From the NCBI GenBank assembly GCA_004173475.1, contig SEBU01000005.1:372001-436000 (forward strand): 64,000 nt of DNA, in the 5' to 3' direction. The translations under genes were made by a program, and so were the position numbers. The notes beneath the pieces were generated by a model. The model was not told the DNA's origin and did not search any database. It saw only the letters and a program-made list of their open reading frames with translations. This DNA comes from Gammaproteobacteria bacterium (GTDB lineage: Bacteria; Pseudomonadota; Gammaproteobacteria; Pseudomonadales; Cellvibrionaceae). The first letter of the stretch is position 1; the number at the start of each line of letters is the position of its first letter. Shown here piece after piece: positions 1 to 64,000 of the stretch.

Positions 1-125
1 TCCGCGAATTTTGCAAGCAACGTAATGTGAAAACAATGCTGTCTATGATGAGTATGACTGGCGCAATCAACGTTGGACCTAAATCATTCGCTTTGTCTTT
101 TGCGACTGACAAAAATTTAATTTAA
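1..125 (+). CDS. C-terminal end of an unidentified protein (partial)
   Basis: An open frame enters from the left edge in frame 3 and ends at a TAA at 123-125, giving the last 40 residues of a protein. The tail is Met/Ser-rich in the middle and ends in a Lys-Asn-Leu-Ile sequence. A strong hairpin terminator follows 35 nt later, which fits a real gene end. I do not recognise the family; the visible part is too short to assign a function. Confidence 0.5.
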   Translation, partial: REFCKQRNVKTMLSMMSMTGAINVGPKSFALSFATDKNLI

Positions 126-160
126 ACATTGATTTCTTGAAAATCATAATTCGCTTAAAT

Positions 161-191
161 AAAAAAGCCGATCAAAAGATCGGCTTTTTTA
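161..191. terminator. Bidirectional Rho-independent terminator
   Basis: A 7-bp GCCGATC stem with an AAAA loop is flanked by six A on the left and six T on the right. It can therefore end both the partial gene from the left and the minus-strand galE transcript from the right. Confidence 0.85.
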
Positions 192-203
192 TTTAATTAT
201 TAT

Positions 204-1250
204 TCAAACATCATATCCATTCGGATTTTTTTCCTGCCAACGCCATGCATCTTGCATCATCCGCTCAAGCCCGAACTTAACCTCCCAACCCAAATCTTTT
301 TTAGCAAGATCCGCATTAGCGTAACAACTTGCGATATCGCCTGGGCGACGTGGAGAGATTTTATAGGGAACCTTGCGGCCACTTGCAGCTTCAAATGCAC
401 GAACCATTTGCAGCACCGAATAACCACTACCTGTTCCGAGATTATAAGCACGGCAACCTGCGCCAACTTTTTCTAAACCTTTTAATGCTGCGACGTGGCC
501 CAGAGCCAAATCCACCACGTGGATATAATCGCGCACACCCGTGCCATCTACCGTATTGTAGTCATCACCGAATACGGATAATTGCGATAATTTTCCGATC
601 GCAACCTGCGCAATATAGGGCAACAAGTTATTAGGAATTCCCGCAGGATCTTCACCAATTAACCCGCTTTCGTGAGCACCGACTGGGTTAAAATAACGCA
701 GCAAGGAAATATTCCATTGGCTACCTGACGCCTTGGCGATATCACACAAAATTTCTTCTACGATTAATTTACTGCGCCCGTAAGGGTTAGTCGCCGAGGT
801 CGCAAAACTCTCATCTATAGGAACGCTAACAGGGTCACCATAAACTGTTGCCGATGAACTGAAAATCAGATTCCAGATTTTAAATTCTTCCATCACTTCC
901 GCAAGTGATATGGTGCCGGCAACATTGTAACGATAATATTTCATCGGAATTTGTGCAGACTCCCCTACCGCCTTTAAGCCAGCAAAATGCATCACCGCTT
1001 CGAACTTATGCGCCTCAAATACTTTTCGTAAAGCATCTTTGTCGTTGATATCTACCTTATAAAAAACTGGCGCTAAACCTGTAATTTTTTCTACGCGTTT
1101 TAGCGCTTCCTCTTTGCTATTACAAAGATTATCAACCACAACTGGTAAGTAACCTCCATTAATTAGCTCAACACAAACATGACTACCGATAAAACCTGCA
1201 CCACCCGTAACTAAAACGGCGGGGCGCGATGAAAGATTGGATTGACTCAT
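204..1250 (-). CDS. galE: UDP-glucose 4-epimerase
   Basis: GalE interconverts UDP-glucose and UDP-galactose in the cytoplasm, using tightly bound NAD. The protein is 348 residues, close to the usual ~340. It has the Rossmann glycine motif [10 protein letters not shown] at residues 15-24, an SSSATVYG segment at 131-138 and the catalytic YxxxK pair Tyr157/Lys161, all typical of extended short-chain dehydrogenases. A C-terminal [14 protein letters not shown] segment matches the GalE substrate-binding end. The ATG is preceded on the minus strand by a weak ribosome site. It appears to be a single-gene unit that ends at the bidirectional terminator. It probably supplies UDP-galactose for surface polysaccharide or takes part in galactose use. 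Confidence 0.93.
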
Positions 1251-1345
1251 AGAAAAATCCTTAACACGGGCTATGTGAACAGTTGCACAGTATACCCACT
1301 AATCCTTTTAAAAGACCAAATGCCGTTTTGTTAAGTGGCGCAGAA

Positions 1346-1378
1346 ATAAAAAAAGCAAGCCGAAGCTTGCCTTTTAAT
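1346..1378 (-). terminator. Rho-independent terminator after the TorF-like porin gene
   Basis: A GCAAGC-CGAA-GCTTGC hairpin is followed on the minus strand by seven T. It lies about 20 nt beyond the stop of the porin gene. Confidence 0.8.
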
Positions 1379-1398
1379 TAAAACTTACCAGAAACAAA

Positions 1399-2103
1399 CT
1401 ATTCAATTGGAAGCGTCAGGTTAACAACGAAATTAGCTTTATCCGCAGCGTAACCATCGTTGTCTTCTATAATTTTACCCAATGTAAAACTTAACTTGGA
1501 ATTGTACTTGTACGTAATATCGATATGTGAAATTCCATCCATACCTTCAGAGTCGCCATCTTTCATCATATGTTGACCATATTTTATACCGAACTTTTCA
1601 AAATTCAGCTCTGCAGTTACATAGCTATAATCTTCAGAAAAGTAGTCATGATCTGCATTAACTGCGTCGTAATACGTCAATTTAAATGGACCATAACCCA
1701 CTGTTGGAATCACTTCTACATAATCTCCTGGATCAACTGGTTCCCACTTAACCAAACTTTCATCTTTGAAATATAAACCTTTAGGGTTTGCGTAGTTGTA
1801 GGAAACCACGCTCACGCCGTAGGTAAACTCACCCGCAGCACCAGAATAACCAGCATACAAGTCGTACTCTGTTCCTAGCGTATCGTCACCAGATGATGTC
1901 CAAACACCTGCAACAAAACCATTGCTGCTTACATTCACGTCAGCAATTAACGCAGCACCACCCAGTAAATCAAAACCACGCCAGTAGTACATATTGGATG
2001 CGCCAACAGTAGCGGCGACATCAGCATGAGCAGCCGGCACAGCAAAACCAACCATCGCAGAGAGAGCAACTGCGCTAGCAATTAATTTTTGTTTCATCTT
2101 CAT
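1399..2103 (-). CDS. TorF-family putative outer-membrane porin
   Basis: The product is 234 residues when started at the ATG at 2103. A longer frame opens at 2331, but 2103 is preferred: AGAGGA lies 6 nt upstream and a classic signal peptide follows (MKMKQKLIASAVALSAM... cut after AHA). The mature part is rich in aromatic and Gly/Ser residues, alternates in a beta-barrel fashion, and carries the YYWRGFDLLGGA segment typical of the TorF/Gcw_chp family. The C-terminus (VVNLTLPIE) lacks the usual terminal Phe. It is probably an outer-membrane beta-barrel; its substrate is unknown. The gene is monocistronic, with its own terminator downstream. Confidence 0.75.
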   Translation of the reverse strand: MKMKQKLIASAVALSAMVGFAVPAAHADVAATVGASNMYYWRGFDLLGGAALIADVNVSSNGFVAGVWTSSGDDTLGTEYDLYAGYSGAAGEFTYGVSVVSYNYANPKGLYFKDESLVKWEPVDPGDYVEVIPTVGYGPFKLTYYDAVNADHDYFSEDYSYVTAELNFEKFGIKYGQHMMKDGDSEGMDGISHIDITYKYNSKLSFTLGKIIEDNDGYAADKANFVVNLTLPIE

Positions 2104-2327
2104 GAGTAAATCCTCTAGGTGTGTTTCTACATTAGTTTTTGAGGCAGCCGAATCATATTGAACGACGTGCCAGTAACTTTGCAGGTTGCAAGCCAACTTT
2201 GGATTTTCCTTATATTTCATTGCCTTAAATGACGAATACTGTCTTGCATACAACATAACATACCGATCGAAGCACCAATTGAGCGCACCATTTGCGAAAG
2301 GATCACAAAGTTGCGCACCAAAGTCGT

Positions 2328-3275
2328 TCACTTATATCTATGATAATCATGTTTGGCGTCTAACAGTCCATCGTCCGTCCACGAATCACGCTGAAGATAC
2401 TTATAAAATAGATTATTTGACGGCAAATCCAAGTAGAGCAAAAGCGCAACAATTACAAGCACCGCGCCTATCCAGAGCTGCACGCTTAAAGTTTCATTTC
2501 CAATCCAGGCTCCTAATATCAACGCGAGAACCGGAGTCATAAATGTGATAAGCGATACAGATGTGGGCGTCATATTCGCCAACACGTAAAAAAATAACCC
2601 TGCGCCTATAAGAGATCCGAATACAGCTAAATAACTTACTGACACTAATGATTTAGTAGAAATAATCTTTGGAACATTTCCGTCGAAAATCCACCACATT
2701 AACAACAGCGCAGGCAACGAAAACAACATGGTGCCTATGGCTTGATTAAACGCATCGGTTTTTACAGCTAACTTTTTAACAAGAACACTGCTGAAGCTGA
2801 ATAAAAAGCACGACAGTAAAATTCCAGCAACGCCAAATACGGAGCGAAGGTTCAATTGAAATTGGTGATAGAAAATGACGACCAAACCAATAAGTGCTAA
2901 TAAAAAAGCAAATACTCGTTTAAAGCTAAACGGATTTTGCTTCAGCAAAACCAACGTCATGAGTCCCATCACAAAGGGCGACATTGCAAATACAACCGCT
3001 ACTAAACCCGATGGAATAAATTGCGCCGACCAATAGACGACCGGCATATTGGGAAAAATTCCAATAGCCCCTGCCGCGTACATTTTCCAAGCGCCTTCAC
3101 TCCCAAATAATTTACGACGCAGCGCCAAATTAATAGCCAACCCAATACCCAAGGCTACGGACATGCGCAACACAACAGCAGCTATAAAACTTAAACTATC
3201 ACTGCTCCATTGAATAGTAAGGGGGGTAGTAGCCCAAATAAGCACTACCGAAAAATATGCGAGTAAAACTGCCAT
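2328..3275 (-). CDS. EamA/DMT-superfamily transporter
   Basis: This is a 315-residue, very hydrophobic protein with about ten predicted membrane helices arranged as two similar halves, the hallmark of the EamA (DUF6) drug/metabolite transporter family. The first half begins VLLAYFSVVLIWATTPLTI, with the Trp-Ala-Thr-Thr-Pro motif of family members. The second half contains the matching ...LIGAGLFFYVLANMTPTSVSL region. It is likely an inner-membrane exporter of small metabolites; the substrate cannot be read from sequence. The stop at 2328 lies 224 nt upstream of the porin start, so the two may be transcribed separately. Confidence 0.85.
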   Translation of the reverse strand: MAVLLAYFSVVLIWATTPLTIQWSSDSLSFIAAVVLRMSVALGIGLAINLALRRKLFGSEGAWKMYAAGAIGIFPNMPVVYWSAQFIPSGLVAVVFAMSPFVMGLMTLVLLKQNPFSFKRVFAFLLALIGLVVIFYHQFQLNLRSVFGVAGILLSCFLFSFSSVLVKKLAVKTDAFNQAIGTMLFSLPALLLMWWIFDGNVPKIISTKSLVSVSYLAVFGSLIGAGLFFYVLANMTPTSVSLITFMTPVLALILGAWIGNETLSVQLWIGAVLVIVALLLYLDLPSNNLFYKYLQRDSWTDDGLLDAKHDYHRYK

Positions 3276-3365
3276 GCGCCTGCTCCTTTTCCTAGCAACA
3301 AAAATCGCAACAGAAAATATTGCGAATTAAAAGACTGCAAGAGAAAACACGCGGCAATTTATAAA

Positions 3366-3402
3366 AACAAAAAGGCCGCAGGTTTTATGCTGCGGCCTTT
3401 GA
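3366..3402 (-). terminator. Rho-independent terminator of an unannotated minus-strand transcript
   Basis: An AAAGGCCGCA/TGCGGCCTTT stem is followed on the minus strand by a T5-G-T5 run but only by TTT on the plus strand, so it works on minus-strand RNA. The only minus-strand candidate upstream is the small unit starting near 3554. Confidence 0.7.
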
Positions 3403-3429
3403 TAAATCGAGAATCTTTTTATTTCACTT

Positions 3430-3528
3430 TCATTCTCTTTCAAATCCCGCAAATAAATATGCGTAAACGACTGCCCAGAAGAGGGGTCGCATAGCGCAAA
3501 TTCGTTTGGCGGAATGATGGAGAGACAT
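3430..3528 (-). CDS. Possible 32-residue small protein or sRNA-embedded frame
   Basis: An ATG at 3528 opens 32 codons to a TGA at 3430-3432. The second half (RPLFWAVVYAYLFAGFERE) could be a short membrane helix with a charged end. There is no clear Shine-Dalgarno before this ATG or before the internal ATG at 3492, so translation is doubtful. A promoter upstream and a terminator downstream do frame it as an independent ~190-nt transcript. It may equally be a non-coding RNA. I do not recognise the sequence. Confidence 0.35.
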   Translation of the reverse strand: MSLHHSAKRICAMRPLFWAVVYAYLFAGFERE

Positions 3529-3560
3529 AGTGTTAATTTCTAAACATTTAAGATGCAATG

Positions 3561-3589
3561 ACTCTAAAGGATACTTATAACTTTCTCAA
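3561..3589 (-). promoter_or_regulatory. Predicted sigma-70 promoter for the small minus-strand transcript
   Basis: On the minus strand TTGAGA (3584-3589) is separated by 17 nt from TAGAGT (3561-3566). The predicted start is near 3554, about 190 nt from the orphan terminator. Confidence 0.45.
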
Positions 3590-3658
3590 CCCCTTTTTGA
3601 ATATTTTTTTATAAGCACAGATCACCTATACTCATTCACTTATTGCAAAGGTGAAATA

Positions 3659-4897
3659 ATGAAAACTTATTTGGTGGGCGGAGCTGTACGCGACAAATTA
3701 CTCGGCTATCCCTTTCATGAAAAAGATTGGGTTGTCGTAGGCGCTACACCTGAAATAATGGAGCAGCAGGGCTTCACTCCTGTAGGGAAAGATTTTCCGG
3801 TATTTTTGCATCCACAGACAAAAGAAGAATACGCGTTGGCTCGCACAGAGCGAAAAACTGGACGCGGTTACGCAGGTTTCAGTTTTTACTGCGGTGAAGA
3901 CGTTACTATTGAAGACGATCTTATCCGACGCGATCTCACAATTAATGCAATTGCTGAAGACGAAACAGGAAACCTGATTGATCCTTATGGTGGACAGCAG
4001 GATATCGCCACTAAAAAACTGCGTCATGTTTCCAATGCATTCCTGGAAGACCCTGTGCGTATTTTGCGTGTCGCGCGCTTTGCTGCACGCTACCACCATT
4101 CAGGTTTCACTATTGCTGACGAAACTAATTTGCTTATGCAGGAAATGGTAAATAATGGTGAGGTGGATCATTTAGTAGCGGAGCGCGTGTGGAAAGAAAC
4201 ACAACGCGCGCTTGGTGAAAAATCGCCGCATATATTTATTAACAGCTTACGTGGCTGCGGTGCATTGAAGCGCATATTTCCAGAAATTAATGCGCTATTT
4301 GGTGTACCTCAAACAGCAATTTATCACCCTGAAGTTGATACGGGCATTCACACTCTTATGAGCTTGCAACAAGCAGCGAAAATTACTGAAAATGTTTGTG
4401 TTCGCTTTGCAACTTTGGTACACGATTTAGGTAAAGGCACAACGCCAGAGCAGGAGTGGCCACGTCATATTGCGCATGAGGAACGCAGTATTCCCTTGGT
4501 AAAAAAATTATGCGACCGCATAGGTGCACCGAAGGAATATAAAGAACTCGCATTGATGGTTGCGCAATGGCATACGCACTGCCATCGAGCACTCGAACTC
4601 AAGCCCGCTACCTTATTAAAAGTATTGCAAATGACTGACGCCTTTCGCAGACCGGAGCGTTTCGAAAATTTTCTTATTTGTTGCGAGGCAGATGCGCGCG
4701 GGCGTACCGGCTTTGAAAACAGAGATTACCCGCAAGCCGATTATTTTCGTTCGGCATTAAAATGCACATTAACGATCAACATACAAGATATTCGTGAGCG
4801 TGGGTTTACGGGTAAAGAATTTGGTGATGAAGTGAGTCGTCTTCGCATTAAAGCTTTAACTGATACCATGAATAACACTAACGTGATTAAAAAATAA
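3659..4897 (+). CDS. cca: CCA tRNA nucleotidyltransferase (HD-domain type)
   Basis: This enzyme adds or repairs the 3' CCA end of tRNAs using CTP and ATP. It is 412 residues, the same length as the E. coli enzyme. The class II nucleotidyltransferase motif GGAVRDKLLG (residues 7-16) is followed by EKDWVVVGA. An RRDLTINA segment follows near residue 90 and the flexible EDPVRILRVARFAARY near 135. A C-terminal HD phosphohydrolase domain carries LVHDLGKG near residue 255, giving the 2',3'-cyclic phosphodiesterase activity known in gammaproteobacterial members. The start is supported by an AAGGTG site 6 nt upstream. The stop overlaps the next ATG by one base (TAATG), so cca is translationally coupled to the CorA-like gene. 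Confidence 0.95.
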   Translation: MKTYLVGGAVRDKLLGYPFHEKDWVVVGATPEIMEQQGFTPVGKDFPVFLHPQTKEEYALARTERKTGRGYAGFSFYCGEDVTIEDDLIRRDLTINAIAEDETGNLIDPYGGQQDIATKKLRHVSNAFLEDPVRILRVARFAARYHHSGFTIADETNLLMQEMVNNGEVDHLVAERVWKETQRALGEKSPHIFINSLRGCGALKRIFPEINALFGVPQTAIYHPEVDTGIHTLMSLQQAAKITENVCVRFATLVHDLGKGTTPEQEWPRHIAHEERSIPLVKKLCDRIGAPKEYKELALMVAQWHTHCHRALELKPATLLKVLQMTDAFRRPERFENFLICCEADARGRTGFENRDYPQADYFRSALKCTLTINIQDIRERGFTGKEFGDEVSRLRIKALTDTMNNTNVIKK

Positions 4898-5862
4898 TGA
4901 TACGCACTCAACTCCTCACAAAAGATGGTGAATATTTAACGGGCGACGAAGAACTTGTCGAGCGCTGGCGAAAAGATAAATGTGGGTTTATATGGATTGA
5001 CTTAGAAGGTGAGCGCCCCGCTGATGAAAAAATCATTTTGCAGTCACTCAATTGCCATCAACTTGCAATTGAAGATGTACAACGCTTTCGCCATCCTCCA
5101 AAAACTGAAACCTTCGATGAACACACGTTGATTTTATATCGCGGCCTGAGCGAATTTAAAAAAGATCTCACCTTTAAACAAATGACAATTGCCCTCTTTG
5201 CAGGTGACCGATGCTTGATTAGCTGCCATCAACGACCTTCTCGTGGCGTTACGCATTATTGGGAACACGCTAAACCTGAAAATCTGTTGGTGAGCCCTGG
5301 ATTATTAGCCTCAAAAATTATGCGATTTTCGGTGGGTTGTTACCTTGATTCTATTTTGGAGTTTGAACCCTACCTAAACGAAATAGAAGATTCGATGCAG
5401 GAAAAACCCAGCGATGAAATTATGCGAGAATTAATCGCTTATAAATCTCGCTTGCGAAAACTTAAACGCATTTTTAGTTATCACGAACGCCTCGTAACTA
5501 ATTTATTAAAAGATATTCCGCAACGACTCATTGATGAGGATGGAGATATCGAACATGGCCTCCAGGACTTATTTGAGCGCTGCGAGCGCTTAAATAGTTT
5601 ATGCACTATGTATTTTGAAATTTGCGGCGATTTAATTAATGGTTACCTATCCATTAGTTCCCACCAGTTGAACAATACCATGAAGGTGCTAACAGTAATC
5701 ACCGCGATATTTGTACCGCTTACATTTATTGTGGGAGTTTATGGAATGAACTTCGACAATATGCCGGAGCTGCATTGGCAATACGGATATTATTTCGTAT
5801 GGGCAGGCATGTTACTTTTTTCCTGCGCCGCAGGCATATTCGCCTACAAAAAATGGTTGTAG
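4897..5862 (+). CDS. CorA/ZntB-family metal ion transporter
   Basis: This is a 321-residue inner-membrane transporter. It has a long soluble, partly helical cytoplasmic domain and two C-terminal membrane helices. The first helix ends in the signature YGMN within FIVGVYGMNFDN near residues 280-291, diagnostic of CorA-type channels. The family forms pentamers moving Mg2+, Co2+ or, in ZntB, Zn2+. The N-terminal style (DLEGERPADEKII...) resembles ZntB more than CorA, but specificity is not readable. The gene overlaps the cca stop by one base, and two bases separate its stop from the following GNAT gene, so the three form an operon. Confidence 0.85.
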   Translation: MIRTQLLTKDGEYLTGDEELVERWRKDKCGFIWIDLEGERPADEKIILQSLNCHQLAIEDVQRFRHPPKTETFDEHTLILYRGLSEFKKDLTFKQMTIALFAGDRCLISCHQRPSRGVTHYWEHAKPENLLVSPGLLASKIMRFSVGCYLDSILEFEPYLNEIEDSMQEKPSDEIMRELIAYKSRLRKLKRIFSYHERLVTNLLKDIPQRLIDEDGDIEHGLQDLFERCERLNSLCTMYFEICGDLINGYLSISSHQLNNTMKVLTVITAIFVPLTFIVGVYGMNFDNMPELHWQYGYYFVWAGMLLFSCAAGIFAYKKWL

Positions 5863-5864
5863 AT

Positions 5865-6383
5865 ATGAGCCAACCATTTTCAGTTTATCTACGCAAGCCC
5901 CGTTCAGATGATAAAGAGGCCCTAGTTGCTGCCTATGAGCGAAGTAGTGGACTTCATCAGCCTTTCACATTTGCGCCTGAGAATATAGATACTTATATAA
6001 ATCAAGCCAACCGTTATCTTGCTTGCATTAAAGAAACGCATGTAATTGTTGGCACATTAAATATTTCTAATATCGTGCGAGGCTGGTTTCAATCAGCTTA
6101 TTTAGGTTATGAAGTTTTCGCACCTTATCAACAGCGAGGTTTAATGTACCAAGGACTACTTTTACTGATAGACGAAGCTTTCACAAAACTAAACCTGCAT
6201 CGATTAGAAGCAAATATTCAACCTGATAATATTGCATCAATTAAGCTGGTTGAAAAAGCCGGATTTATTAAAGAAGGATATTCTAAAAATTATCTTAGGG
6301 TCGGTGGTAAGGAATGGAAAGATCATGAACGCTGGGCAATCGTTAACAGTCATTGGCAAGGCCAAGACAGTGCAGGAATTTAA
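5865..6383 (+). CDS. GNAT-family N-acetyltransferase, RimJ/RimL-like
   Basis: The product is 172 residues starting at ATG 5865, two bases after the CorA-like stop; a longer frame opening at 5775 lies inside that gene and is not used. The fold shows the GNAT acetyl-CoA loop as YLGYEVFAPYQQRGLMYQGL, and the C-terminal NIASIKLVEKAGFIKEG segment typical of RimJ/RimL ribosomal-protein alanine acetyltransferases. It probably acetylates protein N-termini or a small amine; the target is unknown. It is the last gene of the cca operon and converges on folK with a 25-base gap. Confidence 0.82.
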   Translation: MSQPFSVYLRKPRSDDKEALVAAYERSSGLHQPFTFAPENIDTYINQANRYLACIKETHVIVGTLNISNIVRGWFQSAYLGYEVFAPYQQRGLMYQGLLLLIDEAFTKLNLHRLEANIQPDNIASIKLVEKAGFIKEGYSKNYLRVGGKEWKDHERWAIVNSHWQGQDSAGI

Positions 6384-6408
6384 TTTCGCCACATTAAACG
6401 TACGCGCA

Positions 6409-6942
6409 TTAAATCCTAACGCAGCTATTTTTCTCAGGTATTAAAACTCCCCCGCTCCAAACAAAATCAATGGGCCATAACACTTGTGAGCTTTGATCGT
6501 ATTCAGACCAAAGCTCGGAATAGGTTTTTTTAAATTGCGGATGCAACTCATTCGGAGCAATCTCTGAAAGAGGCAATAATACAAACGCGTTTTTTGTAAT
6601 CTCGGCACGAGGAAGTTCAATACCGCTTTCAACGCCTACAAAATTTCCATAAGTGAGAATATCTATATCTAATGTTTGCGGTCTGTATTTTGGTCCAGTA
6701 CGAACACGGCCGTGGTTATCCTCAATTTTTTTTATTGTCTCGGATAGATCTGCAATAGCTAACTCCGTTTGCAAAGACACTACTAAATTATAAAAATGGC
6801 TACCCCTAAAACCTACAGATTCACTTTCAAACACGCGCGAACAAATTAAGCGTCCAAACTTATTGTTAAGCGCATCCAACCCTGCACGAATATTTTTTTC
6901 TCGATTGAGATTGCTGCCTAAACCTAAAAACACGTGCGTCAT
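6409..6942 (-). CDS. folK: 2-amino-4-hydroxy-6-hydroxymethyldihydropteridine pyrophosphokinase
   Basis: FolK transfers pyrophosphate from ATP to 6-hydroxymethyl-dihydropterin in folate synthesis. The 177-residue protein has the N-terminal GLGSNL motif (residues 7-12) and the RPQTLDIDIL signature near residue 88, whose aspartates bind the two Mg2+ ions. The length is normal. Its ATG overlaps the folB stop by four bases (ATGA), so it is translated with folB in the tsaD-folB-folK operon. Confidence 0.93.
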   Translation of the reverse strand: MTHVFLGLGSNLNREKNIRAGLDALNNKFGRLICSRVFESESVGFRGSHFYNLVVSLQTELAIADLSETIKKIEDNHGRVRTGPKYRPQTLDIDILTYGNFVGVESGIELPRAEITKNAFVLLPLSEIAPNELHPQFKKTYSELWSEYDQSSQVLWPIDFVWSGGVLIPEKNSCVRI

Positions 6943-7313
6943 TCAATTTTTCCAAGAGTAGGTTTAACACCGCGCTCAACAATAATACCTACCGCATTTG
7001 CACCTAAAACGGCATTGGGTTTGGTTAATGTTAACCGAAGCCAGGGAACATGAAATTCACTGCGAATTAGTGCCGCAACATTTTCTGCCAAGGTTTCGAC
7101 TAAAAGTGCATGATGCGATTCGCCGTAAGCAATAATGCGCTGCGAAACGGCATGATAATTCAGTGCAAACTCAATATTGTCAGTCGCTGATGCCTTACGA
7201 ATATCCGTAGCCATCTCAACATCAAATACCAGGGTTTGTTTCACCTGGCGCTCCCAATCATAAATGCCAATGATCGTATCAACGCGCAAATTGCGGATGA
7301 AAACAATATCCAT
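6939..7313 (-). CDS. folB: Dihydroneopterin aldolase
   Basis: FolB cleaves 7,8-dihydroneopterin to 6-hydroxymethyl-dihydropterin and glycolaldehyde, the step just before FolK. The 124-residue protein has the family N-terminus IRNLRVDTIIGIYDWERQVKQ with the catalytic Glu22-type position conserved, and a C-terminal LTKPNAVLGANAVGI segment. It starts 18 nt after the tsaD stop and overlaps folK by four bases, which places two successive folate enzymes in one translation-coupled unit. Confidence 0.93.
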   Translation of the reverse strand: MDIVFIRNLRVDTIIGIYDWERQVKQTLVFDVEMATDIRKASATDNIEFALNYHAVSQRIIAYGESHHALLVETLAENVAALIRSEFHVPWLRLTLTKPNAVLGANAVGIIVERGVKPTLGKIE

Positions 7314-7331
7314 AAACTTTCGCCAAATAAA

Positions 7332-8360
7332 TTAGAGGGGAGACAAGCTGTCGAGCGGCCAACGCGCCTTAACATTTACCGCCAGACTTTCGTGCTGGTT
7401 GTCGAGCAAACGTTGGCAGCCCGCGTAAGCAATCATGGCGCCATTGTCAGTGCAGAATTCATGGCGGGCGTAAAATACTTTGGCATTTGTTTTTGCCAAC
7501 GCAATTTCTAAATCCGCTCGCAATTTTTTATTTGCGGAAACACCACCTGCAATAACCAGGGTTTTCAAGCCCGTTTGCTCCAGCGCTCGCTTGCATTTAA
7601 TCACCAGAGTTTCAACCACTGCGGTTTGAAACGCACAAGCGATATCCGCGCAGGTTTGATCGTCGGGCAAACCATTTTCTAATTTGTGTTTTGCGATTGT
7701 TGTAAGTGTAAAAGTTTTTAATCCGCTGAAGCTGAAATCCAAACCCGGACGATCAACCATTGGACGAGGGAAAATAAATCGCCCTTCCACACCTGACTCC
7801 GCCAATTTGGCAACTTGCGGACCACCCGGATAATCGAGATCGAGCATTTTAGCGGCCTTATCAAAAGCCTCACCTGCTGCGTCATCCACAGATTCGCCCA
7901 ATAATTCATAGACGCCAATCGCATCCACTTTCACTAATTGTGTATGGCCACCTGATACAAGCAAGGCAACAAATGGAAAAGCCGGAGGATTATTTTCCAG
8001 CATCGGCGCTAACAAATGTCCCTCCATATGGTGAACACCAATCGCCGGTACATTCCAGGCGTAAGCGAGTGAGCGGCCCAATGAAGCGCCCACCATAAGC
8101 GCGCCAATTAAGCCAGGGCCAGAGGTGTAGGCGATACCATCTATATCTGCCGCAGCGGAACCGCTTTTTGCCAAGACTTCATTAATAAGAGGTAAGGTTT
8201 TACGCACATGGTCGCGAGATGCTAACTCGGGAACCACGCCACCGTATTCAGCATGCAGGGCGATTTGGCTATAAAGGGTGTGTGCGAGCAGACCGCGCTC
8301 GCTGTCATAAACGGCAACACCAGTTTCATCGCAGGAAGTTTCGAGGCCAAGAATTCGCAT
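7332..8360 (-). CDS. tsaD: tRNA N6-adenosine threonylcarbamoyltransferase
   Basis: TsaD transfers threonylcarbamoyl to A37 of ANN-decoding tRNAs, acting with TsaB, TsaE and TsaC. The start at 8360 ([14 protein letters not shown]) is chosen over an upstream ATG at 8387 because it matches family N-termini. The result is 342 residues, a standard length. The sequence shows the ASKHA ATPase fold, the metal-binding HHMEGH segment (His109/His113 type) near residue 110, SGGHTQLV near 133, and [13 protein letters not shown] toward the C-terminus. It is the first gene of the tsaD-folB-folK unit and is divergent from rpsU, a common arrangement in gammaproteobacteria. Confidence 0.95.
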
Positions 8361-8693
8361 ATTGAGTAAAACGCTCGCTAAAATCACGGCGTCATCATAA
8401 AGCAGATACCATCACAAAAATAGAAGTTTGGTCCGAGCCAAAACCTTAACGAGATCTTAAATTTCTCCAAAATCGCAAGGCGTTTTACTCACGGAACTGA
8501 AGTCTATTCCCTATAAATAGGGATTGGACCACTGAGTTAGTGCAGCCAGAGAATTGAAAAGTGAGTCGCTGCTAGTGTTTTGAGGTTGCAGGCTCGGGTA
8601 TATATGTATAAAATCCGCACCCCTTGGACGCCTTGCCGCATTTGCGGTAAAACAACCTCAAGACATCATTTTCCAAAAAACACAGGTCAAAAC
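8361..8693. promoter_or_regulatory. Divergent tsaD/rpsU regulatory region
   Basis: This 333-base space holds the start signals of both operons. It contains a palindrome, CCCTATAAATAGGG (8509-8522), and a likely rpsU promoter with TTGCAG (8586-8591), 17 nt and TAAAAT (8609-8614). No further gene was seen. Confidence 0.5.
8586..8614 (+). promoter_or_regulatory. Predicted sigma-70 promoter of the rpsU-dnaG-rpoD operon
   Basis: TTGCAG and TAAAAT are separated by 17 nt. The start point would fall near 8621, leaving a leader of about 73 nt before rpsU. Confidence 0.5.
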
Positions 8694-8909
8694 ATGCCTT
8701 CAGTAAAACTTAAAGAAAACGAACCCTTTGACGTAGCTTTACGTCGTTTTAAACGCGCTTGTGAAAAAGCAGGTATTTTGGCTGACGTTCGCGCTCGCGA
8801 ATGCTATGAGAAGCCAACCACTATTCGTAAACGTGACGCTGCTGCTGCTGTTAAGCGCCACGCTAAAAAGGTTCAACGCGAATCTAAAAAGTTTACCCGT
8901 CTGTATTAA
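8694..8909 (+). CDS. rpsU: 30S ribosomal protein S21
   Basis: S21 is a small basic protein of the 30S subunit that helps initiate translation near the anti-Shine-Dalgarno region. The 71-residue product starting [21 protein letters not shown] and ending in a Lys/Arg-rich tail is nearly invariant in gammaproteobacteria. A frame extends upstream to 8580, but ATG 8694 gives the family length. It is the first gene of the classic macromolecular-synthesis operon with dnaG and rpoD. Confidence 0.97.
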
Positions 8910-8965
8910 TTTTTGATTGGTTTACCGGCTTAAGGCTAACGTAAACCTGCTTAAATGATGACTTG

Positions 8966-9000
8966 AAGACCGCGATGTAAAATTACATCGCGGTTTTTTG
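8966..9000 (+). terminator. Intra-operon terminator/attenuator between rpsU and dnaG
   Basis: A 12-bp ACCGCGATGTAA stem is followed by T6. In E. coli a partial terminator sits at the same place and lets S21 be made in excess over primase; the position here suggests the same role. Confidence 0.85.
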
Positions 9001-9131
9001 CTGCCTGGAATTTAGAAACCCCAAAGCCTTAATCCATCGGCTAAGCGCTCATATACTGCTGAAGCCAATAGCTGGAAGCTTATGCGTGAAAAAGATAGTA
9101 TCATTTTGAAACTATTCTCCAAGCAGCGCTT

Positions 9132-11183
9132 ATGTCTGGCATGATCCCCCAAAGCTTTATTGACGACCTGCTCGACCGTATCGATATCGTCGATACGGTG
9201 GATAGTCGTGTAAAACTTAAAAAGACCGGCAAGAATTACAGTGCCTGCTGTCCATTCCATGACGAGAAAACTCCCTCCTTTACCGTAAGCCCCGACAAGC
9301 AGTTCTATTACTGCTTTGGGTGTGGCGCGAGTGGTAATGCGCTTGGTTTCGTGATGGATTACGAGCGACTTAGTTTTCCTGAAACGATTGAATCTCTCGC
9401 TCGTGTTGCGGGGTTAACGGTTCCGCGCGAGGTACAAACCGAAGCGCAGATCAAGCGCGAGCAAGAGCGCAAAAGCATCTACAGTCTGCTGGAAAAAGCA
9501 GACGAATTTTATCAACAGCAGCTTCGTCATCACCCTAGTAAACATATGGCTGTTAATTACCTTAAAGGTCGCGGACTGGATGGTAAAACAGCGAAAGATT
9601 ACGGTGTAGGCTTTGCGCCACCCGGTTGGGACAATCTGATTAAAGCTCTGGCCACTAATGACGAAGATAAACATCTGCTGATTGAAGGCGGCATGCTGAT
9701 TCACCATGATCAGGATAAAAAACTTTACGACCGCTTTCGCCATCGCATCATGTTTCCTATTCGCGATATCCGCGGGCGAGCCATCGGCTTTGGTGGCAGG
9801 GTACTGGGCGACGATAAACCTAAATATCTTAATTCACCGGAGACTCCCATCTTCCACAAGGGACAGGAGCTCTACGGCCTCTATGAAGCACGCCTCGCCT
9901 ATCGCGACTTACCGCGCTTATTAGTCGTGGAGGGTTACATGGACGTTGTGAGCCTGGCGCAATTCGGCATTCGCTACGGTGTTGCCACCTTAGGCACGGC
10001 GTGTGGGGAAGATCATCTCAATAAAGCGTTTAAATATACCAACGAAGTCGTGTTTTGTTTTGACGGCGATAAAGCTGGTCGCGCCGCTGCTGGTCGCGCG
10101 CTGGATGCATCGCTAACGACCATGGCCGATGGTCGAACGGTGAAATTCCTGTTCTTACCTGAAGGTGAAGATCCAGACACACTGGTTCGAAAAATAGGCC
10201 CGGAAAAGTTTGAGACAATGATTTCAATGGCCGTGCCTTTGGAAGATCAGCTTTTTGATACCGCGGCGGAAGGCTTGAATATACGAACGATGGAAGGCCG
10301 CGCCACTTTCAGCAAACGCGCCGCGCCTATGCTGGATAAATTACCCAAGAGCGTTTTCAAGGAACTAATGTTCGAAAACCTGGCTACGCGCACTGGCTTA
10401 AACCGCAATATCCTACAAGATCTTATTGTCGAAGCCACCAAAAACCCGCAGCCGAAACAGGAACCTGTTAAAGAAATAGCACACACTCCAACAAAACCTG
10501 CTCCCAAGCAAATTCACATTCAGCAGGCGATACATCCACAAGACACCCAAAACCAGATACCTCGACAGCACTCAGAAGACCCAGGCTGGTCAGATTATTA
10601 CGACACTGACGCACCCCCACCAAACTACGAGGAATATTACAGTGGTCATAATAGTCGCTCGGTTGTCGAGAAGGCATCGCCTTGGAAGAACGCCAACAGT
10701 CGAATGCTGATGACACCCGCGCAGAAAGCCGTCGCACTTTTGGTCGCAACACCAACGCTTGCTGTCATTGAACCCAATCACGACCTTTGGCTTGAAGATA
10801 CGGATACTAACCTTTTGATGCTGGGTCGACTGTTAAAAGTCCTGCATGAACGTCCGCACTACAACATCTCTAACTTGCTGGGCTATTGGCGTGGCATGTA
10901 TGGAGAAGATGAAACCGAACGTTTGGCCAAAATTGCGGGCAATGATTTACTTCAAGCCACCAGTGCATTGAGCACTACACGCGATGATACGGAAGCCAAA
11001 GCCGACTACGATAACCAAGCCGCGTTTAAAGGCTGCTTGGACGCTCTGTATCGGCACCAAAACGCAAAAAAAGCCGCCGCACACTTGGAAAAAATAAAGA
11101 ACAGCAACTTTACTCAACTCAGCAAAGAGGAGCGAGAGCACTTGGTACGCGCTGCCCTGGCAAATAAAACCCCACAACAATGA
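9132..11183 (+). CDS. dnaG: DNA primase
   Basis: DnaG makes RNA primers for replication with DnaB helicase. The N-terminal CHC2 zinc ribbon is clear, with zinc ligands Cys40, His43, Cys61 and Cys64 inside ACCPFHDEKTPSF...YYCFGCGASGNA. The TOPRIM core carries the VVEGYMDVV motif (catalytic Glu near 267) and a CFDGDKAG segment. The C-terminal DnaB-binding domain follows. At 683 residues it is about 100 longer than E. coli DnaG; the extra length is a Pro/Gln/Asp/Tyr-rich linker near residues 440-530 between the polymerase and helicase-binding domains. The start is set by agreement of IPQSFIDDLL with other DnaG N-termini. Confidence 0.96.
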   Translation: MSGMIPQSFIDDLLDRIDIVDTVDSRVKLKKTGKNYSACCPFHDEKTPSFTVSPDKQFYYCFGCGASGNALGFVMDYERLSFPETIESLARVAGLTVPREVQTEAQIKREQERKSIYSLLEKADEFYQQQLRHHPSKHMAVNYLKGRGLDGKTAKDYGVGFAPPGWDNLIKALATNDEDKHLLIEGGMLIHHDQDKKLYDRFRHRIMFPIRDIRGRAIGFGGRVLGDDKPKYLNSPETPIFHKGQELYGLYEARLAYRDLPRLLVVEGYMDVVSLAQFGIRYGVATLGTACGEDHLNKAFKYTNEVVFCFDGDKAGRAAAGRALDASLTTMADGRTVKFLFLPEGEDPDTLVRKIGPEKFETMISMAVPLEDQLFDTAAEGLNIRTMEGRATFSKRAAPMLDKLPKSVFKELMFENLATRTGLNRNILQDLIVEATKNPQPKQEPVKEIAHTPTKPAPKQIHIQQAIHPQDTQNQIPRQHSEDPGWSDYYDTDAPPPNYEEYYSGHNSRSVVEKASPWKNANSRMLMTPAQKAVALLVATPTLAVIEPNHDLWLEDTDTNLLMLGRLLKVLHERPHYNISNLLGYWRGMYGEDETERLAKIAGNDLLQATSALSTTRDDTEAKADYDNQAAFKGCLDALYRHQNAKKAAAHLEKIKNSNFTQLSKEEREHLVRAALANKTPQQ

Positions 11184-11251
11184 TTTCGCCTATTTAAATC
11201 TCTAAATTAGTCCCCATCATGGGTTCCTCAGGGGATTGCGGGCGGTTTTGC

Positions 11252-11281
11252 TAGAATCCGCGCGCGCGCTTGCGCTATAAT
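11252..11281 (+). promoter_or_regulatory. Possible internal rpoD promoter
   Basis: A perfect TATAAT lies at 11276-11281 in the dnaG-rpoD gap, 44 nt before the rpoD start. No good -35 is found at 16-18 nt, so it would be weak or need an activator or alternative factor. Internal rpoD promoters are known in this operon in other bacteria. Confidence 0.35.
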
Positions 11282-11324
11282 CCCGCGCTTTGCATTTCTC
11301 ACTCACGTTTCACAGGGTCACTTA

Positions 11325-13190
11325 ATGTCTGATGACGCTCAAGAAAAACAATCCCGTATTAAAGAGCTGATAGCCCGCGGTAAAGAGCAGGGTTACCTCA
11401 CGTACGCCGAAGTTAACGACCACTTGCCGGAAGATATCTCTGATCCGGATCAGGTTGAAGACATCATCCAGATGATTAACGACATGGGGATCCGCGTATA
11501 CGAAACCGCACCCGATGCCGACACCTTATTAATGACCGATGGCGACGCTGCCGCCGACGAAATTGCGGCCGCGGAAGCTGCTGCTGCACTTGCAGCCGTA
11601 GAAACCGAAGCTGGCCGCACTACCGACCCAGTGCGTATGTATATGCGCGAAATGGGTACGGTTGAGCTGCTGACTCGTGAAGGCGAAATAGTCATCGCGA
11701 AACGCATTGAAGAAGGTGTACGCGAATTAATGCACGCAGTGGCTTATTGGCCGGGCGCAGTGCAAAACGTTTTAAACGAATACGCATTGGTTGCCAAAGA
11801 AGAACGTCGCCTTGCAGACGTTATTATTGGCTGGTTAGATCCGGTGGAAGAGATTCCTGCGACCTTGATCGACGAAGATGCAGAAATCGAAGTCGCCCCT
11901 GTTGCCGGCGTAAAAGTAGCTGGCGATGATGACGATGAAGAAGGCGGTGCCGCCGAAGATGAAGAGGAAGCTATTTCAGGGGTAGACCCTGAGGAAGCAA
12001 AAGTTCGTTTTGAAGCGCTGCAAAAGCAGCACGATAAAGCCGCTAAGGTTTTGGCAAAATATGGTTACGGAAGCAAACAAGCAGACAAAGAGTTATCTGA
12101 ATTGGGCGATCTGTTCAAATTCTTTAAGCTCCCTACCCGCCAATTCGAGCCGCTTTACAGCAAAGCACGCGAGACACTAGAAAGCGTGCGCAAAGCTGAG
12201 CGTTTGGTTATGGATTTGTGCACTCGCAAAGCCCAAATGCAACGCAAGACCTTTATCAAGGAATTCCCAGGCAATGAAGTCAACGAAGATTGGCTACCTG
12301 ATTTAATCAGAGCCAAAGTTGAAAATGCCGATAAATTGCAATCCGTTCTGCCTGATGTAATCTCTGGCCAACAAGCTCTCGCGCACATCGAAACCGAAAC
12401 GGGTTTGAGCCTGGCAAGCATCAAAGATATTAATCGTCGCATGTCGATTGGTGAAGCTCGCGCACGTCGCGCCAAGAAAGAAATGGTTGAGGCTAACCTG
12501 CGTCTCGTTATTTCTATCGCGAAGAAATATACCAACCGCGGTTTGCAATTCCTCGATTTGATTCAGGAAGGCAATATCGGCTTGATGAAAGCGGTGGATA
12601 AGTTCGAATATCGTCGCGGCTATAAGTTCTCGACATACGCGACTTGGTGGATTCGTCAGGCAATCACACGTTCTATTGCAGACCAGGCGCGCACTATTCG
12701 TATTCCAGTGCACATGATTGAGACCATTAACAAACTCAACCGTGTATCACGTCAGATGTTGCAGGAAATGGGTCGCGAGCCAACACCGGAAGAACTCGGC
12801 GAACGTATGGATATGCCGGAAGATAAAGTTCGCAAAGTGCTGAAAATCGCCAAAGAACCTATCTCCATGGAAACCCCTATAGGTGATGACGAAGATTCGC
12901 ATCTTGGGGATTTTATCGAAGACACGACTATTGTATCTCCGGTTGAATCAGCAACGATGGAAGGTTTGATGGAAGCGACCCGCGAAGTTTTAGCTGGCCT
13001 CACTGCCCGCGAAGCGAAAGTGTTACGTATGCGTTTCGGTATCGATATGAACACCGATCATACTTTGGAAGAAGTGGGCAAGCAGTTCGATGTGACGCGT
13101 GAACGTATCCGTCAGATCGAAGCCAAGGCGTTGCGCAAATTGCGTCACCCTTCCCGCTCAGATCATCTCCGTAGCTTTTTAGATGACTAA
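11325..13190 (+). CDS. rpoD: RNA polymerase sigma factor RpoD (sigma-70)
   Basis: This is the primary sigma factor, directing RNA polymerase to housekeeping promoters. The 621-residue protein shows region 1.1 at the N-terminus ([21 protein letters not shown]), region 1.2 ([22 protein letters not shown]), an acidic non-conserved insert near 200-220, regions 2.3-2.4 ([21 protein letters not shown]) for -10 melting and recognition, and region 4.2 ([20 protein letters not shown]) for the -35. It ends [10 protein letters not shown] as in other gammaproteobacteria. It is the last gene of the operon and a strong terminator follows. Confidence 0.98.
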
Positions 13191-13221
13191 AAGATGATTA
13201 GTATGATAACGTGAATAAAAT

Positions 13222-13249
13222 TTAACCCGCGCGACGCGGGTTTATTTTT
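13222..13249 (+). terminator. Rho-independent terminator after rpoD
   Basis: An AACCCGCG-CGA-CGCGGGTT hairpin is followed by TATTTTT, 30 nt beyond the rpoD stop. Confidence 0.85.
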
Positions 13250-13378
13250 AAGCGTCAAATAGATGGGCTTGGTTAAGCAATAAAAAAACAGGTCCATTTT
13301 TTTGATTCTCAAATGGTAGCGCAATCATTTGAAATCAGGTCGCGCTAACTAACAATAAAAATTTCGGAGATTAATCAG

Positions 13379-16255
13379 ATGAGACAAAATAACCAATTCA
13401 AACGTAAATTACTTCCAGCGTGTATAGCGTTGGCAAGCTTATCGTCCATTGTAATCAATGCTTCCGCGCAGGAATCCAAGGCAGATGAAGTGACTGAGGT
13501 TACTGTCACCGGGTCCCGTATCATTGCAAGTGGCTTTACCCAACCAACACCAACAACCTCACTGACCGTGGAAGATATTCAAAAGTCAGCGCAACCAAAT
13601 ATTTTTACCGCCATCGCGCAACTGCCTTCACTTCAAGGAAGTACCGGCACACAGGCCATGACCTACAGCACCAGTAGCGGTGTGCAAGGTTTAAGTTCGT
13701 TCAGTCTGCGCGGTTTGAGCGCTATCCGTACGCTGACATTGTTAGACGGTCAGCGCGTGGTAGGCGCTAACGTTACTGGTGTTCCGGATATCAGCCAATT
13801 TCCGCAATTACTGATTAAAAATGTGGATGTTGTCACCGGCGGTGCATCGGCATCCTACGGTTCAGATGCCGTTGGTGGTGTGGTTAACTTCATCACTGAC
13901 AAGGAGTTTGTCGGGGTCAAAGGCAACATCCAAGCCGCACAATCTACTTATGCGGACAACGAGGGTTTCACCGGGCAACTCGCGTGGGGTGGTAGTTTTC
14001 TCGACGACAGATTGCATATTCAGTTGAGCGGTGAACACGGCAAAGAAGATGGCATCCCGCCCGCCGGCTTTGGCTTGGAAGGCCCAGGTGGTCGCGACTG
14101 GTATACCGGCACTGAATTCGCAAACCGTCAAATCAGCGAAACTACTGATGGCAAGCCACAACGCTATTTGATTGATCGCGCGCAAAATAACCAATATGCC
14201 AAATATGGTTTGATTACAGCGGGTCCATTGAAAGGCATCGCTTTTGGTGAGAACGGCGAGCCATACGAATTCCAATACGGCAAGAACTGTGTCGCCAACC
14301 TATGTGAGGGTGGGGATTTAAGTGGTTTGAATAGCGGAGGTAAAAGTCTTGCGTCCAAATTAGAACGTAACGTTGGTTATGCACGAATCGGTTTCGATCT
14401 CAATGAAGACACCGAAATTTACGCCACTATTAATAAGGCGCGCGTTGAGTCAGTAAACTACCCGATTGCGGGAGCCGCTAAAAACGCTAACTTGACCATG
14501 AAGTGCGACAATCCTTATTTGCCCGAATCAGTTAGGGAAGCGTGTGCTGCCAATAACATTACACAATTCCAGTACGGTACGGTAAATGCGCAAATAACTC
14601 CGCTTCAAAATGTTCACCCCACCCGCGAGCAAGAGCGTTTTGTATTAGGTGCTAACGGCAAATTCAGCGCATTTGATACCGACTGGACCTACGACACTTA
14701 TTATCAGTACGGCAAAAACGAGACTGATCTTAAGGTTCACGACATTATGCTCAACAACCGTTACAACGCTTCTATTGACGCCATCGAAGGCCCAAACGGC
14801 ACTATCATTTGCCGTGACCCGGCAGCGCGTGCAAGCGGTTGTGTTCCCATGAATATCTTTGGGAACGTTGCACCGAGCGATGCTGCCTACAATTATGTAT
14901 TTCCAGAAAACGGCCCACATCAGTACTCCCCGCAGAAGCAAAACGTAGTCAGCTTTAACGTCACCGGCGAACCCTTCTCTTCATGGGCTGGCCCCATCGC
15001 GATAGCGACAGGTCTTGAATACCGTAAAGAGGAATATGTCGTTAATGGCGATCCATACGGTAATGGTGTTCGTCCAGAGAGCCCAAATACGCCGGAATAT
15101 CCAGCCGATCCTGTATTGACCAACCCTATTGGTAACCACTGGTTTGCGGGTAATTTCCACTACGCGAAAGGTGAATACGATGTGAAAGAAGGCTATCTGG
15201 AATTAAACCTACCTGTTCTTGATTCAGATACCTTGGGCGAAGCTAACGTCAATGCTGCAGTGCGTCATACCGATTACAGCACCGCTGGTGAAGTGGACAC
15301 CTGGAAACTCGGCGGCACGTGGAAAACCGGTATCAGCGGTCTGCGTTTTCGCGCGGTAACTTCAAAAGACGTGCGCGCGCCAAACCTTAGCGAACTATTT
15401 GCCGCTGAGATCGTGACTAACAACACCGTGAACTACCTCGGCAATAACATTACGGTTCAACAACGCGATATAGGCAATAGCGATTTACGCCCGGAAGAAG
15501 CTCGTAACAATGAATTCGGTATCGTTTTGTCGCAACCAGATTGGGCGCCGGGGCTAAGCCTCTCCCTCGATTATTTCGACATCAGGGTCGAAGGCGTAAT
15601 CTCAAAGCTGTCTGCCCAGCAAGAAGTTGACCTTTGCGTTGCAGGCAATCAGGAATTGTGTGATGCCATGTTGCTGACCAGCACCGTGCCGAACACCAAC
15701 TATGTTCGCTTGCAAGCATTCAACCTCGCCTCTATCGAAACCAAGGGCTATGACATCGAAGCGTCCTACCGTTTAGATTTGGGCGCAGGCACTCTTACCT
15801 TGCGAGCGTTAGGAACACGTACGCTTAACTTCGTCACCGAATCCGGTGTGCTAAATACAATTCCGGTTGATAGCGCCGGTGTGAATACCGGGAATACGCC
15901 GGATTGGAAGGTATTGGCCACTCAAAGCTGGGATACCGACACCTGGGGAATTAGCTTGACCGAGCACTGGATCAGCGACGGTGTGTACAGCAATGAAGTC
16001 ATTGTCTGCCAAACCGACTGTCCGGTAAGTACCGTGATTCATCCAACGGTAAATACCAACGATATGGACGGCACATTTCGGATTGACCTCGGTGCCAATT
16101 ACAAATTTACCGAAAACCTGACTGGTTATGCCAAAGTCGATAACTTGCTCAATAAAGACCCAGCCGTATCACCCGGTACAGGCACGGTCGCTAACCCGAT
16201 GATCTATGACCTGATCGGTCGTATGTACCGTGTTGGTTTACGCTTCCAGTTCTAG
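13379..16255 (+). CDS. TonB-dependent outer-membrane receptor
   Basis: This 958-residue protein has a signal peptide (cleavage probably after ...INASAQ near residue 30). It has a TonB-box-like VTEVTVTGSRI at about 38-48 and a plug domain with the SYGSDAVGGVVNFIT motif near 160-175. A large beta-barrel ends in Phe (YRVGLRFQF). It belongs to the TonB receptor group with a VTGSRI N-terminus that is expanded in polysaccharide-degrading gammaproteobacteria. By family knowledge these import oligosaccharides, vitamins or siderophores; no neighbour fixes the substrate. Several Cys pairs lie in extracellular loops (CVANLCEGG, CQTDC). The gene stands alone with an upstream SD (GGAG) and a terminator downstream. 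Confidence 0.92.
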   Translation: MRQNNQFKRKLLPACIALASLSSIVINASAQESKADEVTEVTVTGSRIIASGFTQPTPTTSLTVEDIQKSAQPNIFTAIAQLPSLQGSTGTQAMTYSTSSGVQGLSSFSLRGLSAIRTLTLLDGQRVVGANVTGVPDISQFPQLLIKNVDVVTGGASASYGSDAVGGVVNFITDKEFVGVKGNIQAAQSTYADNEGFTGQLAWGGSFLDDRLHIQLSGEHGKEDGIPPAGFGLEGPGGRDWYTGTEFANRQISETTDGKPQRYLIDRAQNNQYAKYGLITAGPLKGIAFGENGEPYEFQYGKNCVANLCEGGDLSGLNSGGKSLASKLERNVGYARIGFDLNEDTEIYATINKARVESVNYPIAGAAKNANLTMKCDNPYLPESVREACAANNITQFQYGTVNAQITPLQNVHPTREQERFVLGANGKFSAFDTDWTYDTYYQYGKNETDLKVHDIMLNNRYNASIDAIEGPNGTIICRDPAARASGCVPMNIFGNVAPSDAAYNYVFPENGPHQYSPQKQNVVSFNVTGEPFSSWAGPIAIATGLEYRKEEYVVNGDPYGNGVRPESPNTPEYPADPVLTNPIGNHWFAGNFHYAKGEYDVKEGYLELNLPVLDSDTLGEANVNAAVRHTDYSTAGEVDTWKLGGTWKTGISGLRFRAVTSKDVRAPNLSELFAAEIVTNNTVNYLGNNITVQQRDIGNSDLRPEEARNNEFGIVLSQPDWAPGLSLSLDYFDIRVEGVISKLSAQQEVDLCVAGNQELCDAMLLTSTVPNTNYVRLQAFNLASIETKGYDIEASYRLDLGAGTLTLRALGTRTLNFVTESGVLNTIPVDSAGVNTGNTPDWKVLATQSWDTDTWGISLTEHWISDGVYSNEVIVCQTDCPVSTVIHPTVNTNDMDGTFRIDLGANYKFTENLTGYAKVDNLLNKDPAVSPGTGTVANPMIYDLIGRMYRVGLRFQF

Positions 16256-16293
16256 GTTGAAGTAATAGTTAGTCGTTAGTTTGTGAGCACGCT

Positions 16294-16331
16294 TCGGGAG
16301 CACATAAGCCTTTTATGTGCTCCCGTTTTTA
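16294..16331 (+). terminator. Rho-independent terminator after the TonB receptor
   Basis: A long CGGGAGCACATAA stem (13 bp) with a short loop is followed by GTTTTT. It lies about 40 nt after the stop. Confidence 0.85.
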
Positions 16332-16420
16332 AATCAGACGTATCCGCTAATGCAGCGAGCAAGATAAATCCGTCAATCAAACAATAAGTTACAAACTTTT
16401 TATCACAACGCACAAAGCTA

Positions 16421-16449
16421 TAGCCACATCCAAAACAAGCCCCTATAAT
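16421..16449 (+). promoter_or_regulatory. Predicted tRNA promoter
   Basis: A perfect TATAAT (16444-16449) is followed by a GC-rich discriminator (GCGCGGC), which is typical of stably transcribed RNA genes under stringent control. At 17 nt spacing the -35 is a weak TAGCCA (16421-16426). It would transcribe the damaged tRNA, the inserted element and the intact tRNA as one RNA. Confidence 0.5.
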
Positions 16450-16483
16450 GCGCGGCTCGCGAAGTACAGCTCGCAAAGATTTA

Positions 16484-16557
16484 GGGCCTATAGCTCAGTT
16501 GGTTAGAGCATCCGACTCCCTGTTTATCAAGACAAGAGGCGGCAGGTCCCCAGTTCA
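16484..16557 (+). pseudogene. Damaged tRNA copy: 5' part with a 22-nt insert in the anticodon loop
   Basis: Bases 16484-16518 are identical to the first 35 nt of the intact tRNA at 16655. The anticodon region is then replaced by 22 nt (16519-16540) that can fold as an imperfect hairpin, CCTGTT/AAGAGG. The tRNA sequence resumes as GGCAGGTCCCCAGTTCA (16541-16557), again identical, and stops exactly at the T-loop GTTCA, where the multi-hairpin element begins. The T-stem 3' side and acceptor 3' side are missing. It cannot fold as a working tRNA unless it is processed in some unusual way. Confidence 0.8.
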
Positions 16558-16638
16558 CAAACGCACCGCGTTTGAAACAAGGAGCGCAACGCTCCGAAGC
16601 CCGCAGGGTCAAAACAAATGACAATTTGCTTTGATTAA
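16558..16638 (+). repeat. Multi-hairpin element at the tRNA T-loop, copy 1
   Basis: This is an 81-nt element immediately after GTTCA of the damaged tRNA. It folds as four consecutive hairpins: CAAACGC-ACC-GCGTTTG; GGAGCG-CAA-CGCTCC; CCC-GCA-GGG; and a 10-position stem CAAAACAAAT-GACA-ATTTGCTTTG with one mismatch. It ends GATTAA. The same order, loops and end recur at 16822-16900. It does not look like an insertion sequence and encodes no protein. Confidence 0.75.
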
Positions 16639-16654
16639 TTCGGGAATTTATTTA

Positions 16655-16731
16655 GGGCCTATAGCTCAGTTGGTTAGAGCATCCGACTCATAATCGGCAG
16701 GTCCCCAGTTCAAGTCTGGGTGGGCCCACCA
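16655..16731 (+). tRNA. tRNA with CAU anticodon (elongator Met or Ile2 type)
   Basis: This is a complete 77-nt tRNA with encoded CCA. The acceptor stem is GGGCCTA/TGGGCCC, with one T-G pair and discriminator A. The D-arm is GCTC...GAGC, the anticodon CAT is at 16689-16691, and the T-arm is CCCAG-TTCAAGT-CTGGG. The acceptor and 5' sequence resemble gammaproteobacterial tRNA-Ile2, in which C34 is changed to lysidine by TilS to read AUA. An elongator methionine tRNA is not excluded. The first pair of the anticodon stem is a T-C mismatch. Confidence 0.85.
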
Positions 16732-16737
16732 CGCAAT

Positions 16738-16772
16738 AAGCCCCCGATAGCGTTGCTATCGGGGGCTTTTTT
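16738..16772 (+). terminator. Rho-independent terminator after the intact tRNA
   Basis: An AGCCCCCGATAGC-GTT-GCTATCGGGGGCT stem is followed by T6, directly after the tRNA 3' end. Confidence 0.9.
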
Positions 16773-16821
16773 ATTAAGCGTCAGCGCAATTGCGTCTTCG
16801 TTCTTCCAAGTGCCTGGTTCA

Positions 16822-16900
16822 CAAACGCACCGCGTTTGAAACGAGGAGCGAAGCTCCGAAGCCCGAAGGGGTAAACCAAGCCTTAGCTTGGTTTGATTAA
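16822..16900 (+). repeat. Multi-hairpin element at the tRNA T-loop, copy 2
   Basis: This is a 79-nt copy of the element at 16558. It follows GGTTCA and precedes a tRNA 3' end. Hairpin 1 is identical (CAAACGC-ACC-GCGTTTG). Hairpin 2 is GGAGC-GAA-GCTCC, hairpin 3 is CCC-GAA-GGG, and hairpin 4 is a perfect AAACCAAGC-CTTA-GCTTGGTTT. Compared with copy 1, stem 4 differs by paired changes that keep base pairing (A-T to G-C and T-A to C-G) and repairs the single mismatch. This is covariation evidence for a selected structure. Confidence 0.75.
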
Positions 16901-16918
16901 CTCTGGGTGGGCCCACCA
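16901..16918 (+). pseudogene. tRNA 3' fragment (T-stem, acceptor and CCA)
   Basis: CTCTGGGTGGGCCCACCA matches the last 17 nt of the intact tRNA (16715-16731) and starts exactly where the element ends. Only the 3' side is tRNA-like; the left flank (16811-16821, TGCCTGGTTCA) retains little more than the T-loop. A terminator follows. Confidence 0.75.
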
Positions 16919-16924
16919 TAAAAT

Positions 16925-16961
16925 AAAGCCCTGATCGACAACATCGATCGGGGCTTTTTTA
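16925..16961 (+). terminator. Rho-independent terminator after the tRNA fragment
   Basis: An AGCCC(T)GATCGA...TCGATCGGGGCT stem is followed by T6. It suggests that this fragment once ended, or still ends, a transcript. Confidence 0.85.
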
Positions 16962-17253
16962 CATTCAACTCATCCAGATTATGAATAACTTATTTCTCTT
17001 CTAGCATTTGGTTGATACGAAAGTCAGATTTTAATTTCGTAAAGCATCTGTCTTCGACGGCTAGCTTCTGCAAACCAAATCATAAACCTCTCTTTTTAGC
17101 AAAAAAGCTTCAATTTTCTGCAGTTGTCAATTATTCCTGCAATTCAATCAAGTCATTTAGTAATTAGTCAGCCAAGATCCACATGAACCCCTGAAGTTAA
17201 AGGTTCGAAAAATAACGATTCTGGTTACACACTTAACACATCCGGAGTAATCC
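16962..17253. other. Intergenic region upstream of the esterase gene
   Basis: This 292-base AT-rich region carries the start signals of the next gene. A CGGAG ribosome site lies just before 17254. I see no gene or clear operator. Confidence 0.4.
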
Positions 17254-18492
17254 ATGTTCAATAAAAATAACACCTTGGAAAAGTTACTTTGTTCGATTTT
17301 GTTTCTAATTGCGACAAATAAAGTCGTAGCTGCACCCGATCCAAATTTCCATATCTATTTGATGTTTGGCCAATCCAACATGGAAGGAGCAGCGCCGATT
17401 GAAAACCAGGATCGCATTACCAATCAGCGTGTAAAAGTGATGGCTGATTTAAATTGCGGCAATTTGGGCCGCACCTATGGCAATTGGTATGTCGCATCAC
17501 CACCCCTCAACCGATGCTATAGCGGCATAGGTCCTGGTGATTATTTTGGTAAAACCATGGCGGATGGAATGCCAAGTGCCGTGACCGTAGGTTTGGTTCC
17601 GGCGGCCGTATCCGGCACTCCAATTGAGCTTTACCAAAAATCAGCGCCAATAGGCCGTAATAATCAAAACATACCCACACAATTTAATGGTGGATATGCG
17701 TGGTTGCTCGACATGGCCAGAAAAGCCCAACAAGCGGGTGTCATTAAAGGAATCATTTTTCACCAAGGTGAAAGCGACACCAGTGATCCTAATTGGAAAT
17801 ATCAGGTAAAAGAAATCGTCACAGATTTGCGAAAAGATCTTGGAATTGGCAACGTACCCTTCCTTGCCGGTGAATTACTTTACGCGGATTATGGATCCTG
17901 CTGTCATTGGCATAATTCTGAAGTCAACAAATTGCCTGGTTTGATTAACAACGCCTACGTGGTTTCAGCAATGGGATTACCGGGAATGGATGTCTATCAT
18001 TTCACCACCGCTTCTTATCGCGAATTAGGCAAGCGTTATGGGCAAATTATGTTGGATAAAATTGATCGATACAGTGTGAGCTCAAGCTCCTTAATTATCT
18101 CGTCCAGCTCATCGAGAAGTTCAAGCCTTTCTGTTTCATCCATAAGCTCGAGCAGATCAACTGCTTCAAGCTCTTCCAGACCTTCGAGTAATGGTAAATG
18201 CACCTACTCAGTAACCAACGATTGGGGCAATGGATTTACAGCATCAATAAAAATCATCAACAACAGCGCGAATGCGATCAACGGTTGGAGTGTCAGTTGG
18301 AACTACACCGATGCGACTCGAGTTACCAACTTGTGGAATGGAGTGATGAGTGGAAACAATCCTTATACAGTCACACATTTGGACTGGAATAAAACGATTC
18401 AACCAGGTCAATCGGCTGAATTTGGTTTCCAGGGCACCAAATCCGCCGGAACCGCAGTTGTGCCCTCCGTAACAGGCTCTGTGTGCAATTAG
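17254..18492 (+). CDS. Secreted SGNH-type acetylesterase (SASA/CE6-like) with a CBM2 module
   Basis: Residues 1-27 form a signal peptide. Residues 31-270 are a sialate-O-acetylesterase/DUF303-type SGNH domain, with GQSNMEG at 39-45 (nucleophile Ser41), HQGESD at 170-175 and a C-terminal D-x-x-H pair in MDVYHF (Asp246/His249). A serine-only linker follows at ~275-312, then a CBM2-like module (~315-412) with flanking Cys residues and the aromatic residues expected for cellulose or xylan binding. Family knowledge points to removal of acetyl groups from plant xylan. Poly-Ser linkers are typical of Cellvibrio and Saccharophagus enzymes. The gene is monocistronic with a terminator downstream. Confidence 0.9.
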
Positions 18493-18520
18493 GACCGTAT
18501 ATATTCAGCAAGAATGCGAA

Positions 18521-18549
18521 CTAAAAACCCGCCCACTGGCGGGTTTTTT
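18521..18549 (+). terminator. Rho-independent terminator after the esterase-CBM2 gene
   Basis: An AACCCGCC-CACT-GGCGGGTT hairpin is followed by T4, about 30 nt after the stop. Confidence 0.85.
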
Positions 18550-18725
18550 ATGAATTGAAAAGACAAAAGGCTTTTCAAACCTTATAACATTTTCCCAGCG
18601 TATTACTTATGCAATTTATTTCCGTATATCTCAGCGCTTTCAACTTGATTCTCTAAAATCCAAAAAATTGTTTAAACCGTATCACGTCATAACGTGATAA
18701 AAATCAAAATTTATGAGAAATCAAA

Positions 18726-19607
18726 ATGCCCGTGCCGAAACAACTTTTTAAGTTATCGATTTTAGTAATCGCGCTATCAGGGCTGGTCGCATGTTCCCCA
18801 GTCAAGCTCCTTAATTTAATCGCAAGTGCTGGCGGAAGTTACACAGTTAAAAGTGTCGATTACGGTAGGCTGGATCGGCAAAAGCTCGACATCTATACAC
18901 CTAAAACGTCTTCACCTAATGGTGGATGGCCAGTGGTCGTATTTTTTTACGGCGGGTCATGGAACACCGGTGAGCGAGGTGATTACAAGTTTGTAGGTGC
19001 CGCACTGGCGTCTCGCGGAATACTTACTCTAGTTGCCGATTATCGACTCTATCCCGAAGTCCGCTACCCCGATTTCCTTAAAGATAGCGCGCTCGCATTA
19101 ACCTACGGACTCGACCACGCCGCTAGTTTAGGAGGCAATCCAAAACGCGTCTTCGTGATGGGCCACAGCGCAGGCGCATACAATGCGGCAATGTTGGCGC
19201 TTGATCCGCGATGGCTAGCGATGAATGATCACTCCAACAGAGACCTCGCAGGCTGGATCGGATTGGCAGGTCCTTACGATTTCTTCCCAATAACCAACCC
19301 AGACGCACAACCGGTTTTCTCGCATCCAAACTACCCCGCCAACGCGCAGCCCATTGAATTCGCTTCCACAAAAGCCATTCCGACGTTTCTAGGTTCAGGA
19401 GTCAACGACAAGCTCGTAAGCCCAACAAGAAGCACACAATCACTTGCCGCCAAACTCCGCGCAACCGGAACACCAGTTACTCTGCATATGTATGAGCGAG
19501 CAAGCCACACAACTTTGCTTGGCGCCTTCTCTGCCCCACTCAGACGCGTAGCGCCTGTGCTGGATCACGTGGTCGACTTTATTCAAACAGTGCCGCCGCG
19601 CGAGTAG
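18726..19607 (+). CDS. Lipoprotein alpha/beta hydrolase (carboxylesterase-like)
   Basis: This is a 293-residue protein with a lipoprotein signal (LSGLVAC, lipidated Cys23), so it is probably anchored to the outer or inner membrane. The catalytic fold is that of the esterase/lipase (BD-FAE) group. It has an oxyanion motif FFYGGSW at 73-79, nucleophile elbow GHSAG at 146-150 (Ser148), Asp228 in GVNDKL and His261 in ASHTT. It likely hydrolyses ester bonds of small or plant-derived substrates. Its position next to the acetylesterase suggests a role in plant-polymer de-esterification, but this is inferred from proximity only. The two genes have separate transcription signals. Confidence 0.85.
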   Translation: MPVPKQLFKLSILVIALSGLVACSPVKLLNLIASAGGSYTVKSVDYGRLDRQKLDIYTPKTSSPNGGWPVVVFFYGGSWNTGERGDYKFVGAALASRGILTLVADYRLYPEVRYPDFLKDSALALTYGLDHAASLGGNPKRVFVMGHSAGAYNAAMLALDPRWLAMNDHSNRDLAGWIGLAGPYDFFPITNPDAQPVFSHPNYPANAQPIEFASTKAIPTFLGSGVNDKLVSPTRSTQSLAAKLRATGTPVTLHMYERASHTTLLGAFSAPLRRVAPVLDHVVDFIQTVPPRE

Positions 19608-19699
19608 CGGCACTACCCCTCCAAAAATTCCCACCCGTCATAACAGATGTTATATTTGCGCCCTATTCTTTGCTCTAGACCGAAATAATCAAGGCAAAC

Positions 19700-19915
19700 A
19701 TGACGGCGACATCAAGCGACTTCGCAAAACAAGTTAAATCCCTAAGAGAACAACTGCGAATCTCCCAAGAGGATTTGGCCAAAGAGCTAGGCGTAAGCTT
19801 CGCCACTGTAAATCGTTGGGAAAATAACAAAACCCAACCGTCGAAATTAGCCAGGAAGCAACTGGAACAATTTATCAATTCACAACAACAGCAAGGAACG
19901 CTAAAAAATGACTAA
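19700..19915 (+). CDS. XRE-family helix-turn-helix protein
   Basis: This is a 71-residue protein made almost entirely of one Cro/C1-type HTH domain (VKSLREQLRISQEDLAKELGV...VNRWENNKTQPS). It most likely represses or tunes the promoter of the genes that follow. The stop overlaps the next start by eight bases, so it is translated together with the RhuM-like gene. It is the first gene of the defence-type operon. Such small XRE regulators are typical of toxin-antitoxin and restriction loci. Confidence 0.85.
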   Translation: MTATSSDFAKQVKSLREQLRISQEDLAKELGVSFATVNRWENNKTQPSKLARKQLEQFINSQQQQGTLKND

Positions 19916-20962
19916 CCAACAAATACAGCTATACACAGCTGAAGATGGTCAAATCAACGTAGAGGTCACACAAAGTGCCGACACTCTTTGGCTAACCCAG
20001 CCACAAATGGCCGAACTCTTTGGCACAAAACGTCCAGCCATAACCAAGCACCTGAGTAATATTTTTAGTAGCTCAGAACTTCAAGAAGAAGTGGTATGTT
20101 CCATTTTGGAACATACCACTGCACATGGAGCAATACGGGATAAGACTCAAACAAAGGGAGTAAAACACTATAATCTCGATGCCATTATTTCTGTCGGTTA
20201 TCGGGTGAACTCCAGTCGAGCCACACAGTTCCGTATTTGGGCAACCCAAACCCTGAAACAACATTTGGTAGAGGGTTATACACTCAATCAAAAACGCCTA
20301 AAAGAACGCGGCATCGAATTCGAGCAAGTGCTTGCTCTACTCTCACAAACATTGAGCAATCAGCAATTAATTAATGATGAAGGCGAAGCAATAATTTCCG
20401 TTATCAACGACTACGCTCGCAGCTGGAGTTTATTGCAGGGTTACGATGAGCAAAGCCTAAAAGAAAAAACCAGTAAGCAAAATGAAATGCGCGCATTAAA
20501 TTTGGACGATGCGCTCACAGCTATCGGCCAATTAAAACGCGAATTAATTAATAAAGGCGAAGCCACAGAATTATTTGGTCAAGTCCGCGGTGAAGGCCTA
20601 GCCTCAGCCATCGCCACAATCGAGCAAGGTTTTGGCGATGATTTGTTTTACCCAAACGTCGCAAGCCGCGCTTCGCACTTGCTTTATTTCGTCATAAAAA
20701 ATCACCCATTAGCAGATGGCAATAAACGCACAGGTTCGTTTTTATTTTATGGTATTTACGAATCAACCAACACTTGTTGGCGAAACCTGTAGAGCAATTG
20801 ATTAACGATAATACGTTAGTGGCTTTGGCATTATTGGTGGCGGAGAGTAAACCGGATCAAAAAGAATTGATGATTAGATTGGTTGAGCATTTTGTGCTGC
20901 TGAAAAAATTAAAGAATTTAAATTTTCAAAAAACTTTTAAAAAAATTAATGAAAATAAATAG
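19908..20962 (+). pseudogene. RhuM/Fic-Doc family protein, frame interrupted near 20750
   Basis: The first frame (19908-20792) encodes a RhuM-type N-terminal domain (LWLTQPQMAELFGTKRPAITKHL) and a C-terminal Doc/Fic core with HPLADGNKRTG at residues 266-276. After GSFLF the frame shifts. The continuation is in the frame beginning near 20752 and ending at 20962, reading LRINQHLLAKPVEQL then INDNTLVALALLVAESKPDQKE, as expected for this family. The break is equivalent to loss of one base within or beside GTTTTTATTTTA. Either the gene is inactive, or it is switched by slippage, or the base is missing from the assembly. The intact protein would be about 350 residues; family members are often found with restriction systems. 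Confidence 0.8.
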
Positions 20963-20970
20963 GAGAAATC

Positions 20971-23094
20971 GTGTCAAGACTGACAGATTTAATTGCCAAA
21001 GCCAAATCAAAAGATGCACAACTAGGCGCAGATTTAGAACGTGAGTTTGGCATTTTGTCTTCCCGCTTGCCTTTTGGTTTGAACTTTGAACGCCACAGTC
21101 CTGAAGCTGTGGAGCTTCCGTTACGTCCCATCCGTAAAGGCGACAAGGTGCGAGTACTGCCTCCTAGGAGAACAGTTAAAAAAGGTGATCAACGTTTGTG
21201 GCAAGTCAAAGCTATTTACAAAGCATTGAAGACCGCTGATTTGGAATTACTTGGCGCTGAAAAAGCAGAAACTCAAACTGTTGCTCTGGATGATTTAGTA
21301 GTTGTAGCTGAGTTCCGCGATACCATTTACCCTGGCCTCATCAGCACGGGCAAAGTGGAGCGAGGTGGCGATAAGCCTCACCACTCTGTCATCAATGGAG
21401 AGAACTACCATGTGCTCAAGGCATTAACTTACACGCACCGAGGTAGGATTGATGCCATTTATATTGATCCTCCTTACAACACTGGAGCTAAGGACTGGAA
21501 ATACAATAACGATTATGTAGAAGGTGATGATCTGTATCGTCACAGCAAGTGGTTGGCGATGATGGAGCGACGCCTCTTGTTAGCGAAACAATTATTGAAC
21601 CCTACGGATTCCGTTTTGATTGTCAGTATTGATGAGAAGGAATATTTAAGACTCGGTCTTCTGTTAGAGCAGTTATTTCCAAACGCTCGAATTCAAATGG
21701 TTAGCTTGGTGATTAATCCTGCGGGAGTGACTCGTCCAGGAGCTTTTGCTAGAACAGATGAGTTTGTCTTCTTTGTGTTTATCGGCAAAGCACTGGCAAA
21801 GCCTGTACCGCTTGGAGATGATTGGAGGATTAATCCTGACGATAAGCGAACTACAAAAATTTTATGGTCGATGCTTGTTCGTACAGGAACAAACGCGCGC
21901 CGGGTAGATAGACCAAATCTGTTTTATCCTATTTTTGTTAATAAAGACGGAGGATCAATTCACTCAGTTGGAGAACCGCCTCCTATAGGCATTGAGCGTC
22001 ATACAGTTGTTGCACCAGATGCTACTGTTGCTATTTGGCCTATTCGATCAGATGGATCTGAGGGTAACTGGCAAGCATCACCTGCAAGTTTATGGAAAGT
22101 CTATCAGGAAGGTTTTGTCCGGCTTGGTAAATTCACTGACAAAGGAATGTCTATTTCCTATCTAAAATCTGGTGAGCAGCAAAAGGTTCGCAGCGGGTTT
22201 TATAAAAAAGTTGGAAATAGACCTGATGGATCCGTTGTTGTTGAAAATCCGGAGACTCAGAAAAAAGTTATCCCCACCACCGCGTGGCGGATAGGCGCTC
22301 ATGATGCTTCTCGCCATGGGTCAAATTTATTAAAAACGTTAATTCCAGAAAAAAAGTTTCCATTTCCCAAATCTTTATATGCAGTCGAGGATTGCCTACG
22401 CTTTTTTGTTTGTGAAAAGCCCGAAGCTATCATTCTTGATTTCTTCTCAGGTTCGGGTACTACAGCACATGCAGTCATGCGACTAAATCGTCAAGATGGA
22501 GGTCGGCGTCAGTGCATCTCAGTAACAAATAATGAAGTAGCTGCTAGCGAGCAAAAGGCTTTGCTTGAGCAAGGGCTTCGCCCTGGTGATTTGAAGTGGG
22601 AGCAGTTCGGAATTTGCGATTACATTACTAAACCTCGTGTAGCCGCTGCAATTACCGGAAAGACACCATCTGGTGAGGCAATTAAAGGGGACTATAAATT
22701 TACAGACGAATTTCCGATGGCTGATGGCTTTGAGGAAAATGCAGAGTTCTTCACTCTCACTTATGAGGCAAAAAGTGCAGTAAACCATAATTTGGCGTAT
22801 AGCCGAATTGCACCGTTGCTTTGGTTGCGTGCTGGTGCTTGTGGCCATCGTATTGAAAAATTGCCTGTGGATGGTTGGGCACTTGCCGATACTTATGGTT
22901 TGCTTACACAAGTAGATAAAGCAGCTCCATTTACCAAGGCGGTTAACAAGGCAAAAAATTTACGTATTGCCTATATAGTAACGGACGATGATCGACGTTT
23001 TCAGGCAATTGCGAAAAAGCTACCGAAGGGAGTCGAACCTGTGCGCTTGTATGAGTCCTACCTTACTAATTTCAGTTTTGCCAATGGGGAATAA
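20971..23094 (+). CDS. Type III-like adenine-specific DNA methyltransferase (Mod)
   Basis: This is a 707-residue N6-adenine methyltransferase. Catalytic motif IV DPPYNTG (residues 166-172) precedes the AdoMet motif I FSGSGTT (492-498), the beta-class order seen in type III Mod subunits. The start is a GTG with a strong AGGAG site 6 nt upstream. An N-terminal domain of about 115 residues before the catalytic core is unusual for classic Mod proteins, and the region between the motifs (~190-480) is presumably the target-recognition domain. Three bases separate it from the helicase gene. It probably marks host DNA so that the partner complex ignores it. Confidence 0.9.
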   Translation: MSRLTDLIAKAKSKDAQLGADLEREFGILSSRLPFGLNFERHSPEAVELPLRPIRKGDKVRVLPPRRTVKKGDQRLWQVKAIYKALKTADLELLGAEKAETQTVALDDLVVVAEFRDTIYPGLISTGKVERGGDKPHHSVINGENYHVLKALTYTHRGRIDAIYIDPPYNTGAKDWKYNNDYVEGDDLYRHSKWLAMMERRLLLAKQLLNPTDSVLIVSIDEKEYLRLGLLLEQLFPNARIQMVSLVINPAGVTRPGAFARTDEFVFFVFIGKALAKPVPLGDDWRINPDDKRTTKILWSMLVRTGTNARRVDRPNLFYPIFVNKDGGSIHSVGEPPPIGIERHTVVAPDATVAIWPIRSDGSEGNWQASPASLWKVYQEGFVRLGKFTDKGMSISYLKSGEQQKVRSGFYKKVGNRPDGSVVVENPETQKKVIPTTAWRIGAHDASRHGSNLLKTLIPEKKFPFPKSLYAVEDCLRFFVCEKPEAIILDFFSGSGTTAHAVMRLNRQDGGRRQCISVTNNEVAASEQKALLEQGLRPGDLKWEQFGICDYITKPRVAAAITGKTPSGEAIKGDYKFTDEFPMADGFEENAEFFTLTYEAKSAVNHNLAYSRIAPLLWLRAGACGHRIEKLPVDGWALADTYGLLTQVDKAAPFTKAVNKAKNLRIAYIVTDDDRRFQAIAKKLPKGVEPVRLYESYLTNFSFANGE

Positions 23095-23097
23095 GGC

Positions 23098-25665
23098 ATG
23101 AAGTTTACTCTCAAAGATTATCAACGCGATGCAGTGCTTGATTCCTTAGCTAATTTAAAAAAAGCTCGCCGTCTTTGGCATAACGAAACAGACAAAAGTG
23201 CATTTTCACTAACGGCTGTAACTGGCGCGGGTAAAACTGTAATGGCTGCAGCTGCATTTGAAGCCTTGTTTCATGGTGATGATGAATTTAATTTTGATCG
23301 TGATCCGGGTGCAGTGGTTATTTGGTTCAGCGATGACCCTTCATTAAATGAGCAAACACGTTTTCGCTTAATGGAATCCAGTGACCGAATTAATCACAGC
23401 GATATGGTGGTGGTTGAGCATCCCTTTAGTCGACGTAAATTTGAAGCTGGAAAGATTTATTTTTTGAATACTCAAAAATTAGGCAAAAAAAGTTTACTTG
23501 TGCGCGGCTTTGAAGGTGAGGATGATTTAATTACTCAAATGCGCCCAGACGCACAAGCCTATACACTCTGGGACACCATCAGGGAAACAATTGCAGACCC
23601 TGAACTGACGTTGTACTTGGTGCTAGACGAAGCGCACCGTGGTATGGGCGGCACTACGTCTAGCGAAAAAGGCACAATCGTGCAGAGGCTTATCAATGGC
23701 TTTCAAGGTGTGCCAGGTATTCCAGTTGTATGGGGAATATCCGCGACAGTGGAGCGATTTAACAAAGCAATTGAATCTGCGGGCAAACACATCAAATTAT
23801 CGAACGTAGTGGTTGATTCATCAAAAGTACAAGAGTCAGGCTTAATCAAAGATACGATTTTGCTCGATATTCCAGATGAGGTTGGCGATTTTGATACCGT
23901 GCTGGTTCGAAGAGCAACTGACAAGTTAAAGGAGTCCAGCGTAGCCTGGTCTGAATACCTCAAGCAGCAAGATGAAAGTGAAACAGTTGTACCTTTGATG
24001 GTTTTGCAGGTCCCTAATACGCCCGACCCAGATGAAATTGGGCGCGCGCTAGATACGATTTTTCATCGTTACCCTGAATTGCCCTATGCAAGTGTTGCGC
24101 ACGTGTTTGGAGAGCATACCACGCAGCGTTTTGGTAACCGCGATGTTCCATACATTGAGCCGCAGCGAGTTCAAGAATCAACGTGGGTGCGTATATTAAT
24201 TGCTAAAGATGCAATCAGCACCGGCTGGGACTGTCCACGTGCCGAGGTGATGATTTCGTTTCGTCCAGCAGTTGATCGCACGCATATTACGCAGCTACTT
24301 GGGCGGATGGTGCGGTCACCTTTGGCTCGTCGCATTCCCGGTAATGATCGGTTGAACGCTGTTGATTGCCTGTTGCCAAAATTCAATAGGAAAACGGTAG
24401 AAAGTGTTGTTGATTATTTAATGAGTGGTGATGATTCAACTCCACCGCCAGGGCGCATTCTGATTGATTACGTTGAAGTTAAACCGCATCCAGATGCACC
24501 AGAATCTGTTTGGAATTTATTTGCGTCTCTTCCATCCCAAACTCGCCCACAGCGCGGCGCTAAACCAGCAAAACGCTTAACCGCGCTCGCACATGAACTC
24601 GCCTTTGACGACATTTTGCCAAATGCCGGTAGTTTGGCACATGCAGAGATGCATAAAACGCTCGATATCTTTCAGACGAATGCAAAAGAAAAAATTGAAA
24701 TCAAGCGAAATTCCATTTTAGTTGTTGATGGTAAGACAGTGATTGCAGATTTAAGAGGTAAGCAAAAGACATTTAATGAATTCTGGGAGGCTGCAGACGT
24801 AGCTGTTATTGATGATGCATATCGCCGCGCAGCACGGATTTTTAGCCCAGCTATTTCGCACACTTACGTAGAACATTTAGCGCAACAAGTCGCTAGTTCG
24901 GATGATGATCCAGAAGAATATTTGGAGGCCATTACTGAAGCGCAAGTAACTGTTGCTGGTTTAGGGCTTGTGACTGAAGTAGAAGCTTATTTTGATGCCG
25001 AAGCAGACAAACTTGCTAAAGCTTGGATAGAAACATATTCCAACGAAATTAAATTATTAAATGATGATCGCAAAGAAACTTACCGACAGATCATCGAAAT
25101 GAGCACAGAGCCGCAGAGCATTGACCTAGCCAAACCAGAGTCTCGCTATGAGGCTACCAAGGCGAGAGAAAAGGATATTGTTACTGTGTTGCCGACTTGG
25201 GATAACCATTTGCTTTGCGACTCGAATGGAAAGTACCCTGCTGAATTAAATAATTGGGAAACAATAGTTGTCGAAAAAGAAATGAAGCAAAAGGGTTCTA
25301 ATTTTTGGTATCGAAACCCTAAACAACCTGGTCAGGCTTCGCTTGGCATTGCTTATCTTAGTGCAGACCAATATCAAATAGTTCGCCCAGATTTCATTTT
25401 CTTTGTGACACAGTCTGATGGCACTGTCACCGCAGACATTGTAGATCCTCACGGCATCCACCTCGCAGATGCCCTGCCCAAACTACAAGGGTTAGCGCTG
25501 TATGCTGCTCGCCATGGTAATTATTACAGACGTATTGAATCCGTAGCGGAAGTATTAGGGAAATTAAGAGCGCTAGATTTAAAGAATGAATTCGTGCAAC
25601 AAGAAGTTGCTATTGCAAAAGACGCAATAAGTCTTTTTAAAAGCACATTGGCAAATGATTATTAA
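23098..25665 (+). CDS. Res-like DEAD/DEAH helicase-nuclease subunit
   Basis: This is an 855-residue superfamily 2 protein. Walker A GAGKT is at 43-47 and the DEAH box within LVLDEAHRGMGG is at 177-180. A motif VI-like ITQLLGRMVRSP lies near residue 400. The C-terminal part has PDFIFF...ADIVDPHG near 760-780, at the place where type III Res proteins have a PD-(D/E)xK nuclease; here the expected D/E-x-K ends as DPHG without the lysine. It likely translocates on DNA with Mod and may cut by a variant active site or rely on a partner. It starts three bases after mod and is followed 12 bases later by the damaged GHKL gene. Confidence 0.88.
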   Translation: MKFTLKDYQRDAVLDSLANLKKARRLWHNETDKSAFSLTAVTGAGKTVMAAAAFEALFHGDDEFNFDRDPGAVVIWFSDDPSLNEQTRFRLMESSDRINHSDMVVVEHPFSRRKFEAGKIYFLNTQKLGKKSLLVRGFEGEDDLITQMRPDAQAYTLWDTIRETIADPELTLYLVLDEAHRGMGGTTSSEKGTIVQRLINGFQGVPGIPVVWGISATVERFNKAIESAGKHIKLSNVVVDSSKVQESGLIKDTILLDIPDEVGDFDTVLVRRATDKLKESSVAWSEYLKQQDESETVVPLMVLQVPNTPDPDEIGRALDTIFHRYPELPYASVAHVFGEHTTQRFGNRDVPYIEPQRVQESTWVRILIAKDAISTGWDCPRAEVMISFRPAVDRTHITQLLGRMVRSPLARRIPGNDRLNAVDCLLPKFNRKTVESVVDYLMSGDDSTPPPGRILIDYVEVKPHPDAPESVWNLFASLPSQTRPQRGAKPAKRLTALAHELAFDDILPNAGSLAHAEMHKTLDIFQTNAKEKIEIKRNSILVVDGKTVIADLRGKQKTFNEFWEAADVAVIDDAYRRAARIFSPAISHTYVEHLAQQVASSDDDPEEYLEAITEAQVTVAGLGLVTEVEAYFDAEADKLAKAWIETYSNEIKLLNDDRKETYRQIIEMSTEPQSIDLAKPESRYEATKAREKDIVTVLPTWDNHLLCDSNGKYPAELNNWETIVVEKEMKQKGSNFWYRNPKQPGQASLGIAYLSADQYQIVRPDFIFFVTQSDGTVTADIVDPHGIHLADALPKLQGLALYAARHGNYYRRIESVAEVLGKLRALDLKNEFVQQEVAIAKDAISLFKSTLANDY

Positions 25666-25677
25666 AAGGCATCAATA

Positions 25678-26092
25678 ATGGCTAAAACTAAACCTTTAAT
25701 GAATTTGAATGGGGCAATGGACTTAATAAAAATGTCCAAAAATCCTCTCACGCCCATTTATGAGGCGATAACAAATTCATTAGAGGCCCTAACGCAGAAG
25801 GGAATGACCGATTCACGCCACGAAATTGAAGTAACTTTATATTTTGGTGGGCTTCTCGATAACTTCAAAGATCTTCAGCAAGTTGACATTGTGGCTAATG
25901 CGACCGGTTTTACCGAGAAAAATTGGTCTCGCTTTAAAGAATTTTTTGATAAGAGCAAGGTAGATCGGAAACCTGCTTTCCGAGCAGGAGCTTGAGCGAG
26001 AACCAACTATCTGGAAATTCCAGATAGTTCGAAAAGAAGGTAACAATTTGCCAAAATTGGATATATATAGAGAGAGAAGAAGGATTAATTAA
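25678..26092 (+). pseudogene. GHKL (Hsp90/MutL-like) ATPase, central part deleted
   Basis: The first 105 codons (25678-25995) start a GHKL ATP-binding domain. They show an N-box helix, PIYEAITNSLEAL, and a segment VDIVANATGFTEKNWSRF aligned with the G1 box, where the usual D-N-G-x-G-F reads A-N-A-T-G-F. The frame then ends. In the next frame, 25964-26092 encodes a protein-like tail, SEQELEREPTIWKFQIV continuing to YRERRRIN, ending in TAATG shared with the next gene. The best reading is an internal deletion joining N- and C-terminal pieces out of frame at about 25964-25990. The intact protein was probably a third component of the Mod-Res operon. Confidence 0.7.
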
Positions 26093-26880
26093 TGAATAAA
26101 TTCTTATCAGACGTTTGGGCACTCATTTCGTCACTAAAACTAATATTTCTTTTATTTAGTGTTTTTTTATATCCATCTTTAGCAGGCATAGCTTATTGGC
26201 TATGCGATTCAATATATCTCGCTCAATTCGGAATCAGCCCCGACCTACTAAATCGTCCGTTTTTCTCAAATCCATTAACCAATATTTGGCTTATTACTTA
26301 CTCAATACCATCGATTATTTATTTCTGGGGATTTATCAGTTTCCTTTTTCCACTAGGTTTTGTAGCGATTTTACATACTTTAAATCGCACTAATGAGGCA
26401 GAAGCCGAAGAAACACCAGAAATTAATTCATCCGAAACAGAAAATGCGGAATCGTCAAAAATAAAATCATTTCTAAAGAAATGGGAAGATTTATTTAAGA
26501 AGCTTTATTCTGCCATGTGGTCATGTCTAGCAGTATTTTTAATCGGATTAGCACTGTTACTTTTGCTAGGCTGGTTTTACTTGCACTTGATAAATAAATC
26601 AAAAGAAAGCGCACAAAAACAAATAGAATTATTTTTAGAAAAAAATATCTGTATCGACCGTTTCGATAATGGAAGCGTGGGCTGCTACGGGATTCCTAAC
26701 GAAATTGGAAACGTATACTTGTTAATTTCGAATGATGAAAATCACCTAGCCTACTTAAGCAAAGGAAAACTACCCACTGATGTCAACATTGAAGAGAAAA
26801 AACACAACGACCCTATAGTAACTGTGCTAAATAAAAAAACTGGCGAGAAAATCGTAAGGCTATTTATAAAGCCTTCATAA
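26092..26880 (+). CDS. Three-helix membrane protein of unknown function
   Basis: This 262-residue protein is not recognised. Helices are predicted near 12-40, 70-95 and 140-165, with an acidic Glu-rich loop (AEAEETPEINSSETENAESS) between the second and third. A C-terminal soluble domain of about 90 residues carries a Cys pair (CIDRF...CYG) and probably faces the periplasm. Its ATG overlaps the stop of the GHKL tail (TAATG), which argues that it is the last gene of the same operon. Base composition is clearly more AT-rich than surrounding genes, a sign of transfer. A membrane effector or sensor of the neighbouring defence genes is possible but is inference only. Confidence 0.7.
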   Translation: MNKFLSDVWALISSLKLIFLLFSVFLYPSLAGIAYWLCDSIYLAQFGISPDLLNRPFFSNPLTNIWLITYSIPSIIYFWGFISFLFPLGFVAILHTLNRTNEAEAEETPEINSSETENAESSKIKSFLKKWEDLFKKLYSAMWSCLAVFLIGLALLLLLGWFYLHLINKSKESAQKQIELFLEKNICIDRFDNGSVGCYGIPNEIGNVYLLISNDENHLAYLSKGKLPTDVNIEEKKHNDPIVTVLNKKTGEKIVRLFIKPS

Positions 26881-26959
26881 CTTATCCGATTCCAATGAAC
26901 AGTTTATTGCCAAATAATTCCAAGTTTAAAGTCAGTCAACAAGTTTTTAGGAAGATACA

Positions 26960-27028
26960 ATGTTTAGCAGTATATTTCTTTGGTTATTCTTTAAGCCTTA
27001 TTCTCAATTCATGCTAGTGATACAATGA
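26960..27028 (+). CDS. 22-residue hydrophobic leader peptide coupled to the Fic gene
   Basis: ATG 26960 has a clear SD (AGGAAG, 5 nt away) and opens 22 codons rich in Phe, Leu and Trp. Its TGA overlaps the Fic ATG as ATGA. The Fic start itself has no SD, so ribosomes probably reach it through this small frame. It may be a leader that couples or limits Fic synthesis rather than a functional peptide. Confidence 0.5.
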   Translation: MFSSIFLWLFFKPYSQFMLVIQ

Positions 27029-28011
27029 CCAAAATTTACCAACCACCTCACAGCATCACCCCAACTATCATTCACTTGATTTCAAAAATCAGTGAAGCTG
27101 TGGGGCGACTGTCGGTTTTGGAAGATGAAAAAAATCCACGATTACGACGCGCTAACCGAATCCGCACAATTCAAGGCTCATTGGCAATTGAAGGCAATAC
27201 CTTAAGCGAAGAACAAATTACTGCAATTCTGGAAGGTAAACGCGTTATAGCGCCGCCAAAAGAAATTCAGGAAGTTCGTAATGCGATTAAAGCGTATGAA
27301 CAATTTGAAACCTGGAAAGCGACAAGTGAAATAGATTTGCTGAAAGCCCACGAGGTTTTGATGACAGGCCTTGTAGATGATGCGGGAAGTTATCGCAAAG
27401 GCAATGTGGGTGTAATGAATGGCGATCAAGTGGTGCATATGGCACCACCAGCGAACCGCGTTAAAAATTTAATGGGTGATTTGTTGGGTTGGCTTGCGAA
27501 TACAGAAGAACATCCACTAATTGCTAGTTCCGTTTTTCATTATGAGTTTGAATTCATTCATCCGTTCAGTGACGGCAACGGTCGTATGGGTCGGCTTTGG
27601 CAAACATTAATACTTAACCAATGGAATCCTTTGTTTGCAAACTTGCCTGTAGAAAGTATGGTGCATGAACATCAGAGCGAATATTACCAAGCGATAAACC
27701 TCAGCACAAAAAAGACCGACTCTGCACCTTTTATTGAATTTATGCTGCAGATGATTTTAAGCACCATTGAATTATCTAATACTTTGAGCACCCCCCAAGT
27801 CAGCCCTCAAGTCACCCCCCAAGTCAAAGAATTGCTTCTTGCACTGAAAGGCGAAATGAGCCGCGATGAATTGCAAACCGCTTTAGGTTTACAAGACCGC
27901 AAATCGTTTAGCGAACGCTATTTAAAACCCGCACTAAAAGCTGGCATGATTGAAATGACCATTCCCGAAAAACCCAATAGCCGATTGCAAAAATATCGCT
28001 TGACTTCATAA
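27025..28011 (+). CDS. Fic-family protein (class II, predicted AMP-transferase)
   Basis: This is a 328-residue protein with the canonical Fic motif HPFSDGNGRMGR at residues 179-190; the His is catalytic and the loop binds ATP phosphates. An N-terminal inhibitory helix motif SLAIEG (residues 52-57, with autoinhibitory Glu56) marks it as a class II, self-inhibited Fic protein that usually transfers AMP to a protein hydroxyl. The C-terminus after a QVSPQVTPQV linker looks like a winged-helix domain (~265-325). Its target is unknown. It follows the membrane protein gene by 144 bases and appears to depend on the 22-codon leader for translation, so it may be a separate unit of the same island. Confidence 0.9.
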   Translation: MTKIYQPPHSITPTIIHLISKISEAVGRLSVLEDEKNPRLRRANRIRTIQGSLAIEGNTLSEEQITAILEGKRVIAPPKEIQEVRNAIKAYEQFETWKATSEIDLLKAHEVLMTGLVDDAGSYRKGNVGVMNGDQVVHMAPPANRVKNLMGDLLGWLANTEEHPLIASSVFHYEFEFIHPFSDGNGRMGRLWQTLILNQWNPLFANLPVESMVHEHQSEYYQAINLSTKKTDSAPFIEFMLQMILSTIELSNTLSTPQVSPQVTPQVKELLLALKGEMSRDELQTALGLQDRKSFSERYLKPALKAGMIEMTIPEKPNSRLQKYRLTS

Positions 28012-28158
28012 ATGTTGATGTTGATCCGGCTCACGCGAACCTTAAATTTTACCGATTATCTATAAATTACTAATCTTCATCCGGCACACTGCCTCACACA
28101 ATACGCGTCCGCTTTATCTATTACGAACCAATCCACATAACATTGAACCCCAAATTTT

Positions 28159-28443
28159 TTAGCCCCGCATTACCTGACTAATTGAAGCGGCGGCTTGAAG
28201 TGGTAAACGTAAACTGACACCTTTTTTTGTCAAGGCATCTATTTGACGTTTGTTTAATTCATTTACGAAAGCGTCGTATGCGTTGCGGACGTTACGATTT
28301 GTTTCCAATGATGAAAATTGCAATAGCTCTAAAATTCCGTCTTCATTGGCAAGTTTATGGCGAACACCTGTGTGGTGGTAATAATGAGTCGCTAATTGTT
28401 GCAGACGAAAAATAGCGCTTTGCGAAAAAATTAATGCATTCAT
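28159..28443 (-). CDS. Hypothetical 94-residue protein
   Basis: Unrecognised. It is mostly helical and soluble, with a His/Tyr-rich early part (THYYHHTGVRH). It has a good SD (TAGGAG, 6 nt) before ATG 28443. No signal or membrane segment is visible. It is convergent with the Fic gene and has its own 5' region, so it is probably an independent gene. Confidence 0.55.
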   Translation of the reverse strand: MNALIFSQSAIFRLQQLATHYYHHTGVRHKLANEDGILELLQFSSLETNRNVRNAYDAFVNELNKRQIDALTKKGVSLRLPLQAAASISQVMRG

Positions 28444-28981
28444 GAGGAACTCCTATCCGACAACTTAACAGTTAGTTTTAATAATGAGTGCGTTAATACA
28501 TTATTAGTTAAGAAGAAAGCCTAGACTAATTAAAAATATTCGTGTTCTCTCAAATGCCACTAATTCATAACCGGCGCCTTACTGCTCATTTTTCGTGTTT
28601 AACTCAACAAAACATCTAACTTAATTTTATTAAAGAAACGATAAACACCTACCTTATCGCAACGCATATGGATTGGGGGCATAGGCACCAAGCTTGAGTG
28701 TTCACTAGACACTCAAGAGAAATTTTCATGTTTTTATGTTTTCGATTGTTAGCGAAGGGTATGTATGAATTTTTACACATCAATTTTTTTGTTATCTATC
28801 AAATTTAAAAAGAAGGTAAGCGAAAAAATTGATTACATCTATCGAAGGGAAAATTAGTTTTCAGACACATACGCTTTCGAGCGAAAAATGCTCGTTTAAA
28901 CGGACGGAGCTGTACTAATAATGACCCTGCTGAGTGCAAGGTCCAACTTCGTAAGGAATACCTTAATTACAAATACGGGCG
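28444..28981. other. AT-rich intergenic region with one inverted repeat
   Basis: These 538 bases contain no convincing gene. The main feature is a perfect 9-bp inverted repeat, CTTGAGTGT-TCACTAG-ACACTCAAG (28693-28717), without a T-run, so an operator or RNA hairpin is likelier than a terminator. The promoter of the 28443 gene should lie at its left end. Confidence 0.4.
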
Positions 28982-29449
28982 CTATGAAATTTGTGTATGA
29001 GTCTTTATGTGATCGCGTAATTCTTTAGTGCTCAAATGCGTGTAATCTTTGTTAATTGCCAATTTCACTAAAGACGCTAACTTCGAATCCAGCAATTGTC
29101 GTAACAGCCCTAAAAATTCCGGTGATGAAATTAAAATGAGTTGTTGGAACTTATGATCGTGATGGCCGCGCAATAAAAATTCCGCGACCTCGCGACCAAA
29201 TAATTCCGTACGATGCTCATCCGGTGATTGATGCGGTTGATAACCACTTGGCTGCGTAGGTGCGCCTACACTATGTTTGCTTTTGGACGCAGCACGCTGA
29301 CCTATTTGATCTGATTCAATGTCAGCCGTGCGAAGTTGGGCGTCTTTATTAGCCATGTCGTAAATTTCTTCTAAATCACCATTGACGCCATGTTGGGAAA
29401 ACACCCTTACGAGACCAGCATTAGCAGCAACAATCCAGGATACAGTCAT
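28982..29449 (-). CDS. Host-attachment family protein (baeRF-like)
   Basis: The 155-residue product starts VSWIVAANAGLVRVFS, the hallmark N-terminus of the Host_attach family, named after an Agrobacterium plant-attachment protein and related to archaeo-eukaryotic release-factor-like folds. The middle (~45-75) is polar and low-complexity, and the C-terminal half has FGREVAEFLLRG and LILISSPEFLGLLRQLL typical of the fold. Its biochemical role is unknown. SD AGGAG precedes the ATG. It lies downstream of the alcohol dehydrogenase operon and is separated from it by a strong hairpin. Confidence 0.75.
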   Translation of the reverse strand: MTVSWIVAANAGLVRVFSQHGVNGDLEEIYDMANKDAQLRTADIESDQIGQRAASKSKHSVGAPTQPSGYQPHQSPDEHRTELFGREVAEFLLRGHHDHKFQQLILISSPEFLGLLRQLLDSKLASLVKLAINKDYTHLSTKELRDHIKTHTQIS

Positions 29450-29579
29450 AATATTCTCCTAATAATTATTAGCGAAAACCTCGTAAGTAATTTTTAGGGT
29501 AATGCGAAGCTATCCATAATTCCGTATGACAGCGAACATATGTGGTTCGGTTTATCGTCGGCGATAAATTTAATTAAAT

Positions 29580-29616
29580 CCGTTTTGAACCAAGCAAATT
29601 GATTGGTTCAAAACGG
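29580..29616 (-). terminator. Perfect 14-bp hairpin after the dehydrogenase operon
   Basis: CCGTTTTGAACCAA pairs with TTGGTTCAAAACGG across a 9-nt loop. On the minus strand it lies 30 nt after the stop of the 29646 gene and is followed by ATTTAATTT, a weak U-tract. It is probably a terminator or an mRNA 3' stabiliser. Confidence 0.6.
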
Positions 29617-29645
29617 GGTGAGCATTTTTCATTTCAGTTTTCGTC

Positions 29646-30179
29646 TTAGTCTTTTTGTTTCCCTTTTAGCAAAAAATATGCGGCTGTTATTACTGTCGCA
29701 CCCACAATTACTTTTGTTGCGACTGAGCGAGGATTGTGTTTCCACTCCGCTTTAATTCCGCGGTCACACAACAAATTTGCAACGCGTCCTTTGCCAAGAT
29801 CGTCTGCGACGCCTTCTGCAACATTCACCCTATCCGCTAACAACAAAGACAACCAGTGAATCACTTTACCTTCGCTGTACTTGAATGCGAATCGACGAAT
29901 CATTCCACTCAAACCAGAAAGAGGTGAGGATGTTCCAAACACGGCGGTTAGATTTGGGCGCTCGTTAGAGTGCAATATTTCCGTATTGGCAGTTTGTAAA
30001 GCTGGTCGAGGCCAATCATAAGATTTTGTGGTTTCACCAGAGCGGTGGCGCATTGGAAATGTCGGATCATTCTTCGGGTTTGCGTCAATTGCCCAACCTT
30101 TAATATGAGACATTGCATTACGAAGTTGGCTGGTTGCATTTTGGTTTTCATCTGCTGGATTATCATTTTTTCTGCTCAT
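29646..30179 (-). CDS. Hypothetical protein with a C-terminal membrane anchor
   Basis: This 177-residue protein is unrecognised. The N-terminal ~90 residues are polar and likely disordered (Asn/Asp/Pro-rich). A middle segment, VIHWLSLLLADRVNVAEGVADDLGKGRVANLLCDRG, looks helical. The C-terminus has a membrane helix, KVIVGATVITAAYFLLKG, followed by a basic tail. Its ATG overlaps the stop of the alcohol dehydrogenase by four bases and has SD AGAGG, so the two are translationally coupled and probably work in the same stress or envelope process. Confidence 0.65.
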   Translation of the reverse strand: MSRKNDNPADENQNATSQLRNAMSHIKGWAIDANPKNDPTFPMRHRSGETTKSYDWPRPALQTANTEILHSNERPNLTAVFGTSSPLSGLSGMIRRFAFKYSEGKVIHWLSLLLADRVNVAEGVADDLGKGRVANLLCDRGIKAEWKHNPRSVATKVIVGATVITAAYFLLKGKQKD

Positions 30180-31357
30180 AGTTGAACCTCTTTTTTATTT
30201 AATGAATGGCTGATAGAAGAAGTAATGAGTACTGGTTTAATGCATCCATCAAGTTTGTCCGAGAAAATTCGATAGGCATCGGAAACATCTTCTAACGGAA
30301 TGCGATGCGTAATAAGTTGCTTCGGGTTTAACACACCGTTTTGTACGTGCTCAATCAAGCGTGGCAGCAAGCGTTTTACCGACGCTTGGTTTGCGCGAAT
30401 CGTGATGCCCTTATTCAAAACATTGCCAATCGGAATAATATTTCCAGTAGGACCATAAACACCCACAATCGAAACAACGCCACCTTTTTTTACAGAATTA
30501 ATTGCCCAATTGAGCGCCGTTGGCGAGCCCGCTTGTAGCAATAATTTTCGACCGGTAATACTGTGAAACGCACTGCCTGTAGCTTCCGCACCTACGGCAT
30601 CAATGCAAACATCCGCACCTAAGTAGTCAGTAATTTTTTTAATGAAAAGCACAGGATCTTTCATGGAACGAAAATTATAAACTTCGCATTGCGCATAATT
30701 TTTTGCAAACTCAAGACGATAATCCAACTCGTCTATAACAATGACTCGCCCAGCCCCGAATAACCACGAACATTTGGCCGCCATAATTCCGATAGGGCCG
30801 GCTCCAAAAACAACAACCGTATCACCAACTTGTATGCCACCCATTTCTGCAGCTTGGTAACCTGTGGGCACAACATCGGTGAGCAATACTGCGTCATCTA
30901 AATCCATGCCCGGTGGTATCACCGTTGGCCCAACGTCCGCATAAGGAACGCGTACATATTCAGCTTGGCCGCCATCGTAACCACCAGCAGTGTGGGAGTA
31001 TCCGAAAATTCCGCCGACAGCCGTGGCCTGCGGATTTGATTCATGACAATTACCAAACAAACCCTGTTTACAAAAAACGCATTTGCCGCATGCAATATTA
31101 AATGGCACCAACACATGGTCTCCTACTTTTAAATTTTTGATGTCAGATCCAACTTCAACGACGACGCCTGTAAATTCATGACCAAACGTTGTTCCAACTC
31201 TCGTGTCCGGCACGTTGCCGTTATACAAATGAAGATCAGACCCGCATATACAAGCGCGAGTTACTTTAACGATTGCATCTTCCGGGTGAAGTATTTCTGG
31301 CATGGGTTTTTGATCGGCACGAACCCGTCCAGGGCCTCTATAATTCATTGCAAGCAT
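30176..31357 (-). CDS. Zinc-dependent alcohol/formaldehyde-type dehydrogenase
   Basis: This is a 393-residue medium-chain dehydrogenase. The start at 31357 has SD AGGAG 9 nt upstream; the longer frame from 31519 adds a sequence unlike the family. The catalytic zinc site is CICGSDLH with GHE in the FGHEFTGVV segment. A structural zinc four-Cys cluster follows (CGKCVFCKQGLFGNC). The Rossmann motif is VVFGAGPIGIMAA, with VIDELDYRLEFA after it, suggesting NAD+ use. The substrate is not certain; close groups include glutathione-independent formaldehyde dehydrogenase. It is the first gene of a two-gene unit with the 29646 gene. Confidence 0.88.
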   Translation of the reverse strand: MLAMNYRGPGRVRADQKPMPEILHPEDAIVKVTRACICGSDLHLYNGNVPDTRVGTTFGHEFTGVVVEVGSDIKNLKVGDHVLVPFNIACGKCVFCKQGLFGNCHESNPQATAVGGIFGYSHTAGGYDGGQAEYVRVPYADVGPTVIPPGMDLDDAVLLTDVVPTGYQAAEMGGIQVGDTVVVFGAGPIGIMAAKCSWLFGAGRVIVIDELDYRLEFAKNYAQCEVYNFRSMKDPVLFIKKITDYLGADVCIDAVGAEATGSAFHSITGRKLLLQAGSPTALNWAINSVKKGGVVSIVGVYGPTGNIIPIGNVLNKGITIRANQASVKRLLPRLIEHVQNGVLNPKQLITHRIPLEDVSDAYRIFSDKLDGCIKPVLITSSISHSLNKKEVQL

Positions 31358-31645
31358 AATAAAATCTCCTGAGTAAGTTAGCGGGAGGGACGAGGGCATA
31401 AATAAAAGCAGAAGTAAATCTACGTGTAGGTGCGGAGGATTACGGTTGCAGCAAAAAATATTGCAAGAGTCGAAGCGGAATTTAGCGAGGCATGTGGAAT
31501 AATGCGCGCTTCGCTTCATAAAGTGCAGCGAAGCTTAAAAGGAATATAGTGAAAAATTTAAGGATGCATATGCCAAACATGTCAGCTGGAATAAATGGAA
31601 TTTAACCCAAAACATGCACCCATAATTTATGACCCAATGCAAAAA

Positions 31646-33811
31646 TTAATTGGTTTTTACGCTGCTACGCGCAATTCCAATATCTGCTTCCACCTGATCG
31701 CGAATTAGCGCCCAGTGAAATAAATTATTTTTATTTTCATCGTAGGAAATATGGTTGTAATGGGTTAAGGGCATGTCGCGGTAGATGGGGCGAGTAATGC
31801 GAATAACCTCATCCCAGTAAGCTAATGCTTTTTCTAAATGCGTAATGGCTTGTTGCTGCTGTTCAGCGTCACCGGTGAGTCTGAATTTTTTTAGAGCTAC
31901 GGCGCCTTTTATTTTTTCGGCGAGGTGTAACCCCAAATTTGCCCAGGTTTTGACGTCAGCAACTTCGTACATAAGACTTGCGTTGCCTTTGGTGTCTATT
32001 CCATTGACGAGTTTCAGTGCTTGATTGTTGTCGCGCTCCAGCATTTCAGCCAGTTGCGGTGGAATTATTTTTTCTGAGATGAATTTTTCACCTTTATTTG
32101 TTTTTTCAACATAATCCCCTACCGATACATATTCGCTGGCCATTGTTTTTTGTTTGATGAGTTGATCAACTGAAATATATTTTGTGGTGTCGCCTTGCAA
32201 AGCTAAAAAACCTTCGCTGTATAACATGAAATCCCATGTTGAATCATAGAGGGACGCTAAACGTAATTGCGTATTGGATGCCAATGAATAAGCGTGCAAT
32301 AAATTGTCGCCTTTTGTGCCGAAGCGACGATTAAATTCGGATTGGAAGGTGCTATCTGGTGTGCTGGCATCGTAAAGCAAACGGCCCCACAATTTGTAGA
32401 ACAACCATTGCCGCTGGAATGCCCATTTCCAATCAACGGGATCTTTAACGGCCGTAAAATAATCTAGCGCAGGAATATAAGTTTCAGAGCCAATAAAATA
32501 TCCACCGACATAATTTTCATGACCATTGAGTTTAATGTGGCTGCGGATAAATTCTGGTACACCCCAGCGCAAGGCAAAGAAATCTTCGTTTCGTACTTGC
32601 CACACCACTTTGTAATTTTTAGGTTGCGGAACAAAATAAGTATCACCTAATTTTCCGCCGTGGACTTTTTCTAACTTTGGTGTGGAATGGCCGTGGGACC
32701 AATTAAATTTCATCTCAACCCAAATTGGCCCTGAGAAACGGTCTTCTAATTTTTCCATGGCAGCGCGCGTTACTTGCTCAACGCTTTTACTTACACCGGG
32801 GTCTGACGATAAACCAGAGGAAAAAGGTACACGATGAATTAATTTTACGGGACGTTTGACTTCGAGCATGCCTGCGATTAACACATCGTCCATCCATTGT
32901 TGGCGTTGCGTTGGCGTCATTTCAGCCATACCTTCGCCATGTGAAATGCCAATGCCGTCCAAGTCCGGATATTCCTCTAGCGTTTGCTTAACAGTTTCGC
33001 GCAAATAGCGACGTACAATTTCTGAAGTGTCACCCGGAACAAAATAATGTGGATAAAAATTTTGCTTGGCGACGCCGTGTGCTTCGGCAAATTCCTTACT
33101 AACAAAAATACTCCAATGCACAATGTAAGTATCAAGCCCACGCTCTTTCGCCAGTTTAAAAATACCGCGATATAGTTTTTGCCATTCGGTGAATTCTTTT
33201 TCCGACCAAGGGCTCGCTTCGGGGAAATTTTTCGGCATGATCATGAAGGTATAAGGATTTAAATTCCACAAGCTCACGACATTGAAGCGGTTCTCTACCA
33301 TCATGTCCAAGAAGGCTTCCCAATACTTCAGGTCGCGAGCCGTCGGTATATGTTGCGAAAGCGCCGTGCTAGCCCTGTACGTTTCCCAAGGCAAATTGTA
33401 TTTGATACCACGAAATTCAAGCTGCGGTGATTGGTTTTCGGCAGCCACTTTTGACAGCGGCACGTGATTACGCAATTGTTCTGAAAGTGCGAGGGCACCG
33501 TAAATCATGCCGCGATTATCGCCGCCAAGTACGGTGATAATTTTGCCCTCGGGGATGATGGAAAAGGCTTCAGGTTTTAATCGTTCGGGATGAACTGAGA
33601 TACTGATTAAGTAATCATATCCCACATGTTTCTTTTGTAATTCGTAACCTTCGTTTTTAATCGTCTCGCTTAGTCTGCGCGCAGCGTAACTTGCTTGAGG
33701 TGACGATTCTTCATAAACAATAGCGACTTTTCCCTTAGATGAATTTTCTGCCCATGCAGGGATGATAAGACCACAAGCGAAAAATATAATTAAAAATAAT
33801 TTTATCTTCAT
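31646..33811 (-). CDS. Secreted glycoside-hydrolase-like protein, family not assigned
   Basis: This is a 721-residue protein with a Sec signal peptide (residues 1-21). Residues ~25-120 resemble the small alpha/beta domain found ahead of the barrel in GH20, GH67 and related enzymes (ITVLGGDNRGMIYGALALSEQLR). From LEFRGIKYNLPW (132) a TIM-barrel-like region follows, with VSLWNLNPY near 179 and GISHGEGM at 288-295, where Glu293 is a candidate acid/base. The C-terminal third is helical. The aromatic, Trp-rich surface fits a carbohydrate site. It does not show the known GH67 alpha-glucuronidase signatures well enough to name it. It lies beside a xylanase, so a role in hemicellulose breakdown is plausible. 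Confidence 0.65.
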   Translation of the reverse strand: MKIKLFLIIFFACGLIIPAWAENSSKGKVAIVYEESSPQASYAARRLSETIKNEGYELQKKHVGYDYLISISVHPERLKPEAFSIIPEGKIITVLGGDNRGMIYGALALSEQLRNHVPLSKVAAENQSPQLEFRGIKYNLPWETYRASTALSQHIPTARDLKYWEAFLDMMVENRFNVVSLWNLNPYTFMIMPKNFPEASPWSEKEFTEWQKLYRGIFKLAKERGLDTYIVHWSIFVSKEFAEAHGVAKQNFYPHYFVPGDTSEIVRRYLRETVKQTLEEYPDLDGIGISHGEGMAEMTPTQRQQWMDDVLIAGMLEVKRPVKLIHRVPFSSGLSSDPGVSKSVEQVTRAAMEKLEDRFSGPIWVEMKFNWSHGHSTPKLEKVHGGKLGDTYFVPQPKNYKVVWQVRNEDFFALRWGVPEFIRSHIKLNGHENYVGGYFIGSETYIPALDYFTAVKDPVDWKWAFQRQWLFYKLWGRLLYDASTPDSTFQSEFNRRFGTKGDNLLHAYSLASNTQLRLASLYDSTWDFMLYSEGFLALQGDTTKYISVDQLIKQKTMASEYVSVGDYVEKTNKGEKFISEKIIPPQLAEMLERDNNQALKLVNGIDTKGNASLMYEVADVKTWANLGLHLAEKIKGAVALKKFRLTGDAEQQQQAITHLEKALAYWDEVIRITRPIYRDMPLTHYNHISYDENKNNLFHWALIRDQVEADIGIARSSVKTN

Positions 33812-34138
33812 GATTTTACTACTCGTTAACGTTTTACTCCCGAATCTTTCGTTTCTTGATTTTTAATTTTCAGGAATCAAAACAATGCGGACTAAATATT
33901 TATATCAACTGAGAGTATATAGTTGCGTACTCAGCTCGAACGCTTGCTTTACAAAATAAAACAAGACATTGGAAAATTTTATTTTTGGCGCAAGAATATG
34001 ATTGAGGGGGTTATAAGCCCGCATGAATGGGGCTTATGGACAAACTTTTGTAGCAACTAAAAGCTCAAGCACTGAATTTATTTTTCAAGCTATCGATAAC
34101 TTGCGAGAGTAATTCGGATGTGGGTCTATGTTTAAAAT
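33812..34138. other. Intergenic region between two minus-strand genes
   Basis: These 327 bases are AT-rich and hold the promoter region of the glycoside-hydrolase-like gene. I see no gene, strong hairpin or clear promoter match. Confidence 0.35.
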
Positions 34139-34969
34139 TTATTGCTCCATTATCGGCGGTAAATCTGCTGCTATGTCAGCGTTACTTATGTGCACATGAG
34201 CTTTTTTGCTCAATACGTCGAGCGTGTCGAGCGTATCTTTTGCCAGCCAACTGACTGATTCGTCTGGATGATTTAATAACGCCTTGAGTTTCGAAGTGTG
34301 ACTTTCGTTGCCAGTCACTTTTAAAGCAAGCATGACATTTTGTAGAAGCACCGGATCTTTCTCACTGAGTAAAGGCGCTATTAGATTAGCGGCGCCAAGG
34401 TAGCGTGTTTTTGCTAGCTCCGTTAAGGCTGTTTGGCGCTCGTCCGGATTACTGCTGTTTAACGCTGGTTTGTATTGAGCTGTGTACGAATCCAATTGCG
34501 CATTATCGCCACGGCGAGATAGAACTTGCGCTACGACTCTTTTGAGATCTGGTTTAACCTCCTGTTGATACAACCAATTTAATTCCTGATCGCTCAACGC
34601 TTCCTTATTGTCCGCCAAATCCGCGACAACTTTGCAGGCAATAGCCAAATGCTGAAAGTCTGGATTTTCTTTGAGGAAGTCTCGAAGCTTTTCGGAGATT
34701 GAGCGAGGGTCGCCAATAAAACGTGTGCTCAAATCTTTGATCATTCTGTCGGACGGAGAACTTGCGACTCCAGGGCCAGCAACTTGTTGCGGTTCTGTTG
34801 GCACTTGAGCCTGGACATTTAGTTTAGATTCTAATTCGCGAACTTTGCTTTCAAGCTCATTAGCGTGGCGATGTGAAGTTACCAACAAACCGGTTAATCC
34901 CAGAGCAAGAAGGCTTAATATAACGATGACCGGAGACGAGTATTTTTTTTGGGCTCTCATTTTTATCAA
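34139..34969 (-). CDS. Membrane-anchored HEAT-repeat protein, paralogue 1
   Basis: This is a 276-residue protein with one N-terminal membrane helix (VIVILSLLALGLTGLLV, ~13-30), a short coiled coil (ELESKVRELESKL) and then helical repeats. The last ~100 residues hold HEAT-like units (QTALTELAKTRYLGAANLIAPLL, then NVMLALKVTGN and a final SWLAKDTLDTL). The protein is clearly homologous to the product at 36530, sharing the LSRRGDN/LSMRGDN, SNPDERQ/SPTERQ and DxLPPxxxQ end. It would be a scaffold facing the periplasm. Function is unknown. It lies directly downstream of the xylanase gene but beyond its terminator. Confidence 0.72.
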   Translation of the reverse strand: MIKMRAQKKYSSPVIVILSLLALGLTGLLVTSHRHANELESKVRELESKLNVQAQVPTEPQQVAGPGVASSPSDRMIKDLSTRFIGDPRSISEKLRDFLKENPDFQHLAIACKVVADLADNKEALSDQELNWLYQQEVKPDLKRVVAQVLSRRGDNAQLDSYTAQYKPALNSSNPDERQTALTELAKTRYLGAANLIAPLLSEKDPVLLQNVMLALKVTGNESHTSKLKALLNHPDESVSWLAKDTLDTLDVLSKKAHVHISNADIAADLPPIMEQ

Positions 34970-34992
34970 TCAATATCTATTATTTTTAAAAG

Positions 34993-35023
34993 AAAAAGGG
35001 GTAGATAATCTACCCCTTTTTTT
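34993..35023 (-). terminator. Rho-independent terminator after the xylanase gene
   Basis: An AAGGGGTAGAT...ATCTACCCCTT stem is flanked by A-rich and T7 tracts. On the minus strand it follows the xylanase stop by about 30 nt, and the symmetry allows use in both directions. Confidence 0.85.
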
Positions 35024-35051
35024 ATTAACGCGGTTATTTAATTAAACCGAA

Positions 35052-36131
35052 TTACAGATCACCGAAGCCGATTGCGCCATTGCAATGCAACCACTCGCTT
35101 CTGCCGCTACCGCCGCCACATGCGTTGTTTTGGTAAACACCGGTATTGTAGGTTTGGTTTTCAGCTTGACGAACAGAACCATTCACGCTGAGGTAGTCAA
35201 CTTGAACATCGCGAGAACCGCCATCATTGGTGTACTCAACCAATGAACCGCCAGACAAGCTGGTGCTCACAGTGTAGTTGTTGTACGAGGTTCCTAAAGT
35301 CCATGAACCAATAGTGGTGTTGCCAACTTTCAAGTTGATAGTTTCGCCACCAGCAGTACCTCTGGCACGTACAGTAATGCTCTTGCTGCCGCCACCACCA
35401 TTGTTAGATGATGAGCTTGAACTTGAGCTGTTACCGCCACCATTGTTGTTGCCACCTTCGCTCACGCTGATATCTGAGTTACCGCTACTTTGATAGCCTT
35501 CAGTTGCAAGGATCATGTAGTTGTGGTTACCCAGGTTCAAACCTTTACTTCTCCAGAAGTTTGCGTGGTTAGCGAAAGTAATGGTGCCAGAAATGTTACC
35601 AAAGCCTTTCTTCGGATTTCTCACGCTGAAGTATTGATAGAAAGTTTGGTTACCATCGATTGATGGTTGGTTGGTACGTGTACAACGGCGAACGTTATAA
35701 GTAGCACCATCACTTGTGAAGCTACCGTAGTCAACACCACCAGAACAGCTGGATGGGTTGTATGAACCGTAGCTTTCGATTACGTAGTACTCGATCAATG
35801 GACTTCTTGTCCATCCATAAAGTGCAAGGTAAGTGTTTTGGCTGTTGCTGCCACCGTAGTAACCGGTATAGCTAACAGTTTTTGAACTACTACCAGGGTT
35901 CCAACCCTTACCGCCAACCCAGTTATTAGTGTTGTTAGTCCATTGAGACTGGTAACGACCACCACCTTGAAGGGTCATGGATGCATTGCCTGAATCTTTC
36001 CAGAAGGAATAGTAAAAACCGTTGTTTGTACCAGTTGAGTTGCTGGTCAAGGTTTGTGCGCTCGCAGTTGTTGCACTAAATGCAGCGGCACAGATGGCTG
36101 ATGAAAGTAAAAGCTTATTTAATAATTTCAT
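35052..36131 (-). CDS. Endo-1,4-beta-xylanase GH11 with a CBM60 module
   Basis: This is a secreted 359-residue enzyme. Residues 1-25 are a signal peptide. Residues ~28-224 are a GH11 beta-jelly-roll, with the nucleophile Glu114 in PLIEYYVIE and the acid/base Glu211 in ATEGYQSSG, the two signature sites. A Gly/Asn/Ser linker (225-249) with an eight-Ser run follows. Residues ~251-359 are a CBM60-type module (ITVRARGTAGGETINLKVG ... VQVDYLSVNG ... ACGGGSGRSEWLHCNGAIGFGD) with Ca-dependent ligand binding known in this family, specific for xylan or galactan. The architecture matches Cellvibrio xylanases. Its own upstream region contains nested palindromes. Confidence 0.95.
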   Translation of the reverse strand: MKLLNKLLLSSAICAAAFSATTASAQTLTSNSTGTNNGFYYSFWKDSGNASMTLQGGGRYQSQWTNNTNNWVGGKGWNPGSSSKTVSYTGYYGGSNSQNTYLALYGWTRSPLIEYYVIESYGSYNPSSCSGGVDYGSFTSDGATYNVRRCTRTNQPSIDGNQTFYQYFSVRNPKKGFGNISGTITFANHANFWRSKGLNLGNHNYMILATEGYQSSGNSDISVSEGGNNNGGGNSSSSSSSSNNGGGGSKSITVRARGTAGGETINLKVGNTTIGSWTLGTSYNNYTVSTSLSGGSLVEYTNDGGSRDVQVDYLSVNGSVRQAENQTYNTGVYQNNACGGGSGRSEWLHCNGAIGFGDL

Positions 36132-36529
36132 TATTGTGGACTCCGGGGATTAGGCTCTCGACCAAAATTATAATTAGAGGTTAAGGGCTGCTTATGACTA
36201 CCCATTCTTTGCGAATAGGCATTTTTCACGAGAGCTAAACTGCATTGCTGTTATGGTTGTAAAACGGCGTAGCTTTCTCGTTAGTGATATTTTTATGGTG
36301 ATATTATCTTATTGTCAAGCAAACCATATAAATATGGTCACTATAACCATATCCTTATAGTGAAAAATACTATAAAGAACTAAAAAAAAAGATTTTTAGA
36401 TTAATTTTCACTCAAAAAAGAGCTTGATGAGGGTGCGAAAGGCACTTTTAGGCGACAAAAAATCCACCTTGTTAAAGCATGAAGATATAGGCGACTATTT
36501 TTAAATAATGTGATGGCAATCGCGTATCG
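36132..36529. promoter_or_regulatory. Xylanase upstream region with nested palindromes
   Basis: This 398-base AT-rich space lies upstream of the xylanase. Three interlocked inverted repeats lie at 36324-36362: CCATATAAATATGG (36324-36337), ATATGGT...ACCATAT (36332-36352) and CACTATAA...TTATAGTG (36339-36346 with 36355-36362). They look like a regulator-binding cluster about 190-230 nt upstream of the xylanase start. No gene is seen. Confidence 0.5.
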
Positions 36530-37471
36530 CTATTGGTCAGGCACTGGCGGTAGTTCGGACATAGCATCAGAACTGGTCACCTTTGTTCTTGCCTTTTCAC
36601 TGAGGTTTTGCAGCGTATTTATTACGTCATTCGCTAGCCAGCTGACGTTCGGGTCCTGGCTATGAGCCAAACTCTCTATGAGTGGGACATGGCTTTGATT
36701 ACCAGTTGACTTCAATGCAAGCAGTGCATTCATCTTCACATCGATATTGCTGTCTTGTAAAAGCGGTGCAATGGCGTTGGCCGCTCCTGCATAGTGAGTC
36801 TTGCCCAGCTCAATCAGCGCTTGCTGACGTTCGGTTGGACTCTCACTCCGCAATGCATCTTGAGCTCCGCTGATTTGCTTCTCTATAAGCCTGTTATCTC
36901 CACGCATTGATAAAACCTGCGCAGCGACACGCTTCACTTCTGAATTTGTCTGACTCTGGTAGAGAACTTCCAGCTCCTGATCTGATAAAACCTCCGGATT
37001 CCCAGCTTTATCAACCACACCCTGGCTAACTATCGCAACATTCTCCGGGCTTGGGTTGATGGCCAAGAGGTCGTTGACCTTGGCAGAAAAAGATCGTGAG
37101 TCTCCCTCAGATTTTGAGCTTAGATCTCGTAAAACCTTCTGACTATCAATGGGAGTTTCTACCGTGGCTCCTTCCGCTTGCATAAGTGCAGTTTCAAGAG
37201 CGGCGTTATTAGCCGCTTGAGCTTTAGCGGCGGCTTGACGAGTAACAGCTTGTGTTTGTGCTCCCGAGGTCCATGACCTCGAGCGCGCCTTATTCAGTGC
37301 ATCATCTTTTTGAGCCAATAAAGATTCTAATCCTTCAATGCGGCTTTCCAAGATCGCTATCTGCTCACGCTGAAGCGATTCATTGGACGTAAGGTTAAGT
37401 CCAGCCCATGTCAAAACAGCACCTGTAGCGGCTGCAGCCGCTATAGTTTTGAAAGAACCCAAGTTGTTCAT
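36530..37471 (-). CDS. Membrane-anchored HEAT-repeat protein, paralogue 2
   Basis: This 313-residue protein has the same plan as the product at 34139: an N-terminal membrane helix (~10-28), a coiled coil (SLQREQIAILESRIEGLESLL), a low-complexity Ala/Gln segment (~70-100), then helical repeats with the shared motifs LSMRGDN, SPTERQQALIELGKTHYAGAANAIAPLLQD and a final SWLANDVINTLQNL. It ends SELPPVPDQ, matching the LPPIMEQ end of the paralogue. It lies upstream of the xylanase on the same strand but ~400 bases apart. Function is unknown. Confidence 0.72.
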   Translation of the reverse strand: MNNLGSFKTIAAAAATGAVLTWAGLNLTSNESLQREQIAILESRIEGLESLLAQKDDALNKARSRSWTSGAQTQAVTRQAAAKAQAANNAALETALMQAEGATVETPIDSQKVLRDLSSKSEGDSRSFSAKVNDLLAINPSPENVAIVSQGVVDKAGNPEVLSDQELEVLYQSQTNSEVKRVAAQVLSMRGDNRLIEKQISGAQDALRSESPTERQQALIELGKTHYAGAANAIAPLLQDSNIDVKMNALLALKSTGNQSHVPLIESLAHSQDPNVSWLANDVINTLQNLSEKARTKVTSSDAMSELPPVPDQ

Positions 37472-37807
37472 AGTTTCCTCATTAATTATTTTTATTGGAT
37501 TGTAGTTGATAAGAACGGAGCTTCTCTAACTCCTTAAGCTATCGAGCTTGCCGTAAAACAAAGCCTCAGGTATTCGAACCAATTGAGGTGATGAATTGCT
37601 TTGTAGGTCTTGAGCCTAATTATTGTCAAATAAACTATATGCTTACAGGGACAAAAACAAGAGCTTAAGTCTTATATAAAAATATGTGCTTGAATGGGAA
37701 ATTTCGAATGCTTTTTATACGATGCGCCCTGCGCGATTGAAAAATCTCGATCAGCTTTTAGAAATTTCGCTGATCGAGATTGAAAGGAACTCTGAAGACT
37801 ATCGCAC
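37472..37807. other. Intergenic region with a terminator
   Basis: These 336 bases hold the HEAT paralogue 2 promoter region and, at 37739-37781, the terminator of the autotransporter-lipoprotein pair. No gene is seen. Confidence 0.4.
37739..37781 (-). terminator. Rho-independent terminator of the autotransporter-lipoprotein operon
   Basis: A 13-bp AATCTCGATCAGC stem is followed on the minus strand by TTTTT. It lies about 30 nt beyond the lipoprotein stop. Confidence 0.85.
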
Positions 37808-39715
37808 CTAACCTCCGCGGCTCATAGTGCCAAAGACGACTATCTCGTTAATACGGGCATATTGCGGTTGCGTCACTGAACCTTTTTTCACGACTACTCT
37901 TAATTCACGCACCGCTACATTGGAAACAGCGTGTGAGCGAACAAGTTGCGTATTACCCGTAACGGATGCGAGCGTAAACCATCCTTCGCCGTCCGAATAT
38001 TCAATGTCGTAATCTTGCATCACGTAATCTTTAGTCATGTAAATATCCACACTATCGACTGTTACGTTTTGCCACCAGACTAATGACATCACTTGAGGTA
38101 GTTTGATATCGCTCGAATCATCATTTACCCAACTTTGTAGCCCACCGAGGTCGTGGCTCAAGCTTGTGTCATTGACATTGTAGGAGTGGTAACAATCCGC
38201 TAGATCTTCAACATCGGGACAGAAAGTTGATGAAGCCTCCGCAGACGCCCAGGGCGCTATATTTCCAACCAACACGCGAGTGGAGGCAATGGTGGTATTT
38301 CCACTACTGTCCGTGGCCGCATAAGAAATTTCATGAGTACCTCGTGACAACTTATTAGTTTCAAGCGTATCACCGTAGGATAAAAATCCATCAATATCTG
38401 AAATCCATGTCAATGACGTAATCGGCTCACCGGTTTTTTCACTTGCGTCGAGTTGTGCCTGGGTAGGAAGTTCGCCGTCCTCCCGGTCAAAAGCAACACC
38501 TTGCAAATAGACTGTATCGCCCACCTGTACAGAATAACCATCGGGATTTTCTCTCTCGTTGGGGGCCAAAATGCTAACCGAAGGAGCATAACCGCGCGAA
38601 ATAACGTCCAGGTTGTAGCTGGTGCTTGCAGACAAATATTGGTCATCTGCGAATTTCGTTGCAGTGATGGTCGTTGTACCTATCGCCAAACTGGTTACAA
38701 GACCTTGTGCGTTAACGGTGGCGACAGATGTATCAGACGAAGAATAAATAATATCGCCCGTTCCCTCGCCCGCACTACTTAAATTATTGTTGTACTGTTC
38801 ACCAAGATAAATTGTAATTGGGCCGCTTTCACTAAATTGAAGTGATTGAGATAAATTCGGTTCAGTACCATTTCGGATAATTGCCACGCCCGTGTTTGCG
38901 TGAGTCGCTGTGCCATCAATCGCAGTCACTTGCAAGCTAAAGGTCTCGCTATCTTCTTCATCAACATCGTTTACTAAGGTGATTGGAATTTCTTTTAATA
39001 CTTCACCGGCTGCAAAAATAATTTCACCTGAGGCTGCAACATAATCCAACCCTTCATCTCTGCTACCACTATTTGCCGTTCCATCTTGAGTGATATATGA
39101 AACGCTAACGGGACTTGTACTTGGTGCATTCAAACGAATTTTAAATACAGCTTTTTCATTGGCCTCATTAAAAACACCCCCGATGACTTTTACAAAAGTC
39201 GGCACTGGTTTTACAAGAATAGAAATTGTTGCAGAATTGATTCTGCCTTCGCTGTCTTGCGCGGTTAAACGGAATTCCAATTGCGTTGCAAGGTTTACGT
39301 CGGGCACAAGAATAATGTTATCCAAGGATTCTGGAGCTGGAATAACTACGTCTGGCCCAGTAACTTGAGTCCACAATGTTTTTACGATCTGCGATCCTGA
39401 TGCTGCTACCGCAGAACCGCGCAAATTTAATAAGACATTTGGATCTGCAAATTGACGCGGCCCAACTGAAACCTGCGGTAAGGAATCCAGCGATGAAGGA
39501 GGAATAGGACTTTCGCCCGTGTCGCCAGGCACCAGAACTCCACCATCAATACCGCCGGCAACGGGCGACGGCAAATTATTTTCTGTCGCAGCTTTTGATG
39601 CATCACCACCGCCGCAGCCTGTTAAAACAATTACAAAAACGGCAGCGAGGAGATAGAAGCCGAAAAAATTTCGAGACATCCGCGAAATAAATGAATTAAA
39701 AAAATTAGAACTCAT
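37808..39715 (-). CDS. Large surface lipoprotein with Calx-beta and Ig-like domains
   Basis: The product is 635 residues from ATG 39715, which has SD GGGAGGA 6 nt upstream. The lipobox VLTGC places the lipidated Cys at 34. Regions in order are an acidic Pro/Gly-rich spacer (~40-85) and a first Ig/PKD-like domain. A Calx-beta domain (~180-275) follows, with DGTANSGSRDEGLDYVAASGEI. Next is a bacterial Ig-like group 2 domain (VATVNAQGLVTSLAIGTTTI), a further Ig-like unit, and a C-terminal discoidin-like sandwich. It is likely a cell-surface adhesin or carbohydrate-binding scaffold. Its start lies within the last codons of the autotransporter (11-nt overlap), so the two are translationally coupled. 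Confidence 0.82.
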   Translation of the reverse strand: MSSNFFNSFISRMSRNFFGFYLLAAVFVIVLTGCGGGDASKAATENNLPSPVAGGIDGGVLVPGDTGESPIPPSSLDSLPQVSVGPRQFADPNVLLNLRGSAVAASGSQIVKTLWTQVTGPDVVIPAPESLDNIILVPDVNLATQLEFRLTAQDSEGRINSATISILVKPVPTFVKVIGGVFNEANEKAVFKIRLNAPSTSPVSVSYITQDGTANSGSRDEGLDYVAASGEIIFAAGEVLKEIPITLVNDVDEEDSETFSLQVTAIDGTATHANTGVAIIRNGTEPNLSQSLQFSESGPITIYLGEQYNNNLSSAGEGTGDIIYSSSDTSVATVNAQGLVTSLAIGTTTITATKFADDQYLSASTSYNLDVISRGYAPSVSILAPNERENPDGYSVQVGDTVYLQGVAFDREDGELPTQAQLDASEKTGEPITSLTWISDIDGFLSYGDTLETNKLSRGTHEISYAATDSSGNTTIASTRVLVGNIAPWASAEASSTFCPDVEDLADCYHSYNVNDTSLSHDLGGLQSWVNDDSSDIKLPQVMSLVWWQNVTVDSVDIYMTKDYVMQDYDIEYSDGEGWFTLASVTGNTQLVRSHAVSNVAVRELRVVVKKGSVTQPQYARINEIVVFGTMSRGG

Positions 39716-41348
39716 AACGAATTCCTCCCTGAATTTGGTATGCGGATAAATTATTGTAACCAACCATTTGCTGATATTGCAGGAAGCCCGACATGCCTGC
39801 TTTGAAAATAAAGGAAGAGCCAATACCTACTTGTGCATAGGATTTATCTTCACCGTCATTTTTCAGCGTAAAAACATTGTCTGGATCTGGATCATATGCA
39901 AAGCGAGAGGTAATTGGATCGAATCCCGAGCTAACCTCACTAAGAAAGGTCACCTTAAATGACGGAATAAGTACACCCCAATTTTTATTAAAGACATAAG
40001 TTGATTGCACCCCGGCACCCACCGTAATCTGTTCGGTAGATTGCTTGCCTATAATCATCGGCAAACCGCCACTGCCATTTTCACCGTAGCCATCTACTTT
40101 ATTTTGCAAATAATCAAAACGTAAAAATGGAAAAATACTTAGCGCATTTTTATTCCACTCCCACTGATACTGCGAATTGAATAATAGCTGCGTGCCACCG
40201 GTTGAACCGCGCATGGTATCGCTCACCATGGTATCGCCTTCCGAGTAACTTACTTTACGAATCGAATCAAATGACGTTGAGGCATAACCTAACTGTGTTT
40301 CAAACGATGACCGCTCCATATTGTAAGAATTAAATACAATAAAACTCGTCACCTCTGTATCCAGACTGCCGCTTTGACGTGAATAATCCAAATCATTTTG
40401 ACTGAAGCCAACCGCACCGCCCATGACCCATTTTTCGTTAAAACGATAATCAGCTCCAAGCGTTAAGGTATTGCCACCCGATTTATAGCCAGCCTCCATG
40501 TCAGTCACATCGTGTTTTGCCGCGTCATGTTGGATGCTGGCAAAAAATCCTACTGCGGACCAAATCGATTCTGCATCGCCAGCGCCACCGCCGGAAGGCT
40601 GATTGAGAGCGGCAATACCATTTAAAGTGAAGCCATTATTACCAGCTTGAAGTTGACCAATGCGCTGTGACACAGCGGAAGTTTGCGCACGAGTAGATTC
40701 TGAAGTAACGCGCATTAACGCAATTGTTTCTTCCGGAGCAATTTGTCGGAATGCATCATTAAGCGCATCCGGATTATTTTCTGACATCGCATCTAACGCG
40801 TTGCAGCGCTCTAATAAATTGCGGCGCCCTGCTCCTAGCTCGCTGTCCGAACTTTCGCGCAACTTGGTGCACACCACGTCCATAGCTTCCGCCACGCTGC
40901 GATTATTGTCGCCATTGGAAGCCGCTACAAAATTGCTGTTTGAAACATTCACCGTCACCGTCGCTGTCGAGGTAAGTGATTCTTCAGTTTGTGTTTCTTG
41001 AATGGTATAGGTAAAGGTGTCTACGCCCTGAAAATCTTTATTAGGAACATAGAAAACGCTTCCGTCTGAGTTGAGTGTCACGCTGGCATTGTTAGATGTG
41101 GTTACACGAATCACCGCAATTGCATCGCCGTCCGGATCAAAGTCATTAGCGATCGGGTTGAGAGTGATGCTGCTATTGACGGGAATGGTGCGACTGTCAT
41201 CAACGGCACTTGGTGCTGCTGCGTAAGCTGAAACGGAAAATATTATTCCAGCAACGGCGACTGCAGAGCGCCCATAAATCAATAGGGATCGGTCCCTATG
41301 CGCAGCAGTGTGAAATTGTTTTTGTACGATTTTATTGAGGGTACTCAT
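39705..41348 (-). CDS. Short-passenger autotransporter with a cadherin/Ig-like domain
   Basis: This is a 547-residue outer-membrane protein with an extended signal region and cleavage probably after SVSAYA near 44. Residues ~46-140 are a bacterial cadherin/Ig-like domain (VNSSITLNPIANDFDPDGDAI ... FQGVDTFTYTI). A helical linker of ~110 residues follows. The last ~285 residues form an autotransporter beta-barrel ending in the usual terminal aromatic (GGIRYEF). The small passenger suggests that it displays one adhesive domain. It is the first gene of a two-gene unit with the surface lipoprotein. Confidence 0.82.
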   Translation of the reverse strand: MSTLNKIVQKQFHTAAHRDRSLLIYGRSAVAVAGIIFSVSAYAAAPSAVDDSRTIPVNSSITLNPIANDFDPDGDAIAVIRVTTSNNASVTLNSDGSVFYVPNKDFQGVDTFTYTIQETQTEESLTSTATVTVNVSNSNFVAASNGDNNRSVAEAMDVVCTKLRESSDSELGAGRRNLLERCNALDAMSENNPDALNDAFRQIAPEETIALMRVTSESTRAQTSAVSQRIGQLQAGNNGFTLNGIAALNQPSGGGAGDAESIWSAVGFFASIQHDAAKHDVTDMEAGYKSGGNTLTLGADYRFNEKWVMGGAVGFSQNDLDYSRQSGSLDTEVTSFIVFNSYNMERSSFETQLGYASTSFDSIRKVSYSEGDTMVSDTMRGSTGGTQLLFNSQYQWEWNKNALSIFPFLRFDYLQNKVDGYGENGSGGLPMIIGKQSTEQITVGAGVQSTYVFNKNWGVLIPSFKVTFLSEVSSGFDPITSRFAYDPDPDNVFTLKNDGEDKSYAQVGIGSSFIFKAGMSGFLQYQQMVGYNNLSAYQIQGGIRYEF

Positions 41349-42125
41349 GGTTTGGGTTCCTTGCTCGATATTATTCGAGAGCTTCTTTGCTAAATTTATC
41401 CTACAAAATAAGGGGCGTACGACTTCACCATTAACCGATATTTTAATTTAATAACTCTTGGTTCAGAACCTCAAGAATCACTGATTCCATTATTGCGCGC
41501 ATCAAAACATAAATTAAGCGCCAGCGAAAGCTCTTGGCTCACACAATGACACAGCTCTGCCAATCATCCTAATTAAGCAACAGACCAGCAGGATAATTTC
41601 GGTAAGCCGTAGCCTCAAGTATTTTTTCCACTGCTATCCCGGGAATATTTCACAGGTTATTTAACAGCACCAACTTGTTGCATCCAAAAAAGACACAACA
41701 AAAGTCGCGAAAATCGAATAAATAAACCATTGCTGCGGAGGAACTCATGATTAGCCCGTTGCAAACCATGTAGGGATTCAGGGTGCGCCCTAAGCCGAAC
41801 TAATGCTGGGAGGATATGAAGTAACTGGTGAATAATTTACACTCACTCATTGCAAAAATGTCTTACAGAAATTATGTAATTTTTTAATTCGTTATATTTA
41901 ATAATATTTTGCGGAATTTTTTTGATCAGAACTTTGAAAGATTTTTTGTCGTCTTAAAAAACCAATGTGCTACATGTTTTGAAATTGAAGGAAAATCTTA
42001 CAAAGATCAACGGCAATATCTCACATACTTATTCCCAGCGAGGGCGTAGATTGAACATGTAGTACGGGATTTCTCCCAGGATGGAGATTTGCAAAGGGTG
42101 TTTCATTTTATTGCGAGGGTGAATC
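41349..42125. other. Long intergenic region upstream of the autotransporter
   Basis: These 777 bases show no supported gene. They contain the autotransporter promoter region on the minus strand and an SD-preceded 8-codon frame at 41748-41774 that is probably chance. A G-rich 41775-41820 stretch looks somewhat structured, but no known RNA family could be fitted. Confidence 0.35.
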
Positions 42126-42401
42126 ATGGATAAGGACAATCTGAATATTCAAAGTATTTTGAGTAGTTTAACGGCCGAAACATTGCAAAGCGCACGAGCA
42201 GAAACATTTCAGCAACTGACTTCTGCGCTTTGCCTTACGTTAGTAGGTTTATTTCTGGCAATCATCGGGCTGCTGGGGCTGACAGTTAAGCTTGGCCGGC
42301 TCGTCAAATGTAGTCTGCTATTCGCGGCATACCCCATTACAGTTTTATTCGCGCATAAAAAAATTAATGCAAAAGTTGCGATGAGGATCGCTCATAAATA
42401 A
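42126..42401 (+). CDS. Small two-helix membrane protein of unknown function
   Basis: This 91-residue protein has a polar N-terminus (~30 residues, helical), a strong membrane segment LTLVGLFLAIIGLLGLTV and a second weaker one LLFAAYPITVLFA, with a basic tail. SD GAGGGTG lies 5 nt before the ATG. It is not recognised. It stands alone and converges on the MFS gene with a 30-base gap. Confidence 0.6.
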   Translation: MDKDNLNIQSILSSLTAETLQSARAETFQQLTSALCLTLVGLFLAIIGLLGLTVKLGRLVKCSLLFAAYPITVLFAHKKINAKVAMRIAHK

Positions 42402-42431
42402 TTGCATGAGGTCGCGCGGATAAGTGAATAA

Positions 42432-43853
42432 CTACTCTTGATTACGTGTGGTTGTGCTGAATATTGAAACGCCAAGCGCAAGCAAAATTAGCATTGCTGC
42501 GACCGCAAAACTTGCATGCATACCAGCCTCCGCCATAAGCCTCGGCCCTTCAATCGGAGTGCGAGTCGAGGCTAGCATATACACCGCGCCCATGAGCGAT
42601 GCACCGCTAATCAACCCTAGGTTGCGCGACAAATTCAACATGCCTGACACAACACCTCGGTGATCATTATCAATCGCGGTCATTACACTGGTGTTATTGG
42701 CAACTTGAAAAAGTGCATAGCCCGCAGTTGTGATAACGAGTGGTAACAGGTATCCCGCAATACCGAAATTTATCGGTACAAAAGCCAGAGCTATAGTTCC
42801 GATTAACATAGCGCCCAAGCCCGCAACACTTAAAATTCCTGCACCGAAACGGTCTACCAAACGTCCTGCAGGCAGACCCACGAGGGCGGAAACCACAGGA
42901 CCGCAAGACGCGACCATGCCGATATTCGAAGGGCTTAGCAAAAGTGCATCGGAAAGATAAAACGGGCCAACCACGAGAGTTGCCATAACCACGGTCGCGA
43001 CTAGTGCGCTCGCTACAAAACCCGCACCCAATACACGATTGTGAAAAATATGTAGATGCACTAAAGGCGATTTAACTCGCGCTTCAGCGATTAAAAATGC
43101 TACCAATCCAAGCCCGGCCACCACCAACAAAACAAGATTGGTTAAACCGAAATGACCGCGCCCCAACGTCATGGCTAGTGCATAGGCCGCCAATGAAGAT
43201 GCGAGCAATAAAGTCCCAGCGTAATCAAATTGCAAACCGCGTTTGTCTGAAGGCAATTGATTTTTTGGCAAGCAGTGCCAGGCCAACATCAGAGCCACAA
43301 ACCCAAACGGAATGTTGACGAGAAAAATAGATCGCCAGCCAAAAGTTTCAATTAATAAGCCACCCATTGACGGGCCGAGCGCCGTACCTACGGCAGACAT
43401 GGTGCCTAATAAACCTAGCGTGCGCCCCATTTTTTCTTTTGGGAAAACGTCGCTCGCAATCGCCATGGTCAAGGCCATCATGATAGCCGCACCGAAACCT
43501 TGAACTGCTCGACCAAGAATTAATTGCCACAACGTCGATACGAAACCGCAGGCCAGGGACGCAACAATAAACACCGCAAGACCACACAACATTAATGTCC
43601 GTCGACCTAACAAATCGCCGAGTCGGCCCACGCTGATCACCATAGTTGTAAGTACAAGTAGGTACGCGAGCACTACCCACTGTACCTGCTGAAACGAAAC
43701 ATCAAACGCGACGGTAAGTGTTGGCAAGGCGACATTAGCGATACTGGTTCCGAGGGAAGATAACAACATCGTTAGCCCTAGGCAGCACAGTATCCAGGGT
43801 GCCTGAGCTTTCGGCGTTGCCGAAACATTGGGGATAGCTTGGTTCAGGTTCAT
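42432..43853 (-). CDS. MFS multidrug exporter, DHA2 (14-helix) family
   Basis: This is an inner-membrane proton-driven exporter with about 14 predicted helices and the motif A loop GRLGDLLGRRTLMLCG after helix 2. Motif C-like GTALGPSMGGLLIETFGWRSIFLVNIPFG follows helix 5, as in EmrB/QacA exporters. The ATG at 43853 has SD CGGAG 6 nt upstream, giving 473 residues; an upstream ATG at 43871 has a poorer site. A LysR regulator is divergent 129 bases away, the standard layout for a substrate-inducible exporter. The substrate is unknown. Confidence 0.88.
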   Translation of the reverse strand: MNLNQAIPNVSATPKAQAPWILCCLGLTMLLSSLGTSIANVALPTLTVAFDVSFQQVQWVVLAYLLVLTTMVISVGRLGDLLGRRTLMLCGLAVFIVASLACGFVSTLWQLILGRAVQGFGAAIMMALTMAIASDVFPKEKMGRTLGLLGTMSAVGTALGPSMGGLLIETFGWRSIFLVNIPFGFVALMLAWHCLPKNQLPSDKRGLQFDYAGTLLLASSLAAYALAMTLGRGHFGLTNLVLLVVAGLGLVAFLIAEARVKSPLVHLHIFHNRVLGAGFVASALVATVVMATLVVGPFYLSDALLLSPSNIGMVASCGPVVSALVGLPAGRLVDRFGAGILSVAGLGAMLIGTIALAFVPINFGIAGYLLPLVITTAGYALFQVANNTSVMTAIDNDHRGVVSGMLNLSRNLGLISGASLMGAVYMLASTRTPIEGPRLMAEAGMHASFAVAAMLILLALGVSIFSTTTRNQE

Positions 43854-43982
43854 ACAAACTCCGAGTTTCATTTAATGCCTGAAACGATACCCCTGAATTA
43901 CAGATGGCGGAACTAGCACGAATTGCAGCTTATTAATGCACACGACGCCATGACTGAAACTTACCTATGTTAAAGTTCACCC

Positions 43983-44897
43983 ATGACAACACCAGATTTC
44001 AACTTGCTTATTACGCTTGATGCTTTGCTTACCGAGCTAAGTGTCGCACGCGCGGCAAAACGTTTACGCCTAAGTCCGTCTGCTATGAGTCGCGCATTGG
44101 CACGCTTGCGCGAAACAACGGGTGACCCGCTTTTAGTGAGAGCTGGCCGAGGGTTGGTGGCCACACCGAGAGCTCTGGAGCTGCGTGAAAAGGTGAGCCA
44201 ATTAGTAGCCGATGCCGAGACCGCACTGCGTCCGATGCAAGCACCTGACCTCAAAAAAATCTCTCGAACATTTACGTTGCGAACCCGTGAGGGGTTTGTT
44301 GAAAATTTTGGCCCCGCGCTCCTGACCCGAATAGCCAGCGAAGCCCCCAAAATACATCTGTGTTTTTTACAAAAGATTGATAAAGACAGCGCCTCACTCC
44401 GTGACGGCACTGTGAATTTAGAAACGGGTGTTGTGGATGAATCTACGAGCCCTGAGTTACGCACAAGAATATTGTTTGAGGATCGTTTTATCGGAGTAGC
44501 AAACAAACATCATCCGCTGAATCGTGAAGACGTAACCGTAAAAGCTTACGCTGATGCAAAACACATTCAGATTTCCAGACGTGGTAACACCAAAAGTGCA
44601 ATCGACGAAACGCTTCATTCGCTAGGGCTACAGCGAAACATGAGCACTACGGTCGGAAGCTTTTCGACTGCTCTAAGCCTTGTGCGTGATGCAGATTTAA
44701 TTGCAACCGTGCCGGAGCGTCATACCGAAAGCCTCCGCAGAGGGCTGGCGAGTTTTGATTTGCCTTTTCCAGCTCCGCAAATCACAGTTTCAATGATATG
44801 GCACCCCCGCATGGACGCTGACCCGGTGCATCGCTGGCTGCGAAATTTATTGTTGGAAATATGCAGTGCAACTTCATCAGCACAATCCGCGGATTAA
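43983..44897 (+). CDS. LysR-family transcriptional regulator
   Basis: This is a 304-residue regulator with an N-terminal winged HTH (DALLTELSVARAAKRLRLSPSAMSRALARLRETTGDPLLVR) and a C-terminal effector-binding domain, of NodD-like style given the DFNLLITLDALL start. It is transcribed divergently from the MFS exporter and probably controls it and itself through the 129-base gap. No perfect T-N11-A palindrome could be singled out by eye. Confidence 0.88.
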   Translation: MTTPDFNLLITLDALLTELSVARAAKRLRLSPSAMSRALARLRETTGDPLLVRAGRGLVATPRALELREKVSQLVADAETALRPMQAPDLKKISRTFTLRTREGFVENFGPALLTRIASEAPKIHLCFLQKIDKDSASLRDGTVNLETGVVDESTSPELRTRILFEDRFIGVANKHHPLNREDVTVKAYADAKHIQISRRGNTKSAIDETLHSLGLQRNMSTTVGSFSTALSLVRDADLIATVPERHTESLRRGLASFDLPFPAPQITVSMIWHPRMDADPVHRWLRNLLLEICSATSSAQSAD

Positions 44898-45094
44898 ATG
44901 CTTTGAAATTAGTTGCTATCAGAAAATTTTTTTCGCTAAGGATGCAGACGTTCACCACTTGAGAGTTTTAGTTACGCCAAAACAAGGCTTCTAAAATAAT
45001 GTGGCGCCGAAATTGCGATGCATTTAAAATCACCACGCCACTTGAAAGGCACGTGAAATAAATCGACACATACTTATGAACAACAAGGATTTCT

Positions 45095-46033
45095 ATGTAC
45101 AAGTCAATTGCTTTTACCCTCATGGCAATTTTTTCATTCAGCATTGCCGCCCAAGCTACGGATCAGTTACCCCAAGTAGACTCTGCCAGCGAAGCGACGC
45201 AGCCAACACCCGAAGCAGTCAGTCCAGCCCAAGATGGAGCGCAGACATTTTTAGCCTCATTAAAATTTCAGACTGGAAAAATTACTCTGCCAAATGGCAT
45301 AGCAACTATTGATCTACCGACCAACTTCCATTACCTGCCACCAGAGGATTCGGAAAAACTACTCGTTGAAGGTTGGGGCAATCCACCGGGAAATAATACG
45401 CTTGGAATGATAATTCCTACAGAAACTAATCCTTTGTCACAATCGGGCTGGGGCGTGGTAATAACCTACGATGAGGATGGCCACGTTAAAGACGAAGACG
45501 CCGACAAAATAGATTACACATCCCTCTTAAAAACAATGCAGGAAGAAAGTGAAGCAGCCAATAAAGAACGCGTAAAACAGGGCTACGGCGCCATGCACCT
45601 GGTAGGTTGGGCTGAGCCACCAAGCTACGACAAAACCGCGCGTAAACTTGTTTGGGCAAAAGAATATTCGAGCGATAAGCAAGGCGAGCATTCTTTAAAC
45701 TACAACATTCGCGTGCTCGGCAGAAAAGGAGTTTTGGTGTTAAACGCTGTGGCAGGGATGAATCAGATTTCTCAAATCAAAAGTGAAATGCCGCTTATTC
45801 TTGCCGTTACAGAATTCTCTAAAGGCAACCGCTATGCAGATTTTGATAGCAAAACGGATCACACGGCAGAATATGGCATAGCGGCGTTGGTCGCTGGCGG
45901 CGTAGCCGCAAAGATGGGATTATTTGCCAAACTTGGCGTATTCTTACTTGCGTTTAAAAAATTTATTATTATAGGTTTTGTTGCGCTCGCGGCTTTTCTG
46001 AGAAGCGTATTTAGTAGAAAATCTGGGAAATAA
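45095..46033 (+). CDS. DUF2167 membrane protein
   Basis: This is a 312-residue protein with a signal peptide (cleavage after AAQA, ~20) and a spacer. The DUF2167 domain follows (KITLPNGIATIDLPTNFHYL ... LLVEGWGNPPG ... WGVVITYDEDGHVKDEDADKIDY ... LVGWAEPPSYDKTARKLVWAKE). Two C-terminal membrane helices (~255-305) come after it. Domain function is unknown. It is probably an inner-membrane protein with a periplasmic domain. It is monocistronic with a terminator downstream. Confidence 0.85.
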   Translation: MYKSIAFTLMAIFSFSIAAQATDQLPQVDSASEATQPTPEAVSPAQDGAQTFLASLKFQTGKITLPNGIATIDLPTNFHYLPPEDSEKLLVEGWGNPPGNNTLGMIIPTETNPLSQSGWGVVITYDEDGHVKDEDADKIDYTSLLKTMQEESEAANKERVKQGYGAMHLVGWAEPPSYDKTARKLVWAKEYSSDKQGEHSLNYNIRVLGRKGVLVLNAVAGMNQISQIKSEMPLILAVTEFSKGNRYADFDSKTDHTAEYGIAALVAGGVAAKMGLFAKLGVFLLAFKKFIIIGFVALAAFLRSVFSRKSGK

Positions 46034-46056
46034 AAGTATTCAATCTATTTCCTCCT

Positions 46057-46094
46057 AAAAAAAGAAGATGGAAAATAATATCATCTTCTTTTTT
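46057..46094. terminator. Rho-independent terminator after the DUF2167 gene
   Basis: An AAAGAAGATG...CATCTTCTTT stem is flanked by A7 and T6 runs, so it could work in both directions. Confidence 0.8.
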
Positions 46095-46284
46095 ACTCAG
46101 GTACGCGTCAGACATCCATTTGCTTTTGTTACAATATCTTACATCAAATAAGTTTCACTCTTCCTTTCCACTTCTAGTAACAACTTACATACGCCCTACA
46201 CTTTTGATTTTGTATAGTGGCCTAATGTAAGAGAAAGCCAATTAGTTTTGCATCCCATTTTGCGGGTAGCATAGGAGTATCAAG

Positions 46285-46335
46285 ATGCGATCACGCCCCC
46301 TTAACTACACTGCCAAATCAAAAAATTGGTCTTGA
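46285..46335 (+). CDS. 16-residue upstream frame before the PPTase gene
   Basis: ATG 46285 lies 7 nt after a strong AGGAG and opens 16 codons. Removing one C from the C5 run at 46296-46300 would put this ATG in frame with the phosphopantetheinyl transferase, adding about 24 residues (…LTTLPNQKIGLDAIIEHWR). It is either a leader peptide, the true start with a sequence error, or chance. Confidence 0.3.
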   Translation: MRSRPLNYTAKSKNWS

Positions 46336-46357
46336 TGCAATAATAGAGCACTGGCGC

Positions 46358-47170
46358 ATGACGACAGAGTTTTCGAGCGATAAAATGGAAAAGTTATCCA
46401 TACAATTTTCTCCATTGATCGATTTGCCTATAACAGCAGCCGAATCTATTTCGCCTCAAGGTGTGGATATTTGGCTGCTGGATCTCGCATCAATAGATAG
46501 TGAAGCAATCGAAAAATTTTCGAGTTTACTCTCACAAGATGAATTGGAGCGCGCACAACAGTTTAGGACAAATCGTCATCATTTCATGGCGACGCGCGTG
46601 CTCTTGCGTAAAACCTTGTCACGTTACACACGTTTAAACGCTGAACGATTATTATTTTCACGCGGACTTCAAGGCAAACCTTTTCTCGCCAATTCGCCTG
46701 TGCCACTGTATTTTAATCTAAGCCATAGCCGCAACTTCGCCGCCTTGGCTGTTAGCTCCCTGGGAGACGTTGGGATAGATATTGAAAATACGCGCCAGCG
46801 AGATTATTTAAAAATTGTTGAGCGGTTTTTTCACCCCGACGAACATAAACAGCTACTTGAGTGCGATGAAACAAAACGCGAACAGCTTTTTTATAAAATG
46901 TGGACGCTCAAAGAAGCTTTTTTTAAAGCCTTGGGTACCGGAATTTCAACCGGATTAGATAAAGCCCGCTTTTATTTTGATAACAACAATATTACGGCGC
47001 AATTCTCGGACGATTTGCCGCAAGGAAAAAGCTGTTGGAAATTTCATCAGACAATACTTCGGCACACGGTTACATCAACCACTTTGGTTGCCCTTGCGGT
47101 GGATGCTGCAAATGTCATTGAGCCCCATTGGTTCGACGGTAATTATTTGTTAGATGACAGCAATAGATAA
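46358..47170 (+). CDS. 4'-phosphopantetheinyl transferase (Sfp-type)
   Basis: This is a 270-residue enzyme that moves the phosphopantetheine arm from CoA to carrier proteins. The Mg-binding motif VGIDIEN near residue 138 and the WTLKEAFFKALG motif near 187 are characteristic of the Sfp/Gsp group. The ATG 46358 has no good SD; a stronger site lies at 46285 in another frame. No carrier-protein or NRPS/PKS gene is near, so the target may be a fatty-acid ACP or a distant synthase. The next gene, ispB, starts 93 bases later. Confidence 0.88.
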   Translation: MTTEFSSDKMEKLSIQFSPLIDLPITAAESISPQGVDIWLLDLASIDSEAIEKFSSLLSQDELERAQQFRTNRHHFMATRVLLRKTLSRYTRLNAERLLFSRGLQGKPFLANSPVPLYFNLSHSRNFAALAVSSLGDVGIDIENTRQRDYLKIVERFFHPDEHKQLLECDETKREQLFYKMWTLKEAFFKALGTGISTGLDKARFYFDNNNITAQFSDDLPQGKSCWKFHQTILRHTVTSTTLVALAVDAANVIEPHWFDGNYLLDDSNR

Positions 47171-47263
47171 GGAACCATACGCAGTTTTACTTGACTCTCG
47201 ACGCTCCACTGTTAGCATTGCGGCCGTGCAAATTCCCTAACGTCCAACCATAAGAATCCAATC

Positions 47264-48238
47264 ATGCTGCCATTTCATCAAGTCGTTAAAGACGATTTTT
47301 CTGCCGTAAATGACCTCATTATCAAGCAGCTGCATTCCGATGTAGAACTGGTAGAAAATATTGGCCACTATTTGGTGGAAGCGGGCGGAAAGCGTCTACG
47401 GCCGCTTATGGTTTTGTTAACCGCTAACGCTCTTGGCTACACTCAGCGTGTTAACAAAAACCAGCATTTAGATTTGGCTGCGATTATCGAGTTTATCCAC
47501 ACCGCCACCTTGCTGCACGATGACGTGGTCGATATGTCCAGCCTGCGGCGCGGTCGCCCAACGGCCAACGCCCAATGGGGCAATGCGCCCAGCGTATTGG
47601 TCGGAGACTTTCTGTATTCACGCGCATTTCAAATGATGGTTAACATCGGCAACATGGATGTCATGGCAATCTTATCTGACACTACCAACGTTATTGCCGA
47701 AGGCGAAGTTCAGCAGCTTGTGAACGCTAAAAATCCCGCCATCACCGAAGCAAACTATTTTGAAGTGATTAACAAAAAGACGGCTATTTTATTTGCCGCC
47801 GCGTGCGACGTAGCAGCCGTATTGTCTGGAGCCACGGCAGAGCAGCGTCAGGCGTTGCGAATTTACGGAAATAAAGTGGGAATTGCATTTCAACTAGTAG
47901 ACGACGCCCTTGATTACACCAGCGACGCAGCAACCCTTGGCAAGAACGTGGGTGACGACCTGGCCGAAGGCAAACCTACCCTGCCACTAATAAACGCTAT
48001 GCAGAAAGGTACGCCAGAACAGGCAGAGATTATTGCTAATGCAATACGCTCGGGCGACGCCAGTCAGTTAAATATTATCCTTGAGATTGTTCAGGCCACT
48101 GGCGCAATGACTTACACGCTGGACGCGGCACGCGAACAGGTTCGCGAGGCCATCGAACAATTACAGCATTTCCCGGATAACATCTATACCCAGGCCATGC
48201 GACAAGTTGCAGAGTTTTCCCTGGCGCGTACTTACTAG
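47264..48238 (+). CDS. ispB: Polyprenyl (octaprenyl) diphosphate synthase
   Basis: IspB builds the long isoprenoid side chain of ubiquinone. The 324-residue protein has both aspartate-rich motifs: LLHDDVVDMSSLRRGRPTAN (first DDxxD, near 85) and FQLVDDALDYT (second, near 212). It also has GGKRLRP near 45 and the C-terminal SLARTY end. Length and signatures match IspB rather than IspA. A long hairpin lies ~70 nt downstream. Confidence 0.93.
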   Translation: MLPFHQVVKDDFSAVNDLIIKQLHSDVELVENIGHYLVEAGGKRLRPLMVLLTANALGYTQRVNKNQHLDLAAIIEFIHTATLLHDDVVDMSSLRRGRPTANAQWGNAPSVLVGDFLYSRAFQMMVNIGNMDVMAILSDTTNVIAEGEVQQLVNAKNPAITEANYFEVINKKTAILFAAACDVAAVLSGATAEQRQALRIYGNKVGIAFQLVDDALDYTSDAATLGKNVGDDLAEGKPTLPLINAMQKGTPEQAEIIANAIRSGDASQLNIILEIVQATGAMTYTLDAAREQVREAIEQLQHFPDNIYTQAMRQVAEFSLARTY

Positions 48239-48589
48239 TTAGTAAAAGTTCTGTTAAAGCTTTTGATCGAAACAAGCTGGTTATCTCGCCGCAACCATGA
48301 CCTATTTCCGCGACATAGAAGACACTCGGTTCTATGTCGCGCTCAATTCTGCTCCACCCAGTTTTAGCGGCCTGCGGAACGCTAAATACTCCATCAAGTA
48401 ATATTTATCAAAACCATTGCCGGAAGCCATACTCGCAATCTGCGCAGCTCCGGCTATTCTTAAATAAACTTTAATAAGTTTAACAACAAAAAGTCAGTCG
48501 CTGATTTGACTTACTGTCAGCGTGACTAATAATTATTCGTGCAAAACATGCAATAAAGTGATGTAAAAACTCCAATTGTGGGAATTCGT
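48239..48589. other. Intergenic region after ispB
   Basis: These 351 bases contain a 12-bp hairpin CGCGACATAGAA/TTCTATGTCGCG (48309-48341) without a T-run, possibly a Rho-assisted terminator. The 5' region of the next gene follows. No gene is seen. Confidence 0.4.
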
Positions 48590-49447
48590 ATGCGTACCAA
48601 GATAGTAGCGGGCTTGATGTTAATGTTTACCTGGAGTTTACATGCATCTGCAGAAGTTAAAGTATTAAAGGCGAACGATTCAAATGATCCCAACGGGGCC
48701 TATACCACGGCGATGATCCAGCTCGCTCTCGACCATCTCGAGCCTAACAAATACAAATTAAAAGTAGGTAATGAAAATTACACCCAGGCACGCAGCAATG
48801 AAGAAGTCGCGGCTGGCAGGCTGGATTTGGTGTGGACGACATCCGACAAAGAGACCGAAGAATATCTTGAGCCGGTGCGCATCCCGCTTTTTAAAGGCTT
48901 GTTGGGCTGCCGTATTTTTATCATTAGGAAAGGCGATCAAGCCAAGTTCGACAACATAAGCACCATGGAAGACTTGAAAAAGTTAACCTACGGCCAAGGT
49001 AAAACTTGGGCCGATGCAAAAATCCTGGAAGCAAACGGCCTCAAGGTGACCAAGACTAATAAATACGAAAATTTGTTTTTTATGCTAGACGGCGAGCGCT
49101 TTGATGCATTCCCAAGAGGTGTACACGAGCCTTTTGGCGAACTTGAAAAACGGCCTAACCTGAATCTGACCGTCGAGAAAAATATTCTATTAGTGTACAA
49201 AATGGACTTTTATGTCTACACCAGCAAAGAAAACAAGAAACTGGCTCGTGAACTGGAAGAGGGGTTTAATCGCGCAATCGCAGATGGAAGCTTTGATAAA
49301 TTGTTTTACAGCTCACCTTCCGTGAAAGACATTATTGCGAACGCCAACATGAAAAACCGTAAGGTATTTTATTTGGATAACCCAACCCTATCCAAAGAAA
49401 CACCTCTGGATCGCAAGGAACTTTGGGTAAATCCAAAGGACTTTTAA
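48590..49447 (+). CDS. Secreted solute-binding-protein-like protein
   Basis: The product is 285 residues from ATG 48590; a GTG at 48578 would add four residues. It has a Sec signal peptide (cleavage after HASA). The mature part follows the periplasmic binding-protein type II fold: DPNGAYTTAMIQLAL, EVAAGRLDLVWTTSDKETEEY, YGQGKTWADAKILEANG and FPRGVHEPFGELEKRPNLNL. It lacks transporter genes nearby, so it may serve as a sensor-type or orphan binding protein. The ligand is unknown. Confidence 0.75.
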   Translation: MRTKIVAGLMLMFTWSLHASAEVKVLKANDSNDPNGAYTTAMIQLALDHLEPNKYKLKVGNENYTQARSNEEVAAGRLDLVWTTSDKETEEYLEPVRIPLFKGLLGCRIFIIRKGDQAKFDNISTMEDLKKLTYGQGKTWADAKILEANGLKVTKTNKYENLFFMLDGERFDAFPRGVHEPFGELEKRPNLNLTVEKNILLVYKMDFYVYTSKENKKLARELEEGFNRAIADGSFDKLFYSSPSVKDIIANANMKNRKVFYLDNPTLSKETPLDRKELWVNPKDF

Positions 49448-49460
49448 ACGTTACACGACG

Positions 49461-49494
49461 ACCTCAACAGGTTTTCTCAAATTCCTGTTGAGGC
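49461..49494 (+). terminator. Hairpin after the binding-protein gene
   Basis: CCTCAACAGG pairs with CCTGTTGAGG across a 12-nt loop, 15 nt after the stop. There is no U-tract, so termination strength is uncertain. Confidence 0.5.
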
Positions 49495-49733
49495 CTTAAC
49501 CTCACGACGTTGACCATCTGCTAATTAAGTATCAAAGCATTCCCATAGAATAGAAAAATCATTTGTTCCAGTAATAATTGAGACACCTTTAGATAGCGCC
49601 GCAGCCGACCCGCAAAAACCACGTCAGAACAACGTATAGGACAAGAAACTAGACAAGATAAGCACAGCGGGTAGAATGGCGGCCTTTTGGGCGACTCGCT
49701 ATGCGTTTGCCACCTACTAATTGAGTTTATCCA

Positions 49734-50258
49734 ATGACCTTATTTGAACCTAAAAGCTCATACAGCCGTGAAGACCTACTCAAGTGTGGCGACGGGCTGT
49801 TATTTGGCCCAGGCAACGCACAGCTTCCTAAGCCGAATATGCTGATGCTGGATCGCGTTGTTCATATCAGCCAAACAGGTGGTGAGTTTGGCAAAGGCGA
49901 AATCGTAGCGGAATTGGACATCCACCCTGATCTTTGGTTTTTCGCTTGCCATTTCCCTGGCGACCCCGTAATGCCAGGCTGTTTGGGACTTGATGCCATG
50001 TGGCAACTCGTTGGATTTTTCCTCGGTTGGAAAGGTAACCCTGGTCGCGGTCGTGCATTGGGTTGTGGTGAAGTAAAGTTTACCGGCCAGATACTTCCGA
50101 CCGCCAAGCGCATCACCTACCACATTAATTTAAAGCGAGTCATCGAACGCAAATTGATTATGGGCATTGCCGACGGTCGCGTTTCTTGCGATGGTAAAGA
50201 CATCTATTTCGCGAACGACTTAAGAGTTGGACTGTTCCAAAATACGGACAGTTTCTAA
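49734..50258 (+). CDS. fabA: 3-hydroxydecanoyl-ACP dehydratase/isomerase
   Basis: FabA dehydrates 3-hydroxydecanoyl-ACP and isomerises the product, the branch point of anaerobic unsaturated fatty-acid synthesis. The 174-residue protein contains the catalytic His73 in [14 protein letters not shown] and Asp87 in [10 protein letters not shown], matching the E. coli pair His70/Asp84. It is followed 170 bases later by fabB. The two are partners in unsaturated fatty-acid synthesis and the pairing is diagnostic of many gammaproteobacteria. Confidence 0.97.
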
Positions 50259-50428
50259 TCCTGACGCATGGTTATATTGATATCCTCTGTATGGCATAAT
50301 CTCGGCCATTCACACATAACTGGTCAATTCAACGGTGCTATAACCCACAGTGCCAATCCCTGAAAAGATGCATAATGCGCCGTTTGCCGAGTCATCGGCC
50401 GAATCATCGAGAGTTTAAGAGGTAGTCT

Positions 50429-51640
50429 ATGAAACGTGTTGTTGTTACCGGTATGGGAATTGTTTCCTGCTTGGGCAATGATAAAGCTACGGTGTTGGAC
50501 GCCTTGCGCGCCGGCCGATCCGGCATTAAATTTCAAGAAGCTTACAAAGAAGCCGGGCTCCGCAGTCAGGTCGCCGGTTCAATTGATATAGACCTCCCGG
50601 CGCTAATTGATCGCAAAATACTGCGCTTTATGGGTAAAGCCGCTGCTTACGCCTACGTTTCCATGGAGCAAGCGATTACTGACTCAGGCTTGAGCGAAGA
50701 TCAGGTTTCTAATGAGCGCACTGGCATTATTATGGGTTCAGGTGGAGCATCATCCGAAAACCTGGTTGAATCTGCCGACATTTTGCGTGAAAAAGGTGTA
50801 AAGCGCGTTGGGCCCTACCGTGTTACCCAAACCATGGGTAGTACTACATCCGCATGTTTGGCTACACCCTTCAAAATTAAAGGCGTTAACTACTCCATCT
50901 CATCAGCTTGTGCCACAAGCGCGCACTGTATCGGAGTAGCCGTTGAGCAGATTCAGCTCGGTAAACAAGACATAGTATTTGCAGGCGGCGGTGAAGAAGA
51001 ACATTGGACCCTGACCTGCTTGTTTGACGCAATGGGCGCACTTTCTACCAAATATAACGATACCCCTGACCAAGCTTCTCGCGCTTATGATAATGACCGC
51101 GATGGTTTTGTTATCGCAGGCGGGGGTGGTTGTCTGGTTATCGAAGAATACGAACACGCGAAAGCTCGCGGCGCTAAAATCTATGCGGAAATTGTTGGCT
51201 ACGGCGCAACGTCCGATGGTTACGATATGGTTGCTCCGTCTGGCGAAGGTGCCGTACGATGCATGAAGCAAGCATTGGCAACAACCCAGGGAAGCATTGA
51301 TTATATTAACTCGCACGGCACTTCTACGCCTGTAGGTGATCTCGCTGAACTTAAGGCAATTAAAGCAACTTTTGGCGATGCAATCCCACCGATCAGCTCC
51401 ACAAAATCTTTAACCGGCCATAGTTTGGGCGCTACCGGCGTTCAGGAAGCGATTTACAGTTTATTGATGCTCGAGAATGATTTTATCTGCGCATCTGCAA
51501 ATATTTCTACGCTTGATGCAGAAGCAGAGGGTATGCCGATCGTGCTAGAGCGTCAGGACAATGTAAAACTCAATCGCGTTATGTCTAATAGCTTCGGATT
51601 TGGCGGCACCAACGCGACCCTGGTATTTCAGCGGGTCTAG
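50429..51640 (+). CDS. fabB: Beta-ketoacyl-ACP synthase I
   Basis: FabB elongates the cis-unsaturated intermediate made by FabA. The 403-residue protein has the Cys-His-His triad: Cys161 in [12 protein letters not shown], His296 in INSHGTSTP and His331 in [20 protein letters not shown] precedes the ATG. A terminator follows directly. Confidence 0.97.
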
Positions 51641-51654
51641 TTTTTTGCGGCAAC

Positions 51655-51691
51655 AAATAAAAAACCGCGATTAACACTCGCGGTTTTTTTG
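51655..51691 (+). terminator. Rho-independent terminator after fabB
   Basis: A CCGCGA...TCGCGG hairpin sits within A6 and T7 runs. Confidence 0.85.
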
Positions 51692-51733
51692 TTTTACCCA
51701 TAATAAAAATAATAAATTTAACGGGACACTTTT

Positions 51734-51982
51734 ATGAGCATTCTTCGCGCAATTGCCGGCCACGCTATTTTAATTTTGGGTGTCTATGCAGGAGTGATAG
51801 TCATCGCAGGATTGAGCAGCGGCGATATCGTGCAATTATCAACACATGGAAATCCAGTTTTCCATAAATCCGTAGGACCCAGCCGTTTTTGGATTGCAAT
51901 AAGTTTTTGGGTCCTTGCGTTGGTGATATTAATTAGCGGTGGAATTAATTTGATTCGAAAAAATTTAACAGATCGTGGATAG
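51734..51982 (+). CDS. Small two-helix membrane protein of unknown function
   Basis: This 82-residue protein has membrane segments at ~7-27 (ILILGVYAGVIVIAGL) and ~50-70 (FWIAISFWVLALVILISGG). Between them is a short polar loop with VQLSTHGNPVFHKS. The C-terminus is basic. It is not recognised. It is preceded by the fabB terminator and so has its own promoter, or depends on read-through. Confidence 0.55.
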   Translation: MSILRAIAGHAILILGVYAGVIVIAGLSSGDIVQLSTHGNPVFHKSVGPSRFWIAISFWVLALVILISGGINLIRKNLTDRG

Positions 51983-52021
51983 GTTTTTGGCAATTGAGCA
52001 CGCGACTAATTTTCCCAGCGT

Positions 52022-52888
52022 TTATTGTTTCAAACTTTGACTGTGAAACCACTGTTTAACCAAGGGCAATAAGCTCGGGCGCCAAGGCCTCGCTTGTATA
52101 CCAAATGCGTCGCGAATATGCCGGCACCCAAGTACGGCGCTCATGGGCTCATTGGACGGAGCGGTATCAATTAATGTGAAATTAGCATCCTGATTTAATA
52201 AGTGCTGCTGCGCCAAAAGCTGTACTAACTGCTCACCGAACTCCGCTTCATTGAGTGCATCACCGCTACAGTAATGCATTATTCCCCAGTTTTCTGCACC
52301 GCAAGCTATTTGCTTCACTAGCGCAATGCACACCCGCACGGCATCCGATAAAAGCGTTGGAGCACCGCGCAAACGAGTGTTCAGGGTAATCGGTTGTTTA
52401 GTTTGTATGGCTGTTAGTAAACGAGTCAGGTGGTTGTCGCCGATGCTGCCAATAATCCAGCCTAACCGCAAAATAATAAACCTGGTGGTGCTGTGTTCTA
52501 TGGCTTGCTCTGCGGCAAAGAAAGCTTTGCCGGCCGAATTTACTGGAGCGGGAATATCTTTCTCGCTATGACTGCTTTTGTTGTCCAAACCAAAAACCTG
52601 GTAGCTGGAAAAGTGCACCAACGGCACCCCCAAACTAGCGCAGGCGTTTGCGATATTGCCCGCAACTATCGGCAACAACTGCTGCTGCGATTCAGAAGGG
52701 GCCTCTTCCCAACCAAACGTATTGATAACCACATCGGGTTTGTGTTGCGTCAGATATTCGCGAACAGCGAATGCGTCGTCCCACTGAATCTTAGGCGACA
52801 ACATTTGACATTGCTCGCGCTCCAGGTCGTGTTCAAGCGCTTGACCAAGCGCGCTTTGAGTATCTGTAACTATTATTTTTAGGGACAT
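52022..52888 (-). CDS. RmlD-like sugar-nucleotide reductase
   Basis: This is a 288-residue short-chain dehydrogenase-type protein of the RmlD/MAT2B group. It shows KPDVVINTFGWEEAPSES, VHFSSYQVFG and RFIILRLGWIIG, as in dTDP-4-dehydrorhamnose reductases. The N-terminal nucleotide loop is degenerate (TDTQSALGQAL instead of GxxGxxG), and YxxxK is replaced by an NSAGKAFFAAEQAI segment, so activity is uncertain. No rhamnose genes are nearby. It is divergent from kup. Confidence 0.72.
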   Translation of the reverse strand: MSLKIIVTDTQSALGQALEHDLEREQCQMLSPKIQWDDAFAVREYLTQHKPDVVINTFGWEEAPSESQQQLLPIVAGNIANACASLGVPLVHFSSYQVFGLDNKSSHSEKDIPAPVNSAGKAFFAAEQAIEHSTTRFIILRLGWIIGSIGDNHLTRLLTAIQTKQPITLNTRLRGAPTLLSDAVRVCIALVKQIACGAENWGIMHYCSGDALNEAEFGEQLVQLLAQQHLLNQDANFTLIDTAPSNEPMSAVLGCRHIRDAFGIQARPWRPSLLPLVKQWFHSQSLKQ

Positions 52889-53092
52889 AAACCGCGTTTA
52901 CTCACAACTGACCTTAGGCTCGGAGTCTGTCAAAGACCCTGCAAAATATCAATAAACACCTACGTTTAAAAAAACTTTTAGCTCCGCTGATCAATATGAA
53001 ATCGTCAGGTGCCAGCGACACGCCAACTAGGTGTTGATTAGTGCATATACTCTGGCACAATGCCCACCCCTTTCGTTGTACGAGATCAACTG

Positions 53093-54982
53093 ATGAGCTC
53101 TCAATCAACTGCGCATAAATCTTCGCGTATTGCTCTCACCATTGCTGCTCTTGGCGTCGTTTTCGGCGATATAGGAACCAGCCCACTCTACGCACTTAAA
53201 GAGACCTTCAATCCCAAATATGGCATAGCGCTAACCGAAATGTCGGTTTTGGGGGGATTATCTTCAGTGCTCTGGGCGTTAATGTTGGTCGTATCGCTCA
53301 AGTACGTTGTGCTCGTTATGCGCGCCGATAACCACGGTGAAGGTGGCACCATGTCACTATTGGCACTGGTACTTGAGTCCATCAAAGATCATCCGAAATG
53401 GAAACCCTATCTTATAGTGCTGGGCGTATTCGGTACTTCCTTGTTCTTTGGTGATGCGGTAATTACACCAGCTATGACGGTGCTCTCGGCGCTGGAAGGT
53501 CTTGCCGTTGTTCAACATTCTTTTACTCCCTACATAATGCCTATTGCGGTTGGGATCATCATCGGTATTTTCGCTTTGCAGCGGAAAGGTACATCTAAGG
53601 TCGGCGCAATTTTTGGCCCCATCACCATATTGTGGTTCTTAGTGTTATCCATCTCCGGCATACATGGGATCATCCAAAACCCGACCGTGGTCAAAGCGCT
53701 AAATCCTATCTACGCAATCCATTTTTTAACCGCGCATGGATTGGCCTCATTTCTGATCCTTGGCGCAGTTGTACTTGCGGTGACCGGTGTAGAGTCGCTT
53801 TATGGCGACATGGGGCATTTCGGTAAGAGTCCAATTCGCACTGCCTGGTTTGCTCTGGTATTTCCGTCACTCGTACTTAATTATTTTGGTCAGGGCGCGA
53901 TTATCCTTCAGGATCCAAGCACCATTTCTAACCCCTTCTACAACCTGTTTCCTGATTGGGCGCTCTACCCCATTATTGCCTTGGCAACCTGCGCCGCCGT
54001 TATTGCATCCCAGGCCTGTATTGCAGGTACTTACTCGCTCACCAAACAAGCTGTACAACTGGGTTTTTTACCGCGATTGAAAGTTGTGCAAACCTCAGCC
54101 TCTGAGATTGGCCAGATCTATCTTCCAGGTGTCACTGCGCTAATGATGATCGTGGTTGTGCTAATCGTCATCAGCTTTAAAACTTCAACGGCGCTCGCGT
54201 TTGCCTATGGTATTGCGGTCACCGGCGGGATGCTGATTACCTCAACCCTCACGTTCTTTGTCATCTACTACGGCTGGAAGCTTCCATTATGGTTATGCGT
54301 TGCCGCCACCAGCGTGTTTTTGACGATTGATATCGCGCTGTTTAGTGCTTGTGTTATTAAAGTTTTCCATGGCGGATGGTTACCATTGTTAATAGCCTCA
54401 ATTTCATTAACTCTGATGTTAACGTGGCGTCGCGGTCGGGAAGTATTGTTTAACAGATTGCGATCCTCCTCCGTCCCGCTGGACGTGCTTTTACCTTCGC
54501 TTTTTATTAGCCCGCCGCACAGAGTGCCGGGTACTGCCGTCTTTCTGACCGCAACTCCGGAAGCGACGCCTCACGCATTGCTCCATAACCTGAACCACAA
54601 CAAAGTGCTCCATGAGCGGGTGGTATTTCTAACAGTGGATGTAACCAACTCGCCGTGGATCGATATGAAAGACGCCTGCGATGTTGAAGACATGGGCAAT
54701 AATTGTTTCCGCGTGATTATCCATTTTGGATTTATGAATCAGCCCGACATCACCCAAGCGTTAACAGCTTGCGAAGCCAAAGGTTTAAGCTTCAAGATGA
54801 TGGAAACCTCGTTCTTCCTATCACGCGAAAAAATTGTCCCGGTCGCAACCATGGACAGCGGCATGCCCATGTGGCGTGAACATATTTTTGCCACCATGGC
54901 TCGCAACGCAGGCACAGCAGTTGATCACTTCAATATTCCTACCAACCGCGTAATTGAACTCGGCACCCAGGTAGAAATCTAA
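53093..54982 (+). CDS. kup: Low-affinity potassium uptake transporter
   Basis: This is a 629-residue K+/H+ symporter with 12 predicted helices followed by a cytoplasmic domain of ~170 residues. The N-terminal signature GVVFGDIGTSPLYALKE and VVLVMRADNHGEGGTMSLLAL are near-invariant in Kup/HAK. The ATG at 53093 is chosen because the family starts shortly before the first helix; an ATG at 53060 would add 11 residues. It stands alone, with the FAD oxidoreductase starting 30 bases downstream. Confidence 0.93.
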   Translation: MSSQSTAHKSSRIALTIAALGVVFGDIGTSPLYALKETFNPKYGIALTEMSVLGGLSSVLWALMLVVSLKYVVLVMRADNHGEGGTMSLLALVLESIKDHPKWKPYLIVLGVFGTSLFFGDAVITPAMTVLSALEGLAVVQHSFTPYIMPIAVGIIIGIFALQRKGTSKVGAIFGPITILWFLVLSISGIHGIIQNPTVVKALNPIYAIHFLTAHGLASFLILGAVVLAVTGVESLYGDMGHFGKSPIRTAWFALVFPSLVLNYFGQGAIILQDPSTISNPFYNLFPDWALYPIIALATCAAVIASQACIAGTYSLTKQAVQLGFLPRLKVVQTSASEIGQIYLPGVTALMMIVVVLIVISFKTSTALAFAYGIAVTGGMLITSTLTFFVIYYGWKLPLWLCVAATSVFLTIDIALFSACVIKVFHGGWLPLLIASISLTLMLTWRRGREVLFNRLRSSSVPLDVLLPSLFISPPHRVPGTAVFLTATPEATPHALLHNLNHNKVLHERVVFLTVDVTNSPWIDMKDACDVEDMGNNCFRVIIHFGFMNQPDITQALTACEAKGLSFKMMETSFFLSREKIVPVATMDSGMPMWREHIFATMARNAGTAVDHFNIPTNRVIELGTQVEI

Positions 54983-55012
54983 ATTCTTGTCCTAGCAAAC
55001 TGATAACAATTT

Positions 55013-56323
55013 ATGTCCGCAGCGCCTGTTTATATTGACCTCGACATCGCCATTATTGGTGGCGGTGTAGCGGGTTTGTGGCTGGCGAACCGTTTAAAAC
55101 GTCAAGGTTTTACATTGGCCTTGTTTGAACAAAACGCGTTGGGCAGCGACCAAACCATGGCGTCCCAAGGCATGATCCATGGGGGTATGAAATATACCTT
55201 GAGCGGAATGCTGACCGGCGCATCAGAAACCATCGCTGACATGCCGAAGCATTGGCGCGCCTGCCTGTGCGGCGAGGGCGATGTCGATCTACGCAATACT
55301 CGCTTACTCAGCGATCATTTTTATTTGTGGTCGGGCAATAGCGTTAGCTCCAAGTTAAGTAGTTTTTTGGCAAGTACAGCGCTCAACGGACGAGTTGATC
55401 CGGTGCCCGACGATCGTCGTCCGCCCGTGCTTCGTCATGCGGATTTTGGTGGCAACCTTTACAAACTGGAAGACATAGTTCTGGATGTCCACAGCCTTGT
55501 CACCAATCTCGCCCACAACATTGAAGCCAATTGTTTTCATATCGATTGGGCTCATGCGCGCTGGCAAACAGAGTCGAATAACTTAAGCTTGTGTATTGAA
55601 CGTGAGGGCCAAACTTACGAAGTTCGAGCGAGTCGTTTTATCTTTTGCGCCGGAAAAGGCAATAGGGATTTGCTTGCATCGCTCGGCTTAAAGCGTCCCG
55701 CTATGCAGTTGCGCCCACTTCAGCAAGTTATGGTTAAACATAAGTATCCATACAGTTTCTATGGTCATTGTCTGGGTGCTGAAACCACGCCCCGTCTAAC
55801 CATCTCCAGTCACAAACTCAACAGTACGGACTACATCTGGTATTTAGGCGGCAGCATTGCCGAAAAAGGCGCGTCTTTATCTGCCGATGAGCTGATTATT
55901 AAAGCGCAGTTGGAACTCGCGGAATTATTACCTTGGGTAGATATGAGCGGCGCGGAATGGAAAACATTGCCGGTCCAACGAGCTGAACCTTTGCAACCTA
56001 ATTTCCTGCGCCCGGAAAATGCTTTTGTTGGTGAGGCAACTGGTTTAAATAATCTTTTAGTCGCCTGGCCGACCAAGCTAACACTAGCGCCCAATCTCGC
56101 CAATCAGGTGTTGGATTTACTGAAGGCGAACAAGATAAATCCTGCCTCTGATCCCACCATCACTCACTCATTACAGGGTGTTTTGCCGCATCCGCCTATT
56201 GCTGCTACGCCATGGGAAATCGCGTTTCCTCCGGCAGAGGATGCGGTAATTGCTGTATCCCATAAACTTCAGGATGAACTTTCTGAGGCCTACGACGAAG
56301 ACGAAGAAGAGGGAAAGTCTTAA
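55013..56323 (+). CDS. FAD-dependent oxidoreductase (DAO-like)
   Basis: This is a 436-residue protein with the dinucleotide motif IAIIGGGVAGLWLANRLKRQGF at the N-terminus, a FAD-binding domain and a D-amino-acid-oxidase/glycerol-3-phosphate-dehydrogenase-type substrate domain (FIFCAGKGNRDLLASLGL). An acidic tail ends it (AYDEDEEEGKS). It lacks a membrane segment. Its stop TAA shares the A of the next ATG, so it is coupled to the aldo/keto reductase, and both may act on one substrate. The substrate is unknown. Confidence 0.8.
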   Translation: MSAAPVYIDLDIAIIGGGVAGLWLANRLKRQGFTLALFEQNALGSDQTMASQGMIHGGMKYTLSGMLTGASETIADMPKHWRACLCGEGDVDLRNTRLLSDHFYLWSGNSVSSKLSSFLASTALNGRVDPVPDDRRPPVLRHADFGGNLYKLEDIVLDVHSLVTNLAHNIEANCFHIDWAHARWQTESNNLSLCIEREGQTYEVRASRFIFCAGKGNRDLLASLGLKRPAMQLRPLQQVMVKHKYPYSFYGHCLGAETTPRLTISSHKLNSTDYIWYLGGSIAEKGASLSADELIIKAQLELAELLPWVDMSGAEWKTLPVQRAEPLQPNFLRPENAFVGEATGLNNLLVAWPTKLTLAPNLANQVLDLLKANKINPASDPTITHSLQGVLPHPPIAATPWEIAFPPAEDAVIAVSHKLQDELSEAYDEDEEEGKS

Positions 56324-57159
56324 TGCTACCGCAGACCCGCTTGGGTAAAACTGACATTCAGATTAGCCGCCTTGGTTTGGGCACGGTAAAACTCGGCCGA
56401 AACCAAAGTGTGAAATATCCGCAAGCCTTTGATTTACCCGATGACGCCACAGCCCGAGAACTCCTGGATTGCGCGCGCGATCTGGGCATCAATTTGTTAG
56501 ATACAGCTCCGGCCTACGGTCAAAGCGAGGAGCGCCTAGGTTATTTGCTGCGCGGCGAACGTAAAAACTGGGTTATTTGTACCAAGGCAGGCGAAGAGTT
56601 TAACCATGATTACGACGGTGAAGGTGCATCTAACTTTGATTTCGCGCCCGACTCTTTGCGCCTGAGCGTCGAGCGCAGCTTGCGCCGCTTGCGCACCGAT
56701 TATCTGGATATTGTGTTGATTCACTCCGATGGCAATGACAGTCATTTGATTCACCACCACCAAGTACTGCATACCTTGGCTAAACTTAAGCAAGAGGGCT
56801 GGATTCGCGCCTTTGGAATGTCAGTCAAAACTCTTGAAGGTGGCCTGGTTTGTGCGCGAGAAGCTGACGTTGTTATGGCGACTTTTGATTCCGAGAAAGA
56901 CGACGATAGGCTGTTGATGGAAACCTGGAATACGCACACAACGGGCGTACTCCTGAAAAAAATATTTAACAGCGGACACTTGTTAAAACCCGAAGCGAGA
57001 AACAAATGGATTAACGCGATTATCGAACAGCAAATGAAAGTAATTTTTGCGCAGAACGCCGTCAACAGTGCCATAATCGGCACCCTCAATTGCCAGCACC
57101 TCCGCGATAACGTTCAATGCGCGCTGCTGGGCTTGGCCGAAAATTCTAAATTGGCTTAA
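56323..57159 (+). CDS. Aldo/keto reductase
   Basis: This is a 278-residue TIM-barrel NAD(P)H reductase. The catalytic tetrad is visible: Asp and Tyr in [16 protein letters not shown], Lys in ICTKAG and His in VLIHSDG. The C-terminal [17 protein letters not shown] segment binds cofactor. It is coupled to the preceding FAD oxidoreductase, and hisI starts 8 bases after the stop, so transcription probably runs through to tatC. Confidence 0.88.
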
Positions 57160-57166
57160 TGTTGTT

Positions 57167-57556
57167 ATGACTAAAACTCTTTCATGGTTAGATGAAGTTC
57201 GCTGGAACAGTGACGGTTTGATTCCTGCTATCGCACAGGACGCGAGTTCCGGTCGCATTTTAATGATGGCCTGGATGAATCGTGAAGCGCTTGAGCAAAC
57301 CGCGACGCTTAAACAAGCGGTATACTTTTCACGGTCACGCAATAAGCTTTGGCATAAAGGCGAAACATCGCACCATGTACAAAATGTTCATGAAATTCGC
57401 CTGGACTGCGATGAGGATGTGATTGTCCTTAAGGTGGAACAAATCGGTGGAATTGCCTGTCACACCGGACGAGAATCATGCTTTTATCGCATCTTTAACG
57501 ACGGTGAATGGCAAGTGGTGGAACCCGTGCTAAAAGATCCGAGCGAAATTTACTAA
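57167..57556 (+). CDS. hisI: Phosphoribosyl-AMP cyclohydrolase
   Basis: HisI opens the adenine ring of PR-AMP in histidine synthesis. The 129-residue monofunctional enzyme has [27 protein letters not shown], the metal-binding DCDEDV and [11 protein letters not shown]. It is followed 16 bases later by hisE, giving the two steps as separate proteins rather than the HisIE fusion of enterics. Confidence 0.95.
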
Positions 57557-57571
57557 ATGGTGCGACTATAA

Positions 57572-57913
57572 ATGAGCGACGACGTTCTAAAACAATTGAC
57601 CAGTATTCTTGAAACCCGTAAACAAATTGCGGACGCTGACACTTCTTATGTAGCAAGTTTGCATAAAAAAGGTTTGAATAAGATTTTGGAAAAGGTCGGC
57701 GAAGAATGCACGGAAACTATTTTAGCCGCGAAGGATGCACAAGCCAGCGGAGACAACCGCGACTTGATTTATGAAACTGCTGATCTGTGGTTTCACAGCC
57801 TGGTGATGCTGTCCCATTTGGGTGAAAACGCCGATGCGGTATTAAAAGAATTAGCGCGCCGTTTTAATATTTCTGGCCACGATGAAAAAGCATCGCGCAG
57901 CAACAATCACTAG
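57572..57913 (+). CDS. hisE: Phosphoribosyl-ATP pyrophosphatase
   Basis: HisE removes pyrophosphate from PR-ATP, the step just before HisI. The 113-residue protein has [30 protein letters not shown] and the [17 protein letters not shown] metal-binding helices of the MazG-like all-alpha fold. It is followed 25 bases later by tatA. Confidence 0.94.
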
Positions 57914-57937
57914 CCCTATTTTTAGCGAGGATTTTTT

Positions 57938-58201
57938 ATGTCAGCACATCTCTACGCTGCCGGTAATTTTGGTAGTCCAATGCAGTTATTGATTATTCTA
58001 GTTATCGTACTGATATTTTTTGGCGGTAGCCGTTTACGCAACCTTGGTGGCGATTTAGGCGGAGCCATCAAAGGCTTCAAAAAAGCCATGGGCGATGCTG
58101 ATAAAGAAAAAGAACAGGAAAAGTTAACCGCAGATCAGCAAAAAATTATTGAAGGCTCTGTAGAAAAAGAAAAAGTAGCTGAAAAAGAACAGCCAAAATA
58201 A
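57938..58201 (+). CDS. tatA: Sec-independent translocase subunit TatA
   Basis: TatA forms the pore of twin-arginine export. The 87-residue protein has one N-terminal membrane helix (LLIILVIVLIFFGGSRL), the FGG hinge and an amphipathic helix GDLGGAIKGFKKAM, then a Lys/Glu-rich tail. It is the first gene of tatABC. Confidence 0.94.
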   Translation: MSAHLYAAGNFGSPMQLLIILVIVLIFFGGSRLRNLGGDLGGAIKGFKKAMGDADKEKEQEKLTADQQKIIEGSVEKEKVAEKEQPK

Positions 58202-58266
58202 TTTGTATCAATGTTTAAAGCGTAAATTGATAAATATAATTACACATTACCCATAAAGGTAAACTC

Positions 58267-58752
58267 GTGTTTGATATTGGTTTCTCCGAAATAGTTGTTT
58301 GTGCGATAGTCGCGCTTGTTGTCATAGGCCCAGAGCGTATGCCTGAAGCAGTGCGCACTATTGGCTTATGGATCGGTCGCGTGAAGCGCAGCTTGCGCGA
58401 AACACGCTCTGAAATCGAACGCCAGATTGGTGTCGATGATATCCGCCGCCAATTGCATAACGAAGAAATTATGCAAACGCTTGAAGCTGCGCGCAGGGAT
58501 ATGGATAGAGTTCTTTCGGAAACTCAACAATCCGTTAACGCTATAGAACACGAGTATAAAAGTGAACCAGAGTTACCTTATCACTCGCATGGATACCCCA
58601 AACTGGCTGATCCGGTTACTGAGTCACCCGCATCTGCCGAAGCTGAAATATCCGCTGAACCCGTAAAAGAATCTGCCAAGGTGACAACACTCGCGGACAC
58701 CAAACCACCTTTAGATAACCAGGCTTCTCTGGATAAAAAAGCATCTCTATGA
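58267..58752 (+). CDS. tatB: Sec-independent translocase subunit TatB
   Basis: TatB with TatC recognises twin-arginine signal peptides. The 161-residue protein starts at a GTG (58267) with AAGG upstream. It has a membrane helix ([21 protein letters not shown]), a long amphipathic helix and a low-complexity acidic/Ser C-terminus. It overlaps tatC by four bases (ATGA). Confidence 0.92.
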
Positions 58753-59510
58753 CCTCAGCCGAGAACGACAAAGAATTACCTTTAGTACATCACCTTATTG
58801 AGCTACGAACCAGACTACTATGGACTGTTGGCGTCATAGGCATATTGTTTTTAATACTTTATGGATTTTTTTCCAACACCATTTACGAAATTGTGTCCGC
58901 GCCGCTGATGGAACTGTTACCTGCTAATAGCAGCATGATTGCAACGGATATTACGTCACCATTATTAACACCCATGCGACTCACTTTTTTCGTCGCATTA
59001 ATTGCAGCAATTCCCTATATTCTTTATCAAATTTGGTCGTTTGTGGCGCCCGGTTTGTATCGCCATGAAAAACGCATTGCTTTACCCATACTTTTTTCAA
59101 GCGTGCTCTTGTTTTATATAGGTATGGCGTTCGCGTATTTTTTAATTTTCCCGCTGATATTTAAAATCACTACGCAATCCGGTTTGGTCGGCGTAACAGC
59201 CATGACGGACATCACCAAATATTTAGATTTCGTATTACACATGTTTTTTGCGTTTGGTTTTATTTTTGAAATTCCAGTCGCCACAGTCTTACTAATATCC
59301 GCAGAAGTAATGTCAGCAAGAGCGCTTATTAAAAAGCGCCCTTATGTGATTTTGGGTTGTTTCGTTGTTGGCATGATACTCACACCGCCTGATGTAACCT
59401 CACAATTCTTGCTCGCGATTCCAATGTGGTTACTATTCGAAATTGGAGTCCACATCGGCCTGATTATTGAAAAGCGTCGCGACAGTAAAGTGGAGCAAGA
59501 AGCGAGTTAA
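58749..59510 (+). CDS. tatC: Sec-independent translocase subunit TatC
   Basis: TatC is the six-helix receptor for twin-arginine signal peptides. The 253-residue protein has the N-terminal [11 protein letters not shown], the [12 protein letters not shown] loop, [11 protein letters not shown] and [12 protein letters not shown] signatures. It overlaps tatB by four bases and ends the operon; no terminator with a U-tract is obvious after it. Confidence 0.96.
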
Positions 59511-59569
59511 TTATGCGGTGCCATGCTGAAATCTTAGCGAAGCCTGCATGTGGCCGCATATCATATCGA

Positions 59570-59779
59570 TCAAACCTGATTGGCAAACACCTCCTCCAGG
59601 TCTGATTTGCACGCATCAATTTTCCCCCACGCTTTTTCATGAAAGAAAAACACGACAGTGTTGATTGCCGGCTCTACCAATGCAATTGTGCCGCCGACCA
59701 AGGCGCTGCCCGTCAAGGCGTAACCTACCGAAAAAGCCACACTGAAATGTAAAATTGCAAAGCTTGCGGTTTTGGCCAT
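59570..59779 (-). CDS. DUF2061 small membrane protein
   Basis: This is a 69-residue protein of the DUF2061 family, with KTASFAILHFSVAFSVGYALTGS and a second helix VGGTIALVEPAINTVVFFFHEKAW. SD GAGGAGA precedes ATG 59779. Function is unknown. Confidence 0.8.
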   Translation of the reverse strand: MAKTASFAILHFSVAFSVGYALTGSALVGGTIALVEPAINTVVFFFHEKAWGKIDACKSDLEEVFANQV

Positions 59780-59920
59780 GACGTTCTCTCCTCGTAGAAA
59801 TCAAATCGTAAACTCTCTTGATGCAATACTAGGCGCAGAAGATAAAAACGCAAAAACAATTAAACCCATAAAGCATATAGTCAAAACCTATTCGTAATCA
59901 TAACGACCTACGAGTGATGT

Positions 59921-60388
59921 TTAAGTCGAACTCCAAAGTTTATAAGGACAATTCGATAAATTGGAGTTGTAATACCGAGCATCATGCGTGACCTCTTCGC
60001 CCACCCAATTCGGCATTGCAAATATCTGCGTTTCAGAATTAAGTTCGATTTCCGCAACGATCAACCCCGCATTTTCACCCAGAAACTCATCCACCTCCCA
60101 CACACAACCTTCGAATTCGATTTCTCGACGATATTTTTCGATTAGCGGTCCGTCGCACAGGCTTAATAATTCGCGCGCGTCGGCCAACGGGATTTCATAT
60201 TCAAACTCAGCTCGAGTAGCGCCTTTATTTGCGCCTTTTATTGTTAGGAAACCTTTTTCACCAGCCACACGAATTCTGACTGTGCGCTCTTTGGCTCGAT
60301 TTAAATAACCTTGGGAGAGATAAACCGACGGAGCACTCCGCCATGCATCCCCACTAACCAAAAACTTACGTTCAATTTCAAGCGCCAT
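59921..60388 (-). CDS. CYTH-domain protein (class IV cyclase/triphosphatase-like)
   Basis: This 155-residue protein starts ALEIERKFLV, the ExExK metal/phosphate motif of the CYTH fold, with the internal charged tunnel residues in VRIRVAGEKGFLTIKG and EFEYEIPLADAREL. Small bacterial CYTH proteins hydrolyse inorganic triphosphate; adenylate cyclase activity is also possible. It is monocistronic. Confidence 0.85.
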   Translation of the reverse strand: MALEIERKFLVSGDAWRSAPSVYLSQGYLNRAKERTVRIRVAGEKGFLTIKGANKGATRAEFEYEIPLADARELLSLCDGPLIEKYRREIEFEGCVWEVDEFLGENAGLIVAEIELNSETQIFAMPNWVGEEVTHDARYYNSNLSNCPYKLWSST

Positions 60389-60532
60389 ATTCGGTCCTAT
60401 AAAAGATATTTCTTATTGGTAACAGGAGGTACTTATTCCAACATTCTTCATAAAATAACATGAGCGTTAGCTGCATAACTTACTTTTGTTTCGATAAAAA
60501 ATATTATTGCTAAATCAACAAAGGAGACTCAA

Positions 60533-60715
60533 ATGACTTCAGCAACTGAAAAAGATTATGATCACGCTAATGAACGAGGCAACGGCCCTAAAGAGCGAAT
60601 GGAGGGTGGCGATCTAACTGATGATATAGATATCAACGATCCAGAGACGCGTGAAAAACATATAAAAGGAATTAAGTATCAGGATAAGAAAGCGAATACT
60701 ACTAAGAAACGGTAG
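60533..60715 (+). CDS. Small acidic hydrophilic protein of unknown function
   Basis: This 60-residue protein is very hydrophilic (Asp/Glu/Lys/Asn rich) and has no hydrophobic core, so it is probably disordered, with SD AAGGAG 8 nt before the ATG. It is not recognised; the composition resembles small stress-response proteins. Confidence 0.6.
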   Translation: MTSATEKDYDHANERGNGPKERMEGGDLTDDIDINDPETREKHIKGIKYQDKKANTTKKR

Positions 60716-60857
60716 GTGCATTTTACAGTGAGCGTCACGACTTAGCATGTTGTGCCTATTGGGTCACATCCTGGACAAATATCGATTCATCGAAAAAATC
60801 TTCAGTTTTTATTCAGCTGGTTTTTCATAGCCTGCAAAAAAACGTGGGGATCTAATT

Positions 60858-61268
60858 ATGAAAAAACAAATAGTACTACTCCTTAGCTCGTTGACAGTGT
60901 CCAGTGCATTATTTACTACGCCACTAGCCTACTCTCACGACCGCGGACATAGTCGCGAATGGTCAGATAACAATAGTTATGATGTTCGATACGATCGCGA
61001 AAACACTAATCGCGACCGCGAAGACATCAACCACGAACGTGATGCTGCGCATCGTGAATTTGATGCAATGATGCGTGACGTTGATGAAGAAAATCGCGAG
61101 ATTGATCGGTGGCAGAGTTCGCAGCGCTATAACCATCAAGCAGTTGCAGAAGAAGCCAATAGAAAACGCGATGCATTAAACCGGAAGCGAGACAGAATCA
61201 ATCGCGAGCGCGATCGCATGAATCGTTATTATGACGAACAAAACCGTGCGCTGGATCGTCGCAATTAA
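60858..61268 (+). CDS. Secreted Arg/Asp-rich coiled-coil protein
   Basis: This 136-residue protein has a Sec signal peptide (cleavage after LAYS, ~26). The mature part is almost entirely alternating charged residues (NRDREDINHERDAAHREFD..., NRKRDRINRERDRMNR), forming a single long helix of short imperfect repeats. It is probably periplasmic; the function is unknown. SD GGGGA lies 8 nt upstream. Confidence 0.6.
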   Translation: MKKQIVLLLSSLTVSSALFTTPLAYSHDRGHSREWSDNNSYDVRYDRENTNRDREDINHERDAAHREFDAMMRDVDEENREIDRWQSSQRYNHQAVAEEANRKRDALNRKRDRINRERDRMNRYYDEQNRALDRRN

Positions 61269-61312
61269 AAAGTGACTAACCACAAGCGCGCTATTATTGG
61301 AAGATGAATTCT

Positions 61313-62092
61313 TTATCGAATTAAAAGTTTTGCGAATAAATGATTTAGCGCTTCTATGCTTCGATCACTAATTGTTTCGTCCACATCTACTTTTTCCAAA
61401 CGAGCAAGCTCACTCTCAATAAAATCATTTAAAGGTTTGATAGGTGGAGCTAGCTCTTTTTCCTGACTTATTTTTTTACGTTCAAGTAAGGCTTCGATTT
61501 CTGCATTAAGCACGTTATTTTCATTAATAAGTTCGCGAAGCCGATGAAATTCAATGGGTGCTGGTTGCTTGAATTTTTCTAACCACTTTATGGAAAGCAA
61601 CGGACGCAACACATAAAAGTACTTTTTGATGGGTACAAGCTCAGTCTTTAAATAACCGCGATAATTTGTTTTCGCCATACTACGATAGTGATAAACACCT
61701 TTCTCAACCGAATAAATTTTCGAAATTAAATCCCGAACGGTAGTTGCAAATACTCCATCATCCATGTAAACAATTGGAGATTGAAGCCATTCAACAATTG
61801 CTGGATTAGATTTCCAAAGAAGCTTTAATGCTTTGCGTAGATCCCATCCGTTGATATCAATTTCATCCACGATGGGATATTCAATAACATCTCGTTTGTC
61901 TTCCACATCAATCGTTAAATACCATTCTTTAGGTCGAACATACACGAACCTTACATCATAATCGCTATTGGGAGATGCAAAACCCCACGCACGGCTTCCA
62001 GACTCAACGGCGTATAAAATTTTTACATTGTGCTCGATTTCAGCATTGCGAATACGCTTGATAATCTCAGCGCGAATATCTTCTGGAATCAT
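61313..62092 (-). CDS. RlaP-like nucleotidyltransferase
   Basis: The product is 259 residues starting at ATG 62092 with SD CAGGAAG 4 nt upstream; a longer frame from 62179 is not used. The pol-beta motif is GSRAWGFASPNSDYDVRFVYV, with the two catalytic Asp in S-D-Y-D-V. VIEYPIVDEIDINGWDLRKALKLL is also family-typical. The family (PF10127) is linked to RNA repair in some genomes; no RNA ligase is nearby here. Confidence 0.8.
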   Translation of the reverse strand: MIPEDIRAEIIKRIRNAEIEHNVKILYAVESGSRAWGFASPNSDYDVRFVYVRPKEWYLTIDVEDKRDVIEYPIVDEIDINGWDLRKALKLLWKSNPAIVEWLQSPIVYMDDGVFATTVRDLISKIYSVEKGVYHYRSMAKTNYRGYLKTELVPIKKYFYVLRPLLSIKWLEKFKQPAPIEFHRLRELINENNVLNAEIEALLERKKISQEKELAPPIKPLNDFIESELARLEKVDVDETISDRSIEALNHLFAKLLIR

Positions 62093-62133
62093 AAACTTCC
62101 TGTATATGTGAAAACTAAAAGTTGTGTTGCAAC

Positions 62134-62568
62134 TTAACTTAATGACATCAAGGTTTTTACGCACAACCCAAATAAACAAACATTCACAAATAAACCAAAA
62201 CTAAAAAAGTAAGTTCGTGGGCTAGGGTTTTTATCAGTTGCAATTGCGTAATAAAGAATCATGTGAACAGTTCTTGCCGCAACAAAAAGCCATATAAATA
62301 TGGCGGTCCAGAACGGATCTGCGCCAACTAATATTGCTAAAAAGCAACAGCCTAACATCGCCGGGATGTTTTCCAGCGTATTCATAAAAGTCCTATGCGC
62401 TCTAAATATAAATGATTCATGACCCAACGAAGGATCAATCTTCCCTGGAACTGCGCCTTTGGTAGTGCTTTTTGATTTCGTTGCCACGAGCCACTGAAGG
62501 AATAGCAGTAAGATAATGGACGCTATTCCCCAGAACGCAGCTAAATATTGATTGTTTTCGCTTAACAT
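62134..62568 (-). CDS. MAPEG-family membrane protein
   Basis: This is a 144-residue protein with four predicted helices and the family regions FRAHRTFMNTLENIPAMLGCCFLA and VAARTVHMILYYAI. The MAPEG family includes glutathione-dependent membrane enzymes. It is 41 nt upstream of the RlaP-like gene on the same strand. Confidence 0.82.
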   Translation of the reverse strand: MLSENNQYLAAFWGIASIILLLFLQWLVATKSKSTTKGAVPGKIDPSLGHESFIFRAHRTFMNTLENIPAMLGCCFLAILVGADPFWTAIFIWLFVAARTVHMILYYAIATDKNPSPRTYFFSFGLFVNVCLFGLCVKTLMSLS

Positions 62569-63033
62569 AAGACCTCGAATATGTACCTGACACTAGCCAC
62601 TGAATCTATTATAAAACCCAAACAAATTACAACTATTCTGTAAACTCTACCGGCAAATAGCAAATCAACGATCCTCGATGACAAGCTTTCCAATCACCGC
62701 CCTACAATCAAATCGTTTGCTCTGCCAAAATGGTTCAAATGGATCTTACATTGTCTATCGATAATAATAAGGCTCGATGTACCCGATAGTACTTAGCAGT
62801 ACCTTGTAATTGGTACGCCTCCACAGGTTTCGAATGACATTTCCATGTCTGGCAAAATCAGTCGCTCGTTTAAACTCGTACGTCAACGCCCTTCTATTAC
62901 TTTACTCAATAGATTTTACTTAAGCTGAATCTAAAATACCGATACAGCTGTCCAAACCTGTAGAAGCACAACCCCTCACTACAAAGCTTGTTATTAAGCA
63001 CCCTTTCTCAGGTGATATAAATCTATAAACCTT
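62569..63033. other. Intergenic region without a recognisable gene
   Basis: These 465 bases separate MAPEG and the terminal hydrolase. I see no coding frame of length, no tRNA and no strong hairpin. Promoters for both flanking genes are expected here. Confidence 0.4.
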
Positions 63034-64000
63034 ATGTTTTAATCTGCACGCTCTTTTATTTAATTGTGAGCGTACCCACCAGTATCGCTCAAGAGATAAA
63101 ATCAGCTATAACATCCAATGATATTTTTAATAAAGTTAAAAAATTACATGGTGAAAATGCGATTGAAGAAACAGCCTTTGTTTCGATTGGTGGAATCGAA
63201 CAATGGGTTTCTGTGCGAAGTCGAGACAAAGACAATCCCATATTACTTTTTTTGCACGGCGGGCCTGGATTTACGGTATCACCCGTAAGTTACTATTACA
63301 TGCGTAATTGGGAAGAGTATTTTACAGTTGTCCAATGGGACCAACGTGGAGCGGGAAAAACCTATTCGTATAATTCTTCTGAAATTCGGGATTTTGATGT
63401 CGACACCATGGTGAGTGACGCCGCAGAACTGGTTGAGTATTTAACGAAAAAATATAAGAAGCGAAAAATTATTTTGATGGGGCATTCATTCGGTTCAATT
63501 CTAGGAGTTAAGTTAGCATTGAAGCATCCCGATTGGTTTTATGCATATGTAGGTATGGGTCAATTTGTAAATTTTGACCAGAGCGAAAGATATGGATTTG
63601 AGCAAACACTCGCTATGGCCAGCAAAGATAATAATATCGAGGCCGTCAATGAACTTACGTCCATCGCACCATTCCCTGATTTGGAACAACCGGAGAGAAA
63701 CTACCAAAATTTGCAAACTGAGCGACGTTGGCTTGCGACGTACGGTGGATACTACTGGCGAAGCAAGTACGGAAATTTCAACGAGATAGCCGGTATGAGC
63801 CCTGACTATACCGCCGAAGAATTGAATTTACGCAATGTAGCTCAAGGATACAGTGGGAAACTATTATGGAATGAATTGGGCCGCATCAATTTTTCAACTA
63901 TCAAACATTTCAAGTGCCCCATCGTATTCTTGCAAGGTAGACATGACCTGGGAACAGCATCATTTCTGGTTGACGAATGGTTCACCAGGATCAAAGCTCC
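63034..64000 (+). CDS. Secreted S33-type alpha/beta hydrolase (3' end outside the window)
   Basis: A frame is open to the window end with no stop. It shows LFLHGGPGF (oxyanion), VVQWDQRGAGKTYS and nucleophile GHSFGS, as in prolyl aminopeptidase-like S33 enzymes. GRHDLGTA near the end is the Asp region. The in-frame part starts at 63021 without ATG; a GTG at 63066 is possible. An ATG at 63034 would give a signal peptide (…LICTLFYLIVSVPTSIAQ) only if one T were added to its T4 run. Either the start is GTG, or there is a frameshift. The His and C-terminus are not in the window. Confidence 0.75.

Follow-up and report, generated by a model that had tools for sequence, protein, structure and literature searches.

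Four-hairpin cassettes at the T-loop of partial tRNA gene copies and their likely kinship with RtT RNA

Two copies of an element made of four hairpins accompany a tRNA gene in a 64,000-nucleotide stretch of contig SEBU01000005.1 (the window), which belongs to a gammaproteobacterium of the family Cellvibrionaceae. Both copies start directly after GTTCA of a tRNA T-loop. We propose, with somewhat more confidence than doubt, that the element is a divergent RtT-like cassette residing in the T-loop of partial tRNA copies, that it is likely co-transcribed with the tRNA, and that it is predicted to be trimmed to a small structured RNA. The sequence itself shows that the element sits in the T-loop, that its four hairpins covary, that a tRNA is adjacent, that the partial tRNA 3′ end terminates in CCA, that relatives have tandem copies and that the layout is shared with E. 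coli RtT. The original prediction was correct in connecting the element with the tRNA T-loop and in regarding its structure as selected; its statements that the element matches no known type and that it may be a small mobile element were not supported. The parts of the locus are listed below, where R2 designates a covariance model built from four close copies.

16421..16449, + strand: sigma-70-like promoter of the tRNA unit (TAGCCA-17-TATAAT), 10 of 12 consensus matches
16484..16557, + strand: 5′ part of an interrupted tRNA gene copy, with GTTCA of the T-loop as its end (comparison with the intact tRNA)
16519..16539, + strand: 21 nt that take the place of ATAAT in the anticodon loop of this interrupted copy (comparison with 16655-16731)
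16558-16634, to 16638 at its widest, + strand: cassette copy 1 (E1), from fold, alignment and an R2 score of 102.7 bits, this copy being among the building sequences of R2
16558-16574, 16581-16595, 16600-16608 and 16609-16634, + strand: hairpins H1, H2, H3 and H4 of copy 1
16655..16731, + strand: intact tRNA with the anticodon CAT, called Met by ARAGORN, may be Ile2 (ARAGORN; Rfam tRNA model, 68.8 bits)
16738..16768, + strand: terminator-like hairpin separating the intact tRNA from copy 2 (terminator prediction)
16817..16821, + strand: GTTCA preceding copy 2 (sequence reading, alignment)
16822-16896, to 16900 at its widest, + strand: cassette copy 2 (E2), from fold, alignment and an R2 score of 108.9 bits, this copy likewise being among the building sequences of R2
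16822-16838, 16845-16857, 16862-16870 and 16872-16896, + strand: hairpins H1, H2, H3 and H4 of copy 2
16901..16918, + strand: tRNA 3′ end past copy 2 (T-stem 3′ strand, acceptor 3′ strand, CCA)
16925..16957, + strand: second terminator-like hairpin, past copy 2 (terminator prediction)

Reading and aligning the two copies confirmed that both have four hairpins and start directly after GTTCA. The copies lie 264 bp apart with the tRNA in between. As had been claimed, copy 1 carries the left tRNA flank and copy 2 the right one, with an intact tRNA between them; alignment, ARAGORN and Rfam agree on this. Copy 1 is preceded by ...GGTCCCCAGTTCA of the tRNA 5′ part, and CTCTGGGTGGGCCCACCA after copy 2 is identical to the intact tRNA in 17 of 18 letters (16902-16918). 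No recognisable tRNA part was seen by eye before the GTTCA of copy 2. The paired changes in H4 and the length difference in H2 were also seen when both copies were aligned. No ORF of at least 80 aa overlaps the region 16484-16918, in agreement with the claim that the element encodes no protein. With respect to the identity of the intact tRNA, its GTTCAAGTC and its position near rpoD are presumably reminiscent of tRNA-Ile2. By eye, a large ORF resembling an outer-membrane receptor (13379-16255) is located between an rpoD-like ORF (11325-13190) and the tRNA unit of the window, unlike in the genome G017, where the tRNA directly follows the rpoD-like end. Further downstream, at 19908-25665, a RhuM/Fic protein is followed by a DNA methylase and the res subunit of a type III restriction enzyme, an arrangement that resembles a restriction-modification cluster.

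The interrupted tRNA copy at 16484-16557 is the promoter-proximal one and starts 34 nt past TATAAT. Promoter-type sites occurred twice in 801 bases, against 1.0 expected from shuffles. Of the 20 other genomes of the genus, 19 were found with one regular expression to have TATAATG followed 22-44 nt later by the start of the tRNA of the window. Since no sense-strand terminator was predicted between copy 1 and the intact tRNA, copy 1, which lies between the predicted promoter and this tRNA, would be contained in the precursor of the tRNA. Copy 2 is located between two predicted terminators and would be made by read-through alone. The enzymes that mature the tRNA are predicted to trim the cassette out of the precursor, and by analogy with the RtT literature it would probably be released as a small stable RNA. 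In PMC4986893, RtT RNAs of Actinobacillus are reported on northern blots, and Bosl and Kersten 1991 is cited there for the release of RtT from the tyrT transcript and for a link to the stringent response. By the same analogy, the released RNA may have the stringent-response role cited for E. coli RtT. It might also act as a decoy for RNases or other tRNA-binding proteins, which is a guess.

The sense strand of both copies folds well as RNA, with z values of -3.6 for copy 1 and -4.5 for copy 2, and none of 200 dinucleotide shuffles folded as well. Folding of the antisense strand is weaker (z -2.6 and -2.8, with 2 of 200 shuffles as good in each case). Two alignments were examined, of 83 and 81 distinct sequences, and 95.6% and 96.0% of their cells pair, respectively; since both were fitted to the model, their absolute values lean towards structure. 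The original view that the structure is selected is borne out by the covariation of the stems, in which 24 of 25 and 22 of 25 pairs are changed on both sides. The covariation score amounts to 0.54 and 0.62 versus 0.14 in shuffles and was reached by none of 500 shuffles, and sliding the pairing partners abolishes it. The covariation is thus kept when more copies are aligned, a point on which the prediction could have failed. In alignment A5, 12 of 500 shuffles reached one of the five covariation measures, namely that for further pair types.

The tRNA context of the relatives was read in 119 loci with 169 hits, tandem copies being counted; the loci were taken best scores first among the matches listed, so the 169 hits are not a random sample. 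The prediction had left open whether further matches would be flanked by tRNAs or scattered, and they are not scattered: 141 of the 169 hits lie downstream of a same-strand ARAGORN tRNA within the stretch read, with a median gap of 81 nt. The isotypes of these upstream tRNAs are Ser (31), Phe (28), Met (21), Arg (20), Leu (19), Val (10), Pro (9) and Lys (3). The remaining 28 hits have no upstream tRNA within the stretch read, and for 5 of them less than 600 nt were available. Among the 140 hits with a tRNA within 700 nt (one of the 141, with a gap of 2890 nt, was dropped), the 3′ flank is the 3′ end of the hit's own tRNA in 94 cases, compared with 35 of 700 pairings with other isotypes. Part of the tRNA 5′ side is retained, by eye, in copy 1 of the window and in L027, L046, L066 and L136. 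Arrays of three units with a spacing of 174-191 bp were found, for example, in L017, L068, L093, L113 and L124, and in 54 of 99 arrays with a tRNA the first copy stands behind a terminator-like hairpin. Copy 2 of the window has this position too, which counts against the reading that we favour. A closing helix P1 formed by the 5′ flank and the partial tRNA 3′ end was considered as a general feature and rejected; it is weak in numbers (19 of 138 hits, two further hits having been dropped from the 140, versus 44 of 690 controls) and striking in L017, L024 and E. coli. In L017 (1425-1500 and the next units) a long palindrome consisting of the tRNA 3′ end, a terminator and the inverted tRNA 3′ end is repeated with each unit. 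In L177 (genome G004) and L184 (G001), a copy of the 5′ half up to the anticodon precedes the same tRNA by 27 nt and is not accompanied by a cassette.

Relatives of the cassette have a patchy distribution. Within the family, the model R2 detected them at E 0.1 in 73 of 144 genomes, which represent 18 of 32 genera; in a sample from the order, at E 0.001, the figures were 82 of 390 genomes and 34 of 142 genera. In a sample of 369 genomes from the class, a broader covariance model from 86 sequences, R3, gave matches in 14, including the genome of the window. Stricter filters were used in the family, order and class searches with the models, and weak matches were lost. Of the loci from the class-wide search with R3, 19 of 30 were read and 18 of these 19 have a same-strand tRNA; where the position was read directly, the cassette is located downstream of the tRNA in 11 of 12 cases and upstream in one (L157). 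Within the genus, BLAST found the element in 3 of 21 genomes and the tRNA itself in all 21, and a fourth genome (G003) has a match to the covariance model at E 0.09. Three BLAST matches in the window's own genome were rejected as cassettes: L002 and L004 fall on tRNA-Val and tRNA-Arg, and L003 is the terminator hairpin of the window itself. An exact H3-H4 pattern yielded seven matches in six genome stretches, two of which (G017 and G024) are not new genomes but were already among the relatives. A same-strand tRNA is located upstream of four of the seven matches within the stretch read, and five of the seven run into a tRNA 3′ end with CCA; the exceptions are L227, which has only T-stem letters, and L229, which is without a tRNA.

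The claim that the element matches no known type is not supported, as its anatomy is that of the RtT RNA of E. coli. In RtT RNA (rttR, RF00391) of the tyrT operon, GGTTCGA is followed by four hairpins and then by AATCC, which belongs to a partial tRNA 3′ end with CCA; RtT shares with the cassettes the tandem repetition behind an intact tRNA and many GNA loops. In E. coli K-12, rttR is located behind tyrV; the repeat (L072) is composed of GGTTCGA, four hairpins, AATCC and the tRNA 3′ end with a period of 178 bp, and the annotated RttR RNA ends at the CCA of the partial tRNA. In the window element, too, GGTTC(G)A and the T-stem 3′ strand enclose four hairpins. A unit linked to the intact tRNA and ending in its 3′ end, which is typical of RtT, is found in copy 2 and in the same 94 of 140 relatives, while copy 1 is without the 3′ end. 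The units in L017, L093 and L124 are 178-190 bp apart, and the tandem unit of RtT measures about 180 bp. The differences are also clear. The window copies score below the cut-off of the RtT model, and their hairpins are unlike those of RtT in sequence and length. Window-type cassettes also stand behind Met/Ile2, Phe, Arg, Leu, Pro, Val and Lys tRNAs and often follow a terminator-like hairpin; one window copy precedes the tRNA, and the closing helix is weak.

Searches with the models give a similar picture. RF00391 (gathering score 45 bits) did not match the window, where the tRNA is the sole Rfam match, and gave nothing up to E=1 in the window stretch L001; among the order relatives searched, its gathering score was reached in 3 of 37. 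In the reverse direction, R3 matched all three rtT copies of E. coli in register at 15.7 bits and E 0.044 each, which is near noise, the same search giving other chance-like matches at E 0.095 and 0.43. RtT loci in L073-L075 were matched by R3 at E 0.2-0.65. With R2, one of the three rtT copies was found (E 0.06) beside two off-register matches at E 0.12. One locus in contig G640:C35 was found by both R3 (33319-33411) and RF00391 (33306-33446, 34.1 bits, below the cut-off). Among 143 genomes sampled from the class, RF00391 detected RtT in 26 at E 0.001, seven of them above the cut-off. Twenty RF00391 loci were read by eye, seven over the cut-off and 13 below it, and in 19 of them the same layout follows a tRNA for Ser, Gln or Tyr.

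A second Rfam family, AaHKsRNA22 (RF02902), matches cassettes in register, with 31.5 bits in the close relative L013 and 31.2 bits in L050 against a cut-off of 39.8; in contig G228:C6, a locus found by R2 (18-107) is also found by RF02902 (15-114) at 46.7 bits, above the cut-off. The window copies, in contrast, are unmatched by this family at its gathering score of 39.8 bits and up to E=1 in L001. RF02902 was detected in 12 of 145 order genomes at E 0.01, in five of them above the cut-off. Hairpin clusters of the RF02902 type at L197 1501-1599 and L201 1501-1600 lie outside a tRNA within an imperfect repeat with CTTTCTTT and CAAAGAAA ends. By the Rfam cut-offs the window copies are members of neither RF00391 nor RF02902. 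It is likely that the window element belongs together with RtT, and with AaHKsRNA22 at least in part, each being a branch of one tRNA-linked kind of cassette.

Earlier knowledge of RtT comes mostly from a single operon of E. coli and from Pasteurellaceae. REP/BIME palindromes are intergenic hairpins with features at the DNA level. The cassettes share with these palindromes the intergenic hairpins but differ in being tied to tRNA T-loops, and the genome of the window has no Y1 transposase gene at E 1e-10. Sequences resembling rtT have been described within BIMEs in enterobacteria (PMC2965389). Compared by layout alone, copy 2 resembles rrA, rrB and rrF, which PMC8144298 presents as sRNAs between the dual terminators of E. 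coli rRNA operons, in that it lies between two predicted terminators behind a stable-RNA gene. A narrow search of the open-licence literature revealed no account of such cassettes other than those on RtT and BIMEs.

The stems speak in part against the reading of the cassette as an RNA, since rare wobble pairs together with A-C mismatches are unlike typical RNA under selection. The cells of H1, H2 and H4 comprise 3105 Watson-Crick pairs, 30 G-U, 15 A-C and 107 other combinations (58 of the 107 being A-G in H2). The control consisted of 74 tRNAs of these loci, whose acceptor and T stems comprise 846 Watson-Crick pairs, 38 G-U, no A-C and four others. The wobble share of the standard pairs is therefore 30 of 3135 in the cassette versus 38 of 884 in the tRNA stems, and the ratio of G-U to A-C is 30:15 versus 38:0 (Fisher p 3e-5). 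H3, with 101 G-U cells and 33 G-G, was left out of this count because its outer model pair is mostly G-U and possibly not real. The loops are unusual as well. In H3, 135 of 150 triloops are GNA and 158 of 160 loops are closed by C-G. GNA accounts for 19 of 60 triloops in H1 and 40 of 91 in H2, and GNNA for 44 of 59 and 14 of 20 tetraloops, respectively. The loops of H4 are CNNA-like (CCTA, CTTA etc.), with GNNA in 3 of 136 tetraloops. Among hairpins of at least 5 bp, 45 of 120 triloops of the sense strand are GNA, compared with 5 of 120 of the antisense strand and 50 of 611 in the remaining hairpins of these loci; the corresponding values for GNNA are 57 of 208, 0 of 208 and 42 of 642. Terminator-like hairpins have GNA in 0 of 7 and GNNA in 0 of 13 cases. 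RtT loci show the same bias, with GNA in 35 of 54 triloops on the sense strand and 0 of 54 on the antisense strand (hairpins of at least 4 bp). The window copies follow this loop rule only in part: H3 has GCA and GAA and H2 of copy 2 has GAA, whereas H1 has ACC in both copies and H2 of copy 1 has CAA. The loops thus mark the tRNA-sense strand, but on their own they do not tell RNA from DNA.

The rare wobble in H1, H2 and H4 and the loops of H1-H3 leaning to GNA or GNNA would fit a role at the DNA level, instead of or beside RNA. The main rival of the RNA reading is accordingly that the cassette acts as DNA, as a row of very stable mini-hairpins predicted for the single-stranded sense strand, with GNA/GNNA loops closed by C-G, which would be the target of a DNA-binding or single-strand-acting enzyme and would in this way have spread into T-loops. 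We consider this possible but doubtful. According to PMC4686876, hairpins with GNA or GNNA loops and G-C stems are extraordinarily stable as DNA. A-C is half as frequent as G-U, and 8 of 12 RF02902 loci read are without an upstream tRNA call (for L195, only 14 nt upstream were available). The same numbers can, however, be turned against it: the wobble count omits the 101 G-U cells of H3 and takes no account of the 107 other mismatches, and 30:15 still leans to G-U (p 0.036 against 1:1), which is expected of RNA or of sense-strand DNA. Nor is the loop rule general, given the H4 loops, the H1 and H2 triloops and ACC in H1 of the window. The GNNA loops show no preference for GNRA (24 GNRA and 33 GNYA), but the control stands at 26:16 and the difference reaches only p 0.07. 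Y1 transposases were rejected as movers, since such genes (Y1_Tnp, RAYT) are weakly associated, occurring in 44 of 73 cassette genomes versus 30 of 71 others (p 0.045, uncorrected for kinship), and are lacking at E 1e-10 in the genome of the window, G000. Copies are also stable at their locus within the genus, and an RNA product has been reported for RtT. A wider form of this reading, which we regard as unlikely, is that the T-loops of gammaproteobacterial tRNAs are the address of an old family of cassettes selected for ultra-stable single-stranded DNA mini-hairpins with GNA/GNNA loops and strict Watson-Crick stems on the tRNA-sense strand, RtT being one branch and the RNA a by-product.

How the copies are inherited bears on the other two explanations. 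The comparisons covered the 140 hits that have a tRNA no more than 700 nt away. Within a genus, identity amounts to 81% for copies at the same tRNA (282 pairs) and to 58% for those at different tRNAs (679 pairs); copies at different tRNAs of one genome are 63% identical (60 pairs), and copies within one array have a mean identity of 0.865 (49 pairs). Inheritance in place thus predominates, with some resemblance among the copies of one genome. The cassette is not a fast mover, although its patchy distribution and its spread over many tRNAs need some past movement or exchange. The idea of a small mobile element is not supported: neither an integrase of its own nor copies moving between loci in close genomes were found, there is no ORF of at least 80 aa, blastn with copy 2 gave no match among phages and plasmids at E 0.1, the exact H3-H4 pattern, the one pattern used there, gave none among viral contigs, and within the genus the copies track the tRNA locus. 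The array identity and the patchy distribution would also suit a neutral origin, in which the tRNA 3′ end and its flank are duplicated in tandem and the palindromes are kept perfect not by selection but by template-switch correction at replication. In its favour, very close copies (44 sequence pairs with an identity of 90% or more) show one-sided changes without a G-U bias (7 G-U, 8 A-C, 7 other) and three two-sided Watson-Crick changes, two-sided changes prevail in more distant pairs, and an inverted copy of the tRNA 3′ end is present in the 5′ flank of 55 of 140 hits versus 35 of 700 controls. We nevertheless judge this origin improbable. The four hairpins keep a fixed order with conserved loops and linkers across families, and related cassettes stand behind other tRNAs outside the order, which is hard to obtain without selection or a copying mechanism. 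The cassette could also be the attachment-site scar of an island whose integrase targets tRNAs, since the tRNA part of copy 1 is altered at the anticodon loop and the same tRNA is an island target in the genus. In the genome G008, a tyrosine integrase gene (PF00589, PF13356; L007 1600-3083) is located beside the anticodon-loop half of the same tRNA, recognised by eye, while about 17 kb separate the intact tRNA from the cassette and tRNA half, so that an island has entered this tRNA. The junction of the cassette is the T-loop, however, and not the anticodon loop at which the G008 island joins; by eye, the cassette of G008 stands beyond the island, following a tRNA half and a terminator-like hairpin, and hence does not look like a part of the island. 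We regard a scar as very improbable.

The RtT-like cassette that we favour extends the four-hairpin T-loop layout to tRNAs for at least eight amino acids, beyond the known setting of RtT. Within one family, roughly half of the genomes searched have this layout, which also occurs in genomes beyond the order of that family. Two Rfam families that share no clan, RF00391 and RF02902, touch this kind of cassette. For annotators, units of the cassette are broken tRNA copies and have to be treated with care. Stems and part of the loops follow an unusual rule, which poses a clean RNA-versus-DNA question, and well over a hundred natural variants can be used for finding the function of the cassette.
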